The position numbers were made by a program, and so were the translations under genes. The notes under the pieces were generated by a model. The model ran no database searches. It was not told the DNA's origin and saw nothing but the letters and a program-made list of their open reading frames with translations. Below, piece by piece: positions 1 to 64,000 of a stretch of 64,000 nucleotides of DNA. Source of the stretch: Mitsuokella sp. oral taxon 131 str. W9106 (GTDB lineage: Bacteria > Bacillota > Negativicutes > Selenomonadales > Selenomonadaceae); assembly GCF_000469545.1 (NCBI RefSeq), contig NZ_KI273057.1:1-64000 (forward strand). The letters run 5' to 3'. Numbering within the stretch: position 1 is the first letter of the stretch; each line of letters starts with the position of its first letter.

Positions 1-10
1 GCTGATTCAA

Positions 11-33
11 GCCTCGCATAAGCGAGGCTTTTC
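11..33 (+). terminator. Intrinsic terminator of a gene left of the window
   Basis: A perfect 7-bp stem (GCCTCGC/GCGAGGC) with a 4-base loop is followed by four T. It ends a transcript entering from the left, only 3 bases before tRNA-His, so the gene it serves is outside the window. Confidence 0.7.
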
Positions 34-35
34 AT

Positions 36-112
36 GGCGGCTTTGGTGAAGCGGTTAACACACTGGATTGTGGCTCCAGCATGCATGGGTTCGATCCCCA
101 TAAGTCGCCCCA
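36..112 (+). tRNA. tRNA-His (anticodon GTG)
   Basis: The cloverleaf folds with the extra 5' G(-1) typical of histidine tRNA, which pairs with C73. The anticodon stem CTGGA/TCCAG encloses a loop carrying GTG, the T arm contains GGTTCGATCC, and the 3' CCA is encoded. tRNA-Trp follows after 3 bases, so the two are a single transcript. Confidence 0.96.
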
Positions 113-115
113 TGT

Positions 116-191
116 AGGGGTATAGCTCAACTGGTAGAGCAACGGTCTCCAAAACCGTAGGTTGTGAGTTCAAGTCTTACTGCCCCTGCCA
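116..191 (+). tRNA. tRNA-Trp (anticodon CCA)
   Basis: The acceptor stem AGGGGTA/TGCCCCT and the anticodon stem ACGGT/ACCGT pair, with a CTCCAAA loop giving anticodon CCA. Discriminator G and an encoded CCA end the molecule. It is second and last in the tRNA-His/tRNA-Trp transcript. Confidence 0.96.
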
Positions 192-203
192 TCGGAAGAT
201 GAG

Positions 204-233
204 CCTCTTTTTCTTCGGAAAAGGAGGTTTTTT
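204..233 (+). terminator. Terminator of the tRNA-His/tRNA-Trp operon
   Basis: A 10-bp stem (CCTCTTTTTC with GAAAAGGAGG, one G-T pair) closes a TTCG tetraloop and is followed by six T, 12 bases after tRNA-Trp. This is a strong rho-independent terminator. Confidence 0.9.
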
Positions 234-269
234 GTATCTGATTATGATATTATATGGAGGGGGATAGGC

Positions 270-605
270 ATGGCTGATCAAGAGAATGGCTCGACTGTTC
301 GCGAAATGTCGGCAGAAGAACGAAACAGTTATGGCGGTGTCACGATCGATGCGCATACGAATTCGTCAGATGCTCGAAGACACACGCAAGGGCATCAATT
401 CCATCGATATACATGTGGTAGAAGCGGCTTCCATTTGAGTTTTGGGCCGCTCCTTTCCGTTCGCTATAACGTTTGGATGAAGCTCGCTTTTTATATTGGT
501 GCGGTGGCGATTGTCGCATTCCTGTTCGTCGTTGTCCTTCCAGCTGTTATCGTGCTGCTTGGCGTCGGCGTTGCAATTTATCTCGTATTGCAATGGCTCC
601 GATGA
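270..605 (+). CDS. Small hypothetical membrane protein
   Basis: This 111-residue protein is not recognised. Residues 1-69 are polar with no evident domain. Residues about 70-108 are almost entirely hydrophobic (MKLAFYIGAVAIVAFLF, then VVVLPAVIVLLGVGVAIYLV), enough for one or two membrane helices, with a positive C-terminal end. The ATG at 270 has a good GGAGGGG site 8 bases upstream, which is the main support for expression. An internal ATG at 477 would give only the membrane part but has no ribosome binding site. The gene stands alone between a tRNA terminator and a strong convergent terminator. Confidence 0.55.
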   Translation: MADQENGSTVREMSAEERNSYGGVTIDAHTNSSDARRHTQGHQFHRYTCGRSGFHLSFGPLLSVRYNVWMKLAFYIGAVAIVAFLFVVVLPAVIVLLGVGVAIYLVLQWLR

Positions 606-694
606 ACAATAGCAAAGTCCTCGATCGCTTTTTTCCTGTCCCAAAGGACGCGAAATATCATCGAAAAAATCAAAAAATATTAAGGTGTATCGCA

Positions 695-726
695 AAAAGC
701 GCAGGAAATCGCTTTCCTGCGCTTTT
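695..726. terminator. Bidirectional terminator between convergent genes
   Basis: A perfect 14-bp stem (AAAAGCGCAGGAAA paired with its complement) and a TCGC loop give an A-tract on one side and a T-tract on the other. It can stop both the small membrane gene (+) and dapL (-). Confidence 0.92.
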
Positions 727-792
727 ATGTCTATCTTTTGGGAAACGCTGCATTTTTTAAGAGAGGAGATTTTCCTATCATAGACGTGGATA

Positions 793-2025
793 TCAGAACT
801 TCAGTTTCGCAAAACGTGCAACGGCGCGTTCGGTATTTTCGCGGCTGCCAAAAGAGGTAAGGCGGAAATACCCTTCACCGCATGGTCCGAAGCCTGCGCC
901 CGGCGTACCGACGATGTTGGCCTCATGCAAAAGTTTATCGAAGAAGTCCCACGAACTCATGCCGTGCGGCGTCTTGAGCCAAATGTACGGCGCATTGATT
1001 CCGCCGTAGGCCTTTATGTTGACGTTCTGTAGCCCTTCGCGAATGATGCGCGCATTTTCCATGTAATATGCGATCAACTCTTTGACCTGCCTTTTGCCCT
1101 CTTCGGTATAGATGGCTGCTGCTGCACGCTGCACGACATAAGCCGTGCCGTTAAATTTTGTCGTATGACGACGATTCCAAAGCTTGTTGAATTCGACGCG
1201 GCTCCCATCTTTCGTACGTCCCATGACGCTCTTTGGAACGATTGTGTAGCCGCAGCGCGTACCCGTAAATCCCGCTGTCTTTGAGAATGAACGGAATTCG
1301 ATTGCGACGTCCTTTGCCCCATGGATCTCGTAGATGGAGCGGGGGATGTTTTTCTCCGTGATATACGCTGCATATGCTGCGTCAAAGAGAATGACGGAAT
1401 CGTTCTTTTTTGCGTAGTTTACCCATTTCGTAAGCTCTTCACGTGAAAGCGTTGTGCCGGTCGGATTGTTCGGACAGCAGAGGTAGATGATATCGACCTT
1501 TTCTTTTGGAAGATCCGGTGCAAAGCTGTTTTCTGCCGTGCAGGGCAGGTAGGTAATGCCTTCGAAGTGACCGTCTTCCTTGATGTCGCCCGTACGGCCT
1601 GCCATAACGTTTGTATCGAGGTAGACGGGGTAGACGGGGTCGGTGATCGCGACGCGGTTGTCCGTGCCGAAGATTTCCTGAATGTTGCCTGAGTCGCTCT
1701 TTGAGCCATCACTGACGAAAATTTCATCAGAGGCGATTGAAATGCCGCGATCCGTGTAATTGTTCTTGATGATGGCTTCTGTCAGGAAGGAATAGCCTTG
1801 CTCCGGACCATAGCCGCGAAATGTCTCTGCCTTGCCCATCTCGTCGACGGCCTTGTGCATGGCTTCGATACAGACGGCAGGAAGGGGCTGTGTTACATCG
1901 CCGATGCCGAGGCGAATGATGTCGGCACTGGGATTGGCTTCCTTGTATGCCGCGACGCGGCGTGCGATCTCGGCGAACAGATAGCTTCCCTGCAGCTTCA
2001 TATAATTTTCGTTGATTGTTGCCAT
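793..2025 (-). CDS. dapL: LL-diaminopimelate aminotransferase
   Basis: The enzyme converts tetrahydrodipicolinate and glutamate to LL-2,6-diaminopimelate in one step, supplying lysine and peptidoglycan synthesis. The 410-residue length fits the DapL family. The N-terminal region [14 protein letters not shown] and the substrate-binding region with [10 protein letters not shown] are typical. PLP-site features are SDGSKSD near residue 105, PNNPTG at 185-190 and the Schiff-base lysine Lys249 in [10 protein letters not shown]. The ATG is preceded by AGGAGG with 8-base spacing. The gene is transcribed alone from a promoter with an extended -10. dapF, which acts on the product, lies at 48.7 kb, so this organism uses the aminotransferase variant of the pathway rather than the succinylase route. 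Confidence 0.97.
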
Positions 2026-2069
2026 ACGATGATCCTCCTACAACCATTATCAATATAACATTTTAGCAT

Positions 2070-2088
2070 ATTATAGCATATTGCTATA
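2070..2088 (-). promoter_or_regulatory. dapL promoter -10 inside a palindrome
   Basis: On the minus strand an extended -10, TGCTATAAT, lies about 45 bases upstream of dapL. Its left part is one arm of an inverted repeat TATAGCA/TGCTATA (2072-2078 and 2082-2088). No good -35 is visible, consistent with an extended -10 promoter. Confidence 0.65.
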
Positions 2089-2124
2089 CGATTTCCTATA
2101 AGGCGGACAAGTATATTTTCGTGG

Positions 2125-2153
2125 TTGAAAAATCATACGCATTTCGATAGAAT
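2125..2153 (+). promoter_or_regulatory. Promoter of the ecf operon
   Basis: TTGAAA, a 17-base spacer and TAGAAT lie 116 bases upstream of the ecfA1 start. The leader between holds several short GCAT-containing inverted repeats but no riboswitch that I recognise. Confidence 0.65.
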
Positions 2154-2268
2154 GATACTTGTGCATTGGGCCCAAAAGGCATGCCGAAGGATGGTGCATA
2201 TTGCATAGATGCGTTTGGGAGCATGCTCGAGTGGCTTTGAGCCGTTTGGAAGGAGCAGAGGAGAAAGA

Positions 2269-3117
2269 ATGTCTTTTATCGAAATGGAACATTTATCTCA
2301 TGCCTACCATGCGGGAGACGAGACCGAGCGAATGGCGCTTTCGGATGTCTCGCTTGCGATTGAGAAGGGGGAGTTCGTCGCTGTGCTCGGCGCAAATGGT
2401 TCGGGCAAATCGACGCTTGCAAAGCACATCAATGCGATATTGCTGCCGACTGCGGGAAACTGCCGCGTTGCGGGGTTCGATACGAGCGAGGCGGGAAGTG
2501 TTTGGGAGATCCGGCGTGAAGTCGGCATGGTCTTTCAGAACCCAGACAACCAGCTCATCGCTGCCATTGTCGAGGACGATGTCGCATTTGGTCCGGAGAA
2601 TATCGGCATGGCGCCAGAGCGCATACGCGAGAACGTAAGGTGTGCACTCGCTGCCGTTGGCATGGAGCATTTTCGCTCGTTTGCGCCGCATCTTCTTTCC
2701 GGCGGACAGAAGCAGCGCGTTGCGATAGCGGGCGCACTGGCGATGCAGCCGAAGTGCCTTGTGCTCGACGAGCCGACGGCGATGCTCGACCCAAAGGGGC
2801 GTGAGGAAGTCATGATGGTGTTGAAAAGGCTTCATGCGGAAGGTATGACCGTCGTGCTCATCACGCACTTCATGGAGGAGGCGAGCGAGGCGCAGCGCGT
2901 CATCATCATGGCGGACGGTCGTATCGCTGCCATCGGAACGCCGCGCGAGGTGCTGACGGATCATGCCGCCATGCAGAAATGGGGGCTGGAGACGCCACTC
3001 GCAGCTTGCCTTGCGGCAGGGCTTTTGAAGGACGGCGTCAAGCTCCCGCGCGATATCCTGACCGATGATGATTTGATTTGTGCTTTGACGGGGGAAGAGC
3101 CTTGTCCATCGAAATAA
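2269..3117 (+). CDS. ecfA1: ECF transporter ATPase EcfA1
   Basis: This is one of two ATP-binding subunits that power energy-coupling-factor vitamin/metal uptake at the cytoplasmic membrane. The 282-residue protein has Walker A GANGSGKST at about 41-49, the family Q-loop FQNPDNQL at 90-96, signature LSGGQ at 143-147, Walker B CLVLDEPT at 163-170 and switch histidine in LITHFMEEA. I chose the ATG at 2269 because it has GAGGAGA upstream and a family-like N terminus; an upstream in-frame start at 2209 would add 20 unrelated residues. It overlaps ecfA2 by 16 bases. No substrate-binding S component is encoded next to it, so the module probably serves S subunits located elsewhere. Confidence 0.95.
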   Translation: MSFIEMEHLSHAYHAGDETERMALSDVSLAIEKGEFVAVLGANGSGKSTLAKHINAILLPTAGNCRVAGFDTSEAGSVWEIRREVGMVFQNPDNQLIAAIVEDDVAFGPENIGMAPERIRENVRCALAAVGMEHFRSFAPHLLSGGQKQRVAIAGALAMQPKCLVLDEPTAMLDPKGREEVMMVLKRLHAEGMTVVLITHFMEEASEAQRVIIMADGRIAAIGTPREVLTDHAAMQKWGLETPLAACLAAGLLKDGVKLPRDILTDDDLICALTGEEPCPSK

Positions 3118-3986
3118 AACACATATCTTACACGTACATGCCAAAGACGCCGTTTGAGCGACAGGCGCTGAAAGAGGTCACGGCAACGATTGAGGAAGGC
3201 ACGTTTACGGCGATTGCCGGTCATACGGGCTCGGGCAAATCGACGCTCCTTCAGCACTTAAACGGTCTTTTGCATCCGACGGAAGGACATGTTGTCGTTG
3301 ACGGCGTCGATCTGCTGCCGCAGAAAAAGAGTGAGAAGAAGGCGGCAAGAGCTGCGCGCATGAAGGTCGGCATGGTATTCCAGTACCCCGAGCAGCAGCT
3401 TTTCGAGGAGACGGTCGAGGCGGATATCGCCTTTGGCCCCAAAAATCTTGAGCTTTCGGGAGAGGACGTCGCTTCGCGTGTGCGCGAGTCGATGGAACTC
3501 GTCCATTTGGATTACGAACGATTCCATGCGCGTTCACCGTTTGTCCTGTCGGGCGGGCAGATGCGTCGCGTCGCGATCGCGGGCATCCTCGCCCTGCGTC
3601 CCAAGTACCTTGTTCTCGACGAGCCGACGGCGGGGCTTGACCCACGCGGTCGGAAGGAAATTCTTTCGATGGTCACAGCACTTCATCGCAGGAAAAAGAC
3701 GACGGTCATTTTCGTCTCGCACAATATGGACGACATCGCACGGCTTGCGAGACATCTTCTTGTCTTCAATAAGGGAATGCTTGTCGCGGACGGCACACCT
3801 CAGGCTGTGTTTGGACAGACGGATGTCCTGCGCGAAGCGGGGCTTCGGCAGCCGCATGTCATGACGCTCCTAAGGCACCTGCGCGAAGCAGGACTTCCTT
3901 TGGAACGGACAGATGTTCTGACGGCTGAGGAAGCGGAACAGGCAATATGCGCAGCACTCAAAAAAATGAGAGGGGAGAAAAGCTGA
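3102..3986 (+). CDS. ecfA2: ECF transporter ATPase EcfA2
   Basis: This is the second ATPase of the ECF module, forming the EcfA1-EcfA2 heterodimer. The protein has 294 residues with Walker A GHTGSGKST at about 40-48, Q-loop FQYPEQQLFEETV at 93-105, signature LSGGQ at 149-153, Walker B YLVLDEPT at 169-176, and an H-loop VSHNMDDIA. The start is a TTG at 3102, inside ecfA1, with GGGGGAAGAG upstream; the longer frame from 3078 has no support. The stop overlaps the ecfT start by one base (TGATG), so the three genes are translationally coupled. Confidence 0.94.
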   Translation: MSIEIKHISYTYMPKTPFERQALKEVTATIEEGTFTAIAGHTGSGKSTLLQHLNGLLHPTEGHVVVDGVDLLPQKKSEKKAARAARMKVGMVFQYPEQQLFEETVEADIAFGPKNLELSGEDVASRVRESMELVHLDYERFHARSPFVLSGGQMRRVAIAGILALRPKYLVLDEPTAGLDPRGRKEILSMVTALHRRKKTTVIFVSHNMDDIARLARHLLVFNKGMLVADGTPQAVFGQTDVLREAGLRQPHVMTLLRHLREAGLPLERTDVLTAEEAEQAICAALKKMRGEKS

Positions 3987-4777
3987 TGCTATCGGATATC
4001 ACAATCGGACAGTATTATCCCGGAAGGTCAGTTCTGCACCGCCTCGACCCGCGGACGAAAATCGTCCTCCTGCTCTTCTTCCTCTTTGCTGTATTCGCGT
4101 TCAGCAGTGCGCCTGCCTATGCCATCCTATCGGCATTGACGCTCGCGCTCATGCTTGCGTCTGGTGTGCCGATGCGCATGATGGTTCGCTCCCTGCGCCC
4201 CATCATGTGGATCATTTTCTTCACGTTCCTGATCCACTTGCTCTCTACGCCGGGCGAGGCACTCGCCAAGATTTGGGCGTTTACGGTGACGCGCGAGGGG
4301 ATCGAGCAGGGCTTTTTCATTTCCCTGCGCCTCGTTCTTTTGATCTTCCTATCATCGCTGCTCACGTTCACGACGAGCCCGCTTGCGCTCACGGATGCGC
4401 TTGAACGGCTGCTTGCGCCGTTTCGGTGCGTCGGTGTGCCTGCGCACGAGCTCGCGATGATGATGACGATCGCGCTGCGATTCGTGCCGACGCTCATACA
4501 GGAGACCGATCGTATCATGAAGGCGCAGCAGTCGCGCGGCGCGGACTTTACCGAAGGCAGCATTTTGAAGCGGTTGCGCGCGCTCATTCCGATTCTCGTC
4601 CCGCTCTTTCTCTCCGCGTTTCGCCGTGCCGATGATCTCGCAATGGCGATGGAGGCGCGCTGCTACCATGGCGGTGAAGGACGGACTCAGATGAAGGCAC
4701 TGCATTTCGCTACGCTCGACTACGTATCGTGGGGCGTTGCGGCGGCACTCTACGGTCTCTTTTTCTCACTTCGATAA
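3986..4777 (+). CDS. ecfT: ECF transporter transmembrane subunit EcfT
   Basis: This is the membrane scaffold that couples EcfA1/A2 to substrate-specific S subunits. The 263-residue protein has an N-terminal PGRSVLHRLDPRTKI motif typical of EcfT, several hydrophobic helices between about residues 25 and 130, and the coupling-helix sequence QQSRGADF followed by MEARCYHGGEGRT, matching the two Ala-Arg-Gly type motifs of the family. The ATG at 3986 overlaps the ecfA2 stop. truA follows after 10 bases, so the operon runs at least ecfA1-ecfA2-ecfT-truA. Confidence 0.95.
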   Translation: MLSDITIGQYYPGRSVLHRLDPRTKIVLLLFFLFAVFAFSSAPAYAILSALTLALMLASGVPMRMMVRSLRPIMWIIFFTFLIHLLSTPGEALAKIWAFTVTREGIEQGFFISLRLVLLIFLSSLLTFTTSPLALTDALERLLAPFRCVGVPAHELAMMMTIALRFVPTLIQETDRIMKAQQSRGADFTEGSILKRLRALIPILVPLFLSAFRRADDLAMAMEARCYHGGEGRTQMKALHFATLDYVSWGVAAALYGLFFSLR

Positions 4778-4787
4778 GGATGTTTCC

Positions 4788-5588
4788 ATGAAGCGCGAAC
4801 ACAAGGAAGAAATGAGGGCGCGTGCGCGCAACATCGCGCTCGAAATTGCTTACGACGGCACGGCGTATTGTGGCTTTCAGCGGCAGAGACCGCCGATTTA
4901 TGCCGTGCAGAACGTCTTGGAGGAAATGCTCGGCCGCGTCTTCGGCGATACGATTGAGCTTGCCGCCGCGGGGCGTACGGACACAGGTGTGCACGCCCTC
5001 GGGCAGGTCGTAAACTTTTTTACGGATGGCAGGATCCCGACGGAGCGTATTGCGCGCGCCGTCAACAGCCTCCTGCCATCGGATATTGCCGTTCGCCGTG
5101 CGGCGGAGGTCGGGCGTGACTTTTCGGCGCGTCACAGCGCGCGAAGCAAGTCGTATATCTATCGCATTCAGCAGGGGGAAACGCCGAACCCGCTCACGGC
5201 GCGCTATGCGTATTACGAGCGTCGTACGCTCGATATCGAGGCGATGCAGGCGGCGCTCGGCGTGATTCTCGGCAGGCACGACTTTTCGTCGTTCCGCGCG
5301 AGCGGCGGTGCGTCGATGAGCCCCGTCCGCACGATGTTTGAAGCGCGGATCGAAAAGAAGGTGGACGCCATCATCGAATGCCGCATCCACGGCGACGGAT
5401 TCCTTTACCACATGGTGCGCAACATCGTGGGCACGCTCTTGCATGTCGGGCTTGGAAATATTACGCCTGAGGACTTTGCCACGATCCTTGCAGCGAAGTC
5501 GAGAAGCCGTGCGAGCGCGACGGCTCCTGCCTGTGGGCTGTGCCTGGAGAGGGTTTGGTATGATCGAGAAATTTGGCAGGCAGTGTAA
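4788..5588 (+). CDS. truA: tRNA pseudouridine(38-40) synthase TruA
   Basis: TruA isomerises uridines 38-40 in the anticodon stem-loop of many tRNAs. The 266-residue length is usual. The catalytic aspartate is Asp65 in AGRTDTGVHA, and the family features YDGTAYCGFQRQ near residue 22, KSYIYRI and FLYHMVRNIVGTLLHVG are present. The ATG at 4788 has AAGGA 8 bases upstream; the frame is open back to 4737 but that start lacks a binding site. The ecfA1-ecfA2-ecfT-truA order is common in Firmicutes. Confidence 0.96.
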   Translation: MKREHKEEMRARARNIALEIAYDGTAYCGFQRQRPPIYAVQNVLEEMLGRVFGDTIELAAAGRTDTGVHALGQVVNFFTDGRIPTERIARAVNSLLPSDIAVRRAAEVGRDFSARHSARSKSYIYRIQQGETPNPLTARYAYYERRTLDIEAMQAALGVILGRHDFSSFRASGGASMSPVRTMFEARIEKKVDAIIECRIHGDGFLYHMVRNIVGTLLHVGLGNITPEDFATILAAKSRSRASATAPACGLCLERVWYDREIWQAV

Positions 5589-5602
5589 GTAAGAATTGTT
5601 AC

Positions 5603-5631
5603 TTGCGCCGCCTGCCTGTTTGCGTTAGAAT
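5603..5631 (+). promoter_or_regulatory. Promoter of the activase gene
   Basis: TTGCGC, a 17-base spacer and TAGAAT lie just after the truA stop and about 70 bases before the next start, giving the large gene its own transcript. Confidence 0.6.
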
Positions 5632-5698
5632 GATACAGAAGCTTTTATGTGGCTTGGTTTCTTTCTTATATTACGGTAACACTAGGTGGTGTATGATA

Positions 5699-8600
5699 AT
5701 GGATGCAGCACTCAATGTAGGGATTGACGTAGGGTCGACGACAATCAAGCTCGTCGTGCTCGACCATGAGAAGCAGATTATTTGTAAGAACTACGCGCGC
5801 CATTTCTCCGAAATCGGCAATGCCCTTCAAGAGAATCTGACGCGACTGAAGCGCATCGTAGGCGAAAAGAAATTTTCGTTCGCGCTGACGGGGTCGGCGG
5901 GCATGGGCATTGCCCAGCGCATCGGACTTCCCTTCGTGCAGGAGGTCATTGCCTGCGCGACTGCGGTCAAGGAGCTCATCCCGCAGACGGACACCGTCGT
6001 CGAGCTCGGCGGCGAGGACGCGAAGATCACGTACTTCGGTGCAGCACCTGAGCAGCGCATGAACGGCGTCTGTGCGGGCGGAACGGGATCGTTCATCGAT
6101 CATATGGCATCCTTGCTCTCGACGGATGCGTTGGGGCTGAATGCGCTCGCAGAAAAGGGCAAGCAGATTTACTCGATCGCGTCGCGCTGCGGTGTCTTCG
6201 CCAAGACGGACGTGCAGGCGCTCATGAACGACGGCGCGGAGAAGGCGGACATTGCGCTCTCCATCTTTCAGGCCGTCGTCAACCAGACCATCGGAAATCT
6301 CGCACAGGGACGTCCGATCGGTGGACACGTCGCACTCCTCGGCGGCCCGCTGCATTTCCTGCCGGCACTCAAGCAGCGCTTTATCGAAACGCTGAAGCTT
6401 GACGAGGCGCACGTCGTCGATGTCGATTATGGGAACTACTTCGTTGCGATGGGCGCAGCACTTTCGGACGAGTCGAAAATCATCAATACGACGGAGCTCG
6501 AGTCGTGCATCGAACGCGCCAAAACAGCTGCGGCAAGCGAGACGCGCAAGGCGGACTTCACGCTCTTTGCGGATGAGGCGGACTACGAGGTGTTCAAAGC
6601 GCGACACGACCGCGACAAGGTAAAGCGCGGTGAACTTAAACGCTATGAAGGTCCGGTCTACATCGGCATTGACGCAGGGTCGACGACGACAAAAATCGCG
6701 GCGATCGGCAAGGACAAGGAGATCCTTTATACCTCGTACGGCAGCAATCAGGGCTCGCCGCTCGCAACAGTCGTATCGGAGATGAAGTCGCTTTACTCGG
6801 AAATGCCGCCTAAGGCGCATATCGCGGGCACGATGACGACGGGCTATGGCGAGGCGATCGTCAAGGCGGCGCTTCATGCCGATGGGGGCGAAGTCGAGAC
6901 GTTTGCCCATCTGCGTGCGGCGCAGGAATTCTGTCCCGATGTCTCGTTCGTCCTCGATATTGGCGGGCAGGACATGAAGTGTTTTTTTGTCAAGGAAGGC
7001 ACAATTGGCAATATCACGCTCAATGAAGCGTGCTCGGCAGGCTGTGGCTCGTTCATCCAAAACTTCGCCGAAGGCCTTTCGATGACGCCGGCAGAGTTCG
7101 CCGCAAAAGCGATCGAGTCAAAAGCGCCCGTCGACCTCGGAACGCGCTGCACGGTCTTCATGAACTCGAAGGTCAAGCAGGCGCAGAAGGAGGGAGCGGA
7201 GGTAGCCGACATCTCGGCAGGCATCGCGTTCTCCGTCATCAAGAATGCGCTTTTCAAGGTCATGCAGCTTAAGGATGTGCGCGAGCTCGGTGACCATATC
7301 GTCGTGCAGGGCGGCACGTTTTACAATGACGCCGTGCTCCGCTGCATGGAAAAACTCTTAGACCGCGATGTCATCCGTCCCGATATCGCGGGACTCATGG
7401 GAGCTTACGGCGCGGCGATTCTCGCGCTCGAGGCGGGGACGGAGCACTCCGCGCTGCTTTCCGCCGAGGCGCTCGATACGTTTAAGACGCAGACGACGTC
7501 GTATCGCTGCGGCCACTGCGGCAACAAGTGCCTCATCACGATGCAGAAGTTCCCCGACGGCGGCAAGTACTTCACGGGCAACCGCTGCGAGCGCGGCGTC
7601 GGCGGCGTGAAGCACGAGGCGGATGTGCCAAATCTCTACGCGTACAAGTATGATCGCCTCTTCCGCTACTACCGTCCGCTTGAGCATCCGACGCGCGGGC
7701 GTATCGGCATACCGCGCACGCTCAATATGTATGAAGACTATCCATTTTGGTTCACGTTCTTCACGTTCCTTGGCTATGAAGTCGTGCTTTCGGGCAAGTC
7801 GAGCGCGAAGATGTACTACAAGGGCATGGCGACCGTTCCGTCGGATTCGCTCTGCTATCCAGCAAAGCTCGTGCATGGGCATATCATGGATCTCGTCGAA
7901 AGAGGCGTCAAGAAGATCTTCTATCCGTGCGAGCCGTACAACATGCAGGATGAGGAACATCCTTCGGCGAATCATTTCAACTGTCCGATTGTCGCGTCCT
8001 ATGCGGAGAATATCCGTGGCAATATGGATATCCTGCGTGAGAAGAACATCGACTTCATGCAGCCGTTCCTTCCGATTCACGACGAGAAGCGTCTCGTCAC
8101 GCGCCTCTACGAGGAAATCGGAGCACGGGAGGATCTCACGAAGCAGGAGATCAAGGCAGCCGTCGAGGCAAGCTACAAGGAAATCGAGAGGTATCGCCAA
8201 GACGTGCGCGACTACGGCGCGAAAATTTTGGAACGCATTGCCAGGACGGGCGAGCAGGCGATCATGCTCGTCGGGCGCCCGTATCATATCGACCCCGAAA
8301 TCAACCATGGCGTGCCGGAGATGATTCAGTCGTACAGCCTTCCGATTCTCTCGGAAGACGCTGTCTATCATATCCCGGTGAAAAGCAGCAAGCTTGAAGT
8401 CGTCAACCAGTGGAGCTATCATGCACGCCTTTACCATGCGGCACAGTTCGTCGCTGAACACCCGAACATCACGCTCATACAGTTCAGCTCGTTCGGCTGT
8501 GGCTTAGACGCGCTGACGACGGGGCAGGTCAAAGACATCCTCGAGGCGCACAATCGCATCTATACGATGATCAAGCTCGACGAAGTCTCAAATCTCGGTG

Positions 8601-9949
8601 CGGCGCGTATCCGCCTGCGCTCGCTGATGGCGGCACTCGCGCGCAGGACGCCGATGCCGTATCAAGAGGTAAGGCCCATCGAGCGTCCTCACTTCACCGA
8701 AGACTGCAAGAAGACGCATACGGTTCTCGCGCCGCAGATGGCACCGATCCACTTCGAGCTTCTGCACGCGGCGCTGACGAAGTACGGCTACGACATGGTC
8801 ATCCCGCCGATGCCCGGCAAGAAAGCAATCGACCTCGGCCTGCGCTACGTCAACAACGATATGTGCTATCCGGCGATCGTCGTCATCGGTCAGCTCATTG
8901 CCGCGCTGAAGTCGGGCAAGTACGACCCCGACCACACGAGCATCATGCTCTTTCAGACGTGCGGCGCGTGCCGTGCGACGAACTACATGAGCGTGCTTCG
9001 TCAGGCACTGCGCTATGCGGGCTTCCCGCAAGTGCCCGTGTTCGCCTGCCGCGGATTGCCGGAGGAGACGGATTCCTTCACGCTTGACCGCCCGATGCTC
9101 GTTGACGCAATCAAGGCAGCGATATACGGGGATCTCCTCATGAACGTCCGCAATCGCATGATGCCGTACGAGATTACGAAAGGCCAGACGGAGGCACTCT
9201 ACAAGAAGTGGATGGCACGCTGCAAGAAAGAGATCGCACAGGGCAGCTTCCTGAAGTTCCGCCGTCAGGTCAAGGAAATCGTCCGTGACTTCGACAATCT
9301 GCCCATTGACGAGCACCTTTGGAAGCCGAAAGTCGGCATCGTCGGCGAAATTCTCGTCAAGTATCATCCAGTGGCGAACAACCACATCGAAAGGGTCTTG
9401 ATGCAGGAGGGTGCGGAAGTCGTCATGCCGGATTTCGTCGACTTCTTCCTCTACTCTGCCTATGACTCGATCGCGAAGCACAAGCTGCTCGCAGGCAAGT
9501 ACAAGGATCAGCTCTTCGGCAAAATGTTCATCAAGATCCTTGAGTTTTTCCGCCATCCGATGCGCAAGGCACTCAAAGCGAGCAAGCACTTCATGCCGCC
9601 GCATACCATCGAGCATACGGCGAGTCTCGCTGCCCGCCACGTCAGTCTCGGCAACATGGCGGGCGAGGGGTGGTTCCTCACGGGCGAGATGGTCAAGCTC
9701 CTTGAGAGCGGCGTACCGAATGTCGTCTGCCTGCAGCCTTTCGGCTGCCTGCCGAACCACATCACGGGCAAAGGCGTCATGCACGATCTCCGCACAAGCT
9801 ACGAAGGAGCGAACATCACGGCAATTGACTGCGATGCAGGTTCTTCAGAGGTCAACCAGCTCAATCGTCTGAAGCTCATGCTCGCCGTTGCAAAAGAGCG
9901 CGGTCCGAAGCAGGATCCGAATCCGGAGCAGGCCGCAAGCCGCTCGTGA
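5699..9949 (+). CDS. Giant acyl-CoA dehydratase activase-related protein
   Basis: The 1416-residue protein has two ATP-binding activase (BcrA/BadF/HgdC-type, ASKHA fold) domains in tandem, followed by regions resembling the 2-hydroxyacyl-CoA dehydratase subunit. Domain 1 opens with GIDVGSTTIK near residue 8, and domain 2 with GIDAGSTTTK near residue 323. Each has an acidic GGED/GGQD loop and two cysteines in CAGGTGSF...CGVF and CSAGCGSF...CTVF, the positions that hold the bridging [4Fe-4S] cluster in HgdC. The later part contains GIPRTLNMYEDYPFW and repeated CYPA motifs of the DUF2229 family. By homology it couples ATP hydrolysis to low-potential electron transfer. Its substrate is unknown and no acyl-CoA genes are adjacent. 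The start at 5699 (9 bases after AGGTGG) is preferred over 5693. Confidence 0.9.
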   Translation: MDAALNVGIDVGSTTIKLVVLDHEKQIICKNYARHFSEIGNALQENLTRLKRIVGEKKFSFALTGSAGMGIAQRIGLPFVQEVIACATAVKELIPQTDTVVELGGEDAKITYFGAAPEQRMNGVCAGGTGSFIDHMASLLSTDALGLNALAEKGKQIYSIASRCGVFAKTDVQALMNDGAEKADIALSIFQAVVNQTIGNLAQGRPIGGHVALLGGPLHFLPALKQRFIETLKLDEAHVVDVDYGNYFVAMGAALSDESKIINTTELESCIERAKTAAASETRKADFTLFADEADYEVFKARHDRDKVKRGELKRYEGPVYIGIDAGSTTTKIAAIGKDKEILYTSYGSNQGSPLATVVSEMKSLYSEMPPKAHIAGTMTTGYGEAIVKAALHADGGEVETFAHLRAAQEFCPDVSFVLDIGGQDMKCFFVKEGTIGNITLNEACSAGCGSFIQNFAEGLSMTPAEFAAKAIESKAPVDLGTRCTVFMNSKVKQAQKEGAEVADISAGIAFSVIKNALFKVMQLKDVRELGDHIVVQGGTFYNDAVLRCMEKLLDRDVIRPDIAGLMGAYGAAILALEAGTEHSALLSAEALDTFKTQTTSYRCGHCGNKCLITMQKFPDGGKYFTGNRCERGVGGVKHEADVPNLYAYKYDRLFRYYRPLEHPTRGRIGIPRTLNMYEDYPFWFTFFTFLGYEVVLSGKSSAKMYYKGMATVPSDSLCYPAKLVHGHIMDLVERGVKKIFYPCEPYNMQDEEHPSANHFNCPIVASYAENIRGNMDILREKNIDFMQPFLPIHDEKRLVTRLYEEIGAREDLTKQEIKAAVEASYKEIERYRQDVRDYGAKILERIARTGEQAIMLVGRPYHIDPEINHGVPEMIQSYSLPILSEDAVYHIPVKSSKLEVVNQWSYHARLYHAAQFVAEHPNITLIQFSSFGCGLDALTTGQVKDILEAHNRIYTMIKLDEVSNLGAARIRLRSLMAALARRTPMPYQEVRPIERPHFTEDCKKTHTVLAPQMAPIHFELLHAALTKYGYDMVIPPMPGKKAIDLGLRYVNNDMCYPAIVVIGQLIAALKSGKYDPDHTSIMLFQTCGACRATNYMSVLRQALRYAGFPQVPVFACRGLPEETDSFTLDRPMLVDAIKAAIYGDLLMNVRNRMMPYEITKGQTEALYKKWMARCKKEIAQGSFLKFRRQVKEIVRDFDNLPIDEHLWKPKVGIVGEILVKYHPVANNHIERVLMQEGAEVVMPDFVDFFLYSAYDSIAKHKLLAGKYKDQLFGKMFIKILEFFRHPMRKALKASKHFMPPHTIEHTASLAARHVSLGNMAGEGWFLTGEMVKLLESGVPNVVCLQPFGCLPNHITGKGVMHDLRTSYEGANITAIDCDAGSSEVNQLNRLKLMLAVAKERGPKQDPNPEQAASRS

Positions 9950-9993
9950 TGCAGGAAAAAAGGCTGTGAAAGAACAGCTCCCATACAGGATAG

Positions 9994-10034
9994 AAGCGGG
10001 GTGCGGACTGGAAAGAGTCGGTGACCCGCTTTTT
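9994..10034 (+). terminator. Terminator after the activase gene
   Basis: AGCGGG pairs with CCCGCT, with an inner GACT/AGTC helix, followed by TTTTT, 45 bases after the stop codon. Confidence 0.75.
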
Positions 10035-10061
10035 ATGGTATAATACCTTTATTATACCATA
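10034..10061 (+). promoter_or_regulatory. Palindromic extended -10 of the TPR gene
   Basis: A perfect 12-bp inverted repeat, TATGGTATAATA and its complement, is separated by CCTT. The left arm contains an extended -10 TGGTATAAT for the + strand, and the right arm is the same element on the minus strand, facing it. It follows directly on the terminator of the preceding gene and lies 20 bases before the TPR start. Confidence 0.7.
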
Positions 10062-10081
10062 GGATTGCAGGAGGCTTTTCC

Positions 10082-10786
10082 ATGACACAAGACACCTTTC
10101 ACGAACTCGTCCGCCTCGTAATGGACTCATCCGCCCACCCGCCCGAGACACTCTTCGCCGGCGGCATGGACAATTGGCATGCGCGCGCACGCCTTGCCCA
10201 CTTTCTTGCCATGCAGGGCATCGACAAGCAGGCAGAAGCACTCGAACTCTTCAAAAGTGTCGTCGAAGCGGACGTCGACGAAGAGAGCGCCGAAGACGTA
10301 GAGGAAAAAACGTATGCACTTCAACGCTTGAGTTCGCTCGAACGTGAACAAGAAAGGGACGAAGAGGCACTTCGCCATATCAACCTTGCAATCGAACTGG
10401 CTGAGTCGACCGACTTCCTCTACAAGTACATCCTGCGCGGCGAGCTGTGGGCAGATCGCTGGAACCTCCTGTACCACATGGGAAGAACTGCGGATGCCGA
10501 GGCGGAGGCAGACGAGCGCATCGAAGTCTACAAGGATATTCCTGCACTGCACAACAGCTATCTTTACTACGGATATCGTTTCAAGGCACAGCTCGCCGCC
10601 TCGCACGGCGATACGTTCATTGCGAAGGACTACATGCACATGGCGATCCACGCAATGGATGTACCGCACGAAAACGAAGCCGCCATCAAAACAGCCTTTG
10701 CCGCTGCGCACGACAATGCCTCCTGGATTCTGGCCGCCATCGACAAGGCGACGCCAAATCCTGACAGACTGCATTGGGATATCTAA
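10082..10786 (+). CDS. TPR-repeat-like cytoplasmic protein
   Basis: This 234-residue acidic, helical protein has no signal peptide or membrane helix. Segments such as ARLAHFLAMQGIDKQAEALELFKSVV (about 35-60), EEALRHINLAIELAES (about 98-113) and WNLLYHMGRTADAEAEADERIEVY resemble tetratricopeptide helix pairs, which normally mediate protein contacts. No enzymatic motif is visible. The ATG has GCAGGAGG 9 bases upstream. It is transcribed alone from the palindromic promoter directly upstream. Its partner and role are unknown. Confidence 0.75.
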   Translation: MTQDTFHELVRLVMDSSAHPPETLFAGGMDNWHARARLAHFLAMQGIDKQAEALELFKSVVEADVDEESAEDVEEKTYALQRLSSLEREQERDEEALRHINLAIELAESTDFLYKYILRGELWADRWNLLYHMGRTADAEAEADERIEVYKDIPALHNSYLYYGYRFKAQLAASHGDTFIAKDYMHMAIHAMDVPHENEAAIKTAFAAAHDNASWILAAIDKATPNPDRLHWDI

Positions 10787-10922
10787 GATGCGCGCAGCGA
10801 TCCAGACAGGACGCGTTTTTGAGCCTAGGGCATGTGCCGGATGGGCAATCGGGAGGACGCTGCATGACAAGAACGCGGGCGAGCCGATGTATGCGATGAA
10901 GGAATCCTTGTTATTGTGGGGC

Positions 10923-10952
10923 TTGCGCATATTTTTTGCAGGCTGTTACAAT
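10923..10952 (+). promoter_or_regulatory. Probable promoter of the phosphoethanolamine transferase gene
   Basis: TTGCGC, an 18-base spacer and TACAAT lie about 70 bases before the chosen start at 11021. This supports a start downstream of the GTG at 10916. Confidence 0.45.
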
Positions 10953-11020
10953 ATTTATGGGCGAAGGGGCATTTTTACCACGAAAGCGGGGCAAGGGAAA
11001 TTTTGGGACAGGTCAGAAGG

Positions 11021-12730
11021 ATGGTGCTTCGGATTTGGGCACGCTGCACGCAGACGGTTGAACATGCGGCGTTTTGGCTCATCGCGCTTTACGTGCTGAA
11101 CTTTATCTCGATTGCGTGGCTCAATCTGCACCAATACGGCGCAGCACAGATGCCCGTACTCGTGACAGACGCCGTTTTCCTGTTCGGCGCAACATTGCTC
11201 TACGTGATCCTGCTCGGCTTCGTGCCGATTCGGCGCGTGCGCCGTGCGCTCTTTTTCGGCTCGTTTTGCATCTCGGCGCTGCTCGCCGTATTGGAACTCT
11301 TTGCCATTGGGCAGTATGAGACGCTTATCGGCGCAGGCATCATCACGGCGATGCTTCAAACGAATCCGAATGAGGCAAAGGAGTTCCTTTCGATGTATGC
11401 CTCCGGGCGCGGGCTTCTTTTCAGTCTCCTGTCCATCGTCCTCATCGCCTTTTGCTACCGCCGCTTTTCCGCTGCGCGACGGATGCCTTTTTCGCGCCAT
11501 TTGCGCACGCGCCTTTTCATGGTCGTGCTTGTGCTCGGTGCTCTGTCGGGCATCCTGCTATGGCAGACGTTTCATTCGTTCATTGTGAATGATTCGCTCG
11601 ACATACCTGCCGTGCGCGTTGCGCGGTCAGCGGATACGGCCGTGCGCAATATCGAAGCGTTTGAAAAGCTCAAGGGAGAGACAGCACGCGAAGTCACGCT
11701 GACGGCGAACGCGAGTGATACGCCCTATGTCATCTTTATCTTAGGAGAGTCGACGAACCGCGCGCGCATGCATCTTTACGGTTATCCGCTTGAAAATACG
11801 CCGGGACTCGATGCGATGGAAAAAAGCGGGGAAATCGCCATCTGCCGCGATGTGATAAGTCCCGAGACGGCGACGGTCGCCGTGCTCCAAAAGCTCTTTA
11901 CGTTTGCCGATGCGGAGTCAGACCGCGAATGGTATACGTATAACAATCTCATCGACGTCATGCGCGTGGCGGGCTACAAGACATTTTGGCTCTCGAATCA
12001 GGAGAGCTCTGGAATTTGGGGGAATGTCGCGCAGCTATTTGCCGAGCGCAGTGACTATCGGCGCTTTACGCGCCTGCGTGACTCCCATGAGGATATGGGA
12101 GAGCATGATGAGGCTCTCTTTCCGCTCGTCGACGAGGCGCTTGCACAGAGCACAGAGAAAAATTTCTTCGTCATCCATCTCATGGGCGGACACGGGCTCT
12201 ACTACATGCGTTTCCCGTATCTCTTTACGAAGTTTACGGCGGCTGATGTGCCGCCGCCGCAGGACACGCTTTCCGAGGAGAAGCGAACAGAGATCGCGCA
12301 GTACGAAAACGCGCTCTTTTACAACGATTTCATTGTCACGAGTCTCATCGGCAAGTTCGCGGAAAAGGATGCGCTCATCGTCTACCTGCCTGACCATGGC
12401 GAAGCCGTCTACGACAACGGCGTATTCTCTGGGCATGTTGAGGAGCATCCGACGAAGGAGACGCTCGAAGTTCCGCTGATCTTTTGGGCATCTCCCGCCT
12501 ATCGCGCGCATCATCCTGAGAAATGGGCGGCAATCGAAGCGGCGAAAGACCGTCCCTATATGACGGATGATTTCATCCATACGCTCCTCGATTTGCTCGG
12601 CATTCAGACGGAGGAGTACGATCCTGCCAAAAGTATCGTGAACCCTGCTTTTGATGCGAAAAGGCATCGCGTCGTGAAGGGGCATGATTACGATATGGAG
12701 TTTAAGGGAATGACTACAGGGATAAAGTAG
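11021..12730 (+). CDS. Phosphoethanolamine transferase-like inner-membrane sulfatase-fold protein
   Basis: The protein has about 569 residues. The N-terminal third has hydrophobic helices (for example FWLIALYVLNFISIAWLNL, LFGATLLYVILLGFV, ISALLAVLELFAIG). A soluble alkaline-phosphatase/sulfatase domain follows, facing the periplasm. It carries GESTNRARMHLYGYPLENTP with the nucleophile threonine expected in EptA/CptA enzymes, HLMGGHG, and LPDHGEAVYD with metal-binding Asp-His. The family adds phosphoethanolamine from phosphatidylethanolamine to lipid A or core sugar, which changes surface charge and polymyxin sensitivity. The start is uncertain: 11021 (ATG) fits the predicted promoter, and a GTG at 10916 would add 35 residues. 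The acceptor is not predictable. The next gene starts 14 bases downstream. Confidence 0.85.
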   Translation: MVLRIWARCTQTVEHAAFWLIALYVLNFISIAWLNLHQYGAAQMPVLVTDAVFLFGATLLYVILLGFVPIRRVRRALFFGSFCISALLAVLELFAIGQYETLIGAGIITAMLQTNPNEAKEFLSMYASGRGLLFSLLSIVLIAFCYRRFSAARRMPFSRHLRTRLFMVVLVLGALSGILLWQTFHSFIVNDSLDIPAVRVARSADTAVRNIEAFEKLKGETAREVTLTANASDTPYVIFILGESTNRARMHLYGYPLENTPGLDAMEKSGEIAICRDVISPETATVAVLQKLFTFADAESDREWYTYNNLIDVMRVAGYKTFWLSNQESSGIWGNVAQLFAERSDYRRFTRLRDSHEDMGEHDEALFPLVDEALAQSTEKNFFVIHLMGGHGLYYMRFPYLFTKFTAADVPPPQDTLSEEKRTEIAQYENALFYNDFIVTSLIGKFAEKDALIVYLPDHGEAVYDNGVFSGHVEEHPTKETLEVPLIFWASPAYRAHHPEKWAAIEAAKDRPYMTDDFIHTLLDLLGIQTEEYDPAKSIVNPAFDAKRHRVVKGHDYDMEFKGMTTGIK

Positions 12731-12743
12731 GGAGGGGTCTGCT

Positions 12744-14243
12744 ATGAAACTGGCGATTCTCGGCACGGGCATGATCGTGCACGACGCACTCAAGGCGCTC
12801 GCGTTCGTGCCGGAAATCGAGCGCACCGCAATATGGGCACGGTCTCACAGCAAAGAGAGCGCGGAGGCGCTTGCAAGAGAATACGGCATTGCACACGTCT
12901 ATACGGATTACGAAGCGCTTCTTCGCGAGACGGAGGCAGACTTCGTCTACATCGGTCTCGTCAATACGGCGCACTTCCTTTACGCGAAGCGGGCACTCGA
13001 GGCGGGCAAGCACGTCATCGTCGAAAAGCCATTCACTGTGACGGGCAAGGAAGCGCGCATCTTGCGGGATTTGGCGGAGGAAAGGCGGCTCTTTCTCATC
13101 GAAGCGGTGACGACGCTCCATCTTCCGAACTTCCATGTCATTGAGCGTTTTTTGCCGCAGATCGGCAGGATTCGCTCCGTACAGGCCAATTTTTCGCAGT
13201 ATTCGAGTCGTTACGATTCCTATCGCACGGGCGATGTCAAGCCTGCATTTGACCCCGATTGTTTCGGCGGTGCCTTAAACGACCTCGGCAGCTACAATCT
13301 CAACTTCATCGTCCGACTTTTTGGCGTGCCGGAAAAGGCAGTTTACGCGCCGAACCTTGGCTTCAATGGCGTCGATACGTCGGGAGCCGCTCTGCTCGTC
13401 TATGAAGACTTCGTCGCGACGGCCGTGAATGCGAAAGACTCGGAAAGTCCGAGCGCAATTTTGATTCAGGGCGAGAAGGGATGGATTCGCGCTGACGGCA
13501 CGCCAAACGCAATCAAATCCGTGACAGTCTGCATCGATAAAAAGACGCAGACGATAAATGAAAACGCATACGAGCACCGTATGGTACATGAGTTCAAGGC
13601 GTTTTGGGAAGCGTATGAAGCGGACGATTACGGCTTCGTGCGTCGCGGGCTCGTGCAGTCCGTCGCCGTCATGGGACTCTTGGACACGTTGCATGCATAT
13701 GCCGCTTCGGGTTCTTTTGACAAGCCATGTCACTTCAAGGAGAACATTATGAACATCAAGAAAAACTTTCAAAAGTTGCCGCTCGGAATTCCGCTCGCTG
13801 CATCGACGGCAGGAACGATACTCACGCTCTTCCTCGACGGCAGCAAGCGGTTGCACGTTCTTTGCGGTACGGCACTCGCCGTGCTCTCAGCAGCACATGG
13901 CGCACAGCATTTGCTGAAGATCAAATGCGATGCAAAGAAGCTCTTGTGCAGAGGCTGTTCCGCACGGGAAGGAGCACGTATCTCGCTCGATGCGTTTTGC
14001 AAGTCGCTTACGGTTCGCAGTGCGATCGCAGGGCGCGTGCGCGTGGGAAGTCCTATGCTCATCGGAAACGAACCGCTCGCAGCGCAGATTGAAGCGTATG
14101 CAAAGACATTCCAAGGCGTAGATGACGCGGTGGCCAATACGGCGACGGGCAGCCTGCTCATCACTTACGAGCCGGAGGAACTGCGCGGCGTGCCGGGGCT
14201 TGCCAAACTCGAAGCACAAGTTTTGCGGAAGAACGCAAGATAG
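12744..14243 (+). CDS. Gfo/Idh/MocA oxidoreductase fused to a membrane/HMA-like module
   Basis: Residues 1 to about 325 form a dinucleotide-binding oxidoreductase: GTGMIVHDALKAL at 7-19, VEKPFTVTGKEA with the family Glu-Lys-Pro, and GGALNDLGSYNLNF. From Met336 the sequence changes: hydrophobic LPLGIPLAASTAGTILTLFL, then HVLCGTALAVLSAAHGAQHLL, a CRGC pair at 402-405, and about 50 residues (AIAGRVRVGSPMLIGNEPLA to NTATGSLLITYEP) resembling an HMA_2 heavy-metal-associated domain. No stop separates the parts. However, AAGGAG lies 6 bases before an ATG at 13749, so the second module may also be made separately. The substrate is unknown. GGGAGGGG precedes the first ATG, close behind the transferase gene. 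Confidence 0.85.
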   Translation: MKLAILGTGMIVHDALKALAFVPEIERTAIWARSHSKESAEALAREYGIAHVYTDYEALLRETEADFVYIGLVNTAHFLYAKRALEAGKHVIVEKPFTVTGKEARILRDLAEERRLFLIEAVTTLHLPNFHVIERFLPQIGRIRSVQANFSQYSSRYDSYRTGDVKPAFDPDCFGGALNDLGSYNLNFIVRLFGVPEKAVYAPNLGFNGVDTSGAALLVYEDFVATAVNAKDSESPSAILIQGEKGWIRADGTPNAIKSVTVCIDKKTQTINENAYEHRMVHEFKAFWEAYEADDYGFVRRGLVQSVAVMGLLDTLHAYAASGSFDKPCHFKENIMNIKKNFQKLPLGIPLAASTAGTILTLFLDGSKRLHVLCGTALAVLSAAHGAQHLLKIKCDAKKLLCRGCSAREGARISLDAFCKSLTVRSAIAGRVRVGSPMLIGNEPLAAQIEAYAKTFQGVDDAVANTATGSLLITYEPEELRGVPGLAKLEAQVLRKNAR

Positions 14244-14339
14244 GCTGTGAGGAGTGTCGTCCGGTTTACGCTTTATGTGGACGGTGTGCTTTTATTTATT
14301 TTACAACTTCCTCTTTTGGGTAGAAAATGTGAGAAATGA

Positions 14340-14368
14340 TTGTCTATAACCATAGGCTATGATAGAAT
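14340..14368 (+). promoter_or_regulatory. Promoter of the lysR-smc-ftsY operon
   Basis: TTGTCT, a 17-base spacer and TAGAAT lie about 70 bases before the LysR start. The spacer contains the dyad CATAGGCTATG, a plausible autoregulatory contact for the LysR protein. Confidence 0.6.
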
Positions 14369-14439
14369 GGATTTGTTGAGCAAAAGACGCTGCATGAGAA
14401 TCGACGGCGAAAGAATGAATGAAATGTATGGGGGACGAA

Positions 14440-15348
14440 ATGGAATTTCGGCAACTGGAGTATTTTTGCATGATCAGTGAGCTGGAGAATTTCACGCGTA
14501 CGGCGGAGGTGCTCCATGTCTCGCAGCCGTCGGTCACGAAGGCGATCAAGGCACTCGAAGCGGAATTGGGGCTTATGCTCATTGACCGCAGCCAAAAGCA
14601 TGTCGAGCTTACGGAGGAGGGCAGGGCGTTTCTCGTTCATGCAAAGCGCATCATGCGTGACGCAGATGAAGCGAAACGCGACATGATGCGTTTTCGGCAC
14701 GACTGCAGTGGAACGGTGCGTTTCGGGATCCCGCCGATGGTGGAGGCGTATCTTTTTCCCGATCTCTTTGTGAAGTTTCGCGCGGCATTTCCAGACATCC
14801 ATCTCGATGTGCAGGAGTTCGGCGATTCGGACGAGGTGCGCCAGCGCGCTGACATCGGAGAACTCGATTTCGGCATCGTGCTCGGAAATCCCGCTGAGCA
14901 ATGGGAACACAGCATGGCAATCATGCACGACACGATGCGTCTCTGTCTCGCTCCCAACCATCCGCTTGCGGGACAGGATGAAATCCGCTTTTCTGATCTG
15001 AAAGAGGAAAAGTTTATCCTTCAGCAGCCGCGCACGTATCAGTACCGTGAGACCTTCTCTCGCTGCACGGAGCAGGGATTTACGCCGGAAATTGTGCTGA
15101 GCACGTCGCAGACGAAGACGATCAAACAGCTCGTCGTGAGTGCGATGGGCATTTCCGTTCTTCCGGACTTTGTCGTGCACGCTGATCGCAGCATGGTACG
15201 CAAAAAGCTCGTGCCGCCGATGGAGCTTGCGGTTTTCCTCTACTGGAACGGACATAAGCGGAGCAGCGCCGTCGATGACCGATTCATGCACTTCATTCAG
15301 GACTACACGTCGTCGCCGGAGTACAAGCAGCATTTTAGGCAGGTGTAA
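14440..15348 (+). CDS. LysR-family transcriptional regulator
   Basis: The 302-residue protein has an N-terminal winged helix-turn-helix at residues 1-60 (MEFRQLEYFCMISELENFTRTAEVLHVSQPSVTKAIKALE shown by its key motifs FRQLEYF, SQPSVTKAI, ELGLMLIDR). A two-lobe effector-binding domain follows. The effector is unknown. The start at 14440 has GGGGGAC upstream, and seven upstream codons are open but unsupported. Its stop is 2 bases from the smc start, which is unusual because no metabolic target gene is beside it. It may regulate itself, the operon, or distant genes. Confidence 0.93.
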   Translation: MEFRQLEYFCMISELENFTRTAEVLHVSQPSVTKAIKALEAELGLMLIDRSQKHVELTEEGRAFLVHAKRIMRDADEAKRDMMRFRHDCSGTVRFGIPPMVEAYLFPDLFVKFRAAFPDIHLDVQEFGDSDEVRQRADIGELDFGIVLGNPAEQWEHSMAIMHDTMRLCLAPNHPLAGQDEIRFSDLKEEKFILQQPRTYQYRETFSRCTEQGFTPEIVLSTSQTKTIKQLVVSAMGISVLPDFVVHADRSMVRKKLVPPMELAVFLYWNGHKRSSAVDDRFMHFIQDYTSSPEYKQHFRQV

Positions 15349-15350
15349 GC

Positions 15351-18300
15351 GTGCAGCTAAAGCGTTTGGAAGCATACGGCTTCAAATCCTTTGCGGATAA
15401 GATATCCATCGAGTTCGACAAGGGCATCACGGCAATCGTCGGACCAAACGGAAGCGGAAAGAGCAATATCACGGATGCGATTCGCTGGGTGCTCGGCGAG
15501 CAGAACGTGCGCAATCTGCGCGGTACGAAGGCGGAGGATATCATCTTTACGGGGTCGGCAGAGCGCAGGGCGCTTGGACTCGCTGAGGTTTCGCTCATCT
15601 TTGCAAACGAGGGGGATCTTCCCGTTGATTTCCGTGAAGTTGTCGTGACGCGTCGCCTCTATCGAAGCGGCGAGAGCGAGTTTTACATCAACCGTTCACG
15701 CTGTCGCTTGAAGGATATATACAATCTCTTCGCCGATACGGGCATCGGCCACGACGGCATGAGCATCATCGGGCAGAACCGCATCGATGACATCCTGAAC
15801 AGCCGTCCTGAAGAGCGCCGCGCATTCTTTGAGGAGACGGCAGGCATTACGAAGTACCGCAATCGAAAGCGCGAGACGGTGCGCAAGATCACGGATACGG
15901 ACAGCAATCTCGTGCGCGTGCGCGACATTATCCACGAGATAGAAAACCAGCTTGAGCCTCTTGCGCGCCATGCCGAAAGAACGCGCAGCTACAATGCACT
16001 GAATGAATCGTACAAAGCCTGCAAGCTTACGAAGCTTGCAGGCGACTTTGCGTGCGAGAGCGCACGCAAGGCGGAAAACGATGTGAAGCTCGAAAAGGCA
16101 CGCGACGAGGAAGTCGAGGCGAGCGCACAGATCCGTGTGGCAGAGGCTGAAAAGGAAATGCTAGACCAAGGGATCCTGACCATCGAAGCTGCGATGCAGG
16201 AGAAGGCACAGGAGAACGAAGCACAGCGTCAAAAGATCGAACAGGCAGAGCGTGAGATGGCGGCGCTGCGCGAGCGTCAAAGACAAAGCGAGGCGGCACA
16301 CAAGCGCATTCTCGCGCGGCGCGCTGAGCTTTCAAGCGAGATCGCGGCAATTGTCGCGGAGATCGGCAAGCTCACCGCACTTGAGCAGGATCAGAAAGAG
16401 CACCTGCAAAAGAGCGAGGCGGCGCTGCGGGAAGAAAAAGAAGAAGCGAGCAAGGTTGCCGCACGCGTGAGATTGTGTAGGGACGAGGCGCGGACGGCGC
16501 GTGAAAAGCGAGCCGAAAAGCAGCAGGAGTTTGCGCAGAAGCAGCAGGAACTTGCTGTCCTCGATCGCGACATCGAAAAGGAAGAAGAGGGAAAGGATAA
16601 CCGTGCGCAGGAGATACGAGCGGCAAAGGAAAGCCTTGCACAGTACGAGAAACGAAAGGAAAAACTCGCGCATGAGAAGGAAGCGCAGGAGAACGAGCGC
16701 AGCGCTGCGCGGCGGGAACAGGCGGCCACCGAGAAGAAGGAACAGGAGATGCGCCGTGCACTCCGCGATCTTGACGCACACATCATGGCACTTCGTCAAA
16801 AGCAGACGGCAGCAGAGAGCAAGGTGCAGGTGCTCGCGCGCATGCAGCAGGCCTACGAGGGATTTGGCAAAGCGACGAAGGCTGTCTTGAAGAGTCATGA
16901 GAGCTGGCGTGGCGGGATTGCGGGTGCGATTGCGGAACTCATTGACGTGCCGAAAGACTGCGTGACGGCAATCGAGACCGCGCTCGGCGGCAGCCTGCAG
17001 AATATCGTGACGCAGGATACGGATACGGCGAAGGCGGCAATCGCATTTCTAAAGCGTGAGCGTCTCGGACGCGTGACGTTTTTGCCGCTCTCGACACTCG
17101 TCACGCGCCGTCCGCCAGACGAGGCGGTAAGAGGCGCAGCAGGCGTTATTGGCTGGGCAAATGCGATCGTCAAGACGGAGGCTGCGTATCAAAGGGCGAT
17201 CGACTTCCTGCTCGCGCGGACGCTTGTGGTCGACACATTGGATCATGCGCTCGGCCTCGCTAGGCGGCACGGGCAGCGCCTGCGCATCGTCACGCTCGGC
17301 GGCGAACTGCTGAATCCGGGCGGTTCGCTATCGGGCGGCAGCAGGGGACATGCAGAGACAAGCTTTCTGAATCGAGGCGGGGAAATCGAGTTGCTTCGCA
17401 CCTCCTTGCAGGAATGGCATACGGAGCGTGCGACGCTTGCGGCGGCAAAGAAACAGTTGATCGAGGATGCGACAAAGGTTGAAACAGCGCGTCATACAGC
17501 AGAAGAGGCTGTCCGTGCAGCAGGCCTTGCATGTGCGGAGATGCGCGTCAACCTCGAACGCCTCAATGAAAATTTCTCGGAACAGCAGGGGAAGGTCAAA
17601 GCACTTGAAGAGGCGGCGGCGCGTGCAAGCGAAAGCTTTGCAAAGGTGCAGAATCGGCGCGTCTTTCTCGTGCGCGCCGTGCGTGCGGCGGAGCAGGAAG
17701 TGAACGCGTTCACGCGAGCCGAAGAGGCGGCGCGCGAACGGCTCGCCGATGCGGAAGAAGAAGCCAATACGTTCGCGGCTTCGATACAGGAACATGAACT
17801 GAGCCGTGCTGTCCTCGAACAGGAAGCCATGCGAAGCCGCGAGCACATCCTCCTGCGGCAGCGCGACAAGAAGCGAAGTGAGCGGGCACTCATTGAAAAC
17901 GAGCAGGAAGAAAGGGATCTCGCAGAGCTTGCTGGGCGTAGTACGGAGCGGCTTGCGTCTCTTTCGCACGATGCAAAAGCATGGCAGGAAGTCTTTCATG
18001 CGGGCAAGGCAGCGCGCGATGCACTCTATGCCAAGCGCATGGAAACCATCGAAAAAAGCCAAGCGGCCGACCAAAAGACACGTGCCATCGGACGCAAGCA
18101 CAGCGAGATACAGGCGCGCATCCATCAACTCGAACTTTCGGGTGCGAAAATGGAGCTTGCACTTTCCGAGTGGCAGGAGACGATTTTAGCGGAATACGGG
18201 TTGACGCCGGAGCGCGCGGAAGAAGAGGCGATCGACCTCCCGCCGCAGGAGCTTCACGCGAAGATGAAAGAACTCGAACGACAGATCGCAGCGCTCGGCC

Positions 18301-18905
18301 CCATTAATCCGAACGCTGTGCAGGAGTATGAGGAGCTGCGGGCACGCCATGCGTTCCTTGACAAGCAGGCGACCGACCTTGAGACAGCGAAAGGCGATCT
18401 CGCGCGCATCATCATGGAGATGGATGCCGTCATGACGCGCCAATTCAAGGAAGCCTTTGCGAAAATACAGGAATACTTTGCAGAGATTTTCGCGCGCCTC
18501 TTCGGCGGCGGCAAGGCGGAGCTGAAGCTTATAGACGAGACGGATGTCTTAAATACGGGGGTCGACATTCTCGTCGTCCTGCCACAGAAGAAACGGCAGA
18601 ACCTATCGGCGCTTTCAGGAGGCGAGCGCGCACTCACCGTCATCGCGCTGCTCTTCTCGTTCCTGCGCTACAGGCCATCGCCATTTTCAGTGCTCGATGA
18701 GATCGATGCGCCGCTCGACGAAGCGAACGTCGCGCGCTTCGGCAGCTTTCTAAAGGAATTTGCCGAGGGCACGCAGTTCATCGTCGTCACGCACCGCAAG
18801 GGGACGATGGAAGCCGTCGACACGATGTACGGCGTGACGCTCGAGGACGCGGGCGCCTCGAAGGTGCTTTCCGTCAAGCTTGATGAAGTGGGACCGGCAT
18901 CCTAG
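15351..18905 (+). CDS. smc: Chromosome segregation protein SMC
   Basis: SMC forms the ATP-dependent condensin ring that organises and segregates the chromosome. The 1184-residue length is standard. The N-terminal ATPase half carries Walker A GPNGSGKSN at 31-39 and QNRIDDILNSRPEERR. Long charged coiled coils flank a hinge around residues 515-670 (ending GGSLSGG). The C-terminal half has signature LSGGERALTVIALLFS and Walker B FSVLDEIDAPLD. The start is a GTG two bases after the LysR stop, so translation is probably coupled. ftsY follows within 20 bases. Confidence 0.98.
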   Translation: MQLKRLEAYGFKSFADKISIEFDKGITAIVGPNGSGKSNITDAIRWVLGEQNVRNLRGTKAEDIIFTGSAERRALGLAEVSLIFANEGDLPVDFREVVVTRRLYRSGESEFYINRSRCRLKDIYNLFADTGIGHDGMSIIGQNRIDDILNSRPEERRAFFEETAGITKYRNRKRETVRKITDTDSNLVRVRDIIHEIENQLEPLARHAERTRSYNALNESYKACKLTKLAGDFACESARKAENDVKLEKARDEEVEASAQIRVAEAEKEMLDQGILTIEAAMQEKAQENEAQRQKIEQAEREMAALRERQRQSEAAHKRILARRAELSSEIAAIVAEIGKLTALEQDQKEHLQKSEAALREEKEEASKVAARVRLCRDEARTAREKRAEKQQEFAQKQQELAVLDRDIEKEEEGKDNRAQEIRAAKESLAQYEKRKEKLAHEKEAQENERSAARREQAATEKKEQEMRRALRDLDAHIMALRQKQTAAESKVQVLARMQQAYEGFGKATKAVLKSHESWRGGIAGAIAELIDVPKDCVTAIETALGGSLQNIVTQDTDTAKAAIAFLKRERLGRVTFLPLSTLVTRRPPDEAVRGAAGVIGWANAIVKTEAAYQRAIDFLLARTLVVDTLDHALGLARRHGQRLRIVTLGGELLNPGGSLSGGSRGHAETSFLNRGGEIELLRTSLQEWHTERATLAAAKKQLIEDATKVETARHTAEEAVRAAGLACAEMRVNLERLNENFSEQQGKVKALEEAAARASESFAKVQNRRVFLVRAVRAAEQEVNAFTRAEEAARERLADAEEEANTFAASIQEHELSRAVLEQEAMRSREHILLRQRDKKRSERALIENEQEERDLAELAGRSTERLASLSHDAKAWQEVFHAGKAARDALYAKRMETIEKSQAADQKTRAIGRKHSEIQARIHQLELSGAKMELALSEWQETILAEYGLTPERAEEEAIDLPPQELHAKMKELERQIAALGPINPNAVQEYEELRARHAFLDKQATDLETAKGDLARIIMEMDAVMTRQFKEAFAKIQEYFAEIFARLFGGGKAELKLIDETDVLNTGVDILVVLPQKKRQNLSALSGGERALTVIALLFSFLRYRPSPFSVLDEIDAPLDEANVARFGSFLKEFAEGTQFIVVTHRKGTMEAVDTMYGVTLEDAGASKVLSVKLDEVGPAS

Positions 18906-18924
18906 GATAAGGGGAGATCATGCT

Positions 18925-19839
18925 ATGGGATTTTTTGACAAACTGAAAAAAGGGCTGGATAAGACGCGCGAGAATCTCACGAACAAGATCGAGAAACTCG
19001 TCATCGGCTACGCTGACATCGACGAAGATTTCTTGGAGGAACTCGAAGAGGCGCTCATCCTGGCAGACGTCGGAATTCAGACGACAGAAACGCTCATGGA
19101 GGCGGTGCGCAAGGGCATTAAGAAAAAGGAGATCAAAAGCCCGGAGGATCTAAAACCGTTCCTTCAAAAAGAAATCACGGCGATTCTCGAAAAGGGAGAG
19201 AATACGATGCATACGGCAGAGGCGGGACCGACCGTCCTCCTCGTCATCGGCGTCAACGGCGCGGGAAAGACGACGACGATCGGCAAGCTCGCCGCTTACT
19301 ACAGGGGACAGGGAAAGAATGTCCTGCTCGCCGCTGCCGATACGTTCCGCGCCGCCGCCATCGATCAGCTTGAGGCGTGGGGACGCCGCACGGGCGTGCC
19401 AGTCATCCGCCATGATGAGGGGTCGGATCCCGCTGCCGTCGCATTCGACGCGGTCAAGGCTGCCGTCGCGCGTAAGGTCGACCTTCTCCTTATTGATACG
19501 GCAGGCCGCTTGCAGACGAAGTCAAATCTCATGCAGGAGCTTGAGAAGATCAACCGAGTCATCGGCAGGGAAATCAAAGGTGCGCCGCATGAGACGCTGC
19601 TCGTCCTCGATGCGACGACGGGGCAGAATGCCATCAGCCAAGCGGAACTTTTCACAAAGGCTGCGCCGATCACGGGCGTCGTTCTCACGAAGCTCGACGG
19701 CACAGCAAAGGGCGGCGTCGTCATCGGGATCAAGAGCCAGCTTGCGATTCCTGTCAAGTGGATCGGCGTCGGCGAGAGCGTGGAGGATCTGCGTCCTTTC
19801 GTTGCACAAGACTTCGCAAAAGCACTCTTTGCAGGCTGA
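18925..19839 (+). CDS. ftsY: Signal recognition particle receptor FtsY
   Basis: FtsY docks SRP-ribosome complexes at the membrane for cotranslational insertion. The 304-residue protein has an N-terminal amphipathic start (MGFFDKLKKGLDKTREN), a helical N domain to about residue 90, and a GTPase domain with G1 GVNGAGKTTTIGK at 109-121, DTFRAAAIDQL, G3 DTAGR and G4 TKLDGTAKGG. It lacks the long acidic A domain of enterobacteria, as is usual in Firmicutes. The ATG at 18925 follows AAGGGGAG. The smc-ftsY pair is conserved in Firmicutes. Confidence 0.97.
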   Translation: MGFFDKLKKGLDKTRENLTNKIEKLVIGYADIDEDFLEELEEALILADVGIQTTETLMEAVRKGIKKKEIKSPEDLKPFLQKEITAILEKGENTMHTAEAGPTVLLVIGVNGAGKTTTIGKLAAYYRGQGKNVLLAAADTFRAAAIDQLEAWGRRTGVPVIRHDEGSDPAAVAFDAVKAAVARKVDLLLIDTAGRLQTKSNLMQELEKINRVIGREIKGAPHETLLVLDATTGQNAISQAELFTKAAPITGVVLTKLDGTAKGGVVIGIKSQLAIPVKWIGVGESVEDLRPFVAQDFAKALFAG

Positions 19840-19855
19840 AGAAGCACATTTTTGT

Positions 19856-19885
19856 TTGAATAAAAGCATTTCCCTGTGATACAAT
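19856..19885 (+). promoter_or_regulatory. ileS promoter
   Basis: TTGAAT, an 18-base spacer and TACAAT end about 65 bases before the ileS start. The short leader contains no T-box anti-terminator. Confidence 0.6.
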
Positions 19886-19949
19886 AGAGCCTGTTAGCTT
19901 GCAATCGTAGCCATGCGAGAATTGTTTTGATAGGCAAGGAGGAATCGGC

Positions 19950-22900
19950 TTGCTATATAGCAAAGTGGACACGAATCTGAACTTCATGGAACGCGAGAAG
20001 AAAATACTCGATTTTTGGAAGTCACACGACATTGCGCAGAAGGCGATCGACCAGCGCGAGGGCTGCGACACGTTTACGTTTTACGACGGACCGCCGACGG
20101 CAAACGGCAAGCCACATATTGGGCACGTGCTGACACGTGTCATCAAGGATATGCTGCCGCGCTATCAGTCGATGAAGGGGAAGCACGTTCTCCGCAAGGC
20201 GGGCTGGGACACGCACGGCCTGCCCGTCGAGCTTGAGGTCGAAAAGGCCGTTGGCATCAACGGAAAGGATCAGATTGAGACGTACGGCATCGAACCGTTC
20301 ATCAAGAAGTGCCGCGAATCCGTTTGGAAGTATAAGAGCATGTGGGAGGAATTCTCCGACGTCGTCGGCTTTTGGGCGGATATGGAGCACCCGTACATCA
20401 CCTACGAGAATGATTACATCGAGTCCGAGTGGTGGGCACTCAAGGAAATTTGGAACAAGGGGCTGCTCTACAAGGGGTACAAAGTCGTTCCGTACTGTCC
20501 GCGCTGCGGCACGCCGCTCTCCTCGCATGAGGTCGCGCAGGGCTATAAAGACGTGACAGAGCGCTCCGCAATGGTACGCTTCAAGGCCAAGGACGAGGAC
20601 GCGTATTTCCTCGCATGGACGACGACGCCGTGGACACTCCCCTCGAACCTTGCGCTCTGCGTGAACCCCGATGTCGACTACGTCAAGATTCGAGTCGAAG
20701 GAAAGACCTACTATCTCGCGGCAGCTCTCGTCGACACTGTCTTTGAAGGCGTCGATGGTGAGCGCGAAGTGCTTGGGACCATGAAGGGCAAGGCGCTCGA
20801 AGGACGTTCCTACGAGCCGCTTTACCCCTATGCCGCCGGTAAGATTCCCGCATCGAAGAAGGCTTTTGTCGTAACGTGCGACAACTATGTCACGACGGAA
20901 GATGGCACTGGCATCGTACACCTCGCACCGGCATTTGGCGAGGACGATAACCGCGTCTGCCAAAACTACGACATCGCATTCGTCAACTTTGTCAACAACA
21001 AGGGCGAGCTCACGGAAGACACGGATTGGCCGGGCGTCTTCGTCAAAGAGGCCGATCCGCTTATTCTTGCCGATCTGGAAAAGCAGGGCAAGCTCTTCAA
21101 GGCACCGGAGTTCACGCACAGCTATCCGCACTGCTGGCGCTGTGACACGCCACTCCTTTACTATGCGCGCGAGACGTGGTTCATCAAGATGACGGCGGTG
21201 CGCGATGAGCTCATCCAGAATAACAATACGGTCAACTGGATCCCTGAGAGTATCGGAAAGGGGCGTTTCGGCGACTGGATTGAACACGTGCAGGATTGGG
21301 GGCTTAGCCGCAACCGCTACTGGGGCACGCCACTCAATATATGGGAGTGTTCTTGCGGACATCAGCACGCGATCGGTTCGATTGAGGAGCTCAAGCAGAG
21401 GAGCGATAACTGCCCCGACAAGATCGAGCTGCACCGTCCGTACATCGATGCGGTCACGATCAAATGCCCGAAGTGTGGCGGTGAAATGCACCGCGTGCCC
21501 GAAGTCATCGACTGCTGGTTCGATTCGGGGGCGATGCCGTTCGCGCAGTGGCATTATCCGTTTGAAAACAAGGATATCTTCGAGCACCGCTTCCCGGCGG
21601 ACTTCATTTCGGAAGCCGTCGATCAGACGCGCGGCTGGTTCTACTCGCTCATTGCGATTTCGACGCTGCTCTTCCATCAGGCACCGTACAGGAACGTCAT
21701 CGTCCTCGGGCACGTGCAGGACAAGGACGGGCATAAGATGAGCAAGTCGAAGGGCAATGCCGTCGATCCGATGGAGGCGCTTGCGAAGCACGGTGCGGAT
21801 GCAATCCGCTGGTACTTTTACGAAAACAGTGCGCCGTGGCTGCCGAACCGCTTCCATGACGATGCCGTGCAGGAAGGGCAGCGCAAGTTCATGGGGACGC
21901 TTTGGAACACGTACGCGTTCTTCGTCCTCTACGCAAATATCGATGGTTTCGACGCGACGAAGCATATGCTCGACTACGGGAAGCTCTCCATCATGGATAA
22001 ATGGTGTCTCTCGCGCATGAGCACGATGGTTAAGGAAGTCGACAGCGATCTCAGTCATTATCGCGTGACAGAGGCGGCGAAGGCGATACAGCAGTTCGTC
22101 GGCGAACTCTCGAACTGGTATGTCCGCCGCAGCCGCAGCCGCTTCTGGGCGAAGGGCATGGAGCAGGACAAGATAAATGCCTATATGACGCTCTACACGT
22201 CGCTCGTGACAACGGCCAAGACGGCTGCGCCGATGATCCCGTTCCTCACGGAATCCATCTACCGCAATCTCGTTTGCAGCATTGACAAGACGGCGCCGGA
22301 GTCCGTTCACCTCACCGACTTCCCCACGGCTAACGAATCGTATATTGACAAGGATCTTGAAGCGAATATGGGTGAAGTCGAATCGATCGTCGTGCTCGGC
22401 CGCGCGGCGCGCAACGAGGCGAACATCAAAAATCGCCAGCCAATCGGCAATATGTACGTCAAGGCGCCTGCAAAGCTTTCGGCGTTCTACCGTAAGATCA
22501 TCGAGGAAGAACTGAATGTCAAGCAGGTCACGTTCAAAGACGACATGGAGGAATATCTTTCCTACAGCTTCAAGCCGCAGTTCCGTGTGCTCGGACCGAA
22601 GGCCGGCAAGCAGATGGGCAAGATTCAAGCGGCACTCAAGAAAGTCAACGGACATGCGGCAAAGGCAGAGCTTGATCGGACGGGCAAGCTGCTATTGAAG
22701 CTTGACGAGGGAGAGATCGCCCTCTTTCCAGAGGACGTTGAAGTCACGATGTCGCAGACTGACGGCTATAACTGTCAGCGCTATGGCGATGTGACGGTCG
22801 CACTTGAGACGACGCTCTCAGAAGAGCTCCTCGAAGAGGGATTTGTGCGCGAGGTCATCAGCAAGATTCAGACGATGCGCAAGGAGAACGGCTACGAAGT

Positions 22901-23078
22901 CACCGACCATATTGCCGTCGGCATGGCAGGCAACGAAAAACTCGAAGCCATCGTCAAGAAGAACGAAGCATTCCTGAAGGCGATCACCCTTGCGACGAAC
23001 GTCACCTACGGCACGCTCGCAGGGACGGAAAAGGAATGGAATATCAATGGGGAGACTGTCACGCTTTCGGTCAAGTAG
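19950..23078 (+). CDS. ileS: Isoleucyl-tRNA synthetase, eukaryotic-like type
   Basis: The enzyme charges tRNA-Ile. The 1042-residue length and overall sequence fit the longer IleS2 (eukaryotic-like) class rather than the common ~930-residue bacterial class. The class I signatures are PHIGHV at about 55-60 and KMSKSKGNAVD at about 596. An editing domain with TWTTTPWTLPSNLAL and a DQTRGWFYSL motif is present. Cysteine pairs CPRCGTPL, CWRCDTP, CSCGHQH and CPKCGGEM suggest zinc sites. The start is TTG at 19950 with AAGGAGG 8 bases upstream. The IleS2 type is associated in the literature with reduced mupirocin sensitivity; that is not shown here. Confidence 0.96.
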   Translation: MLYSKVDTNLNFMEREKKILDFWKSHDIAQKAIDQREGCDTFTFYDGPPTANGKPHIGHVLTRVIKDMLPRYQSMKGKHVLRKAGWDTHGLPVELEVEKAVGINGKDQIETYGIEPFIKKCRESVWKYKSMWEEFSDVVGFWADMEHPYITYENDYIESEWWALKEIWNKGLLYKGYKVVPYCPRCGTPLSSHEVAQGYKDVTERSAMVRFKAKDEDAYFLAWTTTPWTLPSNLALCVNPDVDYVKIRVEGKTYYLAAALVDTVFEGVDGEREVLGTMKGKALEGRSYEPLYPYAAGKIPASKKAFVVTCDNYVTTEDGTGIVHLAPAFGEDDNRVCQNYDIAFVNFVNNKGELTEDTDWPGVFVKEADPLILADLEKQGKLFKAPEFTHSYPHCWRCDTPLLYYARETWFIKMTAVRDELIQNNNTVNWIPESIGKGRFGDWIEHVQDWGLSRNRYWGTPLNIWECSCGHQHAIGSIEELKQRSDNCPDKIELHRPYIDAVTIKCPKCGGEMHRVPEVIDCWFDSGAMPFAQWHYPFENKDIFEHRFPADFISEAVDQTRGWFYSLIAISTLLFHQAPYRNVIVLGHVQDKDGHKMSKSKGNAVDPMEALAKHGADAIRWYFYENSAPWLPNRFHDDAVQEGQRKFMGTLWNTYAFFVLYANIDGFDATKHMLDYGKLSIMDKWCLSRMSTMVKEVDSDLSHYRVTEAAKAIQQFVGELSNWYVRRSRSRFWAKGMEQDKINAYMTLYTSLVTTAKTAAPMIPFLTESIYRNLVCSIDKTAPESVHLTDFPTANESYIDKDLEANMGEVESIVVLGRAARNEANIKNRQPIGNMYVKAPAKLSAFYRKIIEEELNVKQVTFKDDMEEYLSYSFKPQFRVLGPKAGKQMGKIQAALKKVNGHAAKAELDRTGKLLLKLDEGEIALFPEDVEVTMSQTDGYNCQRYGDVTVALETTLSEELLEEGFVREVISKIQTMRKENGYEVTDHIAVGMAGNEKLEAIVKKNEAFLKAITLATNVTYGTLAGTEKEWNINGETVTLSVK

Positions 23079-23202
23079 GGCACGGTTTTTAATGTTTTGC
23101 AAAATCGTCGGAAAAGGAAGGAATTTTTCTTGCGAATCGCGAAATAATGAACGAGCGGAATGAAGACGTCCTGTCAGGTAATCGATGTTAGGAGGGATTA
23201 TC

Positions 23203-23583
23203 ATGGGTAAAATCAATAAAATTCTCGTGCCGGTCGACGGTTCGGTCAATGGCTGCAAGGCTGTAGATGAAGCGATTTTCTTTGCGGAGAAGTGCAAGGC
23301 GGAAATCGATTTTGTCTATGTATCGAGTAACATCAACAAGGACATTCCGAGCCACATTGTCTTCGATCGTATCTGGGAAAAGGTTCCTGAGACGATAAAG
23401 GCGGAGAAACACGTCGAGACAGGCAATATTCCGAAGGCGATTCTCGCTGTTGCAGAGTCCCAGAAGAGCGACATCATCATCATGGGAAGCCGCGGCCTTG
23501 GTCTGTTCAAAGGTGCGCTCATCGGCAGCGTCAGCCAAAAGGTCGTCGAGGAGTCGAAGATTCCCGTCATGGTCGTCAAGTAA
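23203..23583 (+). CDS. Universal stress protein UspA family
   Basis: This 126-residue single-domain Usp protein begins KILVPVDGSVNGCKAVDEA and ends with the nucleotide-binding motif GSRGLGLFKGALIGSVSQKVVEESKIPVMVV, which suggests an ATP-binding member. It probably acts as a dimer in the cytoplasm during starvation or stress, but no specific role is predictable. The ATG at 23203 has GGAGGG upstream. It is a single-gene unit ended by the terminator at 23610. Confidence 0.93.
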   Translation: MGKINKILVPVDGSVNGCKAVDEAIFFAEKCKAEIDFVYVSSNINKDIPSHIVFDRIWEKVPETIKAEKHVETGNIPKAILAVAESQKSDIIIMGSRGLGLFKGALIGSVSQKVVEESKIPVMVVK

Positions 23584-23609
23584 GTGGAAGTACAAATGCA
23601 CATAAAGAT

Positions 23610-23655
23610 GCCCCCCGTTCACATCCGCGTTGGCCGAGTGAACGGGGGCTTTTTG
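23610..23655. terminator. Bidirectional terminator after uspA
   Basis: A GCCCCC-CGTTCAC arm pairs with GTGAACGGGGGC and is followed by TTTTT on the + strand. The convergent phosphoribosyltransferase gene ends only 9 bases away. Confidence 0.88.
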
Positions 23656-23663
23656 TTAGCGGC

Positions 23664-24215
23664 TTATTCTGCTTCAAAGAGTGGAAGAGGCGAGAGGAAG
23701 ATGATATCGTCGCGTTTTGCGGCCGTTCCTTCTGCGAGTACGCATGCTTCGCCGCATACGATCCCTCCCGCCTTTTCCGTGAGTTCGGCAAGTGCCTTCA
23801 TAGAGCCCCCCGTGCTGATGACATCGTCCAAGAGAAGCACTTTCCTGCCTTTTAGGCGATCAATGTCGACGCCGTCGAGACAGAGCTTCTGCGAGCCTTT
23901 CGTCGTAATGGAGACGTCTTCTACCCAGATTGCATCTTCCATGTACGCCTTGACGGACTTGCGCGCGACAATGTAGCGCTTCATGCCGAGCGCCCGTGCG
24001 AGATCGGCTGCGAGGGGGATGCCCTTCGTCTCTGCCGTGAGCACGACTTCCGTGTCGGCTGGGACTTTCTTTGCGAGCGCTTTTGCGCAGGCCGTCGTGA
24101 GCTCGACATCGCCGAGCATGATGAATCCAGCGATCGCCAGTTTGTCGGTTACATTCAGGATCGGAAGCTGGCGCGTGACACCTGCGACTTGAAGTTCGTA
24201 GAATCGGTCTGCCAT
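23664..24215 (-). CDS. Purine-type phosphoribosyltransferase
   Basis: The 183-residue protein contains the PRPP-binding motif VLLLDDVISTGGSM at about residues 126-139 and an upstream VVLTAETKGIPLAADLAR loop, as in adenine and xanthine phosphoribosyltransferases. It would make a nucleotide from a free base and PRPP. Which base is not decidable from the sequence; adenine phosphoribosyltransferase-like is the best guess. The ATG has GGAGTG 8 bases upstream. It diverges from the small Nif11-like gene. Confidence 0.88.
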   Translation of the reverse strand: MADRFYELQVAGVTRQLPILNVTDKLAIAGFIMLGDVELTTACAKALAKKVPADTEVVLTAETKGIPLAADLARALGMKRYIVARKSVKAYMEDAIWVEDVSITTKGSQKLCLDGVDIDRLKGRKVLLLDDVISTGGSMKALAELTEKAGGIVCGEACVLAEGTAAKRDDIIFLSPLPLFEAE

Positions 24216-24311
24216 ATTTTATCACTCCATTCTCGCGCGAATGTGCCGGATGTGGTACACTCACTGTATACGATTTTGCGCTTAGATGCAAGGGCTAGAG
24301 GAGAAACGACG

Positions 24312-24500
24312 ATGGATTCGCATGAGATTACGCATGTACTGCTTCATGCCTTGACGGAAGAATGTGTTGCAAAGCGGATTGATGGAGCCCGCTCGCAGCA
24401 GGAAGTCTATACGATTCTGAAAGAACTTCCGTACTTTTCCATTACCATGGAAGAGTTTCAGCGCGGAATCGAGGAACTGAAAGAGAAGCGGGGCAGTTAA
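24312..24500 (+). CDS. Small Nif11-like protein
   Basis: This 62-residue protein is MDSHEITHVLLHALTEE onward, with a middle SQQEVYTILKELPY and end MEEFQRGIEELKEK. The spacing of a helix, an 'EEVYTIL' segment and a final 'FSITMEEFQRGIEEL' resembles the N-terminal Nif11 domain found in small proteins of unknown role and in some peptide-natural-product leaders. There is no Gly-Gly cleavage site or core peptide. AGAGGAG lies 8 bases before the ATG. Its TAA stop overlaps the stop of the convergent aminotransferase gene. Confidence 0.65.
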   Translation: MDSHEITHVLLHALTEECVAKRIDGARSQQEVYTILKELPYFSITMEEFQRGIEELKEKRGS

Positions 24501-25801
24501 ATTCCTTGCTTTGCGAATACGAGATCGAGCGCATTCAGTACATCGTTGATATTTTTCTCCGTGATGACGAGCGGCGGTTGAAATGCCATAACATTTCGCG
24601 CGACCCCATTCTTTCCGATGATGAATCCGCGGTCTTTGAGCGCTTCGAGCACGGCGTCGAGTTTGTCCGGCGCAGGGCTTCCGTCTGGATAAACGAACTC
24701 GGCGCCAGTCATGAGGCCGAGTCCGCGCACATCTCCGATGATGGGGTGCTTTTCCTGCAAATTGCGAAGACCTGTGCGGAGCTGCCTGCCGCGCGCTTCA
24801 GCATATTCGGCGAGATGATGCTCCGCAATGTAGTCGAGCACCGCGATGCCTGCCGTGCTTGAGACGGGGTTGCCGCCGAGCGTCGAGGCTCCGGGCATCG
24901 TGTAATGGTCGGCGACCTTTGCACTCGCAATAAAGGCAGAGATCGGCGCACCGTTGCCGAGTGCTTTCGCGACGCAGAGAATGTCGGGCACGACGCCGTA
25001 GTGTTCGATGGCGAACATCTTGCCCGTACGGGCAAAGCCCGTCTGCACCTCGTCGGCAACAAAGAGGGTTCCGTGTGCTGCGAGGATCTCCTTGACACGC
25101 TTGAAGTAACCTTCTGGCGGCACGACGATGCCGGCATTGCCTTGGATCATCTCGGCGATAAAGGCACCGGGACGCCCTGAAGTCGAAACCTTGATGACAT
25201 CCTCGATGGCGTTAGCACAGGCGAGGTCGCAAGTGCCTGGCTTTTTCCCCATCGGACAGCGGTAGCAGTAAGGGTTCGGCGCGAAGTGGATGCCGCCGAC
25301 GGGGTTTGGGTCGGTGCGCCACATGGCGATGCCCGTGATGCTCATGCCAAGCTTTGTCCTGCCGTGAAGACCGTTGCGCAGTGAGATGATCTCCCCATTC
25401 CCCGTGCAGATGGAAGCGAGGAGCAGGGCACCCTCCGTCGCCTCCGAGCCCGTCGAGCAGAAGAATGTTTTCTGCAGGTTGCCGGGCGTGACGGCGGCGA
25501 GCTTTTCTGCGAGATTGACGAAGTTCTCGGTCAAGTAGATGTTGCAGACGTGTTGGAGCGTGCCGACCTGCGCCTGAACCTTTTTCGTGATTTCGGGATT
25601 GCAGTGACCGCAGTTCATGACGGATACGCCCGCGAAGCAGTCGAGGTATTTCCTGCCTTCACTGTCGAAAAGGTACTGCATCGAGCCGCGGACAATCTGG
25701 CGCGGCTCTTTGTAGAAATGCTCGAGACAAGGCATGATGTACTTCTTTTTCTTTTCGAGAATGGCTTTGGCTCCGATGTAATGCTTTTCTTCCATATTCA
25801 T
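24497..25801 (-). CDS. Class III PLP aminotransferase
   Basis: This 434-residue aminotransferase belongs to the acetylornithine/4-aminobutyrate/alanine-glyoxylate superfamily. Cofactor features are CSTGSEATEGAL, the pyridoxal-contact ADEVQTGFARTGKMFA and the Schiff-base lysine in CVAKALGNGAP. A cysteine-rich insert YCYRCPMGKKPGTCDLACAN is seen in a subset of these enzymes. The substrate cannot be assigned. I chose the ATG at 25801 (AAAGG upstream); the frame is open to 25891 but without a binding site. It lies 41 bases downstream of the U32 gene and is probably cotranscribed with it. Confidence 0.93.
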   Translation of the reverse strand: MNMEEKHYIGAKAILEKKKKYIMPCLEHFYKEPRQIVRGSMQYLFDSEGRKYLDCFAGVSVMNCGHCNPEITKKVQAQVGTLQHVCNIYLTENFVNLAEKLAAVTPGNLQKTFFCSTGSEATEGALLLASICTGNGEIISLRNGLHGRTKLGMSITGIAMWRTDPNPVGGIHFAPNPYCYRCPMGKKPGTCDLACANAIEDVIKVSTSGRPGAFIAEMIQGNAGIVVPPEGYFKRVKEILAAHGTLFVADEVQTGFARTGKMFAIEHYGVVPDILCVAKALGNGAPISAFIASAKVADHYTMPGASTLGGNPVSSTAGIAVLDYIAEHHLAEYAEARGRQLRTGLRNLQEKHPIIGDVRGLGLMTGAEFVYPDGSPAPDKLDAVLEALKDRGFIIGKNGVARNVMAFQPPLVITEKNINDVLNALDLVFAKQGI

Positions 25802-25842
25802 TCGCAAGTGAAACCTTTCTTTTGATGGGATCCTAGGGAAGC

Positions 25843-27789
25843 CTAGATGGAATTTTTGCTTTGGCGGAAACGATACGTTCCGATGCCCCATGCGCGGGGA
25901 CTTTTTCTCTGCACGGCGGCAAGCATTTTCCTGTCCTGCTCGGCATCGTCCCTGCTCAGGCGATCAAGACGGTCACGGTAGAGTGCCGTGACGGCAAAGA
26001 CGAGCGCAGGCTCATAGTCCTGCGCCTCGATGCGGTATGATGCGAAGCCGTTGAACTTGTCGAGGTAGGGGTAGAGACAAAGATCTTTCGCGAAGTAGAT
26101 GTGGTTGCGCCCGTACTGGTCGATGCGGATGGAGTGGATCTCGTCCGCCTCGTCACGGAGTGCATAGCGTCGGTCGAGCACTTCTGGATTGTCGAGTTCA
26201 TTGAAGCTGGGCAGGCTCATGCCGGGGATATCGTGGTCGCAGATCATGGACTCGTAAGAGCCGTGGACGACGACCTCAAGCGGCATATCTGTGCTTTCGA
26301 CGATTTCACGAAGCTGCTCGAAGGAGAGTTCGTACGACGTGCAGGCCATCGAGAGACCATTTTCGTGCAGGAACTTTGCCGCGAGGTGATTGAAGATGTT
26401 AAAGGATGTATCCGCCTGGATGGGAAGCCCCGCGATGTCCATCGCGAGCTTCAGCGAACCGAGGTTGCTGACGAGGAGCCCATCGGGTTTCATCGCCTTG
26501 AGCGCCGTGAAGAACTGTTCGAGCTCGCCGCATTCGCGGCGCATCGTTGTGCGCGGCGTGTTGATGATGACCTTTGCCTTGCCTTTTGCGAAGGCGAGCA
26601 TGTCCTCGTAGTCGCGAAGTGTCCACGGGCGCAGCGGGCGGAATGCCTCACCGCCGACGTAGACGGCATCTGCACCCGCTTCGATGGCAGCTCGTGCAGC
26701 ATTCGGCGTTGCAACACGGACACTCAGGCGGCGGTGTGGCGCGGTATCCGCGTCGATGCCGCGCTCCTGCTTTAGAATGTCGTCTTGGAATCCCGCCTCT
26801 TTGACGGCCTTGCTGAAGAAGCGCGGTTCGCGCTCTCCCGTGAAACCGATGTCTTTCTTGTCTGTCGCGCCGAAGGCAAAGGTCGTGGTAAAGTCACGCG
26901 CGCGGTTCTCGTAGAGGCTCCTCCAGCCTGCTTCGTCCGTCGCGTAGCCGTTTGGGTCGGCAATGTAGGCGTCGATCGCCTTTCGGTAGGTCGAGACGAT
27001 GCGGCGGATAAAAGGAGCAGGGCGCATGCGGCCCTCGATTTTGAATGAGAAGACGCCCGCTTGGATGAGCTGTGGGATCGCGCGGTACATGCACATATCC
27101 TTGAGCGCCATCTTGTACGGACCGAGACTGCTTTCGTCAAGCACGTCGCCCGTCGTTTCGTCAATGAGACGGTACGCCCAGCGGCACGGTTTCAGACAGC
27201 GGCCGCGGTTGCCGCTCTGCCCGAAGAGAACGCCTGAGTGGAGGCATTGCCCGCTCTCGGAGAAACACATGTCTCCGTGCATGAAATACTCGACCTCGAT
27301 GCCCGTGCGCTCGCGAAAGAGACTGAGTTCGGAGAGCGTCATCTCGCGGCCAACAACGATACGCGTGATGCCATACTTCTTGAGCATTTTGATCGCATGC
27401 TCGTTGTGCGTATTCATCATGACCGAGGTGTGAATGGGAATCGAAAGCCCCATTTCGTGAACGAGCTCAAGAACGGCAAAATCCTGTACGAGAAGAGCGT
27501 CAGGATGAATTTCATTCAAGTAGGAAAGATAGCTGCGCAGAGCGGGAATCTCTTCGTTGCTGATGAGGTTGTTGAGCGTGATGTAAAGGCGCACATCGTG
27601 CGCATGGGCGAATCCAACGGCTTTTTTCAGCATGGCATCGTCAAAATTGAAATCGCCTTCGTGCATGCGCATGTTGAAGTGCTTGCCGCCGAGATAGACG
27701 GCATCTGCGCCGGCCTCGATACCGGCGGCGAGTGCGTCCCAAGTACCGGCAGGTGCGAGCAGTTCAACGGATTTACGTGTCAGTAGCAT
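25843..27789 (-). CDS. U32-family protein (RlhA/TrhP-like)
   Basis: The 648-residue protein has an N-terminal U32 domain (VELLAPAGTWDALAAGIEAGADAVYLGG at the start, given by motifs) and a signature YFMHGDMCFSESGQC..SG..GNRGRCLKPC near residue 170-205 whose cysteines bind an iron-sulfur cluster in characterised relatives. A second TIM-barrel-like U32 half begins near residue 350 with RVATPNAARAAIEAGADAVYVGG. Although called peptidases, well-studied members hydroxylate rRNA or tRNA using prephenate. The length is close to E. coli RlhA. The target is not predictable here. AAGGAG precedes the ATG. It is first in an operon with the aminotransferase gene. Confidence 0.92.
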   Translation of the reverse strand: MLLTRKSVELLAPAGTWDALAAGIEAGADAVYLGGKHFNMRMHEGDFNFDDAMLKKAVGFAHAHDVRLYITLNNLISNEEIPALRSYLSYLNEIHPDALLVQDFAVLELVHEMGLSIPIHTSVMMNTHNEHAIKMLKKYGITRIVVGREMTLSELSLFRERTGIEVEYFMHGDMCFSESGQCLHSGVLFGQSGNRGRCLKPCRWAYRLIDETTGDVLDESSLGPYKMALKDMCMYRAIPQLIQAGVFSFKIEGRMRPAPFIRRIVSTYRKAIDAYIADPNGYATDEAGWRSLYENRARDFTTTFAFGATDKKDIGFTGEREPRFFSKAVKEAGFQDDILKQERGIDADTAPHRRLSVRVATPNAARAAIEAGADAVYVGGEAFRPLRPWTLRDYEDMLAFAKGKAKVIINTPRTTMRRECGELEQFFTALKAMKPDGLLVSNLGSLKLAMDIAGLPIQADTSFNIFNHLAAKFLHENGLSMACTSYELSFEQLREIVESTDMPLEVVVHGSYESMICDHDIPGMSLPSFNELDNPEVLDRRYALRDEADEIHSIRIDQYGRNHIYFAKDLCLYPYLDKFNGFASYRIEAQDYEPALVFAVTALYRDRLDRLSRDDAEQDRKMLAAVQRKSPRAWGIGTYRFRQSKNSI

Positions 27790-27828
27790 AGATTACTCCT
27801 TTTAAGACTTTCATTTATCCGCAATTCC

Positions 27829-27857
27829 AAAAGAAAACGATACGAAAGCCGTATCGT
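27829..27857 (-). terminator. Terminator of the minus-strand lysR gene
   Basis: On the minus strand an ACGATACG/CGTATCGT stem with a 5-base loop is followed by TTTTCTTTT. It separates the lysR transcript from the U32 operon. Confidence 0.82.
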
Positions 27858-27925
27858 ATACATACTCTATCAATAAAAATGGTTCTGCATGCAAGACATC
27901 CTTTGACGTATGGAGGCGCCGGTGC

Positions 27926-28813
27926 TTAATCCTGATTGAGGAGCTTGCCGCGCAGTTCTCCCATGAGCAAGCGTGCGGCTGGAGAGAAGGCTTGATACTT
28001 CTTCCAAATCAGGACAAGTTCGCTTTGCAGCAGGGGGAAGAGCGGACGGAAAACGAGATCCGTTCCATCTGTATAGATGAGGCGGTCGAGCGTGATCGCG
28101 ACACCTGCGCCTTCTGAGACGAGAAGAGAGGCGCTGAATATGAGGTTGTGCCGCGCGAAGATGTCGTAGTTCGAAAAGACGTCCTCGCCTGCCCATTCTT
28201 TAAGGCGGCGCGCATTTGCCTTGCGTTCGGGGATGATCAGAGGGATGCCGGCAAGGTCTTTGGCTTCGATGGCAGGCTCATTTGCAAGCGGATGATCGCG
28301 GCGCATGAGGATGCCCCATGTGTCGCGAATGGGAAGTGGAAGTGTATCGTAGCGTTCTGTGTCGGCCGGTCCAATGAGAAGCCCGAAGTCGAGGAGACCG
28401 TTTTCAAGCCGTGCCTCCACGTCATCTGCATTGCCGCTGAAAAGATGGTAATGCACCTGCGGATAGCCTGCACGAAGACGCTTGATTGCCTGTGCGATGA
28501 GGCGCATGGCATCGGACTCGCCGCCGCCGATGAAGACGTCGCCGTGAATCGTTTCGGATGTCCCCTTGATGGAATGTTCGAGCTTGTCCGCGAGCGTGAC
28601 GATTTCCTGCGCATGCTTTTGGAAGTAAATGCCGTCCTCGGTGAGTCGGAGCTTTCGTCGACCGCGTATCAGCAACTTTTTTCCGAGTTCGTCTTCGAGC
28701 ACGGTGAGCTGACGCGATAATGTCGGCTGCGTGATACGGAGCACACGTGCTGCTGCCGTAATATTTCCCTCCTCTGTCGTAGCAAGGAAATAGCGCAAAA
28801 GCCGAAGTTCCAT
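27926..28813 (-). CDS. LysR-family transcriptional regulator
   Basis: The 295-residue protein has the usual helix-turn-helix at 1-60 (MELRLLRYFLATTEEGNITAAARVL, TQPTLSRQL, GKKLLIRGRRKLRLTEDG) followed by a ligand-binding domain. Its ATG has GGAGGGAC upstream. The gene faces a degraded DUF4405 gene and a truncated flavodoxin gene; intact versions of that pair are often controlled by a divergent LysR protein in anaerobes. The regulator may therefore have lost its local target. The effector is unknown. Confidence 0.93.
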   Translation of the reverse strand: MELRLLRYFLATTEEGNITAAARVLRITQPTLSRQLTVLEDELGKKLLIRGRRKLRLTEDGIYFQKHAQEIVTLADKLEHSIKGTSETIHGDVFIGGGESDAMRLIAQAIKRLRAGYPQVHYHLFSGNADDVEARLENGLLDFGLLIGPADTERYDTLPLPIRDTWGILMRRDHPLANEPAIEAKDLAGIPLIIPERKANARRLKEWAGEDVFSNYDIFARHNLIFSASLLVSEGAGVAITLDRLIYTDGTDLVFRPLFPLLQSELVLIWKKYQAFSPAARLLMGELRGKLLNQD

Positions 28814-28839
28814 AAATGTCCCTCCTTTTTAACCGCTTT

Positions 28840-28850
28840 ATTATACCATA
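28840..28850 (-). promoter_or_regulatory. Extended -10 of the minus-strand lysR gene
   Basis: The minus strand reads TATGGTATAAT, identical to the extended -10 of the TPR gene, 27 bases upstream of the lysR start. Confidence 0.6.
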
Positions 28851-28851
28851 A

Positions 28852-29142
28852 AATTATGTATTTTGTGCATATATCCTGCTCGTCGGGATGCTCATATCGG
28901 TGCTCATCGTGGGGATCCCGATCTCAAACGAAGTGTTTAAGCCGTTCTTCTCCATCGAGATGCGGCAGGATATCATGCTTCACGAATGCCATCGTTCCCT
29001 GCCGTTTTGCCTATTGCTCCTGCTCGGCGTGCATATGGGAATGCATGAATCGGCCCCGCATGTTCGCTATGATAAAATTGTTTCTCTTGGATGGATTGAT
29101 GCCAGGGGGCGTCTGCTGAGCAAAACGATGCCTAAATCGTAA
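28852..29142 (+). pseudogene. Remnant of a DUF4405-type membrane protein
   Basis: The frame opens after a stop at 28849 and reads NYVFCAYILLVGMLISVLIVG, then PISNEVFKPFF and a histidine-containing LHECHRSLPFCLLLLLGVHMGMHE. This resembles the middle of DUF4405 membrane proteins, whose last helices contain LH..aaYwg...m..HlglH. The first helix and any start codon with a ribosome binding site are missing; the ATG at 28888 is inside the second helix. I read it as a 5'-truncated gene. The family match is from memory of the pattern only. Confidence 0.55.
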
Positions 29143-29179
29143 TCGAAAATCAGGTGATATGTAATTGGGAGGGATGTTT

Positions 29180-29455
29180 ATGAAACGCGCGATTCTCGTT
29201 CTTCTCTCGATCCTCATGATTGCGTTGGCAGGCTGTGGGGGGGGACAAACACAGCAGGAGCGGCAAGAAAAGACACAGACGACAAGCAGTCAAAATGCAG
29301 CAGCACCTGTTAGGACAGACAGGACGATCATCGTGTACTTCTCTGCCACGGGACATACGAAGCGGCTTGTCGAGACCACGGCAAGAGCGCTTGGCGCAGA
29401 ACTGCAAGAGATTCAGCCGAAGAAACCGTATCGCGAGATCGGTATGATGAAGTGA
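29180..29455 (+). pseudogene. Truncated flavodoxin-like lipoprotein
   Basis: The ORF has 91 residues. A lipoprotein signal peptide (MKRAILVLLSILMIALAGC, lipobox LAGC, Cys19) leads into a linker and then IIVYFSATGHTKRLVETTARALGAELQ, the first strand and phosphate loop of a flavodoxin. It stops at KPYREIGMMK, where complete lipoprotein flavodoxins continue for about 100 more residues with the FMN-ring loops. GGGAGGG precedes the ATG, so expression of a short fragment is possible, but it cannot bind FMN normally. It is probably a 3'-truncated gene, decaying together with the DUF4405 remnant. Confidence 0.7.
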
Positions 29456-29490
29456 ACCTTCATACTGCCATACTGCGTTTAGGCAAGCGG

Positions 29491-29527
29491 AAAAAAACTC
29501 CGTTGAGGGTGCTTCCCCAACGGAGTC
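29491..29527 (-). terminator. Terminator of the tRNA-Leu/tmRNA transcript
   Basis: On the minus strand ACTCCGTTG and CAACGGAGT pair and are followed by seven T, 12 bases after the tmRNA 3' end. Confidence 0.9.
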
Positions 29528-29538
29528 TTGCATTTTCA

Positions 29539-29879
29539 TGGTGGAGATGAGGAGAATCGAACTCCTGTCCGAAATACATCCACATCACAAAGCGTTATCG
29601 CAATAGCCTGAGCATGCAGGCATCATAAGGGCGAAACCCTGGGATTCAGAGTTCTCCACCACTGGCTTTTCTAAAAAGCCAGAAAACATCCGTACTTATT
29701 TGAAACCTCCGTGCCCGCTAACGGCTCGCGCTTTCAGAGGGGCTGTTGAGCTAGGCTCAAGCAGCGTATGCGTATTCAGCTTCGTCAGTTGAATTTTGCG
29801 TGGTCAAGCTTTAGGCATTCATAACCATTGGCCTGCGAACTTCGTGGCTTCCATACCCCGTCGAAACCATTGCATCCCC
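29539..29879 (-). ncRNA. ssrA: Transfer-messenger RNA (tmRNA)
   Basis: This 341-nt RNA rescues stalled ribosomes. The 5' end GGGGATG pairs with the 3' CATCTCC, followed by ACCA. The 3' T arm GGAGTTCGATTCTCC is tRNA-like, and the 5' region has the conserved GGTTTCGACGGGG. The tag frame ends GAATACGCATACGCTGCTTGA on the minus strand, coding for ...EYAYAA then stop at 29757-29759. This is a proteolysis tag ending in Ala-Ala, as expected. The exact resume codon is not certain. It is a one-piece tmRNA transcribed just behind tRNA-Leu. Confidence 0.95.
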
Positions 29880-29886
29880 GACAAAC

Positions 29887-29971
29887 TGGTGCGGATGAAG
29901 GGGGTCGAACCCATACGCCTTGCGGCACTGGATCCTAAGTCCAGCGCGTCTGCCAATTCCGCCACATCCGC
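29887..29971 (-). tRNA. tRNA-Leu (anticodon TAG)
   Basis: This is an 85-nt class II tRNA with a long variable arm. The acceptor stem GCGGATG/CATCCGC, an anticodon loop CTTAGGA and an encoded CCA are all present. It ends 7 bases before the tmRNA 5' end, so the two must be processed from one precursor. Confidence 0.96.
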
Positions 29972-29980
29972 ATTTTCCAT

Positions 29981-30009
29981 AGTCTAGCATAGGCGGGATA
30001 TGACGTCAA
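29981..30009 (-). promoter_or_regulatory. Promoter of tRNA-Leu and tmRNA
   Basis: The minus strand carries TTGACG, a 17-base spacer and TAGACT with an extended TGC, 10 bases upstream of tRNA-Leu. No other promoter fits between tRNA-Leu and tmRNA. Confidence 0.75.
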
Positions 30010-30048
30010 TGCCGGACTGTGAAATTTAATCTTTCATAAACTTTTCCC

Positions 30049-30093
30049 AAATGCGCCGCTTCTTCGGCTGCGCATAGGGCAGCCGCATTTTTT
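30049..30093 (+). terminator. Hairpin with T-tract before the uvrC promoter
   Basis: AAATGC pairs with GCATTT around an inner GGCTGC/GCAGCC helix, followed by T on the + strand. No + strand gene lies directly upstream, so it may block stray transcription from the tRNA-Leu side. Confidence 0.5.
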
Positions 30094-30123
30094 ATGCTAT
30101 AATTATCATGCATTATAGCATAA
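30092..30123 (+). promoter_or_regulatory. Palindromic extended -10 of uvrC
   Basis: A perfect 12-bp inverted repeat, TTATGCTATAAT and its complement, is separated by 8 bases. The left arm contains the extended -10 TGCTATAAT; the right arm gives the same element facing it on the minus strand. It lies about 45 bases before the uvrC start. Confidence 0.7.
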
Positions 30124-30149
30124 GAATTCGGATTGCGAGGAGGTACGCG

Positions 30150-32012
30150 ATGACGGACGCAGTAGAGGAGAAGCTGAAGCTTTTGCCGGAAAGCCCCGGC
30201 GTATACATCATGAAGGACGATCATGGGCGCATTATTTATGTCGGCAAGGCGATTGTCCTCAAAAATCGCGTGCGGCAGTATTTTCAGTCGAGCCGCAACC
30301 ATACGCCGAAGGTTCGCGCGATGGTCTCACACGTTGCCGACTTTGAGACGATCATGACGCACTCGGAAGTCGAAGCGTTGATTTTGGAATGCAATCTCAT
30401 CAAAAAGCATCGCCCGCGCTACAACATCAGCCTCAAGGATGACAAGAGCTATCCTTATGTCAAGGTCACGGTGCAGGAAGAGTACCCGCGCGTATTCATC
30501 ACGCGCCGCGTGCTGAAGGATGGAGCGCAGTACTTCGGACCGTACACGGATGTGACAGCCGTCCATGAGAGCCTAAAGCTTCTGCGCCGTCTCTTCCCGC
30601 TGCGCACTTGTCGCCGGCTTCAAGAGCGCCCTTGCTTGGAGTATCACATCAAGCGGTGCCTTGCGCCGTGCGTGGGAAAGGTTCCGAAAGAAGATTACGC
30701 GGCGATGGTGCATGCAGTGCTCCTGTTTTTGGAAGGACGCACGGAGGATGTGGAGCGCGAACTTCAGTCGCGCATGAAACAGGCGGCAGAGACCTTTCAT
30801 TTCGAGGTCGCGGCGCGCCTGCGCGATCAGCTTCTCGCCGTGCGCAAGGTCGCTGAGAAGCAGACCATCATCACGGGCGTGGGCGATCAGGACGCCGTCG
30901 GCATGGCGCGCTCGGAGGCTGGCGTCTGCGTGCAGGTATTCTTCATCCGTGCGGGCAAGATGATCGGCAGGGAGCATTTTCTCTTGCAGGGAAGCGAGGA
31001 GGAGAGCGACGAGGCGATCCTGCTCGCCTTCCTGCAACAGTATTACCATCGCGCCGCTTTCGTACCGCGCGAAGTATTGCTTCCGCTTGAGCTTGCGGCA
31101 GAGGAAAAGAGCCTTTTGGAAGCGTTCCTTTCGGAAAAGAAATGCAACGCAAAGGTACAGGTGCACTGCCCGCAGCGCGGCACGAAACACGACATCGTCA
31201 AGATGGCGGAGGGCAACGCGGAAAAGTACCTCGTAGACGAAGTGATGCGTGTCAAGCAGGCGATGCAGAGGACGCGGGGAGCGGTCGAGGAGCTTGGCCG
31301 ATACTTGGGGCTAAAGCATCCTCCGTACCGCATGGAGTGCTTCGATATCTCGCATTTTCAAGGTGCGGAGACGGTCGCCTCGATGGTCGTGTTCGAGGAT
31401 GGCATCGCAAAGAAGTCGGATTATCGCCGCTTCAAGATAAAGAGTACGGAAGGCAAGTCGGATGACTTCCTTTCGATGCGGGAGGTCACGCGGCGTCGCT
31501 ACGTCGGACTTGCAGAGGATGAGCTTCCCGATCTCATCGTCATCGACGGCGGCAAGGGGCAGCTTTCTTCGGCACTTGAGATCATCCGCGGCGAAGGCGG
31601 ACATGCGGACGTGCCCGTCGTCGGTCTTGCGAAACAGTTCGAACTCGTCTTTACGGAAGGCAATTCCGAGCCTGTCGTGCTGCCGCGCCGCAGCGCCTCC
31701 CTCTATCTCATCCAGCGCATTCGCGACGAGGCGCACCGCTTTGCGATTACGTATCATCGCAAACTGCGCGGCAAACGAAATCTCGTTTCAGTACTCGATC
31801 ACGTTGTTGGCATCGGCCCCAAACGGCGTGCGGCGCTCCATGCGCACTTTGGCACGATCGCGAAGATCAAGAAGGCGTGCGTCGAGGAACTTGCCGCCGC
31901 ACCGGGGATGAACCGCCCTGCGGCAGAAGCCGTACATAATTTTTTTCATGCGATGGAAGGGCGTGTAGCAGGAGAATTGGAGACAGAAGCGAATATAGAT
32001 AAAAAAGAATGA
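30150..32012 (+). CDS. uvrC: Excinuclease ABC subunit C
   Basis: UvrC makes both incisions around bulky DNA lesions in nucleotide excision repair, recruited by UvrB. The 620-residue protein has an N-terminal GIY-YIG nuclease domain (ESPGVYIMKD..GRIIYVGKA, 10-40), a cysteine cluster CRRLQERPCLEYHIKRCLAPC near 155-175, a UVR motif (about 205-235, MKQAAETFHFEVAARLRDQL), the RNase H-like endonuclease domain with ECFDISHFQG and VIDGGKGQL, and C-terminal helix-hairpin-helix motifs (VVGIGPKRRAAL, AAAPGMNRPAA). The ATG at 30150 has GAGGAGG 6 bases upstream. Rubredoxin follows 37 bases later. Confidence 0.97.
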   Translation: MTDAVEEKLKLLPESPGVYIMKDDHGRIIYVGKAIVLKNRVRQYFQSSRNHTPKVRAMVSHVADFETIMTHSEVEALILECNLIKKHRPRYNISLKDDKSYPYVKVTVQEEYPRVFITRRVLKDGAQYFGPYTDVTAVHESLKLLRRLFPLRTCRRLQERPCLEYHIKRCLAPCVGKVPKEDYAAMVHAVLLFLEGRTEDVERELQSRMKQAAETFHFEVAARLRDQLLAVRKVAEKQTIITGVGDQDAVGMARSEAGVCVQVFFIRAGKMIGREHFLLQGSEEESDEAILLAFLQQYYHRAAFVPREVLLPLELAAEEKSLLEAFLSEKKCNAKVQVHCPQRGTKHDIVKMAEGNAEKYLVDEVMRVKQAMQRTRGAVEELGRYLGLKHPPYRMECFDISHFQGAETVASMVVFEDGIAKKSDYRRFKIKSTEGKSDDFLSMREVTRRRYVGLAEDELPDLIVIDGGKGQLSSALEIIRGEGGHADVPVVGLAKQFELVFTEGNSEPVVLPRRSASLYLIQRIRDEAHRFAITYHRKLRGKRNLVSVLDHVVGIGPKRRAALHAHFGTIAKIKKACVEELAAAPGMNRPAAEAVHNFFHAMEGRVAGELETEANIDKKE

Positions 32013-32049
32013 TTCTTGTGTATTCTGTTTTCATTAGGAGGCATTTGAC

Positions 32050-32211
32050 ATGAAGGTATGGGTTTGCACGGTTTGCGGCTGGATCTACGATGAGGCAAAG
32101 GGCGATGCGGAGTACGGGCTGAAAGCCGGCGTTGCATTCGCTGATCTACCGGATGATTTTGTTTGCCCGCTCTGCGGTGTAGGCAAGGATATGTTCGAGG
32201 AACAGTCCTGA
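32050..32211 (+). CDS. Rubredoxin
   Basis: This 53-residue one-iron electron carrier contains two CxxC knuckles (VCTVCGWIYDE near residues 5-15 and CPLCGVGKD near 39-47) that bind the single iron, with the conserved aromatic and acidic positions between them. It normally passes electrons to rubrerythrin, superoxide reductase or similar oxygen-defence enzymes in anaerobes; none is adjacent. The ATG follows AGGAGG with 7-base spacing. It is probably cotranscribed with uvrC and is followed by a terminator. Confidence 0.95.
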   Translation: MKVWVCTVCGWIYDEAKGDAEYGLKAGVAFADLPDDFVCPLCGVGKDMFEEQS

Positions 32212-32239
32212 CGAAAGCAATGGAACTAAGATGAAGTGT

Positions 32240-32289
32240 CAGCGAGCGGCTGAGGGGGCGAGGCTTCCCGGCAGCTCGCTGTTATTTTT
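32240..32289 (+). terminator. Terminator after rubredoxin
   Basis: CAGCGAGC pairs with GCTCGCTG across a 26-base apical region that itself contains short GC pairs, and is followed by TTATTTTT. Confidence 0.75.
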
Positions 32290-32298
32290 CGATATTGC

Positions 32299-32353
32299 TT
32301 GCGAAAAGTCAAAAAGTCTAATATAATAAAAGCGTTAATAGTCAAATTGTCAA
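32299..32353 (+). promoter_or_regulatory. ctsR promoter with putative CtsR operators
   Basis: TTGCGA, a 17-base spacer and TATAAT (32322-32327) form a good sigma-A promoter. Two GTCAAA-type direct repeats overlap it: AGTCAAAAAGTC at 32307-32318 inside the spacer, and AGTCAAATTGTCAA at 32340-32353 just downstream. GGTCAAA direct repeats are the known CtsR operator. Here the repeat period is 8 bases rather than the usual 10. Confidence 0.75.
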
Positions 32354-32372
32354 TCGGATGAAGGTGATTTTC

Positions 32373-32822
32373 TTGAGCAATATCGCAGATTTGATTGAAG
32401 CCTATATTTTGAGACGACTCGCGACGCAGCAGGACGGCAAGGTCGAACTGCGGCGCACCGATATCGCCGATGAGATTTCCTGTGCGCCGTCCCAGATCAG
32501 CTACGTGCTTTCGACGCGGTTCACGCAGGACAAGGGCTTTGTCGTCGAGTCGCGCCGCGGTCTTGGCGGCTACATTCGCATCGTGCAGATCCCGATCAAT
32601 AATCTCGTCTATCAGGATATGATCGAAAAGATTGATGCGCAGACGGATCAGGGGACGGTGCGCTCCATGGTGCATTGCCTTTTGCAGCATGAAATGGTTT
32701 CGAGCCGCGAAGCGGCGCTCCTGATGCAGGTTGTCACGGCGGCGTATCGTTCTGGGATGCGCGCAGAGGAACGTGTCCACCTGCTGAAGTCCCTGCTGCT
32801 GACATTGGAAAAATTCTCCTAG
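32373..32822 (+). CDS. ctsR: Class III stress gene repressor CtsR
   Basis: CtsR represses clp and mcs genes until heat or oxidative stress releases it; McsB and ClpC control its activity and turnover. The protein is about 149 residues: an N-terminal winged helix with SNIADLIEAYILRRL, EISCAPSQISYVLSTRF and the glycine-rich wing RRGLGGYIRI (about 55-65) that contacts DNA, and a C-terminal dimerisation/effector domain. The start is best read as TTG at 32373, because GAAGGTGA lies upstream and family members begin at this residue; an ATG at 32358 would add 5 residues. It heads the ctsR-mcsA-mcsB-clpC-radA operon. Confidence 0.96.
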   Translation: MSNIADLIEAYILRRLATQQDGKVELRRTDIADEISCAPSQISYVLSTRFTQDKGFVVESRRGLGGYIRIVQIPINNLVYQDMIEKIDAQTDQGTVRSMVHCLLQHEMVSSREAALLMQVVTAAYRSGMRAEERVHLLKSLLLTLEKFS

Positions 32823-32857
32823 CATGGCAGGGGATATTGTGATTGGGAAAGAAGGCA

Positions 32858-33418
32858 ATGCATCGTATGTTGTGTGATGATTGCGGCCGCAATAAGGCGG
32901 TCGTCCATATTGTACAGGCAGGCGCGGGTGGACGCGTCGAAAAGAATCTCTGTGAGGAGTGCGCGGCGAAGTACGGCGACCTTCTCATGCCCTTCGGCGG
33001 GCGCGATGTCTCAGTCAACGATTTTTTGAAGGGGGTATTCGGCGCACGCGAGGAGCGCGAGGATCGGGGCAGCCGCGCGGAGCAGACAGAACTCGTTTGC
33101 CCGAATTGCGGCATGAGCTACGCGGATTTCCTACAGACAGGGAAAATCGGCTGCAGCGTATGCTATGAGACGTTCCGTCATCAGCTCGACCCGCTTTTGC
33201 GACGCATCCACGGTTCGAGCGCCCATTCAGGCAAGATCCCGCACCGCACGGGCGGCGCGCTGGAGTTAAAACAAAGAGCGGCGCGTCTGCGCGAGCAGCT
33301 TCGCGAGAGCGTGATGCGCGAGGAATACGAAAAAGCGGCAGAGTACCGCGATGCGATTCGCCGTATCGAAAAGGAACTCGCGGCAAAAGAAGGGGGCGCA
33401 GCGCATGGAGATGCATGA
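32858..33418 (+). CDS. mcsA: McsA, zinc-binding activator of McsB
   Basis: McsA activates the arginine kinase McsB. The protein has about 186 residues. Four CxxC pairs, CDDC, CEEC, CPNC and CSVC, form two zinc sites. The C-terminal UVR motif (about 140-180, LKQRAARLREQLRESVMREEYEKAAEYRDAIRRIEKEL in part) is a helical hairpin shared with UvrB/C. The start is uncertain among TTG 32843 (AGGGGA upstream), ATG 32858 and ATG 32867. The end overlaps mcsB by 14 bases, giving coupling. Confidence 0.93.
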   Translation: MHRMLCDDCGRNKAVVHIVQAGAGGRVEKNLCEECAAKYGDLLMPFGGRDVSVNDFLKGVFGAREEREDRGSRAEQTELVCPNCGMSYADFLQTGKIGCSVCYETFRHQLDPLLRRIHGSSAHSGKIPHRTGGALELKQRAARLREQLRESVMREEYEKAAEYRDAIRRIEKELAAKEGGAAHGDA

Positions 33419-34493
33419 CCTTTTGAAGAGCGGCCGCCTTGCGTGGCAGTCGGGCAAGGGCAAGGACAACGATGTCGTCCTTGTGAGCTGCGTGCGTCTC
33501 GCGCGCAATTTCCGTGCAATTCCATTTCCGAATCGCGCGAATAACCGTCAGCTGGCGGCCTCTCGCCACGCGTTTGAGGCGATCCTGCCCGTCTTGTCCG
33601 AGGGAATCGGTCAAGCGTTCACGGCGGCAGACATGGAGCAGATGACGCCCGTGCAGCGCGGCGTCCTGTTGGAAAAGCAGTTCATCAGCCGCAATTTCAT
33701 TCGCAGTCCGCAGCACCGCGTCGTCTTTCTCTCGGAGAATCTCGGTACGAGCATCCTCGTCAATGAGGAGGATCATCTGCGTATCCAGTGCATGGCGGCA
33801 GGGTTCGACCTTCGGACGCCGAATCAGACGGCTTCGCGCCTCGACGATCTCATCGAGTCCAAGCTCGACATCGCATTTGATGAGCGCATGGGCTACCTGA
33901 CGTCCTGCCCGACGAATCTTGGTACGGGGCTTCGCGCTTCGGTGCTCCTGCATCTGCCGGGACTCGTCTTTACGAAAAATATCCAAAACATCGCAAACGT
34001 TTCGCCGCAGCTCGGTCTTGCGATTCGGAGCGTCTACGGCGACGAGAAGGAGAGCGTAGGAAATCTCTTTCTTATTTCCAATCAGCTCACGCTCGGTTTT
34101 TCCGAGGAGGAACTGCTCGCGAACGTCGAGTCCGCCGTGCAGGAGATCGTCTCACACGAGCGGCAGGCGCGAAAGGCGCTCGCACTTTACTTAAAGGAAC
34201 AGCTTGATGACGAGGTGTGGCGCGCTTACGGGCTCTTGCGCTACGCGCGCCTCCTGCCGAAGAAAGAGACGCTCGAGCTTCTCTCGAAGGTCCGTCTCGG
34301 CATCGACCTCAAACTCATCCACGAGGTGGATGCGTCGTGCTTCTCCGAGATCTTGGTGCGGAGCGGCGTTTCGTATCTGCAGAATCTCGCGGAGAATGAA
34401 AATCTCTCAAAGAATGAAATCGACAGGCTTCGGGCAGAGCAGGCGAGGAGCATCCTTCTCTCTTGTTCCCGTCCACAGGAGAATCTCACATGA
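33405..34493 (+). CDS. mcsB: Protein arginine kinase McsB
   Basis: McsB phosphorylates arginines on proteins, which marks them for ClpC-ClpP. The 362-residue protein is of the phosphagen-kinase fold: VVLVSCVRLARNFRAIPFPN near residue 25, SENLGTSILVNEEDHLRIQCM near 108-128 with the nucleotide-binding arginine region, and SCPTNLGTGLRASVLLHLPGL near 168-188. The ATG at 33405 lies within mcsA, preceded by GAAGGGGG. Its stop overlaps the clpC start (ATGA). Confidence 0.96.
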   Translation: MEMHDLLKSGRLAWQSGKGKDNDVVLVSCVRLARNFRAIPFPNRANNRQLAASRHAFEAILPVLSEGIGQAFTAADMEQMTPVQRGVLLEKQFISRNFIRSPQHRVVFLSENLGTSILVNEEDHLRIQCMAAGFDLRTPNQTASRLDDLIESKLDIAFDERMGYLTSCPTNLGTGLRASVLLHLPGLVFTKNIQNIANVSPQLGLAIRSVYGDEKESVGNLFLISNQLTLGFSEEELLANVESAVQEIVSHERQARKALALYLKEQLDDEVWRAYGLLRYARLLPKKETLELLSKVRLGIDLKLIHEVDASCFSEILVRSGVSYLQNLAENENLSKNEIDRLRAEQARSILLSCSRPQENLT

Positions 34494-36982
34494 ACAATCG
34501 CAATCAGTTTTCGGGAAACACGCTCGTGGCATTGAAGCACGCGGCGCACATGGCAAAGGAACTCGGGCAGGACTATATCGGGACGGAGCACCTCCTGCTA
34601 GGCATCCTATACGCGGCAGACAGCCTTGCCGCGTCCATTCTGCAAGGGCACGGCATCGGCTATGCACGCGTCCTGCGCATGGTGCAGGATATGGTGCGGA
34701 GCGCGCCGTCGAATCCTTCCGACGACCCACGCTATACGCCACGCGCCCGCCGCATCCTTGCGAACGCGCTGGAGCTTGCTGACGACGTCAATGCGCGCTG
34801 CGCGCGTTCGGAGCACATTCTTCTGATGCTCCTCGACGAAAAGGGCGGAGCAGCGATCGAAATACTCGAACACCTCGGCATCAATCCCGCTGCATTCCAG
34901 GATGAAGTGCTCGACTACATCGAAGATCCGTACATGGGCGGCAGAGGGGAGGAACGCGTGCGCGAAACGGGCAAGCCGCCTGTACGTGCGTCGAAGAAGG
35001 GATCGGTGCTTGCGCAGTTTGGACGCGACCTTACAGCGGTGGCAAAGGATGGAAAGATCGATCCCGTCATCGGCCGCGATACAGAAATCGAGCGCGTCGT
35101 TCAGATCCTCGCGCGGCGAACGAAGAACAACCCCATCCTGCTCGGTGAGCCTGGTGTCGGCAAGACGGCGATTGCCGAGGGGCTTGCGCAGCGCATCGCC
35201 GACGAAACCGTTCCGTATATGCTGCAGGGGAAGCGCGTCATTTCGGTCTCGATGGCATCGCTCGTCGCGGGCACGAAGTATCGCGGCGAGTTCGAGGAAC
35301 GCATGAAGTGGCTTGTCGAGGAGCTCATTGAGGCGAAAGATGCGATTCTCTTCATCGACGAGATGCACACGCTCATCGGCGCAGGCTCGGGCGAGGGCTC
35401 GCTTGATGCGGCGAATATCTTAAAGCCTGCCCTTTCGCGCGGCGAGATTCAAGTCATCGGCGCGACGACGCTCGACGAGTATAAGAAGCGCTTTGAACGC
35501 GATGCGGCACTCGCACGCCGCTTCCAGACCGTGATCGTCGAAGAACCGACGCCGCAGGAAGCACGCGAGATCCTGCTTGGACTGCGCGAGGCGTACGAAA
35601 CGTTCCATCACGCTAGGATTACGGACGAGGCGATCGAGGAAGCAGTGAAGCTGTCTGCACGCTATATCACGGATCGATTCCTGCCCGACAAGGCAATCGA
35701 CGTCATGGACGAGGCGGCGGCGAAGGCACGCGTGAAAAAATCCGTTCCGCTCGACGTGCAGAAGGAGTGCCGTGCGCGCATAGAGACCATTGAAAAAGAC
35801 AAGGAGACCGCAGTCGAAGCGCAGGACTACGAGCGGGCGGCGAGCCTGCGCGACCAGGAACAGGCGCTGCGGGATGCGCTCGACAAGGAGCGTGGGAAAG
35901 GCGTGCAGGAAGGTGCTCCCGTCTTTGTGCACGCATCGGATATTGCGGACGTCGTCTCGCTTTGGACGGGTATCCCCGTACGCAAGATCGCGGCGAAGGA
36001 GTCGGAGCGGCTGCTCCGCATCGAGCGCGTCCTCACGCGGCGCGTCGTTGGGCAGGATGCAGCAATTCGCGCCGTCGCAAAGGCGGTGCGCCGCGCCCGT
36101 GCGGGGCTAAAGGATCCGAAACGTCCGATTGGCTCATTCCTATTCTTGGGTCCGACGGGGGTTGGAAAGACGGAGCTTGCAAAGGCTTTGGCCGAAGCAC
36201 TCTTCGGAATGGAGGATGCCATTCTTCGCTTCGATATGTCCGAGTACATGGAAAAACACACGGTCTCGCGTCTCATCGGCGCGCCTCCAGGCTATGTCGG
36301 CTATGAGGAGGGTGGTCAGCTCACGGATGCTGTGCGCCGGAAGCCATACTCCATCATTCTGCTCGACGAGGTCGAAAAGGCGCATCCAGACGTATTCAAC
36401 ATGCTCCTGCAGGTGCTCGATGATGGGCGCCTCACAGACGGAAAAGGGCGCACGGTCGACTTTCGCAATACCGTCATCATCATGACGAGCAATGCAGGAG
36501 CAAACCATTTTCGAACCTCTTCCGGCACGATGGGATTTATGACGCATCAGGATGAGGCGGAGAAGCAGAAGATGGCGGAAACGCGCGTGCTCGAAGAAGT
36601 GCGCCGCATCTTTAAGCCGGAGTTCCTGAACCGCGTCGATGAGATGGTCGTATTCCATTCGCTGAGCGGCGAAGCGCTTGCCTCCATCGTCGACATCCTC
36701 CTGCGCGACCTCAGGTCACGCCTTGCGGAAAAGGGAATTGCGCTCGAAGTCAGCCCTGCGGCGAAGGCAAAGCTCATCGCGCTCGGAACAGATGTGAAGT
36801 ACGGTGCGCGCCCCCTGCGCCGTGCCATTCAAAAGCACGTTGGGGATGTGCTTGCCGAGCGGCTGCTCGCACGCGAATTCAAGGAGGGCGACACGGTGCA
36901 GGTGCGCAAGATGGATGGAGAGCTCGTCTTTTTGAAGAAAGAAGATGCCGTATCGCGGGAGACTGTCGATGCGGCGCAATAA
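34490..36982 (+). CDS. clpC: ATP-dependent Clp protease ATPase subunit ClpC
   Basis: This is the AAA+ unfoldase that feeds substrates, including arginine-phosphorylated proteins, to ClpP. The 830-residue protein has a double Clp_N repeat (1-145), a first AAA module with Walker A GEPGVGKT near 219 and DEMHTLIGAGSGEGSLDA, a middle coiled segment with a UVR-like YERAASLRDQEQALRD near 445, and a second AAA module with GPTGVGKTE near 554 and the C-terminal D2-small domain. The ATG at 34490 overlaps the mcsB stop, with AGGAGAATC upstream. No clpP is adjacent. Confidence 0.97.
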   Translation: MNNRNQFSGNTLVALKHAAHMAKELGQDYIGTEHLLLGILYAADSLAASILQGHGIGYARVLRMVQDMVRSAPSNPSDDPRYTPRARRILANALELADDVNARCARSEHILLMLLDEKGGAAIEILEHLGINPAAFQDEVLDYIEDPYMGGRGEERVRETGKPPVRASKKGSVLAQFGRDLTAVAKDGKIDPVIGRDTEIERVVQILARRTKNNPILLGEPGVGKTAIAEGLAQRIADETVPYMLQGKRVISVSMASLVAGTKYRGEFEERMKWLVEELIEAKDAILFIDEMHTLIGAGSGEGSLDAANILKPALSRGEIQVIGATTLDEYKKRFERDAALARRFQTVIVEEPTPQEAREILLGLREAYETFHHARITDEAIEEAVKLSARYITDRFLPDKAIDVMDEAAAKARVKKSVPLDVQKECRARIETIEKDKETAVEAQDYERAASLRDQEQALRDALDKERGKGVQEGAPVFVHASDIADVVSLWTGIPVRKIAAKESERLLRIERVLTRRVVGQDAAIRAVAKAVRRARAGLKDPKRPIGSFLFLGPTGVGKTELAKALAEALFGMEDAILRFDMSEYMEKHTVSRLIGAPPGYVGYEEGGQLTDAVRRKPYSIILLDEVEKAHPDVFNMLLQVLDDGRLTDGKGRTVDFRNTVIIMTSNAGANHFRTSSGTMGFMTHQDEAEKQKMAETRVLEEVRRIFKPEFLNRVDEMVVFHSLSGEALASIVDILLRDLRSRLAEKGIALEVSPAAKAKLIALGTDVKYGARPLRRAIQKHVGDVLAERLLAREFKEGDTVQVRKMDGELVFLKKEDAVSRETVDAAQ

Positions 36983-37127
36983 ACTCGCGCCGAAAGCGCG
37001 CAGTGAGAGGTATCTCAACCTCGCGCTCAATCTTTTTTGGGCGATCGTTTGGCTCGGCAGATGGACGATGCGCCTCATGCGCCTTGGTGTGGATCGGATC
37101 TTGCGCGCGTGCGGAAAAGAGAGGTAG
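36969..37127 (+). CDS. Small basic membrane-associated protein between clpC and radA
   Basis: This 52-residue ORF starts at ATG 36969, inside the end of clpC, with GGGAGAC upstream. It begins MRRNKLAPKARSERY, continues with LNLALNLFWAIVWLGRWTMRLMRLGV (one likely amphipathic or membrane helix), and has a basic tail. It fills the gap exactly between clpC (14-base overlap) and radA (2-base gap), which supports it being real. I do not recognise a family and the function is unknown. Confidence 0.5.
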   Translation: MRRNKLAPKARSERYLNLALNLFWAIVWLGRWTMRLMRLGVDRILRACGKER

Positions 37128-37129
37128 CG

Positions 37130-38518
37130 ATGGCAAAGAAGAGGAAAACCGTCTACGTCTGCCAGGAATGCGGCTACGACGCACCAAAATGGCTTGGACG
37201 CTGTCCCGGCTGCGGCGCGTGGAATACGATGGTCGAGGAGACCGTCATGTCGGAGCTGGGGCAGCGCGGGCTGCGTCTTGGTCTTTCCGATGCGGCAAAG
37301 CCGCAGCCGATCCGCGAGGTCAAAGTTGAGGATTTGCCGCGCTTCCCGACGGGCAGCGGCGAGCTTGACCGCGTCCTAGGCGGTGGCGTCATTCCGGGCT
37401 CGATGGTGCTCATCGTCGGCGATCCCGGTGTCGGCAAGTCGAGCCTCACGCTTCGCGTTTGCGCCAATGTTGCGCGCATGGGGCGCCACGTGCTCTACGT
37501 GACGGGTGAGGAGAGCACGCGGCAGGTCCGCATGCGCGGAGACCGTTTGCAGGCGATCGCAGACGGTCTCTTGATCGTCAGCGAGACGAATCTCGAGACG
37601 ATAGAGGGGCACGTAAAAAATACAAAGCCAGATCTTCTCGTCGTCGATTCGATCCAAACCGTCTTCAAGCCGACCGTTCAGAGCGCACCGGGCAGCGTTT
37701 CACAGGTGCGCGAGTGTGCCGTCGACCTCCTGCGCATCGCGAAGTCGGACGGCATTGCTGCCTTCATCATCGGACACGTCACGAAGGATGGAACGCTTGC
37801 AGGCCCGCGCGTCCTCGAGCACATCGTCGACACTGTGCTTTACTTTGAGGGAGAGCGCAATGCCGAGTATCGCGTGCTGCGTTCCGTCAAGAACCGATTC
37901 GGCAGCACGAATGAGCTCGGTCTCTTTGAGATGCGGGATATCGGTCTCGTCGATGTGCCTGATGCTTCGAAGCTGTTTCTCTCAGATCGCGAGCAGGACA
38001 CGGGAACGGTCATCGTGCCGACTGTCGAAGGAACGCGTCCGCTCCTTGTCGAACTGCAGGCTCTCGTCGCTGCGACGCCATACGTGCCGCCGAGGCGCAC
38101 GGCGGACTCCGTTGACATCAAGCGCATTCAGCTCCTCCTCGCTGTCCTCGAAAAGCGCGTCAAGCTGCCGATTGGCGCGTGTGATGTCTACATCAAGGTC
38201 GCGGGCGGCATACGCATTGATGAGCCCGCCGCGGATCTCGGCCTCTGTATCGCCATGGCGTCGAGCTTCGCGAATCGCCTTTTGCGCCCAAAGATGATCG
38301 TCTTCGGCGAAGTCGGGCTGTCGGGGGAGGTTCGCGCCGTGAGCCAAGTGGATCTTCGCATCGCCGAGGCACGACGGCTCGGCTTTTCGCACGTCATCCT
38401 GCCGATGAAGAACTTCCGTCAGATGAAGGGCGCCTTTGATGGAATCACGCTTCATGGAGCGGAGAGCATTGGCGACGCGCTTCGGCTCGCGATGCCGAAA
38501 GAACTGCAGGCGTCTTGA
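37130..38518 (+). CDS. radA: DNA repair protein RadA
   Basis: RadA (Sms) is a RecA-like branch-migration ATPase acting in recombination. The 462-residue protein has an N-terminal C4 zinc finger (C11xxC14...C25xxC28), Walker A GDPGVGKSS near residue 98, the RadA-specific KNRFG motif in VKNRFGSTNELGLFEM near 254, and a C-terminal Lon-protease-like domain lacking proteolytic use (DVYIKVAGGIRIDEPAADLGLCIAM). The ATG at 37130 follows GAGAGGTAGCG. The frame is open upstream to 37037 without support. It is the last conserved gene of the ctsR operon. Confidence 0.96.
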   Translation: MAKKRKTVYVCQECGYDAPKWLGRCPGCGAWNTMVEETVMSELGQRGLRLGLSDAAKPQPIREVKVEDLPRFPTGSGELDRVLGGGVIPGSMVLIVGDPGVGKSSLTLRVCANVARMGRHVLYVTGEESTRQVRMRGDRLQAIADGLLIVSETNLETIEGHVKNTKPDLLVVDSIQTVFKPTVQSAPGSVSQVRECAVDLLRIAKSDGIAAFIIGHVTKDGTLAGPRVLEHIVDTVLYFEGERNAEYRVLRSVKNRFGSTNELGLFEMRDIGLVDVPDASKLFLSDREQDTGTVIVPTVEGTRPLLVELQALVAATPYVPPRRTADSVDIKRIQLLLAVLEKRVKLPIGACDVYIKVAGGIRIDEPAADLGLCIAMASSFANRLLRPKMIVFGEVGLSGEVRAVSQVDLRIAEARRLGFSHVILPMKNFRQMKGAFDGITLHGAESIGDALRLAMPKELQAS

Positions 38519-38566
38519 GCCGTGTGGCAGATCCTGGAAAAAGATGCATAAATCGGTGATGCGCTA

Positions 38567-38594
38567 TCGACAAGTGGGGGGAACGTGTTATAAT
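38567..38594 (+). promoter_or_regulatory. Promoter of the D,D-carboxypeptidase gene
   Basis: TCGACA, a 16-base spacer and a consensus TATAAT (38589-38594) lie 40 bases before the TTG start. Confidence 0.65.
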
Positions 38595-38633
38595 GGACGG
38601 GATCGTATTCTTGTAGCTTCAGGAGGCATTTCC

Positions 38634-39785
38634 TTGCGATTTTTACACTATGCTGCGGCGGTTTTTGTCGTCCTTGCCGCCACTTTGCTGCCCGTCCCCC
38701 GCATGGCAAGCGCAGAAGAGCCAGCCATCACGGCGGACGCTGCCATTCTCATCGAGACGGAGACGGGACGCGTGGTATGGGAGAAGAATGCCGAAGAGCG
38801 CCGCTTCCCCGCGAGCATGACGAAGATGATGACGTGCATCCTCGCACTTGAAAACGTCAGTCCGCGCGCGGAAATCTTCATTACCCCGAATGCCGAGCAG
38901 ACGGAAGACACGCCGCTCGGCATCCTCGCAGGCGAGCGGCTGACGGCAGATGCGCTTTTGACCGGCATGATGCTGTGCTCCGATAACGGCGCGGCCGTCG
39001 CCGTTGCCGAGCATATCGACGGCGGCGTGACGAGCTTTGCGAAACGCATGAATGAAAAGGCGGCTGAGCTCGGCATGAAGGATACGCACTTTGCCAACCC
39101 GAATGGCTTGCCGAACCCCATGCACTATTCCACGGCGCACGACATGGCGCGTCTTGCTCGGTACGCGATGAGGAACAAGGCGTTCCGCTCGATCGTCGGG
39201 CAGCAAAACGCCGGCATTCGCTGGACGTTCCCAAAGGATAAGTTTTTGCCGGTCGAGAACACGAACAAGCTCCTCGGTCACTACGACGGTATCACGGGCA
39301 TCAAAACGGGATGGACGAATGCGGCGGGGGGCTGTCTCGCAGCGTCTGCCGAGCGCAAAGGCGTCTCGCTCATCGCAATCGTCATGCACGCACCGACACC
39401 AAATGATCGTTTTGACGACGCGCGCAAGATGCTCGACTACGGTTTTCGGCACGTCACGATGGTGCGGGGCATTACGAGCAGCAGGACTGCGCGCAAGGTT
39501 TGGGTCAAGGGTGGGCAGGAGGCGCGAACATTTGTCCGCCCTGTCGAGGATATCAACTACCCGATCATCGATGGCGAAGACGCAAAGAACTACACGATCC
39601 ACTGTGACGTGCCGAGTGTCATCGCTGCGCCTGCGAAAGACGGTGAAATCGTCGGAAAGATGACGCTCCTATATAAAGGGGAACCCGTCGGCACCGTCAA
39701 TATGGCAGCCGATAAAGTGTTGCCCGGATTCAGCATCGGCTCCTTTTTTGTCGGCCTCTTCGAGGGTGTTATTAACCGGATTTGA
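38634..39785 (+). CDS. Serine-type D-Ala-D-Ala carboxypeptidase (DacF-like)
   Basis: This low-molecular-weight PBP trims the terminal D-alanine of peptidoglycan stem peptides in the periplasm. The 383-residue protein has a signal peptide (LRFLHYAAAVFVVLAATLLPVP..ASA). Catalytic motifs are SMTK with Ser61-Lys64, SDNGA near 119, and KTGW near 223. The C-terminal PBP5-like domain ends with a probable amphipathic anchor (SFFVGLFEGVINRI). The start is TTG at 38634 with AGGAGG 8 bases upstream and a promoter 40 bases upstream. The frame is open back into radA but that part is not family-like. Confidence 0.94.
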   Translation: MRFLHYAAAVFVVLAATLLPVPRMASAEEPAITADAAILIETETGRVVWEKNAEERRFPASMTKMMTCILALENVSPRAEIFITPNAEQTEDTPLGILAGERLTADALLTGMMLCSDNGAAVAVAEHIDGGVTSFAKRMNEKAAELGMKDTHFANPNGLPNPMHYSTAHDMARLARYAMRNKAFRSIVGQQNAGIRWTFPKDKFLPVENTNKLLGHYDGITGIKTGWTNAAGGCLAASAERKGVSLIAIVMHAPTPNDRFDDARKMLDYGFRHVTMVRGITSSRTARKVWVKGGQEARTFVRPVEDINYPIIDGEDAKNYTIHCDVPSVIAAPAKDGEIVGKMTLLYKGEPVGTVNMAADKVLPGFSIGSFFVGLFEGVINRI

Positions 39786-39787
39786 AG

Positions 39788-39874
39788 AAGCCCGCCCATA
39801 CACCATCCGTCCGATTGTCTTGTTCAACCAAAAAGTGCGTTTGGCAAGAGGACAGTATTTTTGTGGGCGGGCTT
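39788..39874. terminator. Long-loop inverted repeat between convergent genes
   Basis: A perfect 11-bp repeat, AAGCCCGCCCA and TGGGCGGGCTT, is separated by 65 bases between the convergent carboxypeptidase and SGNH hydrolase genes, with short T and A runs at the ends. It could serve as a weak bidirectional terminator. Confidence 0.45.
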
Positions 39875-39919
39875 TCCCTTGCATGCAAGTGTGCGTGCTG
39901 CATACGGCACGATGCCGAT

Positions 39920-40795
39920 TCACTTTAGCAACGCATGTGCCTCGCTGGCATTTACGATCTCTCCCATGAGCATTTTTCCTTGAATATCAGGGTGCAGCCC
40001 GTCGACCGAGAACGATTCATCCAGATCCGTCCCCGTCTCATTGTAGAAATACGGTTCGAGGTCAATGCAGCAGTCGTGCGAGCGAATCCACATGTTGATC
40101 AGGCGAAGCTTCTCATTCCAATTCGGATCGGTCTCCGCATGAAACGCAAACCGGATATTCGTTGGGTTGATCGGTATGAGCGTCATAAAAATCGGGCGTA
40201 TGTCGTGCGCACGGCACTTCTCTTCGATCGCTGCGAGGTCGTCAATGATGTCCTGTGCGGAGATCGTCGAGGTGCGCAGGCCGTTTGAGCCAGTGAGAAT
40301 CAAGAGATTTTGGGGATGGAATGGCAAGACGTCCTGCTCGAAACGGTCGCACGTCATGCGTGAGGTGTCGCCGCTCCTGCCGAGGTTGAGACAGGGAAAG
40401 TCGAAATACGTCGTATAGCTGTACTCAAGTGCCGAGGGCGGGTAGGAGATGGATCCGCCGCCATGCGTGATGCTGTCGCCAAGCACGGCAACTTTGACAC
40501 GCTTTGGGTGTTTGTTCACGACGAAATGCGCCGCATCCGACCATGTGCCGATCGCGTTTCCTTCCGCATCGATGGCGCGCACGCGCCAGTAGTAATCGCC
40601 AGCGTAGGGGCGTGGGTACTCGTCGTAGCACGTCGTGGCGGCATTTACGATCTTGCTCCACGCCCGACCAGGGTCAGGCTGCGTGCCGTTTGGCTGCGCG
40701 GGAGGATCCGCCATGAGCTCGACTTCGTAGCGCATGATGCCGTGCAGCGGGATCCAGTTGTAGACGGGGTAGAGCGGTTGCTTGAAGTGCGGCAT
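39920..40795 (-). CDS. SGNH hydrolase, C-terminal part of a gene split by an amber codon
   Basis: This 291-residue ORF contains a fibronectin-III-like stretch (about 10-95, with YYWRVRAIDAEGN) followed by a GDSL/SGNH esterase domain. The catalytic block I GDSITHGGG is near residue 107, the asparagine block is TGSNGLR near 167, and block V DGLHPD is near 270. Such enzymes de-acetylate or de-esterify extracellular polymers. It has no ribosome binding site, no signal peptide, and begins directly after and in frame with the TAG of the ORF above. It is therefore likely the second half of a single ~545-residue protein. Confidence 0.8.
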   Translation of the reverse strand: MPHFKQPLYPVYNWIPLHGIMRYEVELMADPPAQPNGTQPDPGRAWSKIVNAATTCYDEYPRPYAGDYYWRVRAIDAEGNAIGTWSDAAHFVVNKHPKRVKVAVLGDSITHGGGSISYPPSALEYSYTTYFDFPCLNLGRSGDTSRMTCDRFEQDVLPFHPQNLLILTGSNGLRTSTISAQDIIDDLAAIEEKCRAHDIRPIFMTLIPINPTNIRFAFHAETDPNWNEKLRLINMWIRSHDCCIDLEPYFYNETGTDLDESFSVDGLHPDIQGKMLMGEIVNASEAHALLK

Positions 40796-41557
40796 CTAGT
40801 CGTATTCGTTGAGCAGCGGGTGAGTCGGAAGCGGCAAGCTCGAATCGAGCGTGACTGCCTCCGCCTTGGAGAATTCACCGATGGGCTGCAAGTGGAGGTC
40901 GAGTGCACGGACGCGCCAATAGACTACGCCGGAGTCTGCATAAGGGCGCAGATCGGCTTGCCAGCCGTTTGTGAAAATTTCGTGCGTGCTCTCCAGATGC
41001 TTCGGACTCGCTGCGAGAACCGTACCGCCTTCGGCATCCGGCGGCAGGGAAAGGATCTCAAGCTCGTAGCAGACGGCACCAGGAACGTTGTGCCAAACGA
41101 GAAACGGCATGAGGCTTGCAGGAGTATCTTTGCCGTAATGCGAGATGATGGCGGGATGCTTTGGCCGCTTTGGAAAATCCGGATTGGCTGCGGGGACAGC
41201 GTCGCTGCCGACCTTGCCGAAAATGCCGTACGCCGTGACGCGGTACGATGTCGGAATCGCCGTTCGCGGCAATTCGATCGACGGCTCACGCGTGTAATAG
41301 GAACCAAAGAGATGGAATCCCGCCTCGCCTTCGACGAGTCCCGTCGTCGGTGACAGGACGTCGACTTTGTAGTAGCAAGGGTAGGGGAGCGGTGTCCACG
41401 AAAGGTAGAGACGTCCGTTTTTCTCTGCAAATGCAGTTTCGATCGTGTGCTTTTGGAGTCCGAGCGTATCGTATCGTTCAACGGTGAAGGAAAGAGCGAC
41501 GACGTAGGCTGTTATGAGAAAAAGAAAAAGCAGGAAATGCGGAAGTTTTTTTATCAC
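40796..41557 (-). CDS. Signal-anchored FnIII-like protein, N-terminal part of the same split gene
   Basis: This 253-residue ORF starts at GTG 41557 (AGGT upstream). The N-terminal helix LPHFLLFLFLITAYVVALSFTV would anchor or export it. Two fibronectin-III-like repeats follow, each with a PAx..Yel.i...YWRVRALD pattern (ELEILSLPPDAEGG, VVYWRVRALDLHLQP). The third repeat is cut off: the ORF ends HPLLNEYD-TAG, and the next codon is the ATG of the SGNH ORF, whose first residues complete the repeat. One ancestral gene interrupted by TAG explains both ORFs. Confidence 0.78.
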   Translation of the reverse strand: MIKKLPHFLLFLFLITAYVVALSFTVERYDTLGLQKHTIETAFAEKNGRLYLSWTPLPYPCYYKVDVLSPTTGLVEGEAGFHLFGSYYTREPSIELPRTAIPTSYRVTAYGIFGKVGSDAVPAANPDFPKRPKHPAIISHYGKDTPASLMPFLVWHNVPGAVCYELEILSLPPDAEGGTVLAASPKHLESTHEIFTNGWQADLRPYADSGVVYWRVRALDLHLQPIGEFSKAEAVTLDSSLPLPTHPLLNEYD

Positions 41558-41644
41558 GGTGATAACCTATGAGTATAAAGTGGATTCGGAATGTATGGTA
41601 ATATGATACCGTAACATTACCAGTATACCATTAAGGAAGGAATA

Positions 41645-42187
41645 ATGCGAATGAAAAAGCAAGGACTCCTTCTCGTCCATACGGGCGATGGAAAAGGAAA
41701 GACAACGGCAGCACTCGGTCTTGCCCTTCGTGCATGGGGAGACGGTATGCGCGTATGCATCCTGCAGTTCATTAAGGGCAGCTGGGAGTATGGCGAGCTG
41801 CGTGCCATCGAGGCGCTCGCGCAGGCAGACGGACGCATCCAGATCACGCAATGCGGTCTCGGCTTCACGCGCAAAGGCGAGAAAAAAAACGTGGCACATA
41901 GACGGGCTGCAGAGGCAGCACTCGAAAAAGCGCGTGTGGCGATCACGTGCGGTGCATGGGATCTCGTCATCTTGGACGAACTCAACTACGCTGTGAAGTT
42001 CGGGCTCGTGTCGGAAGCAGAACTCATGGCTCTTCTCGATTTGCGTCCACTCGGACTCCACTTGCTCATCACGGGACGCGATGCGTGCCCTGCACTCATC
42101 GAACGTGCCGATCTCGTGACGGAGATGCGTCTTGTGAAGCATCCTTTCCAACAGGGGATCAAGGCCCAAAAGGGCATCGAGTTTTAA
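41645..42187 (+). CDS. cobO: Corrinoid adenosyltransferase (CobO/BtuR)
   Basis: The enzyme transfers the adenosyl group of ATP to the cobalt of cob(I)yrinic acid a,c-diamide or cobalamin. The 180-residue protein begins with a P-loop HTGDGKGKTTAAL at 12-24. Family motifs are QFIKGSWEYGE, WDLVILDELNYAV and LITGRDACPALIERADLVTEM. The ATG at 41645 has AAGGAAGG 5 bases upstream. The 87-base intergenic region is too short for a complete cobalamin riboswitch. It is a single-gene unit ended by a strong terminator. Confidence 0.96.
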   Translation: MRMKKQGLLLVHTGDGKGKTTAALGLALRAWGDGMRVCILQFIKGSWEYGELRAIEALAQADGRIQITQCGLGFTRKGEKKNVAHRRAAEAALEKARVAITCGAWDLVILDELNYAVKFGLVSEAELMALLDLRPLGLHLLITGRDACPALIERADLVTEMRLVKHPFQQGIKAQKGIEF

Positions 42188-42220
42188 GGGATCGAAGAAA
42201 CCGTGAGAGACCAATGCAGG

Positions 42221-42256
42221 AAACATCCTCTCGTTTTGGAGCGAGAGGATGTTTTT
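42221..42256 (+). terminator. cobO terminator
   Basis: A perfect 13-bp stem (AAACATCCTCTCG and complement) with an 8-base loop runs into a T-tract. Confidence 0.9.
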
Positions 42257-42375
42257 ACGTTTTCCATTATTTCGCTTTGTGTCTGTTTGCCGGAGATGAC
42301 AGTCTCCGTCCACTATGGTCGTATAAGATAGATTGAGGAATGAGGCAAGCGCAAATCTTCCGTTGTCTTCTATCC

Positions 42376-43638
42376 TCACATATCTTGCACGGAAGAGATA
42401 CGGCTGAGGGAAATGGCGCAGCAGAGTGCAGCCGATGCGGCGCATACCTGAAGGGAGAGGCCGTCCACATAGGCTGTGGGAGAGTCGAGGGGGATGCCGT
42501 CTCCCATCAGAAACTCGCCTGCAAGCATAATTCCGAGCGCACCTGCGAGCTGTTGTCCCGTCGTCAGGATGGCACTGCCAACACCTGCATCCGCAATCGG
42601 CAGATAGCGCAGGACGACACCTGTTGCAATGGGAATCACCGTGCCGTTGCCGAGCCCAAGGAGAAACAGGGCGAGGATGACGAAGGGGATTGCAGTGGAC
42701 TGTCCCGTTATTGTGCCGAGCAGCACGGCGAGGATGCCTGCGCTTGTGCAGATCGTTCCATAGATCAGCACGCGTGGCGGCGCAAACTTCCGCATGAGTG
42801 TGGGTCCTGCAGACGAGGCTAGGACAAATCCTGTGCCGACTGCCATAAAGACGAGTCCCGCCGTCTGTGGTGCGAGCCTGCAGATATTCTGCAGGTAGAG
42901 GCCGAGCACAACAAAGAAGGGGACAATGGCGGCGTACAGGCATACATTGAGAAGAATTCCGATCGCATAGCCGCGATATCGGAAGAGCCGAAGCGGATTT
43001 CCAAGCTGGTTGTGGCGTGCCTCGTATGCAGCGTTTGGATCCAAGGGAAGCGACGTGCAGCCAATCGCGGCGATCAGGCAGATGGGCATATTGGCGAGAA
43101 AGATCATGCGCCAGCCGAACCCCAAAATATTCCATGCAGGAATCCAGCCGCCGAGCACTTGCCCCATGATCTGCCCAAGCCCGATGGAGACGCCGAATGC
43201 GGACAGTGCCTGCACACGTGTTTTTCCTTCGTATGAGACACGGATCAGAGCGAGCACCTGTGGGACCATAACCGCGCCCGAAAGTCCCTGTAGAAGGCGT
43301 GCGATGACAAGTTGGCCAGCTGTTTGTGCGCAGCCGCAGAGCAGCGAGGTCGCGGCAAAGAGAAGCAGTCCGATTCGGTAGGCCCGCCGCCTTCCGAATC
43401 GGTCGCCGAGGCGTCCGCCGACAATCAGACCCATGCCGTAGATGAGCGCATAGCCGCTCATAATACCCTCGAATGCTGCTGCTGAGGGATGTAACGATGC
43501 CATGATGGCGGGGGCGGCGACATTGATCACGAACTGATCGAAGATGGACAGGAACGAGCCGACCAGTATAAAGGGCAGGATATGAAGAGATACGGATGCC
43601 GTTGTGTTCGTTGAAGCAATGTCATTTTTCATATCCAT
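42376..43638 (-). CDS. MFS multidrug-type exporter
   Basis: This 420-residue major facilitator has about 12 hydrophobic helices. Near residue 75 the loop 2-3 motif GGRLGDRFGRRRAYRIG is typical, and in helix 5 there is a GQIMGQVLGGW motif of the drug:proton antiporter families. The N-terminal FLSIFDQFVINVAAPAIM is typical of EmrB/QacA-like transporters, although the length is that of a 12-helix protein. The substrate is unknown. Three adjacent ATGs precede; the one at 43638 lies best behind AGAAGGA. It diverges from a truncated MocR-type regulator with shared operator repeats between them. Confidence 0.9.
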   Translation of the reverse strand: MDMKNDIASTNTTASVSLHILPFILVGSFLSIFDQFVINVAAPAIMASLHPSAAAFEGIMSGYALIYGMGLIVGGRLGDRFGRRRAYRIGLLLFAATSLLCGCAQTAGQLVIARLLQGLSGAVMVPQVLALIRVSYEGKTRVQALSAFGVSIGLGQIMGQVLGGWIPAWNILGFGWRMIFLANMPICLIAAIGCTSLPLDPNAAYEARHNQLGNPLRLFRYRGYAIGILLNVCLYAAIVPFFVVLGLYLQNICRLAPQTAGLVFMAVGTGFVLASSAGPTLMRKFAPPRVLIYGTICTSAGILAVLLGTITGQSTAIPFVILALFLLGLGNGTVIPIATGVVLRYLPIADAGVGSAILTTGQQLAGALGIMLAGEFLMGDGIPLDSPTAYVDGLSLQVCAASAALCCAISLSRISSVQDM

Positions 43639-43662
43639 CATCATTCCTTCTGTGGTATAATA

Positions 43663-43718
43663 CATACAATTATCATGTTATACTGCTTATTGTATGATTT
43701 CAATAGAAAGATTGTATG
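43663..43718. promoter_or_regulatory. Three-copy ATTGTATG operator between exporter and regulator
   Basis: CATACAAT at 43663-43670 is inverted relative to ATTGTATG at 43689-43696 and ATTGTATG at 43711-43718. The two direct copies are 22 bases apart, two helical turns. One inverted plus two direct copies is the pattern described for MocR/PdxR regulators. The extended -10 sequences TGGTATAAT (43653-43661) and TGTTATACT (43676-43684) lie within or beside the cluster. Confidence 0.65.
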
Positions 43719-43744
43719 TATGACAATGTTACGGAAGATACCCT

Positions 43745-44062
43745 ATGCCCATCCATTCAGTTGGCGACTATCCGATGACATGGCGGCCGGATCGCACAAG
43801 ACTGTATGCTCCGTTTTATCGTACGCCTGCTGTGCGGTTCGAGCGCGATATCCTCGGCGGACGGCTGCCGCCGCACACAAAACTCCCACCGCAGCGGGAG
43901 CTAGCCGATTTTCTCGACCTCAATCTGAGCACGGTGATACGTGCCTTTCGCCTCTGCACGGACAAGAGGTTGATTTATGCGGTCATGGGATGCGGGACAT
44001 TCGTCTCGCCGAACGCTGCATTCTTTTATCCGCCTTGCCCTCTGATCGCCGCCAACAAATGA
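43745..44062 (+). pseudogene. Truncated MocR-type GntR regulator
   Basis: This 105-residue ORF has W(K/R)PDRTRLYAPFY, LERD-like FERDILGGRLPPHTKLPPQRELADFL, STVIRAFRLC and GCGTFVSPNA. This is the GntR winged helix and linker of MocR-type regulators, which normally continue with a ~350-residue aminotransferase-like domain. Here the frame stops soon after, and no recognisable aminotransferase sequence follows before the next gene. It could still bind DNA, since a DNA-binding domain and a GGAAG site are intact, so it may be functional as a short protein. Confidence 0.7.
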
Positions 44063-44227
44063 GGAGCTGGCGTTGCGGATTTCGGATCGTTCACGATCTG
44101 ATCGAGCAAGGCATCGAACCCGTCATTCCAAACGATGTTGATGTTGATGTCGTGAAACGCATCATTCGGACGAAAAATCTACGCCAATCTGACGAACTTC
44201 ATTTTATCCGTGATTCCTTGGTATTTT

Positions 44228-44283
44228 CTGCAGACGCAACTTTGCCCCCGTCAAATTCGACGGGGGCAAAATTGCGTCCGCAG
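44228..44283. repeat. 25-bp hairpin-forming inverted repeat
   Basis: Two 25-base arms with two mismatches, and a loop AAATTC, lie between the truncated regulator and the convergent symporter gene. The core is TTTGCCCCCGTC and its complement. No T-tract follows on either strand, so it is not a textbook terminator, although it could act as one or protect 3' ends. Confidence 0.7.
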
Positions 44284-44323
44284 TGGATGTCCTTATTTTT
44301 GTTTTCCATTCGAGAAGAAAAGA

Positions 44324-45748
44324 TCATGCTTTTTTCTCGTTGATGCCCCAAGAATGAATGCCGGTTTCGTTACCTAGGTCAGCAGGATTGAATACAGGCT
44401 CTTTGATGCCGTTGCGTTTCTGCTCGACGTAGCCGTGAAGTGCGATTTTTGCGTATTTGTAGAGGCGTGCGATCGCATAGAGGTTGGTAATGCATAGGAA
44501 GCCCATGAAGAGGTCAGCGAGGTTCCAGACGAAGGAAAGCTCGGCCAAACAGCCGAAGAGCACCATGAGGACGACGCCGATGCGGAAGACGAAGAGGTAT
44601 TTCCTGACATTGCCTTCGAAGAATGCGATGTTGATTTCACCATAGTAGTAGTTGCCTACGACTGAGCTGAAGGCAAAGAGGAAAATGAGGATGGCGACAG
44701 CAGGCGGTGCAATAGGGCCGAATACGGTCGCGAGCGATTGCTGCGCGAGCGCGATGCCCGTAAGTTCGCCGCCGATCGTATACTGCTGCGTGAGGAGTAC
44801 GATGAATGCCGTAGCGGAGCAGACGAGCCACGTATCAACATAAACGCCGAACGCCTGCACGAGTCCCTGCTTGACTGGATGTGTGACATTTGCCGTTGCG
44901 GCAGCGTTCGGAACGGAGCCTTCGCCTGCCTCATTCGAAAAGAGACCGCGCTTGACGCCTGTCAGGATAACACCGCCGAGCCCACCGCCAACTGCTGCCT
45001 GTGCGGTAAAGGCATCGTGGAAGATGAGTACGATGACGGAAGGCACCTTCTCTATGTTAAAGAGGACGACGAGAATAGCGGCAAGGATGTAGATCGTTGC
45101 CATGATGGGCACAAGCCATTCCGTGAACCGTGCGATGCGCCTCATGCCGCCGAAAATGACGAGAGCGGTCAGGATGGAAAGCACAATGGCCGTAGTAATG
45201 GGGGGGATGGAAAACGCGGTTTGGAAGGAAAGCGCAATTGTGTTCGCCTGGACCGATACGTAGACGAGACCGAATGTAACGGAGATGAGCAAAGCGAAGA
45301 GTTTTGCGACACCAGGCTGTTTCAATGCATTTTTTATGTAATAGGCAGGACCGCCGTGGAATTTGCCGTTTCCGCGTGGCAATTTGTATATCTGCGCAAG
45401 CGTGCTCTCGACGAAGCCTGTCGCTGAGCCGATGAAGGCGATGAGCCACATCCAAAAAACGGCACCGGGACCGCCCAAGACAATGGCGATAGCGACGCCG
45501 GCAATATTGCCGACACCGACGCGTGATGCCGTGCTGACGCAAAACGCCTGAAAGGAGCTGATGGCATCGCCATCGGGACGGTGACCAATGCCATCCGTGA
45601 TAAGGCGCAGCATCTCGGGGAGCATGCGAAGCTGTACGAACTTTGTTGAAAGGGTGAACCAAAGACCGCAGCCGATGAGCAGAACGATCATGACGTACGA
45701 CCATAAGACCGTATTGACTTCTGAAACGATGGTGTTCAATAAGTCCAT
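44324..45748 (-). CDS. Alanine/glycine:cation symporter (AGCS family)
   Basis: This 474-residue membrane protein imports alanine or glycine with sodium or protons. The family signatures are TLSTKFVQLRMLPEML near residue 35, ISSFQAFCVSTASRVGVGNIAGVA near 65-88, and GGPGAVFWMW. About 10-11 hydrophobic helices follow, with RGLFSNEAGEGSVPNAAATA near 270, typical of the AGCS family. AAAAGGAGG precedes the ATG. A -10 TGTATAAT is seen on the minus strand around 45792-45799. Transcribed singly. Confidence 0.95.
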   Translation of the reverse strand: MDLLNTIVSEVNTVLWSYVMIVLLIGCGLWFTLSTKFVQLRMLPEMLRLITDGIGHRPDGDAISSFQAFCVSTASRVGVGNIAGVAIAIVLGGPGAVFWMWLIAFIGSATGFVESTLAQIYKLPRGNGKFHGGPAYYIKNALKQPGVAKLFALLISVTFGLVYVSVQANTIALSFQTAFSIPPITTAIVLSILTALVIFGGMRRIARFTEWLVPIMATIYILAAILVVLFNIEKVPSVIVLIFHDAFTAQAAVGGGLGGVILTGVKRGLFSNEAGEGSVPNAAATANVTHPVKQGLVQAFGVYVDTWLVCSATAFIVLLTQQYTIGGELTGIALAQQSLATVFGPIAPPAVAILIFLFAFSSVVGNYYYGEINIAFFEGNVRKYLFVFRIGVVLMVLFGCLAELSFVWNLADLFMGFLCITNLYAIARLYKYAKIALHGYVEQKRNGIKEPVFNPADLGNETGIHSWGINEKKA

Positions 45749-45835
45749 AAAAAAGCCTCCTTTTCAAAAACCATATAATAAACATATAGCTATTATACAA
45801 AAAGAGGTATAATAACGTCAAGCTTGCAACGAAAC

Positions 45836-45879
45836 GGAAAAAGCCAGTACCCATACCGTCTAGCGGTGGGCACTGGCTT
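45836..45879 (-). terminator. Terminator of the carboxyltransferase gene
   Basis: On the minus strand GAAGCCAGT...ACTGGCTT with an inner CCCA/TGGG helix is followed by TTTTTCC, 21 bases after the stop. Confidence 0.85.
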
Positions 45880-45899
45880 CGTCTCCAGTTAAGCGGATA

Positions 45900-47285
45900 T
45901 TACTTGACGTACGCTGTAATCTTCTTGAAGTGAGCTTGGAAGAATTCCTCGGCAACCTGCGGGAAGAGTGCGTAGGAGAGAACATCTTCCTCGGATGGGT
46001 TCAGATAGCCCTTTTTTTTGAGTTCTGCCTCGAAGTCTGCGAAGGATTCTGCCTTTGCATCTTCGATGGAGCAATCCGTGATAATCTCGCTCGGATCAAC
46101 GTGGAGAGTCTTCGTCAGGAAGTCGCGATCGACCGGAACTGGCGTCTTGCCGAACTTGCCGCGCGCGAGGTCTTTGAATTCGTTTGGCACCATCTTGTAG
46201 CGCTCGCCGCTCATGATGTTGAATGTTGCCATCGTGCCGACGATCTGCGAAGATGGCGTGACGAGCGGCGGATAGCCGACATCCTTGCGGACGCGCGGCA
46301 TCTCGTCGAGAAGATCCTGATACTTGTCCTCCATGCCGGCTTCTTTGAGCTGATTGGCGAGGTTTGAGAGCATGCCGCCCGGGATCTGGAAATCGAGGAC
46401 GTTCGGATTGATGTCGAAGTAGCCCTTGAGGTTGAACTCCTTGATGAGACGCTTCTTGACTTCGAGGAAGTGCTTGGAGATCGGCGTGAGCTGCTGGACG
46501 GCAATGCCCGTATCGCGATCCGTTCCTTCGAGCATGCGGATCATCGTCTCCGTGCACGGCTGGGACGTATCGGAGGAGAATGGTGCGAGCGCTGTGTCGA
46601 TGATGTCGACGCCTGCCTCGATCGCCTTGAGGTACGTCGCATGGCCGAAGCCAGACGTGCAGTGCGTATGGAGCTCAACTGGGATATCAAGAGCGGACTT
46701 GAGTTTCTTGACGAGGTCTTCCGCGACATACGGCTTCAAAAGGCCGGACATATCCTTGATGCAGACAGAATGGCAACCCATGGACTGCAGTTCCTTGGCG
46801 AGTTCGACGAACGTTTCGTTCGTATGAACAGGACTCAGCGTGTATACGAGACAGCCTTGGACTTCCGGCTTTTCTTTGCACTTCAGGGCCGCTTCGATTG
46901 CGACCTTGAGGTTTCGGACATCGTTGAGCGCATCGAAGATACGGAAGACGCCGATGCCGTGCTCGGAAGCTTTCTGAACGAACTTTTCCACGACGTTGTT
47001 CGAATAATGGTTGTAGCCGAGGAGGTTCTGACCACGCAGGAGCATCTGGATCGGCGTCTTGAGATGTGCCTTCAACGTATCGAGGCGCTTCCATGGATCC
47101 TCGTCGAGGAAACGAAGGCAGGTGTCAAACGTGGCGCCGCCCCACGCTTCGAGAGCCTTGTAGCCGACTTTGTCGAGTGCCTCAAGCTGCGGCATCATGT
47201 CGCTGGTGCGCATACGCGTCGCGCAAAGGGACTGATGACCGTCACGAAGGACAGTTTCCATGATTTTGACCGGGTTCTTAGCCAT
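45900..47285 (-). CDS. Oxaloacetate decarboxylase alpha / transcarboxylase 5S-type subunit without biotin domain
   Basis: This 461-residue carboxyltransferase exchanges CO2 between a carboxy-biotin carrier and pyruvate/oxaloacetate. Motifs are ETVLRDGHQSL at 10-20 with metal and substrate ligands, the lysine in CIKDMSGLLKP near 184, and ELHTHCTSGFGHAT near 207 with metal-binding histidines. The C-terminal conserved carboxyltransferase domain is present. It ends at FKKITAYVK, without the ~70-residue biotinyl domain (MKM motif), so a separate biotin carrier is needed, and none is adjacent. AGGAGT lies 9 bases before ATG 47285; a TTG at 47291 is possible. The 248 bases upstream hold only its promoter region. 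Confidence 0.9.
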   Translation of the reverse strand: MAKNPVKIMETVLRDGHQSLCATRMRTSDMMPQLEALDKVGYKALEAWGGATFDTCLRFLDEDPWKRLDTLKAHLKTPIQMLLRGQNLLGYNHYSNNVVEKFVQKASEHGIGVFRIFDALNDVRNLKVAIEAALKCKEKPEVQGCLVYTLSPVHTNETFVELAKELQSMGCHSVCIKDMSGLLKPYVAEDLVKKLKSALDIPVELHTHCTSGFGHATYLKAIEAGVDIIDTALAPFSSDTSQPCTETMIRMLEGTDRDTGIAVQQLTPISKHFLEVKKRLIKEFNLKGYFDINPNVLDFQIPGGMLSNLANQLKEAGMEDKYQDLLDEMPRVRKDVGYPPLVTPSSQIVGTMATFNIMSGERYKMVPNEFKDLARGKFGKTPVPVDRDFLTKTLHVDPSEIITDCSIEDAKAESFADFEAELKKKGYLNPSEEDVLSYALFPQVAEEFFQAHFKKITAYVK

Positions 47286-47533
47286 GAACAAAACACTCCT
47301 TTAAAATATGGTAACATAACTTTTTGCTATGCAGCATACAACCAAAACAAAAGGAACGAACCATGGAATTATGCGCAGATGCACGATGACTTCATGGTTC
47401 AACGGCATCGTAATAATTTATATCACATGCCTAGTATAGGTACTAATTTTTCCTTTGTCAATGAATAATGTGATTCTTTTCCCAATGTATAACTAATTGG
47501 AATCATACATTTGGTTTATGCTACCATTTTTCG

Positions 47534-48394
47534 TCATTTTTCGTAGCAAGCTTTCTTGACTAGTGCGTGATAGGACGCGAGAAGACTCTGTGTGACCTTG
47601 CCGGGTGCACCATCTCCGATGGTATGGCCGGCGATGTTGACGACGGGTGTTACCTCAAGGCTCGTGCTCGTGACGAACGCCTCATCTGCCGAGAGGGCAA
47701 ATTCGGGCGAGATTGCCTTTTCAACGACGGTATAGCCGAGATGGGGGATGATTTCTTCAAGGAGAATCGAGCGAGTCACGCCCTTTAGGATCAGATTATC
47801 GGCGGGGTGCGTCCAAATGACGCCATCCTTGACACAGAAGAAATTACTCGATGCGCCTTCCGTGATGAGATTGGTATTCCTGCGGTATTGGATCGTTCCC
47901 TGCAGTCCCTTGTCATGTGCATCCTGTTTTGCAAAGATGTTGCCGAGGAGGTTGAGCGTTTTGATGTCGCAGCGAAGCCAGCGGATGTCTTCAAAGAGAC
48001 CACAGTGGATGCCGTTTTCCTGCCACTCGGAATTGGGTTTCGATTCGCGTATTGTCATCGAGAGAAGCGGCACGACCTGATCGGGAAAGGTGTGCGTACG
48101 TTTTCCCACGCCGCGTGTGATTTGGAAGTAGATCGTACCGTCTTTGATGCCGCTCTTTTTGATGATGTCGTGATGTATGGCGGCTAGTTCTTCGTCCATG
48201 TAAGTGATGGGGATGCGAAGCTCGCGCAGGGAGCGGCGGCAGCGCGCGAGGTGACGGTCAAGCGCAAAACACGTCCTGTTGTAGACACGCGTGACCTCGT
48301 AGATGCCGTCACCGAACTGATAGCCACGATCCTCGAGCAGAACCTTGCGCTCGTCGGGTCGGATAAATGTGCCATCGAAAAAAGCCAGTTCCAT
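47534..48394 (-). CDS. dat: D-amino acid aminotransferase
   Basis: This class IV PLP transaminase interconverts D-alanine and D-glutamate with their 2-oxo acids, supplying D-amino acids for peptidoglycan. The 286-residue protein has the Schiff-base lysine Lys145 in CDIKTLNLLG, matching the position in Bacillus D-AAT. Substrate-pocket features are YQFGDGIYEVTRVYNR and RGVGKRTHTFP. Branched-chain or aminodeoxychorismate enzymes of the same fold lack this combination. The ATG follows GGAGGGA. Its promoter is at 48436-48464. Confidence 0.92.
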   Translation of the reverse strand: MELAFFDGTFIRPDERKVLLEDRGYQFGDGIYEVTRVYNRTCFALDRHLARCRRSLRELRIPITYMDEELAAIHHDIIKKSGIKDGTIYFQITRGVGKRTHTFPDQVVPLLSMTIRESKPNSEWQENGIHCGLFEDIRWLRCDIKTLNLLGNIFAKQDAHDKGLQGTIQYRRNTNLITEGASSNFFCVKDGVIWTHPADNLILKGVTRSILLEEIIPHLGYTVVEKAISPEFALSADEAFVTSTSLEVTPVVNIAGHTIGDGAPGKVTQSLLASYHALVKKACYEK

Positions 48395-48719
48395 CGAAAT
48401 CCCTCCAAAAGAAATTCAAACTACATGTTGCCTTTATTATCGCAAATATTGAGAGATAGGGCAATCCTTCCGTTCCGTTTCCATTAAGGGAAGGATTTTC
48501 CGTGACCACAAACGACAGGCTTGGGAAAGCCAACTAAAAGCCAACTATTTGTTTGTGGGTCAGGCCACTATTATTAGGTGCGCTCTCTTTGCATGGGTAT
48601 TTTGCAATACATGATTGACAAACCTACACATACAGTCAAAATACAAGGAATGCCCCCTTGCAACACGTATGCGAAACCCATATAATAATAGAATGAAGAT
48701 AGAACGTAAGGGGAGACTC
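48395..48719. other. Divergent promoter region between dat and dapF
   Basis: This 325-base gap holds the promoters of both flanking genes. The dat promoter is on the minus strand (TTGCCC, 17 bases, GATAAT; 48436-48464). It also has a 9-bp inverted repeat AATCCTTCC/GGAAGGATT (48463-48471, 48489-48497) with a short T run, and the short direct repeat GCCAACTA. I see no gene in it; the dapF leader is the last 30 bases. Confidence 0.6.
48658..48686 (+). promoter_or_regulatory. dapF operon promoter
   Basis: TTGCAA, a 17-base spacer and a consensus TATAAT lie 34 bases before the start. Confidence 0.75.
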
Positions 48720-49550
48720 ATGATGGACTTTACGAAATGGCAGGGATGCGGCAATGATTTCGTCCTCGTCGACTGCATGGAATCGGAATGGAAGCATGAC
48801 GCGGCGGACGTGCGGCGTATCTGTGACCGGCACTACGGCATTGGTGCAGACGGGATCCTGCTTGTCCTGCCGTCTAGGATTGCGGCTTTTCGCATGCGCA
48901 TTTTGAACGCCGACGGAAGCGAGGCGGAGATGTGTGGAAACGGGATTCGTTGCGTTGCGCGCTATGCCCACGACTTCGGCTTGACAGACAAGGAGGAGCT
49001 TACGATTGAGACGGGGGCAGGCGTGCTCGTGCCGCACCTTATCATAAAGGCGGGATGTGTCACAGGCGTGCGCGTTGACATGGGCGAGCCGCATCTCGCG
49101 GCAGAGGAGATCCCGGTTTTAGGCTTCGGCAAGGATCGTGTCGTCGACGCGCCGATTGCTGTTCTTGGAAAGGAATACCGCATGACTTGCGTCTCGATGG
49201 GAAACCCGCACTGCGTCATCTTTGTCGAGGACGCAGAGGCGTTTCCGATTGCGGACGTCGGCTCCTCGTTTGAGCATCATGAGGCGTTTCCGAAAAAGAC
49301 GAACACGGAATTTGCCGAGGTGCGCGACCACACGCATATCCGCATGCGCGTTTGGGAACGCGGCGCTGCCGTGACGCTTGCCTGCGGAACGGGTGCTTGC
49401 GCGACGGCGGTCGCCGCCATCCTGAACGGCAAGACGGAGCGCAAGGTGAAAATCGAGCTGGACGGCGGCAAGCTCATGGTCGAATGGGCAGCGAACAATC
49501 ACGTCTTTATGACCGGCCCCGCCGAGATGGTCTATTCAGGAAAGCTTTGA
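48720..49550 (+). CDS. dapF: Diaminopimelate epimerase
   Basis: DapF converts LL- to meso-diaminopimelate for peptidoglycan and lysine. The 276-residue protein has the two catalytic cysteines: Cys72 in MCGNGIRC and the second in LACGTGACATAV near 219. FTKWQGCGNDFVLVD opens the protein and HIRMRVWERG precedes the second cysteine. AAGGGGAG lies before the double ATG at 48720. It shares the pathway with dapL at 0.8-2.0 kb. It begins the block dapF-yicC-remA-gmk-rpoZ-coaBC. Confidence 0.97.
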   Translation: MMDFTKWQGCGNDFVLVDCMESEWKHDAADVRRICDRHYGIGADGILLVLPSRIAAFRMRILNADGSEAEMCGNGIRCVARYAHDFGLTDKEELTIETGAGVLVPHLIIKAGCVTGVRVDMGEPHLAAEEIPVLGFGKDRVVDAPIAVLGKEYRMTCVSMGNPHCVIFVEDAEAFPIADVGSSFEHHEAFPKKTNTEFAEVRDHTHIRMRVWERGAAVTLACGTGACATAVAAILNGKTERKVKIELDGGKLMVEWAANNHVFMTGPAEMVYSGKL

Positions 49551-49566
49551 GCGGAGAGGGTGCAGT

Positions 49567-50445
49567 ATGCTGAACAGCATGACGGGATTCGGCTCTGCTT
49601 TGGCGGAGACGGATGCCTATAAGGTTTCAATAGAGGTACGTTCGGTCAACCAGCGTTTTTTCGAACTTAATTTTCGCATGGGGCATCAGCTCGCCGCATA
49701 CGAAGCGGCGATGCGCAAGGAGATTCATGCCGCGCTGTCGCGTGGAAAGGTGGATGTCACAGTCAGTTTCATCGACAGGCGTGAGCAGGCGGCTAACGTC
49801 ACACTTGACGAGAATTTGGCGCTTTCGTATCAGCAGGCACTCAACCGCATGAGCGACGTGCTTCGCCTGCCGCGTCCCGACGACGTCACAGCGATTGCCG
49901 CCTTTCCCGATATTCTTCGGATCGAGCGGGCGCAGGAGCTCGAAGGCTTGGAACCGATGCTCCTCAATGTGCTCCGCGAGGCACTCGTATCCCTCACGGC
50001 AATGCGAAGGGCGGAAGGAGCGAACATCGAGCGCGACTTTTTGGCGCGGCTCGATGTGCTCGCACATCTCACCGACTCGCTCGAAGCGCTTGCTCCCGAG
50101 ATCGTGCAGGCGTACCGTACGCGCATAAAAGAGTTCTTGGACGAGCTACTTGCTGAACAGGATATTGATGATACGCGTATCGTACAGGAGATGGCGCTCT
50201 TCGCAGACAAGGTCAACTATACGGAAGAAGTCGTTCGGCTCAGAAGTCATTTCCAGCAGTTCCGCTCGATGCTGAGGCATGCGAAAGCACCGGTCGGACG
50301 CAAGCTCGACTTTCTCATACAGGAAATCAATCGCGAGGCGAATACGATCGGCTCAAAGGCGAACAGCACGCAGGCTGCAAGATATATCGTCGATATGAAA
50401 GGCGAGATCGAGAAACTCCGCGAGCAGGTACAGAACATTGAGTGA
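49567..50445 (+). CDS. YicC-family endoribonuclease
   Basis: The 292-residue protein begins LNSMTGFGSALAET and continues EVRSVNQRFFELNFRM, the YicC_N pattern. It ends with the DUF1732 region (EMALFADKVNYTEEVVRLRSHFQQF, then GRKLDFLIQEINREANTIGSKA). Characterised members are endoribonucleases. It lies immediately upstream of remA and gmk, as in many Firmicutes. The start at 49567 has GAGAGGG upstream. Confidence 0.95.
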   Translation: MLNSMTGFGSALAETDAYKVSIEVRSVNQRFFELNFRMGHQLAAYEAAMRKEIHAALSRGKVDVTVSFIDRREQAANVTLDENLALSYQQALNRMSDVLRLPRPDDVTAIAAFPDILRIERAQELEGLEPMLLNVLREALVSLTAMRRAEGANIERDFLARLDVLAHLTDSLEALAPEIVQAYRTRIKEFLDELLAEQDIDDTRIVQEMALFADKVNYTEEVVRLRSHFQQFRSMLRHAKAPVGRKLDFLIQEINREANTIGSKANSTQAARYIVDMKGEIEKLREQVQNIE

Positions 50446-50472
50446 CCACCGCAGCAATGAAAGGGATTTTGG

Positions 50473-50751
50473 ATGGAAATCAAACTCATCAACATAGGAT
50501 TCGGCAACTTCGTTTCGGCAAATCGCGTCATTGCGATCGTGAGTCCTGAGTCCGCGCCGATCAAACGCATCGTGCAGGAGGCGCGCGACGGCAGCCGTCT
50601 CATCGATGCGACGTACGGCCGCAGGACGCGCGCCGTCGTCATCATGGACAGCGACCACGTTGTCCTCTCTGCCGTTCAGCCGGAGACGGTCGCAAACCGC
50701 GTGATCGTGGACGAGGACGCAAAGAACAGGGACAAGGAAGAAAGCGAATGA
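50473..50751 (+). CDS. remA: RemA-family regulator (DUF370)
   Basis: The 92-residue protein begins [32 protein letters not shown], ends with acidic residues, and contains [24 protein letters not shown]. RemA is a DNA-binding protein that activates matrix genes in Bacillus; in a Selenomonas-like cell the regulated genes are unknown. The ATG overlaps no gene; its stop overlaps gmk (ATGA). Confidence 0.94.
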
Positions 50752-51350
50752 GCAAAGGCCTATTGATCGTCGTATCCGGAGCATCCGGAACGGGAAAGGG
50801 GACAGTCTGCACCGAGCTCCTTCAAAAGACGCCTGCGCTCGCTTATTCGATTTCGGCGACGACGCGGACGCCACGGGAAGGGGAAGTCGATGGCAAGAAC
50901 TACTACTTCCTCGACAAGGCGGCGTTCGAGAAGATGATTGCGGAGGGCGGCTTTTTGGAGTATGCGAACGTTTATGGCAACTACTACGGAACGCCTCTTG
51001 CAAAAATTGAGGAGCGGCGCGGGAAGGGGCAGGATATCCTGCTTGAGATTGATACGCAGGGAGCCCTGAACGTCATGAAGAAGTGCCCCGACGGCATATT
51101 CATCTTTCTTCTTCCGCCTTCGCTTGCCGAACTGGAGCGACGCATCCGCGGCCGTGGTACGGAGACAGAGGAGGTTCTTGCAAAACGCCTTAGTGCGGCA
51201 ACTGAGGAAATCGAGCTCGGCCATAAGTACGGCTATGGGATCATCAACGATACCGTAGCGCATGCCGTTGAACGGATTCAGGCCATCGTGCTTGCAGAGC
51301 ATTGCAAAAAAGAAAAAGATGAAATGATCGCAGAGGTGTTAAGGAAATGA
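50748..51350 (+). CDS. gmk: Guanylate kinase
   Basis: The enzyme phosphorylates GMP to GDP. The 200-residue protein has P-loop [10 protein letters not shown] at 10-19, the GMP-site [20 protein letters not shown] and the lid region [18 protein letters not shown]. Overlap with remA and with rpoZ (ATGA at both junctions) indicates translational coupling. Confidence 0.97.
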
Positions 51351-51580
51351 AAGCTATCAATACGGAAATGAGCATGGTCAATCCTTCGACGGATGCACTG
51401 ATGAAGAAGGTCGACAGCCGCTACGGGCTCGTCGTACTCGCGGCGAAACGTGCGCGTCAGCTCCTCGACGGTGATGAGGTCAAGGCAGAGCAAGCGCGCT
51501 CGACAAAGAACGTGACGAATGCTCTCGAGGAGATTGTCGAAGGCAAGATTTCCTACAAGGTCGCGAAGGAGAACCTCTAA
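51347..51580 (+). CDS. rpoZ: RNA polymerase omega subunit
   Basis: The 77-residue protein has the omega-type helices: NPSTDALMKKVDSRYGLVVLAAKRARQLL, then ARSTKNVTNALEEIVEGKISY. It stabilises the beta' subunit. It lies between gmk and coaBC, in the usual order. Confidence 0.95.
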   Translation: MKAINTEMSMVNPSTDALMKKVDSRYGLVVLAAKRARQLLDGDEVKAEQARSTKNVTNALEEIVEGKISYKVAKENL

Positions 51581-51581
51581 G

Positions 51582-52781
51582 ATGACATTTGCGGGCAAGA
51601 ACATCGTGCTCGGCGTGACGGGGAGCATTGCGGCGTACAAGGCCGTCGAGATTGCGAGCCGCCTCAAGAAAGCGGGAGCCTCGATTCATGTCATCATGAC
51701 GCGCGAAGCGAAAGAGTTCGTCACGGAACTTACATTCCGCGAGATCACGGGATGCCCCGTAGCCTCCAATATGTGGGATAAAGTGCATGCCTACAACGTC
51801 GAGCACATTGCGCTCGCAAAGCTTGCCGACCTCGTGCTCGTCGCGCCTGCGACGGCGAACGTCATTGCGAAGCTCGCCTGCGGCATTGCGGATGACATGC
51901 TGACGGCGACGCTGCTCGCGACGCGCGCGCCTATCGTCGTCGCACCTGCGATGAACACGAATATGTACGAAAATCGCATTACGCAGCGCAACCTTACGGA
52001 GCTGAAATCGCGCGGCATACAGGTCATTGAGCCGGCATCGGGGCAGCTCGCATGCGGTACATCGGGCAAGGGACGGCTCCCGGAGCCACATGAGATCATT
52101 GCGGCGTTAGAGGGGCTCATTTGTGCGGGGATGCCTCTTGCCGGAACGCGCATCCTCGTGACGGCAGGCGGCACGATCGAGCCGCTAGACCCCGTCCGCT
52201 ACCTCGGCAACCGTTCAACGGGGCGCATGGGTTATGCGATCGCAGCGGAAGCAGTACGACGCGGTGCCGCGGTCACGCTCATATCAGGTCCGAGTGTGCT
52301 GCCAGAACCTGCCGGCGTATCGCGCACGATGGTCGAAACGGCACGCGAGATGCACGATGCCGTGCTCGCTGCCTACAACGATGTCGATGTCGTCATCAAG
52401 GCGGCGGCAGTTGCCGACTACCGCCCAAAGACCGCCGCAAAAAACAAGATAAAGAAGCAGGACGGGGAGATTACGCTGGTGCTCACGCGCAACCCCGACA
52501 TACTCCTGGAGCTTGGCGAAAAAAAACAGCATCAGATTCTCGTCGGCTTTGCTGCTGAGACGCAGAATATCGAGCGGTACGCGCGGGAAAAGCTCCAAAA
52601 GAAAAACCTCGATTTTCTTGTCGCGAATGATGTTTCTGAGAAAGGGGCGGGGTTTGGCGTCGAGACGAACCACGTCAAGCTCTTCTCGGCGGATGGAAGC
52701 GTGCAGGAGTACCCGCTGATGCAGAAGCAGGAACTTGCCGGCATCATCCTGGATCACATCGCCGCCTGTCTCGAAGCGTGA
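51582..52781 (+). CDS. coaBC: Bifunctional phosphopantothenoylcysteine synthetase/decarboxylase
   Basis: This catalyses two steps of coenzyme A synthesis. The 399-residue protein has an N-terminal flavoprotein decarboxylase (CoaC): GSIAAYKAVEIASRL near 13, the catalytic-type histidine in VEHIALAK, PAMNTNMYENR and the cysteine of LACGTSGKGRLPE. The C-terminal synthetase (CoaB) starts near 190 with LVTAGGTIEPLDPVRYLGNRSTGRMG and KAAAVADYRPK. The ATG at 51582 directly follows the rpoZ stop, with AAGGAGAAC upstream. The frame is open upstream, but that part belongs to rpoZ. Confidence 0.96.
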   Translation: MTFAGKNIVLGVTGSIAAYKAVEIASRLKKAGASIHVIMTREAKEFVTELTFREITGCPVASNMWDKVHAYNVEHIALAKLADLVLVAPATANVIAKLACGIADDMLTATLLATRAPIVVAPAMNTNMYENRITQRNLTELKSRGIQVIEPASGQLACGTSGKGRLPEPHEIIAALEGLICAGMPLAGTRILVTAGGTIEPLDPVRYLGNRSTGRMGYAIAAEAVRRGAAVTLISGPSVLPEPAGVSRTMVETAREMHDAVLAAYNDVDVVIKAAAVADYRPKTAAKNKIKKQDGEITLVLTRNPDILLELGEKKQHQILVGFAAETQNIERYAREKLQKKNLDFLVANDVSEKGAGFGVETNHVKLFSADGSVQEYPLMQKQELAGIILDHIAACLEA

Positions 52782-52823
52782 ACGCATAAAAGCGCAGGCT
52801 GCAAAGAAAATCCCAATAAATGT

Positions 52824-52860
52824 AAAAGGAACCGTCCAACATCGTTAGGCGGTTCCTTTT
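52824..52860. terminator. Bidirectional terminator between coaBC and rpmB
   Basis: AAAAGGAACCG pairs with CGGTTCCTTTT around a 15-base loop, giving T-tracts for both strands. Confidence 0.9.
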
Positions 52861-52901
52861 ATGATATATCAGCTTTCTGCTGTGCTGTATGCCATCGTAC
52901 A

Positions 52902-53093
52902 TCAGATGGCGCGCTCGACCTTGCCGGAACGCAGGCAACGCGTGCAGACGTTGATGCGCTTGACCTCCCCGTCGACCATTGCGCGGACGCGCTGGATGTT
53001 CGGCTTCCAGGAACGCTTCGTCTTCAGGTGGGAGTGGCTGACGTTGTTGCCCGTCATCTCGCCCTTTGCGCAAACTTCACAAACATTTGCCAT
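52902..53093 (-). CDS. rpmB: Ribosomal protein L28
   Basis: The 63-residue 50S protein begins ANVCEVCAKGEMTGNNVSHSH and contains KTKRSWKPNIQRVRAMVDGE and CTRCLRSGKVERA. The two CxxC pairs (C5/C8 and C51/C54 by position) mark the zinc-binding version. The ATG has AAGGAGG 9 bases upstream. It is transcribed alone; the open frame antisense to it is a shadow. Confidence 0.96.
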   Translation of the reverse strand: MANVCEVCAKGEMTGNNVSHSHLKTKRSWKPNIQRVRAMVDGEVKRINVCTRCLRSGKVERAI

Positions 53094-53186
53094 GTGTTAC
53101 ACCTCCTTACTCGCTGGGAACAATTGATCCCAAAACACAATATAAAGCATTTTATCATAAATCAGAATCTCATGCAAGCAGGAAAC

Positions 53187-53225
53187 TTGACAGAATTGGT
53201 AAAATATGGTGTAGGTTATTTTACC
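53187..53225 (+). promoter_or_regulatory. Promoter and operator-like dyad of the permease gene
   Basis: A consensus TTGACA (53187-53192) is followed by a perfect 9-bp inverted repeat GGTAAAATA/TATTTTACC (53198-53206, 53217-53225) that covers the expected -10 region. A regulator binding there would block transcription of the permease gene. Confidence 0.55.
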
Positions 53226-53270
53226 ACTGACCCGATAATAAAGAGATGTTTCTCTTAGAAGGAAAGTGTT

Positions 53271-54608
53271 ATGCAAGACGTGTTTTCGAGTGCGGCGACA
53301 TTCCTGCCGATTGCGCTGCTCGCATTTTTCTTGATCATCCTGCGCCGCAGCATTTGGGAGACGGCACTTTGGGGGCTTATCGGTGCCTTTGCGGTCGGGA
53401 TGTTGGCATTTGCTGGCGTACCGGGGAAAATGGCGATTGCCGCTGTGCAAGGCGCGTGTCACTCTGCGCCGATTCTTCTCGTCATATTTCTGACGCTTTT
53501 GCTTTACAATGCAGCAGAGAACATGGGGCTTTTTGCGCGGCTTATCGAGTGGCTTCACCGCCAAACGGAGGATCCAGTGCTGCAGGCACTCCTCATCGGC
53601 TGGCTTTTCGTTCATCTGCTGCAGGGGGCGTCTGGATTCGGCATCCCCGTGCTGCTCTGCGCGCCGATCCTCGTCAAATGCGGCGTTTCGCCTGCGCGTG
53701 CCGTCTTTATCGCACAGCTTGGGCAGTGCTGGGGCAGCACATTCGGGACGTTTGCGCTCGGTTGGGAAGGGCTCTTGACGCAGATGACATTGCAGACGGA
53801 GGAGATCGCGGCGCTCGCGATCAGTGTGTCACATCTCTTTGCGCCGATCTGTGTCGTGACGGGCTGGATCATTGCATTCCTCATCGGTGGCTGGTGCGGC
53901 ATGAAGCAGACGTTCCTGCTCGTGCTCGCTATCGGACTCATCCAATCCATCGTGCAGGATGCCTGCATTGCTTTTTTGAGCGTGAATCCAGCAAATTTCA
54001 TCGCTGCATCTGCCGGCCTGCTCACATTTTTTCTTTGCCTCCGCGTGCGAGGTGAGACGAACGCGACAGATGAAAAAAAACGCGAGGGAAACCATCGCGC
54101 GTTGTGCACGGACATCAAGACGATAGGTTTCACTGCGCTCGTCTATGCCGTGCGGCGCACCGTTCTTGCAGGGCTTCCGATCACGCTTCTGCTCGCGATG
54201 GCAGCCGTGATGGTGATGACGGGACAGACGCAGGCAGCGGCAAGTGCCATCGCCACACTCGCGGGCAGAAGCTATCCGCTTTTCGCCGCCTACGTCGGCA
54301 TGCTCGGTTCGTTCCTGACCGCGAGCAACCTTTCTTCGAATATCCTGTTCGGTGCATTTCAGGAGCAGGCGGCAGAGGTGCTGGGACTCAGCGCGATCCC
54401 GCTTCTCGCGCTCCAGACGACGGGCGGCGCGATCGGAACGATCCTATCGCCGAGCAATATCCTGCTCGGTACGTCTGCCGTCGACATCGTGGGGCAGGAG
54501 GGGCGCATCTTGCGCCGTACGTTCCTTACGGCTGTGCTCTTCGCATTCGGGATAGGGCTTTTCGCCATCGCGTACTTCGACGGATCTGGCTTATTTCTGT
54601 GCATATAG
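53271..54608 (+). CDS. L-lactate permease family protein
   Basis: This 445-residue membrane protein has about a dozen hydrophobic segments and LldP/LctP-like motifs: GLLQ-type LLQGASGFGIPVLLCAPIL near residue 115, AVFIAQLGQCWGSTFGTFALGW, and NILFGAFQEQAA..ALQTTGGAIGTILSPSNILLGTSAV near 340-400. The family imports L-lactate, glycolate or similar acids with protons. It is about 100 residues shorter than the E. coli and Bacillus proteins. GAAGGAAAG precedes the ATG. Its 3' end overlaps the convergent methyltransferase gene by 18 bases. Confidence 0.88.
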   Translation: MQDVFSSAATFLPIALLAFFLIILRRSIWETALWGLIGAFAVGMLAFAGVPGKMAIAAVQGACHSAPILLVIFLTLLLYNAAENMGLFARLIEWLHRQTEDPVLQALLIGWLFVHLLQGASGFGIPVLLCAPILVKCGVSPARAVFIAQLGQCWGSTFGTFALGWEGLLTQMTLQTEEIAALAISVSHLFAPICVVTGWIIAFLIGGWCGMKQTFLLVLAIGLIQSIVQDACIAFLSVNPANFIAASAGLLTFFLCLRVRGETNATDEKKREGNHRALCTDIKTIGFTALVYAVRRTVLAGLPITLLLAMAAVMVMTGQTQAAASAIATLAGRSYPLFAAYVGMLGSFLTASNLSSNILFGAFQEQAAEVLGLSAIPLLALQTTGGAIGTILSPSNILLGTSAVDIVGQEGRILRRTFLTAVLFAFGIGLFAIAYFDGSGLFLCI

Positions 54609-55337
54609 CGCGAAGAGCGGGAGGTCATCATATGCGAGCGCTGCATCGTGGTAGACGCGCGGTGCGATATCGGAATCGATCTTTGTGCGAAAGCCGAGGC
54701 TTTCAAGAAAGAAGGTGTCCCATGCAGGGCGACGATGCATGCTGATGCGCAGGCTTCCCTTGATTGCATTGCAAGTGGTGAGCTGTTCCTCCTGCACACC
54801 TGCATGGACGGATGCTTGGCTGCCGCTCTTCGAGAAGGTTTGCTCGCCGTAGTCCGAGTCGAAGTTCAGTAGGACGCCTCCCTTTTTGAGCACGCGATGC
54901 CACTCACGGTACGACTGCATGACGTCTGGAAGCGTCCAAGTGAGGTTTCGCGTGACGATGGCGTCGAAGCGCTCCGAGGAAAATGCGAGCTTCTGCGCGT
55001 TCATCTTCTGAAACGCCGCGCGCCGACCAAAGGCGAGACTGGCTGCCCTCGCTTCGTGGAGCATCTCCGCCGACATATCGATGCCCGTCACGGCATGCCC
55101 TTCGCCTGCGAGCAGGATTGCGAAAAAGCCGGAGCCTGTGCCGATATCGAGGATGCGCAGATGCTTCTTCTGCGGCAAGTGCTCGCGAAGCACGCCGAGC
55201 CATGCTGACGCATTTGGCCCGGATAGCTCCTGATGGCGGTGCGCGCTGAAATCGGCGCTGCGCCCATCCCAATACGCTTCGATCCGTGCGAAGATCGCCT
55301 CATCTTCATCGGACATTTCTTCATTTCTGCCTTGCAT
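54591..55337 (-). CDS. SAM-dependent methyltransferase
   Basis: This 248-residue class I methyltransferase has motif I ILDIGTGSGFFAILL near residue 60, GIDMSAEMLHEA, and a post-motif FDAIVTRNLTWTLPD with VLKKGGVLLNFD. The start at 55337 has AAGGAG 6 bases upstream. The substrate is unknown. It diverges from the nikBCADE operon across a shared repeat-rich region, which suggests common control with nickel or metallophore uptake. Confidence 0.85.
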   Translation of the reverse strand: MQGRNEEMSDEDEAIFARIEAYWDGRSADFSAHRHQELSGPNASAWLGVLREHLPQKKHLRILDIGTGSGFFAILLAGEGHAVTGIDMSAEMLHEARAASLAFGRRAAFQKMNAQKLAFSSERFDAIVTRNLTWTLPDVMQSYREWHRVLKKGGVLLNFDSDYGEQTFSKSGSQASVHAGVQEEQLTTCNAIKGSLRISMHRRPAWDTFFLESLGFRTKIDSDIAPRVYHDAALAYDDLPLFALYAQK

Positions 55338-55403
55338 GTGATGCTCCTTGCCGCTTCTGTTCCGCATTCCGATCAAAGGCGTATGCGGGAATGTTTGGAT
55401 CTT

Positions 55404-55433
55404 ATATCATTATAGTGAATATCATTATAGCGA
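55404..55433. promoter_or_regulatory. Tandem 15-bp operator-like repeats
   Basis: ATATCATTATAGTGA and ATATCATTATAGCGA are exactly adjacent. Each contains, on the minus strand, a CTATAAT -10 for the methyltransferase gene. The motif recurs inverted as TTCGCTATAAT at 55505-55515, which is the -10 of the nik operon. The half-site resembles Fur-family boxes loosely. Confidence 0.6.
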
Positions 55434-55446
55434 AGCCATCGAAATA

Positions 55447-55498
55447 TTTTAACCCACAGCGGGGGTTTTCTATCCCCAGCTATGGGTTAAAATTTTTT
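55447..55498 (+). terminator. Hairpin with T-tract upstream of nik
   Basis: TTTTAACCCA pairs with TGGGTTAAAA, with an inner GGGG/CCCC helix, followed by six T. It lies between the divergent genes and before the nik -10, so it would stop transcription started further left, or act as an attenuator of a longer leader. Confidence 0.65.
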
Positions 55499-55515
55499 AT
55501 TCGTTTCGCTATAAT
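55487..55515 (+). promoter_or_regulatory. nik operon promoter
   Basis: TTAAAA (part of the preceding hairpin's right arm), a 17-base spacer and TATAAT (55510-55515) lie about 45 bases before nikB. Confidence 0.55.
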
Positions 55516-55560
55516 AGGCAAAATAGGAATTATGACCGCGGAAAAGAGGGAATGTACTTG

Positions 55561-56517
55561 ATGGGGCACTATGTCCGAAATCGCCTGCTGCAGCTCGTTC
55601 CGATTCTCTTTGGCATCACGGTTCTGACGTTTGCCATGATGCATTTTGCAGCAGGCGACGCCGTCGATATGATTTACGAGCAGTCGGGCGTCGTATCGGA
55701 GGAGATCAAGGCGGAGAAGCGGGCGGAGCTCGGGCTCGATCAGCCGCTTCCCGTGCAGTACGGCCGATGGGCAGAGGGCGTTCTGACAGGCGACCTGGGT
55801 CGCTCTTACATTTCGGGCAAGCCCGTTTGGGAAACATTCGCCGAGAAGCTGCCGAATACGGCGCTGCTGATGGTTGCGTCCGTTCTTGTGACGCTTCTTC
55901 TTGCCGTGCCGCTCGGCGTGATCGCCGCCGTCTTTCGGGGAAGTCTGTTCGATGCAGTGGTTCGCAGCGTCACTTTCGTTGGGAGTGCGCTGCCGAATTT
56001 CTTCGTCGGGCTTCTACTGCTTTACTTTTTTGCACTCAAGCTCGGCCTTCTGCCTGTCATGGGGAGAACGGAAGAGCCAGCAAGCCTCATCCTGCCGACG
56101 CTCACGCTCGTTTCCGCGATGGGCGCAAAGTACACGCGGCAGATTCGGGCTGCCGTCCTCGATGAGCTTGGCATGCCTTACGTGCTCGGTGCGCGCGCAC
56201 GCGGCGTCGCAATGTGGCGCATTTTATGCTTCAGCGTGATGAAGTCGGCGTTTCCGATGATCTTGACGTTGCTCGCGCTCTCGGTCGGCTCGCTTCTCGG
56301 TGGCACGGCGATTGTCGAGACACTCTTTCTGTGGGACGGCGTCGGCAAGATGGCGGTCGATGCGATCCTCATGCGTGACTACCCGCTCATCGCCGCCTAC
56401 GTCGTATGGATGGCGATCCTCTACGTTGCAGTGAACCTCGCGGCCGATCTTGTCTCGATGTGGGTCGATCCGCGCATGCGCATGGAGGAGCGCAGTGAGA
56501 AGGAGGGGGGCGCATGA
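55561..56517 (+). CDS. nikB: Nickel-type ABC transporter permease NikB
   Basis: This 318-residue inner-membrane permease of the peptide/nickel (DppB/NikB) family is the first gene of the operon. It has an N-terminal GHYVRNRLLQLVPILFGITVLTFAM helix, a periplasmic loop with TGDLGRSYISGKPV and the coupling-loop region LGARARGVAMWRILCFSVMKSAF near 210. The ATG at 55561 is chosen because AGAGGG lies 10-11 bases upstream; ATG 55552 is too close to it. Its stop overlaps nikC (ATGA). Confidence 0.92.
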   Translation: MGHYVRNRLLQLVPILFGITVLTFAMMHFAAGDAVDMIYEQSGVVSEEIKAEKRAELGLDQPLPVQYGRWAEGVLTGDLGRSYISGKPVWETFAEKLPNTALLMVASVLVTLLLAVPLGVIAAVFRGSLFDAVVRSVTFVGSALPNFFVGLLLLYFFALKLGLLPVMGRTEEPASLILPTLTLVSAMGAKYTRQIRAAVLDELGMPYVLGARARGVAMWRILCFSVMKSAFPMILTLLALSVGSLLGGTAIVETLFLWDGVGKMAVDAILMRDYPLIAAYVVWMAILYVAVNLAADLVSMWVDPRMRMEERSEKEGGA

Positions 56518-57329
56518 GACGCTGTGAATGGCAGTCCCTTTTTCCGTATCTTCTTATGACCGGCGCGCTCCTCGCAGCCGTGATCCTCGCGCCTGTGCTC
56601 GCACCATGCGATCCGTACGCGCAGGATCTATCGGCGGCGCTTTTGCCTCCGTCTGCTACGTATCTTCTCGGCACGGATTCCTATGGCCGCGACGTTTTTT
56701 CGCGCGTCCTCGTCGGCGCGCAGACGACACTCGGTGCGACGCTTGTACTCGTCGCCGCTGCTGCGGTTTTTGGCTGTGTGGCCGGTGCAGCGGCAGGATT
56801 TTGCAGCGGATGGGTACGCACGGCGATCATGCGTGCCGCAGATGTATTTCTCGCCTTTCCCGCGCTCGTCTTTGCCGTCGCATTGGCGGGGGTGCTTGGC
56901 GGAGGACTGTTTCATGCGGCACTTGCGCTCGCGGCCATGAGCTGGCCAAAGTACGCCCGGCTCGCTTGCGCGCTCACGCGTTCCCTGTGCGCGATGCCTT
57001 TTTTGGCGGCAGCACGGATGGCAGGGGCGGGGCGCATGTGCATTCTTTGGTACCACGTTCTGCCAAATATAGGAGGGCCGCTTCTCGTTACAGCGGCACT
57101 CGATATCGGCACGGCGAGCATGGAGCTTGCGGGGCTTTCGTTCCTCGGACTTGGTGCAACGCCGCCGACGGCGGAGTGGGGCGCGATGATGGCGAACGGA
57201 CGAAGTCTATTGCAGACGGCGCCGTGGGTCATCCTCGCGCCGGGAGCCGCGCTCTTCCTGAGCGTAGCCGTTTTCAATCTGCTCGGCGATGCGATGCGCG
57301 ATGCACTTGATACGCGCTGTGATCAATGA
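56514..57329 (+). CDS. nikC: Nickel-type ABC transporter permease NikC
   Basis: This 271-residue partner permease opens with the DppC/NikC-type LLGTDSYGRDVFSRVLVGAQTTLG near residue 45 and contains the coupling-loop ARMAGAGRMCILWYHVLPNIGG near 165. Six hydrophobic helices are visible. Its start overlaps the nikB stop, and its stop region is 27 bases before the nikA start. Confidence 0.92.
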   Translation: MRRCEWQSLFPYLLMTGALLAAVILAPVLAPCDPYAQDLSAALLPPSATYLLGTDSYGRDVFSRVLVGAQTTLGATLVLVAAAAVFGCVAGAAAGFCSGWVRTAIMRAADVFLAFPALVFAVALAGVLGGGLFHAALALAAMSWPKYARLACALTRSLCAMPFLAAARMAGAGRMCILWYHVLPNIGGPLLVTAALDIGTASMELAGLSFLGLGATPPTAEWGAMMANGRSLLQTAPWVILAPGAALFLSVAVFNLLGDAMRDALDTRCDQ

Positions 57330-57355
57330 GATACTACGTTGAATGGAGCATGACG

Positions 57356-58903
57356 ATGAAGCGAAATGGTATGTGGGTTGCTGCTCTTCTCCTGCTTTGC
57401 ACGATGATTTTGGGCGGCTGCGGCAAGGCGAATACAGCACAGGAAAAGACGTTTTCCTACGGCACGATGGCATACGGTACAGCGATGGAGAACGTCGGCA
57501 CGAATCCGCACGAAGCGTATACGGGATGGAGCACGCTGCGCTACGGCATCGGTGAGACGCTCTTTCGCTTCGATGACAGGATGGAGCCCATGCCGTGGCT
57601 CGCCGCGCGATATGAGCAGGTGGATGACAATACGGTGCGTATCTTCATCCGCGACGATGTGACGTTTTCAAACGGCAGGAAGGTCACGGGCGAAGCGGTG
57701 AAAGCTTGCTTGGAAGATCTCGTGGAAAAGCACGACCGTGCGCCAAAAGACCTTAAGATGGATCGCATCGAGGCGGAGGATCAGACGGTGACGATCCACT
57801 GTCTCGAAAAAGTTCCGGCGCTCCGAAATTATCTTGCGGATCCCTACGCCTGCATCATCGACATGGAGGCGGGCGAGCATGATCGCATCGTCGTCGGCAC
57901 GGGACCTTACGTGGCAGAGCGCGTGACCGATACGGAGCTCGATCTCGTAAAGAACAGGAATTACTGGGGCGGGACGAAGCCGAAGCTCGACCGCATCGTC
58001 GTGAAGAGCATCACCGACGGCGACACGCTGACGATGGCACTCCAAAACGGCGAGATCGATGCGGCACAGGGGCTTCCTTATGCGAGCTTGCCGCTTTTTC
58101 GGAACGCACCCGAAAAATTCAAGATGAGTCAAGCGGAGACGTCGCGCACGTATCAGGCTGCGTTTAACTTCAAGACGCCTGCGCTGCAGGATGTGCGCGT
58201 GCGCCGTGCCATCTGCATGGCGGTAGACAAGGAGAACTTTTCCAAGGTGCTTCTGCATGGAAACGGTGTGCCTGCCGTCGGCCCGTTCCCCGGAAATCTC
58301 GCGTACGGCGACGCGGCAGTAAAGGCACCCAAGTACGATCTGGTGGGTGCGCGCACACTGCTTCGCGAGGCGGGCTATGAGGATACGGACGGTGACGGGT
58401 ACGTCGAAAAGGACGGCAAGCCGCTTGAACTTCGCTATCTTACCTACACCTCGCGGCAGGAGCTTCCGCTTCTCGCCGAGATGCTTCAGGCGAGTCTCAA
58501 AGAGATCGGTGTGAAGCTCACGGTCAACGCGACGGACAACTATCGGACATTTCTCAAAAACGGCGCATTTGACATCTTTTCAAATGCGATCGTGACAGCA
58601 CCAACAGGCGATCCAGAATACTATTTGAGCGGGCATGTGCTGGCAGGAGCGGTCGAAAATAAGGGCGGCTATGAGAATGGACGCCTTTCCGCTCTCGCCG
58701 AGCAACTTCATAATACGTTCGGTGCGGCAGACCGTGCGGCGCTTGCCATACAGATGGAACAGCAGATACTGGATGACTGCGCGATTCTCTACGCCGCACA
58801 TCTTCGCATGACTTTTGTCGTGAAGACAGGGGTCATGGGATTCACGGCACATCCGTCCGACTACTATGAGATTACTTCGGAACTGGATAAGGCGAATGAG
58901 TAA
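57356..58903 (+). CDS. nikA: Nickel/metallophore-binding lipoprotein NikA
   Basis: This 515-residue SBP_bac_5 family protein binds the metal complex outside the cell membrane and hands it to NikBC. The signal peptide (MKRNGMWVAALLLLCTMILGGC) has a lipobox LGGC. Family features are HEAYTGWSTLRYGIGETLFRFD, FIRDDVTFSNGRKVTGEAVKACLE and YLSGHVLAGA. The NikA-like variant is inferred from the operon and from similarity to the nickel branch rather than the peptide branch. ATG 57356 lies 7 bases after TGGAGC; ATG 57326 would displace the signal peptide. Confidence 0.87.
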   Translation: MKRNGMWVAALLLLCTMILGGCGKANTAQEKTFSYGTMAYGTAMENVGTNPHEAYTGWSTLRYGIGETLFRFDDRMEPMPWLAARYEQVDDNTVRIFIRDDVTFSNGRKVTGEAVKACLEDLVEKHDRAPKDLKMDRIEAEDQTVTIHCLEKVPALRNYLADPYACIIDMEAGEHDRIVVGTGPYVAERVTDTELDLVKNRNYWGGTKPKLDRIVVKSITDGDTLTMALQNGEIDAAQGLPYASLPLFRNAPEKFKMSQAETSRTYQAAFNFKTPALQDVRVRRAICMAVDKENFSKVLLHGNGVPAVGPFPGNLAYGDAAVKAPKYDLVGARTLLREAGYEDTDGDGYVEKDGKPLELRYLTYTSRQELPLLAEMLQASLKEIGVKLTVNATDNYRTFLKNGAFDIFSNAIVTAPTGDPEYYLSGHVLAGAVENKGGYENGRLSALAEQLHNTFGAADRAALAIQMEQQILDDCAILYAAHLRMTFVVKTGVMGFTAHPSDYYEITSELDKANE

Positions 58904-59693
58904 TATTGTAGAAGCAGAAAACCTGAGTGTCTCGTATGCGGGAAAGGCGGCGCTTCATTCCGTTTCGTTTGCGGTCGTTGAGGGCGAGACACTCGCTGTC
59001 GTCGGCGAATCGGGCAGCGGGAAGAGCACGCTGCTTCGCGCGATCATGGGTCTCCTTCCGCGCAGTGCCTTCCGCGAAGGGATGCTTCGCATGGAGGGGT
59101 GCGATCTCGCAGCACTTTCGCCGCGCGAGCATCGCGCCGTCTGCGGCAGGGGCGTCACGATGGTCTTCCAGGATTCGGGCGCTTCGTTCTGTCCTGTCCG
59201 CACCGTCGGCGCGCAGATCGTGGAAGCTGTGCAGTCGCACGAAGCGGACGCAAAGAAGTCGATTATGGAACGGGCATCGTCGCTCATGGGAGAGATCGGG
59301 CTCGATCCGTCCGTCCTTTCGGCGTATCCATTTGAGCTGTCGGGAGGCATGGCGCAGCGTGTCGGCATCCTTGCGGCCATGGTGCTCGCGCCACGCCTCC
59401 TGCTTGCCGACGAGCCGACGGCATCGCTCGACTGCCATGCGCAGGAGCAGGTCTTGGATTTGCTGCTCAGGCTGAAGGCATCCCATCCCTTTAGCATGAT
59501 CCTCGTCACGCACGATATGGGCGTTGCGCGGCACATGGCGGATCGCATTCTCGTCATGCGGGCAGGGAAGATCGTCGAAATAGGCACGCGCGAGGAAATC
59601 TTTGCGGCGCCGAAGTGTGCCTACACGAAGGCACTTCTTGCAGCGATGCCCATGATACGGAAAGGAACCGGAAAAGATGGAATCTGTGATTGA
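58896..59693 (+). CDS. nikD: Nickel-type ABC transporter ATPase NikD
   Basis: This 265-residue ATPase has Walker A GESGSGKST near 34-42, signature LSGGMAQRV near 148, Walker B LLLADEPTASLD and H-loop THDMGVARHMAD. The ATG at 58896 lies within the end of nikA, whose stop is at 58901-58903. It overlaps nikE by 17 bases. Confidence 0.93.
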   Translation: MSNIVEAENLSVSYAGKAALHSVSFAVVEGETLAVVGESGSGKSTLLRAIMGLLPRSAFREGMLRMEGCDLAALSPREHRAVCGRGVTMVFQDSGASFCPVRTVGAQIVEAVQSHEADAKKSIMERASSLMGEIGLDPSVLSAYPFELSGGMAQRVGILAAMVLAPRLLLADEPTASLDCHAQEQVLDLLLRLKASHPFSMILVTHDMGVARHMADRILVMRAGKIVEIGTREEIFAAPKCAYTKALLAAMPMIRKGTGKDGICD

Positions 59694-60375
59694 GGTCACG
59701 AACCTGCGAAAGTTCTATGCTGCACGATTTGGTAAAATGGGCGGGACGCGCGGCATTCGAGACGTCTCCTTTTCGATCCGCGCGGGCGAGTGCGTCGGAC
59801 TCATCGGCGCGTCGGGCTGCGGCAAGAGCACGACGGCGCGACTCATTTTGCGCCTCTTGGAGCCGGATGCGGGGACGATTCACCTCATGGGGCGTGACGT
59901 CACACATGTGCGTGGGACGGAGCTCCGCGCGGTCTACGATGCGGCGCAGCTCATCTTTCAGCAGCCGCGCGAGTCGTTCGATCCTCGCAGAACGCTCGGA
60001 TGGAGCGTCGCCGAGCCGCTTTGTACGCGCGGCGTAGCCAGCGAAGAGCGCATTCGGCGCGTGCGCTCGCTTTTGCATGAAGTTGGACTGGGAGAGGAAA
60101 TCGCCCTGCGCTACCCGCATGAGGCGAGCGGCGGCGAATGTCAGCGGGCAGCGCTTGCCCGCGCGCTCGCTGCTGAACCTCGGCTCCTTGTCTGCGACGA
60201 GATTACGAGCGCGCTCGACACGATCATGCAGGTGCAGATCGTACAGATCGTAAAAGATCTTTGCAGAAAGAAAGGTCTCGCATGCCTATTCATCACGCAT
60301 GACCGCGCGCTGCTCGAAGGACTTGCCGAGCGCATCCTGCAAATGGAGGATGGGAGAATTGCCGTGCAGCCTTAG
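59677..60375 (+). CDS. nikE: Nickel-type ABC transporter ATPase NikE
   Basis: This 232-residue partner ATPase has Walker A GASGCGKST near 43-51, signature ASGGECQRAALARAL near 148, Walker B LLVCDEITSALD and H-loop THDRALLEGLAE. The short C terminus lacks the oligopeptide-type extension. Together nikB-nikC-nikA-nikD-nikE form a complete importer, with overlapping genes throughout. Confidence 0.93.
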   Translation: MESVIEVTNLRKFYAARFGKMGGTRGIRDVSFSIRAGECVGLIGASGCGKSTTARLILRLLEPDAGTIHLMGRDVTHVRGTELRAVYDAAQLIFQQPRESFDPRRTLGWSVAEPLCTRGVASEERIRRVRSLLHEVGLGEEIALRYPHEASGGECQRAALARALAAEPRLLVCDEITSALDTIMQVQIVQIVKDLCRKKGLACLFITHDRALLEGLAERILQMEDGRIAVQP

Positions 60376-60684
60376 TGTAATAATTCGTATAATAAAAATT
60401 CATTTTTAATCGCACGAAGGATCGCTTAAGAAGGAAGAGAATTCATTCGATAAAATAAGTTGAATAATAGCGATTTTTAACTCGGTAGAGGCTTTCCTGC
60501 CGAAGTGCGGGCAAAAAAGATGTGTCAGGATGGAAGCACTGGATGTATCCTTGCTATCTCGGCTAGAGCGGAACGCCGTAGTCAAAATAGCCCTATTTCG
60601 TATATGCAGGAAGGATCATAACAAGCTTGTTGGGGCGAGACCAAGAAGGAGCTCGGCCCGAAGGAAAAAGAGGAAGATTTTGAG
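60376..60684. other. Leader region between nikE and tpsB, possibly structured
   Basis: This 309-base region contains a TATAAT-like element at 60389-60394. From about 60481 to 60590 it can form successive hairpins: CGGTAG/CTGCCG, AGGAT/ATCCT and CGGC/GCCG closed by CTA/TAG. AACAAGCTTGTT at 60621-60632 is a perfect 12-bp palindrome. No gene or known riboswitch is recognised. It is probably a long 5' leader of the tps genes. No clear terminator for nik is visible. Confidence 0.4.
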
Positions 60685-60730
60685 ATGAAGAGGAGCATAC
60701 CGAAGGCACAAGCAAAGCCGTTTCTCCATA

Positions 60731-62386
60731 GTGGGGTATACGGCACTGCTTTTCACGGCCATGGCAGGGATGGCAGGCGCAGAGCCGAAGGCAACACATG
60801 CAGGAATGCCTGCTGTCATGGAACCGAAGCCGACAGATACTGCACAGGCTGCTGTTTCCGCACCAACCAAGAATGAAGCCAAGGTCACGATCAGGCAATA
60901 CCGTTTTGACGGCACGTGGCCGCTCGAGCAAAAGGAGCTTATGGGACCGCTCGCGGACACGATCGGAAAATCCGTGACGTTTGCGGATCTCGAAAAGACG
61001 GCGAACGATCTCACGCATCTCCTGCGCAGGAAAGGCTATCTTGTCGCGACGGCCTACATCCCGATGCAGGATTTCGCAGATGGCACGGTGCATCTTGCCG
61101 TGATGATCGGGACTTTCGATGGGACGATCATCGAGAATAAGACGGGCGCGGCGGATCGCGTATTGAAACGTGAAATCCGCTCCGTACGAAAGGGACACTA
61201 CATCGAGCGCGATCCGTTGGAACGCGGCATCCTCATCGCGGGCGACCTTCCGCGCACAGACATCAAGGCGTTCCTGAAGGCGGGCAAGGAGCGCGGCATG
61301 TCCGATCTCGTCCTGCAGGCGGAGCGCAAAGGCGAGGATTTCTGGGGATATGCGGGCTTCGACAACGGTGGCTACCGCTACACGGGAAAGTACCAGTACA
61401 GCCTGTTCATGAACTATGCGAATCCGTTTCACGCGGGCGACCTGCTTTCGATCGGCGGGGTATTCTCGGCGCAGGCGGGAGGTATGTGGAGCGGATCGAT
61501 CTCATGGCAGAGCCCGATCCTAGTGCAGGGGCTGCGGCTTGGCATAAGTTACGGGCGTTCGCATTACGCGCTCGGCGGATCGTATGCGAGCCTTGATTAC
61601 GCAGGGCAGTCGGATACGTTCAGCACGTGGCTGCAGTACAGTCTGCACAGAAGCAAGCCGTCGAGTGTCTATGCGTTGCTGCGCTACGACAACAAAAAGC
61701 TCTCGGACGGATCCGATGCCTATGATTTCCATACGCCAAAGACGGCTAGCGAATGGACGGTCGGCATAAATGGTGACGCAGAGGATAAATGGCACGGCGG
61801 CGGCAAGAACAACTACAGCCTGACCTACACGTGGGGGGATCTCTCCATCGATGACGAGCTGAGCTACGTGACGGACATGGCGCCGCTTGGCCCGCATACG
61901 TCGGGCGGGTTCGGCAAATGGAACCTCATGCTGACGCGCGACCAGCGCATTTCCGAGCGCGAGTCGCTCTGCCTCTCGTATCAGAGACAGTGGGCGCGCA
62001 AGAACCTCGATTCGTCGGAGAAGCTCTCGCTTGGCGGGCCGTACGGCGTGCGCGCCTATCCCGTCGGTAAAGCGTCGGGCGACGATGGCTGGCTTTGGAG
62101 CGCCGAGTACCGCGACACGCTGCCTAAGAAGGAAGGCGCGTCGGATATCTGGCAGCTGATTGCCTTCGTGGATGGTGGCCACGTTGGACTCTATCACGAT
62201 TCGCGCGGTGACTACACGGGAAGCCGCTCGCTCTATGGCATGGGCATCGGCATCAACTGGAGCCGAAAGAGTCAGTGGGTCGGCCGTCTTCACTATGCGT
62301 GGCGCTTAGGACCAGAGCATGCAAAGGATTCCCGCGAGGATTCGCGTGGCAGGCTTTGGTTTCAGCTTTATCGCTTGTTTTCATGA
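60731..62386 (+). CDS. Two-partner secretion outer-membrane transporter TpsB (FhaC/ShlB family)
   Basis: This protein exports its TpsA partner across the outer membrane. The GTG at 60731 gives about 551 residues, with a hydrophobic start GYTALLFTAMAGMAGA^EPK, a POTRA-like region (about 50-160: VTIRQYRFDG, GYLVATAYIPMQDFADGTVHLAVMIGTFDG), and a 16-stranded beta-barrel from about 200. VRAYPVGKASGDDGW near 440 is the conserved VRGY-type barrel-tip motif. The last residue is Ser after LFQLYRLF. The basic n-region of the signal peptide (RRHKQSRFS) lies upstream of the GTG in the same frame, but the best start codon (ATG 60685 with AGAGGAAG) is one frame off, indicating a frameshift. Confidence 0.9.
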   Translation: MGYTALLFTAMAGMAGAEPKATHAGMPAVMEPKPTDTAQAAVSAPTKNEAKVTIRQYRFDGTWPLEQKELMGPLADTIGKSVTFADLEKTANDLTHLLRRKGYLVATAYIPMQDFADGTVHLAVMIGTFDGTIIENKTGAADRVLKREIRSVRKGHYIERDPLERGILIAGDLPRTDIKAFLKAGKERGMSDLVLQAERKGEDFWGYAGFDNGGYRYTGKYQYSLFMNYANPFHAGDLLSIGGVFSAQAGGMWSGSISWQSPILVQGLRLGISYGRSHYALGGSYASLDYAGQSDTFSTWLQYSLHRSKPSSVYALLRYDNKKLSDGSDAYDFHTPKTASEWTVGINGDAEDKWHGGGKNNYSLTYTWGDLSIDDELSYVTDMAPLGPHTSGGFGKWNLMLTRDQRISERESLCLSYQRQWARKNLDSSEKLSLGGPYGVRAYPVGKASGDDGWLWSAEYRDTLPKKEGASDIWQLIAFVDGGHVGLYHDSRGDYTGSRSLYGMGIGINWSRKSQWVGRLHYAWRLGPEHAKDSREDSRGRLWFQLYRLFS

Positions 62387-62438
62387 AAATGAAACTGTAC
62401 ATAAAAGTAAGAGATTGCAGCTTGGATAAGGAGATCGA

Positions 62439-64000
62439 ATGATGCGCATGACAAGAAAACGGGCTCGTAGGCTGCGTCGCAAGAAGGAGTCTGGCTCGCA
62501 GATCCTGCGCCGCAGTGCAGGACTGCTCCTCGGCGCAGGCCTGCTATTTGGTTCTTCGACGCAGACCCTCGCGATGCCGCAGGGCGGACAGGTCGCGGCA
62601 GGTGCGGCAGACATCGCGCGCAATGGCGCGGAGATGGCGATCCGTCAGATGACGCAGAATGCCGTTATCAACTGGCAGTCGTTCGGTATCGCAGCCGGCG
62701 AACGCGTGAATATTCTGCAGCCAAACGCACAGGCCGCACTCCTCAATCACGTGGTGGGCAATGATCCCTCCGCGATTTTTGGCGCACTCGCAGCAAATGG
62801 ACGTGTCTTCGTCGTGAACCCTGCCGGCGTGCTCTTTGCGCCGGACTCACAGGTCAACGTCGGTTCGCTCGTTGCTTCGACGCTCAAGATCAGCGACGCG
62901 GATTTCATGGCGGGCCGCTACGCCTTTGCCGGCAATGCGCATAGCGGCAAAGTGCTCAATCAGGGCAAGCTCATCGCGGAACATGCGGGCGCGGTCGCGC
63001 TGCTCGCACCGCAAGTCGAAAATGACGGTGTCATCGTCGCGAAGAAGGGCAAGGTCGAACTCGCTGCCGGCACGAAGGTGGCACTCGACTTTACGGGGGA
63101 CGGAACGGTTTCCGTACTGCCTTCGCAGGAAGCGATCGACGCCGCCGTGATGAACAAGGGACTCGTCGAGGCGGACGGCGGGCTTGTATTTCTCACGGCA
63201 CAGACGGGGGAGGACCTCATTGGCTCCGCCGTCAATCAGGACGGCATCGTGCGTGCTCGCTCGCTTGACGGAAAGACTGGAACGGTACGGATGACGGCAA
63301 ACGATGTCCGGCTCGGCAGCGGCTCTGCGACGGACGTCACGGGCGCACAGGGCGGCACGGTCGAAGCTGGCGGCGGCTGGCAGGGAGCGGGCTCGCTTTC
63401 CCATGCGAAAAACGTTACGATGGAGCAAGGCGCAAAGATTGATGCGTCGGCGAAGCAGGACGGCGGCGCGGGCGGCGTGGTCGCGCTTTGGTCGGACGGT
63501 GAGACGAAGTTCGCGGGCGAGATCGTGGCGCGCGGCAAGGGCGCGGGGGCAGGCGGCAGCATCGAGACATCAGGGCATCGCCTCACCGTCGAAGGGCTCG
63601 CGTCGGCAGCGTCCGACAGCGGCAGGGCGGGCAAGTGGCTGCTCGACCCGGCAAACGTCTTCATCGAAGCAGACAGCGTTACGCCGGCGCAGGCGGTTTC
63701 GGGCGGCACGAATACCTATACAGCAGATGATACGAAAATCCATGCGTCGCAGATCGAGTCGGTGCTCAATACAGGTACGGACGTTGAGATCGTCACGGGC
63801 TCGCCGACGAGTGGCCCGGAAGGCAACATCATGGTCAATGCACCGATTCACAAGACAGCGGGCAGCGACGTGAAGCTCACGCTCAAGGCGTGGCATAATA
63901 TCGTCATCAATCGGGACATTGCATCGACTTCGGGCAAGCTTGGCTTCGACTTTCTTTCCGCTTCCGACGATAAGAACGGCGGCGGCTACATCCGCGTCAA
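62439..64000 (+). CDS. TpsA-type filamentous hemagglutinin exoprotein, N-terminal part
   Basis: The frame is open from ATG 62439 (AAGGAG upstream; ATG 62442 is equally possible) to the right edge, 520 codons, so the gene is partial. An extended signal peptide starts MMRMTRKRARRLRRKK, followed by SAGLLLGAGLLFGSSTQTLA. The TPS secretion domain follows: NAVINWQSFGIAAGERVNI, ANGRVFVVNPAGVLFAPDSQVNVGSL, and beta-helix-type repeats (EVDN, VIVAKKGKVELAAGTKVAL). The motif NPAGVLFAP corresponds to the NPNG signature. Beyond about residue 270, glycine- and alanine-rich beta-strand repeats continue. It lies 53 bases after tpsB, its probable exporter. Its adhesive function is inferred from the family. 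Confidence 0.9.
   Translation, partial: MMRMTRKRARRLRRKKESGSQILRRSAGLLLGAGLLFGSSTQTLAMPQGGQVAAGAADIARNGAEMAIRQMTQNAVINWQSFGIAAGERVNILQPNAQAALLNHVVGNDPSAIFGALAANGRVFVVNPAGVLFAPDSQVNVGSLVASTLKISDADFMAGRYAFAGNAHSGKVLNQGKLIAEHAGAVALLAPQVENDGVIVAKKGKVELAAGTKVALDFTGDGTVSVLPSQEAIDAAVMNKGLVEADGGLVFLTAQTGEDLIGSAVNQDGIVRARSLDGKTGTVRMTANDVRLGSGSATDVTGAQGGTVEAGGGWQGAGSLSHAKNVTMEQGAKIDASAKQDGGAGGVVALWSDGETKFAGEIVARGKGAGAGGSIETSGHRLTVEGLASAASDSGRAGKWLLDPANVFIEADSVTPAQAVSGGTNTYTADDTKIHASQIESVLNTGTDVEIVTGSPTSGPEGNIMVNAPIHKTAGSDVKLTLKAWHNIVINRDIASTSGKLGFDFLSASDDKNGGGYIRV

Follow-up and report, generated by a model that had tools for sequence, protein, structure and literature searches.

Probable fusion of two ordinary, unrelated genes in one Mitsuokella genome: a Gfo/Idh/MocA oxidoreductase frame that continues into a two-helix HMA_2 protein

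INTRODUCTION

Does a long continuous reading frame in a Mitsuokella genome encode a single enzyme, or two proteins whose genes have lost the stop codon between them? The window (the whole stretch of DNA analyzed here, 64,000 nucleotides of contig NZ_KI273057.1 of Mitsuokella sp. oral taxon 131 str. W9106) contains an open reading frame (ORF) of 499 amino acids (aa) at 12744-14243 on the forward strand, which has no internal stop. The first-pass annotation had described this frame as an oxidoreductase running into a 164-residue module, which is what the ORF contains, and had read the locus either as two genes recently joined by loss of a stop codon or as one gene producing two proteins, with a second start at an internal ATG (position 13749). 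We compared both parts of the frame with their relatives; searches for the module covered 189 genomes at the family level and 381 at the class level.

RESULTS

The features of the locus are listed in Table 1. Pfam assigned GFO_IDH_MocA to residues 2-116 (E 7.5e-21) and GFO_IDH_MocA_C3 to residues 139-249 (E 8.5e-9) of the 499-aa frame. Two hydrophobic stretches lie between the oxidoreductase and the HMA_2 domain (fusion residues ∼345-391, comprising module residues ∼10-29 and ∼34-56, with mean Kyte-Doolittle values of up to 1.54 and 1.21), in agreement with the two helices and the metal-domain-like end proposed earlier; the AAGGAG that had been reported six bases before the in-frame ATG is likewise present. 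The fusion sequence spanning the junction reads ...SFDKPCHFKENIMNIK. The first residues of the module (MNIKKNFQK) and those after the second helix (LKIKCDAKK) are lysine-rich, so that both ends of the module should be cytoplasmic, suggesting an N-in/C-in hairpin, and a dehydrogenase joined to a cytoplasmic N terminus would therefore be held at the cytoplasmic side of the membrane. AlphaFold2 with single-sequence input gave mean pLDDT values of 40 for the 499-aa fusion and 31 for the 164-aa module, too low for the models to be interpreted.

Table 1 Features of the fused locus and its upstream neighbor
Feature	Position	Strand	Evidence or remark
CptA/EptA-like phosphoethanolamine transferase	10916..12730	+	NCBIfam partial, best NF007933, E 1.4e-88, below cut-off
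Gfo/Idh/MocA oxidoreductase part, residues 1 to ∼330	12744..13733	+	PF01408 + PF22725
Junction: oxidoreductase C-terminal tail and putative former spacer	13689..13748	+	No frame-0 stop
TTTT run	13715..13718	+	With one base added in the run or shortly before it, TGA 13718-13720 would be in frame
Shine-Dalgarno AAGGAG	13737-13742	+	6 nt before in-frame ATG 13749-13751
Putative former separate gene: 164 aa, two transmembrane helices and HMA_2	13749..14240	+	PF19991, E 3.1e-10
HMA_2 domain (fusion residues 417-480)	13992..14183	+	Pfam, E 1.4e-9

The oxidoreductase part is well supported as a member of its family. The PF01408 NAD-binding domain scored 75.5 bits (cut-off, 24) and the PF22725 C-terminal domain 35.9 bits (cut-off, 27), the closest solved chains are 2ho5 and 4iq0 (E 1.2e-30), and the EKPF and GGALNDLGSYN motifs align with EKPF and GGALYDINIYN of the relatives; no NCBIfam equivalog cut-off was reached. 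In all relatives measured (45-59% identity), the oxidoreductase gene stands alone and encodes 314-337 aa. Among named records, the relatives belong to the Selenomonadaceae, with further matches in Lachnospiraceae and Prevotella. Most of them end in ...AGIVFPCDGQ-stop, and the ...ASGSFDKPCHF of the fused frame aligns with this C-terminal tail, which indicates that the oxidoreductase is complete, with a predicted natural end between about residues 325 and 335. The product of this first gene is a predicted cytoplasmic Gfo/Idh/MocA dehydrogenase.

Frame 0 contains no stop from 12744 to 14241, and the other frames carry a TGA at 13718 and a TGA at 13750. The codon-usage signal indicated coding in frame 0 on both sides of the junction and in no frame around 13704; residues 312-333 fall within the lowest 3 to 9% of gene windows, with residues 316-329 at the 3rd percentile. 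This poor codon usage fits an oxidoreductase tail followed by a former spacer, for which it is weak evidence. RNA folding at the junction and after 14240 did not go beyond that of shuffled sequences (z of 0.86 and 0.51, respectively), and we therefore do not claim an attenuator or a strong terminator. A scan of viral contigs for the junction, both as it stands and with one base added, gave no match, and neither did a plasmid search.

The module on its own scored 40.7 bits against PF19991, compared to 38.5 bits within the fusion (cut-off, 30). In the class-wide search (381 genomes), its homologues were spread over many genera, and all matches outside the Mitsuokella genome lay in frames of ≤224 aa, versus 505 aa here. 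Across the same 381 genomes, the two parts were apart in all relatives and fused only in the Mitsuokella genome; the long ORF throughout close relatives that would be expected of an established single enzyme was found in none. The nearest homologue is a stand-alone protein of 167 aa in genome G012, 48% identical, with the N terminus MKQSFKQSFQKLPLGLPL, compared to MNIKKNFQKLPLGIPL in the module. Dozens of other stand-alone modules (∼37-45% identical, ∼157-187 aa) also have matching N termini.

Most of the aligned stand-alone genes start within 3 codons of the position of ATG 13749 (6 codons for some shorter ones), and in most a purine-rich, Shine-Dalgarno-like stretch lies at about the same distance before the start. 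Because the stand-alone homologues begin there, mostly behind a Shine-Dalgarno sequence of their own, the comparison identifies ATG 13749 as the ancestral start of a second gene, and the earlier proposal of a second gene beginning at this position is borne out by the shared start. The motif by itself proves little, since AAGGAG precedes 3 of 400 internal in-frame ATGs in the genes of the window. Alone, AAGGAG plus ATG would be only mildly unusual; its meaning comes from the homologues that start at the same place.

The orthologous-locus comparison proposed in the first-pass annotation gave a split answer: the module is a separate gene in the relatives, but it is not found downstream of the oxidoreductase and usually lies beside a P-type ATPase gene. 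In 11 of the loci examined around module matches, the module immediately follows a heavy-metal P-type ATPase gene with which it is co-directional, and it closes an operon of the order short HMA_2 - 210-aa HMA_2 - ATPase - module. The ATPase operon of several other genera is instead headed by a module-type gene of full length. No locus examined, except that in the window, held both parts near each other. In the Mitsuokella genome, contig C23 carries the order short HMA_2 - 211-aa HMA_2 - ATPase without the module (L132), and the module lies on contig C8, so that the operon linkage seen in many relatives is absent here. In three genomes of genus g11 (G012, G072, and G073), that of the closest match included, the module likewise lies apart from the ATPase. 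The module gene therefore moves, and its functional tie to the ATPase comes from the conserved neighborhood in other genera only. Based on this neighborhood, our best guess by analogy is that the module itself may serve a heavy-metal P-type ATPase as its membrane-anchored partner. Literature searches found no paper on PF19991 and none on HMA2-domain P-type ATPases.

The ATPase operon is conserved within the Selenomonadaceae (L125:4083-7969; L132:7980-11011, the latter on Mitsuokella contig C23). Its heavy-metal P-type ATPase has the motif FSCGLKLS where CPC is usual. Some genomes encode, ahead of the short HMA_2 protein (99 aa), a further protein of 84 aa whose single helix and coiled tail give it a PacL-like outline. 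In both congeners, a module homologue (∼35% identical) follows a glucose-type PTS gene and not a metal ATPase gene (L116:8280-11117 and L117:10634-13458). A 720-aa gene adjoining a module homologue in genomes G001 and G002 was suspected to encode an ATPase and proved to be a glucose-type PTS transporter.

The phosphoethanolamine transferase gene upstream of the fused gene is co-directional with it and ends 13 nt before it. In the two congeners, the region upstream of the LysR-SMC pair has no match to the block phosphoethanolamine transferase - oxidoreductase - module, which points to a lineage-specific juxtaposition of oxidoreductase and module. The order LysR regulator - SMC (14419-18905 in the window) is kept in all three genomes of the genus. 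More distant phosphoethanolamine transferase homologues (28-30%) occur elsewhere in the Mitsuokella genome and in the congeners. A frame of 1,458 codons at 5573-9949 encodes a very large protein of the acyl-CoA dehydratase activase family with two activase stretches.

A CRGC pair had been pointed out in the module as well. The pair is present, but the alignment does not support a reading as a metal site: CRGC occurs in the linker of none of the aligned module homologues, some of which have other cysteines there and several of which have none. Since the pair is private to the fusion protein and the HMA_2 domain of the fusion is itself without a CxxC, a metal-binding role for CRGC is unsupported.

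DISCUSSION

We favor, with a probability of roughly 0.6, the explanation that two unrelated genes were joined in the Mitsuokella lineage, the module gene having been relocated behind the oxidoreductase gene before the stop between them was lost. The earlier idea of two genes joined by a missing stop is thereby kept, as the parts are separate in relatives; the notion that they were ancestral neighbors is rejected, as no other examined locus holds both and the module usually sits beside a P-type ATPase. In the favored sequence of events, a rearrangement would have put the module gene directly behind the oxidoreductase gene and away from its ATPase operon, and the stop of the first gene would then have been lost through a single substitution or a one-base insertion or deletion. 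Ribosomes reading on would produce the 499-aa protein, a dehydrogenase anchored at the cytoplasmic side of the membrane, and ribosomes starting at the AAGGAG/ATG of 13749 would produce the 164-aa accessory protein alone, which is probably still made. The selected function of the module would most likely be its old one, aiding the P-type ATPase, and the fusion itself would probably be neutral or nearly so. More tentatively, with the odds somewhat against it, the locus may hold a real, fixed fusion that tethers the dehydrogenase to the membrane by way of the P-type ATPase accessory module and has been caught early, with an intact internal start that lets one mRNA yield both fused and unfused protein.

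The competing explanations differ most in how they account for the missing stop. We consider it unlikely, if deserving of attention, that two separate adjacent genes only appear joined because a missing or extra base in the draft hides the stop of the oxidoreductase. If one base were added between ∼13619 and 13718, the TTTT run being one possible site, the oxidoreductase would stop at TGA 13718-13720 after residue 325 and so have the same length as its relatives; in the remaining frame, it would run to TGA 13750 and overlap the second gene by a classical ATGA, the four-base overlap common in coupled gene pairs (PMC10666635). Indels, errors, and adjacent-gene transitions typically account for singleton joins of separately conserved genes (PMC3711429), and the genome is a draft in 25 contigs (2.31 Mb). 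Yet errors do not usually arise in a run of only four T's, both the flanking genes and the remainder of the fused frame read uninterrupted, and a real stop loss would be equally easy because a single substitution separates each of five codons between residues 322 and 333 from a stop.

Two further readings take the fused protein as long established. An established two-domain enzyme with a single product, in which the HMA_2/transmembrane part either holds the dehydrogenase at a metal transporter or supplies a metal cofactor, would be in line with the open frame, the good frame-0 codon usage on either side of the junction, and a predicted topology that permits a tethered cytoplasmic dehydrogenase; we nevertheless find it very improbable, given that there is no fused relative, that the Shine-Dalgarno sequence and the old start are intact, that codon usage at the junction is poor, and that CRGC is unconserved. 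A fused ancestral state that was split in all other lineages is hardly credible: nothing was found in its favor, and the relatives of both parts are separate and unlinked across many genera and families. The joining of two unrelated genes in the Mitsuokella lineage is thus the reading that we retain.

Each part has clear counterparts among known proteins. The oxidoreductase shares the Rossmann NAD-binding domain and the EKP and GGALxDxxxYN motifs of the Gfo/Idh/MocA family (PF01408 and PF22725), and it has the length and end point of its relatives of 314-337 aa, but here the frame continues into another protein. Likewise, the module has the two N-terminal helices, the HMA_2 domain, the start, and the Shine-Dalgarno sequence of the HMA_2 (PF19991) proteins encoded in Selenomonadaceae ATPase operons, whereas it is unlinked from the ATPase operon and lies in frame behind a dehydrogenase. 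PacL1-type partners of P1B-ATPases in Mycobacterium are also small membrane proteins with a cytoplasmic part and a gene beside that of the ATPase (PMC9374683). PacL1, which works with CtpC in mycobacteria (PMC9374683), has one helix, Glu/Ala repeats, and DUF1490, in contrast to the two helices and HMA_2 of the module; the likeness is one of analogy, not homology. Our best guess is that the module might work as PacL1 does with CtpC; on present evidence, it is not a PacL homologue. In-frame internal starts near a domain border are also found in SpaO/SpaO-short and HrcQ (PMC13059759, PMC8553256), whose C-terminal isoforms are established and characterized, whereas the fusion described here is known from the sequence of one genome. 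A literature search for membrane fusions of Gfo/Idh/MocA proteins gave nothing relevant.

Taken as a whole, the comparisons argue that two ordinary genes are fused at this locus in a single genome, possibly just through a sequencing slip, and that no novel type of enzyme is involved. Provided that the stop is truly missing, the fusion would be very young, with the intermediate state (the old start and its Shine-Dalgarno sequence) still readable, and it would usefully illustrate the origin of multidomain proteins in bacteria. The locus also cautions that domain combinations found in one genome may mislead function prediction. The more useful by-product is the conserved operon of the metal P-type ATPase, which encodes up to three small HMA_2/membrane proteins.

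Follow-up and report, generated by a model that had tools for sequence, protein, structure and literature searches.

A predicted SGNH/GDSL hydrolase gene interrupted by a probably recent in-frame TAG in Mitsuokella sp. oral taxon 131

Two adjoining open reading frames in a 64,000-nucleotide stretch of Mitsuokella sp. oral taxon 131 str. W9106 (contig NZ_KI273057.1, hereafter the window) most probably represent one ancestral gene in which a Gln codon was converted to TAG by a recent C-to-T change in this lineage, giving a young pseudogene or a strain-level polymorphism (estimated probability about 0.72). A nonsense mutation is indicated by the continuous gene present in relatives, by the sense codon found there at the site, and by the undamaged distal half. 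An ordinary recent mutation, or else a base error, is the most likely origin of the stop; a novel mode of enzyme control is less likely.

Reading of the open frames of the window placed both halves in one frame on the minus strand, from 41557 to 39920. The first ORF (41557-40796, 253 aa) starts with GTG and ends in TAG at 40796-40798; the second (40795-39920, 291 aa) opens with the ATG that forms the very next codon, 0 nt apart. These coordinates bear out a previous sequence-only reading of the window, which had described same-frame ORFs separated by TAG and followed by an in-frame ATG. The features of the locus are compiled in Table 1. On the other side of the hydrolase gene, a D-alanyl-D-alanine carboxypeptidase-like gene on the plus strand ends at 39785. 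Of the 34 orthologue loci fetched, 26 have cobO/cobA beside the hydrolase gene in divergent orientation. Several of the rest are short or truncated, and the other window neighbours that were tested gave no match at these loci.

Table 1. Features of the interrupted hydrolase locus (window positions).
Feature	Position	Strand	Description
Upstream part	40799..41557	-	253 aa, GTG start; membrane helix and two Ig/FnIII-like domains; homologous along its whole length to the first half of the continuous ORF of relatives
In-frame TAG	40796..40798	-	Codon 254 of the ancestral gene; linker between second and third Ig/FnIII-like domains
ATG after TAG	40793..40795	-	Internal Met codon conserved in relatives (ATG in 46/54) rather than a start that evolved as such; without SD pairing
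Downstream part	39920..40795	-	291 aa; third FnIII-like domain and predicted SGNH/GDSL hydrolase domain (Pfam matches, model)
cobO/cobA (cob(I)yrinic acid a,c-diamide adenosyltransferase)	41645..42187	+	Divergent neighbour; the neighbourhood is conserved

A search with the downstream ORF against 60 relatives yielded matches in 54, mostly within open frames of 440-560 codons (paralogues included), and a scan of the named collection yielded 34 loci. The codon alignment contained 65 relative rows, from which 10 duplicate loci were removed to give 55 distinct relatives; L035 ended short of the site. One of the 55, the contig-cut row of the congener G001 (L012), has the sense codon ACC at the site but is truncated by its contig on the upstream side, and it was dropped before the later counts (n = 54). 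When the codon was compared in relatives, as the sequence-only reading had proposed, a sense codon inside one open frame was found at the TAG position in all 55 distinct relatives. Two separate genes in all relatives, the arrangement which that reading had set against an interrupted gene, were looked for and not found; relatives carry one gene, and a two-gene organisation was rejected, with none found among the relatives searched. Gln occupies the site in half of the 54 full-length relatives (27, of which 18 use CAG and 9 use CAA); 13 have Arg, 6 have Asp, and the remaining 8 have other residues. Given the frequency of Gln, a single C-to-T transition (CAG to TAG) explains the TAG. The ancestral Gln is likely rather than proven: this position of the linker is variable, and the closest relatives, the congeners G001 and G002, have ACC (Thr) there instead of Gln. 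The following codon is ATG in 46 of the 54, so the TAG-ATG adjacency was inherited by chance and gives no evidence of a built restart.

An AlphaFold model of the read-through protein built with 55 sequences had a mean pLDDT of 91.5 and a pTM of 0.88. It comprises an N-terminal membrane helix (residues 4-29), three Ig/FnIII-like beta domains (about 41-110, 136-237, and 265-347, boundaries read by eye from the strand list of the model), and a C-terminal alpha/beta domain of the SGNH/GDSL hydrolase type (about residues 356-540). In Foldseek, the beta domains resembled tandem fibronectin type III structures, while the C-terminal domain resembled GDSL acylhydrolases of solved structure, sialate O-acetylesterases among them; the sequence search agreed. 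In the Pfam profile search, the downstream ORF scored 47.4 bits for PF13472 (cut-off 32.9, E = 4e-12) and 27.8 bits for PF00657 (cut-off 23.6, E = 3.3e-6). All 55 rows, that of the window included, share G360, D361, S362, G423, N425, D519, and H522; we take these residues to represent the GDS block, the Ser/Gly/Asn blocks, and the DxxH block of SGNH/GDSL enzymes. By both profile scores and motif blocks, the downstream ORF is a predicted SGNH/GDSL hydrolase. The catalytic half thus resembles the families PF13472 and PF00657 in exceeding both cut-offs and in a modelled fold like that of known GDSL acylhydrolases, whereas a membrane helix and three Ig/FnIII-like domains stand in front of it here. 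A literature search for an SGNH hydrolase with FnIII domains in Selenomonas returned no paper.

The TAG corresponds to residue 254 and falls between the strands 233-237 and 265-269, in a linker formed by model residues 238-264. The sequence-only reading had proposed that the stop interrupts an FnIII-like repeat completed on its far side. This was not confirmed: in the model, HPLLNEYD and PHFKQPLYPVYNW belong to the linker and to the border of the domain that follows, and self-similarity agrees with an inter-domain position, residues 8-90 of the downstream ORF matching the end part of the upstream ORF and residues 149-233 of the latter matching the downstream ORF. Termination at the TAG would, according to the model, separate the anchor and two FnIII-like domains from the third FnIII-like and the catalytic domain.

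Signs of decay were sought by a leave-one-out test, in which each sequence was left out in turn and the columns invariant in all others were scored. The window gene changed 0 of 27 otherwise invariant columns upstream and 0 of 65 downstream of the stop. By hand calculation, the latter value limits neutral amino acid change since the loss to less than about 4.5% (95%). Long-standing decay was rejected by this test: no relaxed selection is visible after the stop, although the mutation may be too young for any to show. Faster evolution of the distal half was rejected as well, the residual of the window gene from the regression of distal on proximal identity, +0.005, falling inside the spread of the 55 rows. 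Protein identity to the nearest relatives is about 60-68%, a distance at which synonymous sites are presumably saturated. With none of the 65 distal columns changed, the stop is young, or is a base error, or leaves a product of continuing importance. Against a simple loss, complete conservation of the distal half would also follow from continued synthesis of some full-length enzyme.

The read-through query was also compared with 189 genomes of the family, of which 184 gave a match at E 1e-60 or better, some of them probably paralogues. A hand count of the 150 orthologue rows listed gave 148 without an internal stop. The two exceptions were the window gene (one TAG) and an orthologue from another species, G199 (one TAA; L125, G199:C278:15778-17376), in which the stop lies at a different place, within the catalytic domain. 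As this orthologue also differs at the invariant Gly of the first catalytic block, its stop appears to be an independent event in a separate pseudogene, or to reflect poor sequence. Among the matches listed, nonsense codons in the hydrolase gene are, as far as the sequences tell, rare and scattered across the family. Searches for further copies found none on plasmids and only two short, weak matches (24 residues, 46%) on viral contigs, which are not orthologues.

In-frame stops in bacterial genes are widespread and mostly short-lived according to the available passages of Belinky et al. 2021 (PMC7918605), in which a TAG/CAG site serves as worked example. The window gene resembles the cases in these passages in its single in-frame TAG, at a position where relatives mostly have Gln codons, and in its undamaged flanks. 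It differs in that their set, as described there, admitted a stop only when at least two species shared it, whereas here it occurs in one genome.

On the preferred reading of a recent nonsense mutation, the ancestral gene of about 545 codons would have encoded a membrane helix, three Ig/FnIII-like domains, and a C-terminal SGNH/GDSL hydrolase, and a Gln codon would most likely have become TAG by a single, recent C-to-T transition in this lineage. Translation ending at the TAG would leave a membrane-anchored stub without the catalytic domain. Any product started at the following ATG would lack the N-terminal helix, the only membrane anchor, and would stay in the cytoplasm. With a noncatalytic stub and an unanchored restart product, little or none of the surface enzyme would therefore be left. 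The genome has an intact paralogue at another place (471 codons, 40% identity, G000:C1:27434-28231), which may soften this loss.

Of the three options that the sequence-only reading had offered, the recent nonsense mutation was the best supported. A base error was retained as the next, though clearly less probable, option: the TAG would be an assembly error or a minority allele, and the gene would be intact in the organism. Such an error would give an identical sequence, and it accords with a stop confined to one of the genomes compared and with a gene that is otherwise undamaged. Against it, the assembly appears to be of good quality, with 25 contigs, 100% completeness, and 0.07% contamination. 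In crude gene calls, the window showed no further clear case of a gene divided by an in-frame stop; the remaining same-frame pairs were either neighbouring distinct genes or frames lying opposite an ORF of the plus strand. Real mutations, moreover, are commonly of the C-to-T kind.

For the third option, a controlled readthrough or reinitiation that sets the amount of hydrolase, no positive support was obtained. TAG is an ordinary stop in this genome, ending 10 of the 50 crude gene calls of the window (the hydrolase gene and probably some false calls included). No tRNA with a CUA anticodon was detected among 48 tRNA hits in the genome, an incomplete survey in which Cys and Ile tRNAs were also unseen. 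The absence of Cys and Ile tRNAs from the 48 hits suggests that the assembly may lack some tRNA genes, perhaps in rRNA operons. The best PylS score was 26.2 bits, below the cut-off of 178.15, which one of 14 control genomes passed. Stop reassignment, a suppressor tRNA, and pyrrolysine thus found no support in these results, the tRNA survey being incomplete. Programmed readthrough would need a stop at the site in relatives, and this was found in 0 of 55 distinct relatives.

The claim that no ribosome binding site precedes the ATG held: the duplex energy with an assumed 16S tail was +0.1 kcal/mol, compared with -3.6 kcal/mol at the GTG start and a median of -2.55 kcal/mol for 176 internal in-frame ATGs in long ORFs of the window. 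Control of the hydrolase by readthrough or reinitiation is thus opposed by a TAG absent from all 55 relatives, an ATG that predates the stop, the missing SD pairing, and the failure to find a suppressor tRNA or PylS. The value of -3.6 kcal/mol at the GTG start of the window gene (41557) itself represents weak SD pairing, and many relatives have an ATG start.

A weaker form, which we regard as rather unlikely, is leaky expression that matters to the cell, with a near-cognate Gln tRNA reading UAG at a low level or a restart at the adjacent ATG, and the stop acting as a short-lived down-regulator. The distal half without decay is consistent with it, and Belinky et al. 2021 (PMC7918605) report, in the text available, many bacterial in-frame stops with dN/dS below 1, one of them TAG/CAG. 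Short stop-start distances permit reinitiation, and one near zero favours it, according to the part of PMC10666635 used here; the excerpt of PMC6728339 describes the SD as helpful, not always essential. In that same excerpt, however, SD removal lowered reinitiation in four of five E. coli pairs, and the ATG here has no SD pairing. The window gene resembles the termination-reinitiation pairs of these excerpts in that stop and start lie close together (about 10 nt as criterion, 0 here), but differs from them in having no SD, no overlap, and no conserved pair in relatives. The restart product would also be without the membrane helix, none of the 48 tRNA hits was a suppressor, and none of the relatives examined has the stop. 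Low-level readthrough or weak restart is possible; no sign of selection for either was found.

It is more doubtful still that the TAG is kept in the species as a throttle on the surface hydrolase, whereby low Gln insertion at UAG or an SD-less restart at the ancestral Met would set a small dose. In the model, both halves end at a domain boundary, so that the split products could fold. An evolved two-gene organisation, with an anchor protein and a separate hydrolase as a coupled pair, is strongly disfavoured: the TAG lies at a domain boundary and the ATG abuts it, but every relative examined at the site has one continuous gene, the ATG is older than the TAG and has no SD, and the catalytic half would be without an export signal.

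The case is mostly a matter of annotation: both ORFs are best treated as a single gene with an interruption, and no gene of its own should be annotated for the 291-aa ORF from its ATG. Were the stop to turn out fixed in the species, with a distal half that stays conserved, the gene would serve as a clean natural experiment on basal UAG readthrough, or on restart without an SD, in a Negativicute.

Two further observations concern open frames. Three consecutive same-frame open frames on the minus strand at 18873-19893 lie opposite the plus-strand ORF 18880-19839 and are most likely shadow frames caught by the crude gene caller. In the relatives' rows L006 and L073, the open frame of the hydrolase gene continues for about 250 codons ahead of the usual start, to a total of at least 790, either as a fusion or as a plain open leader.
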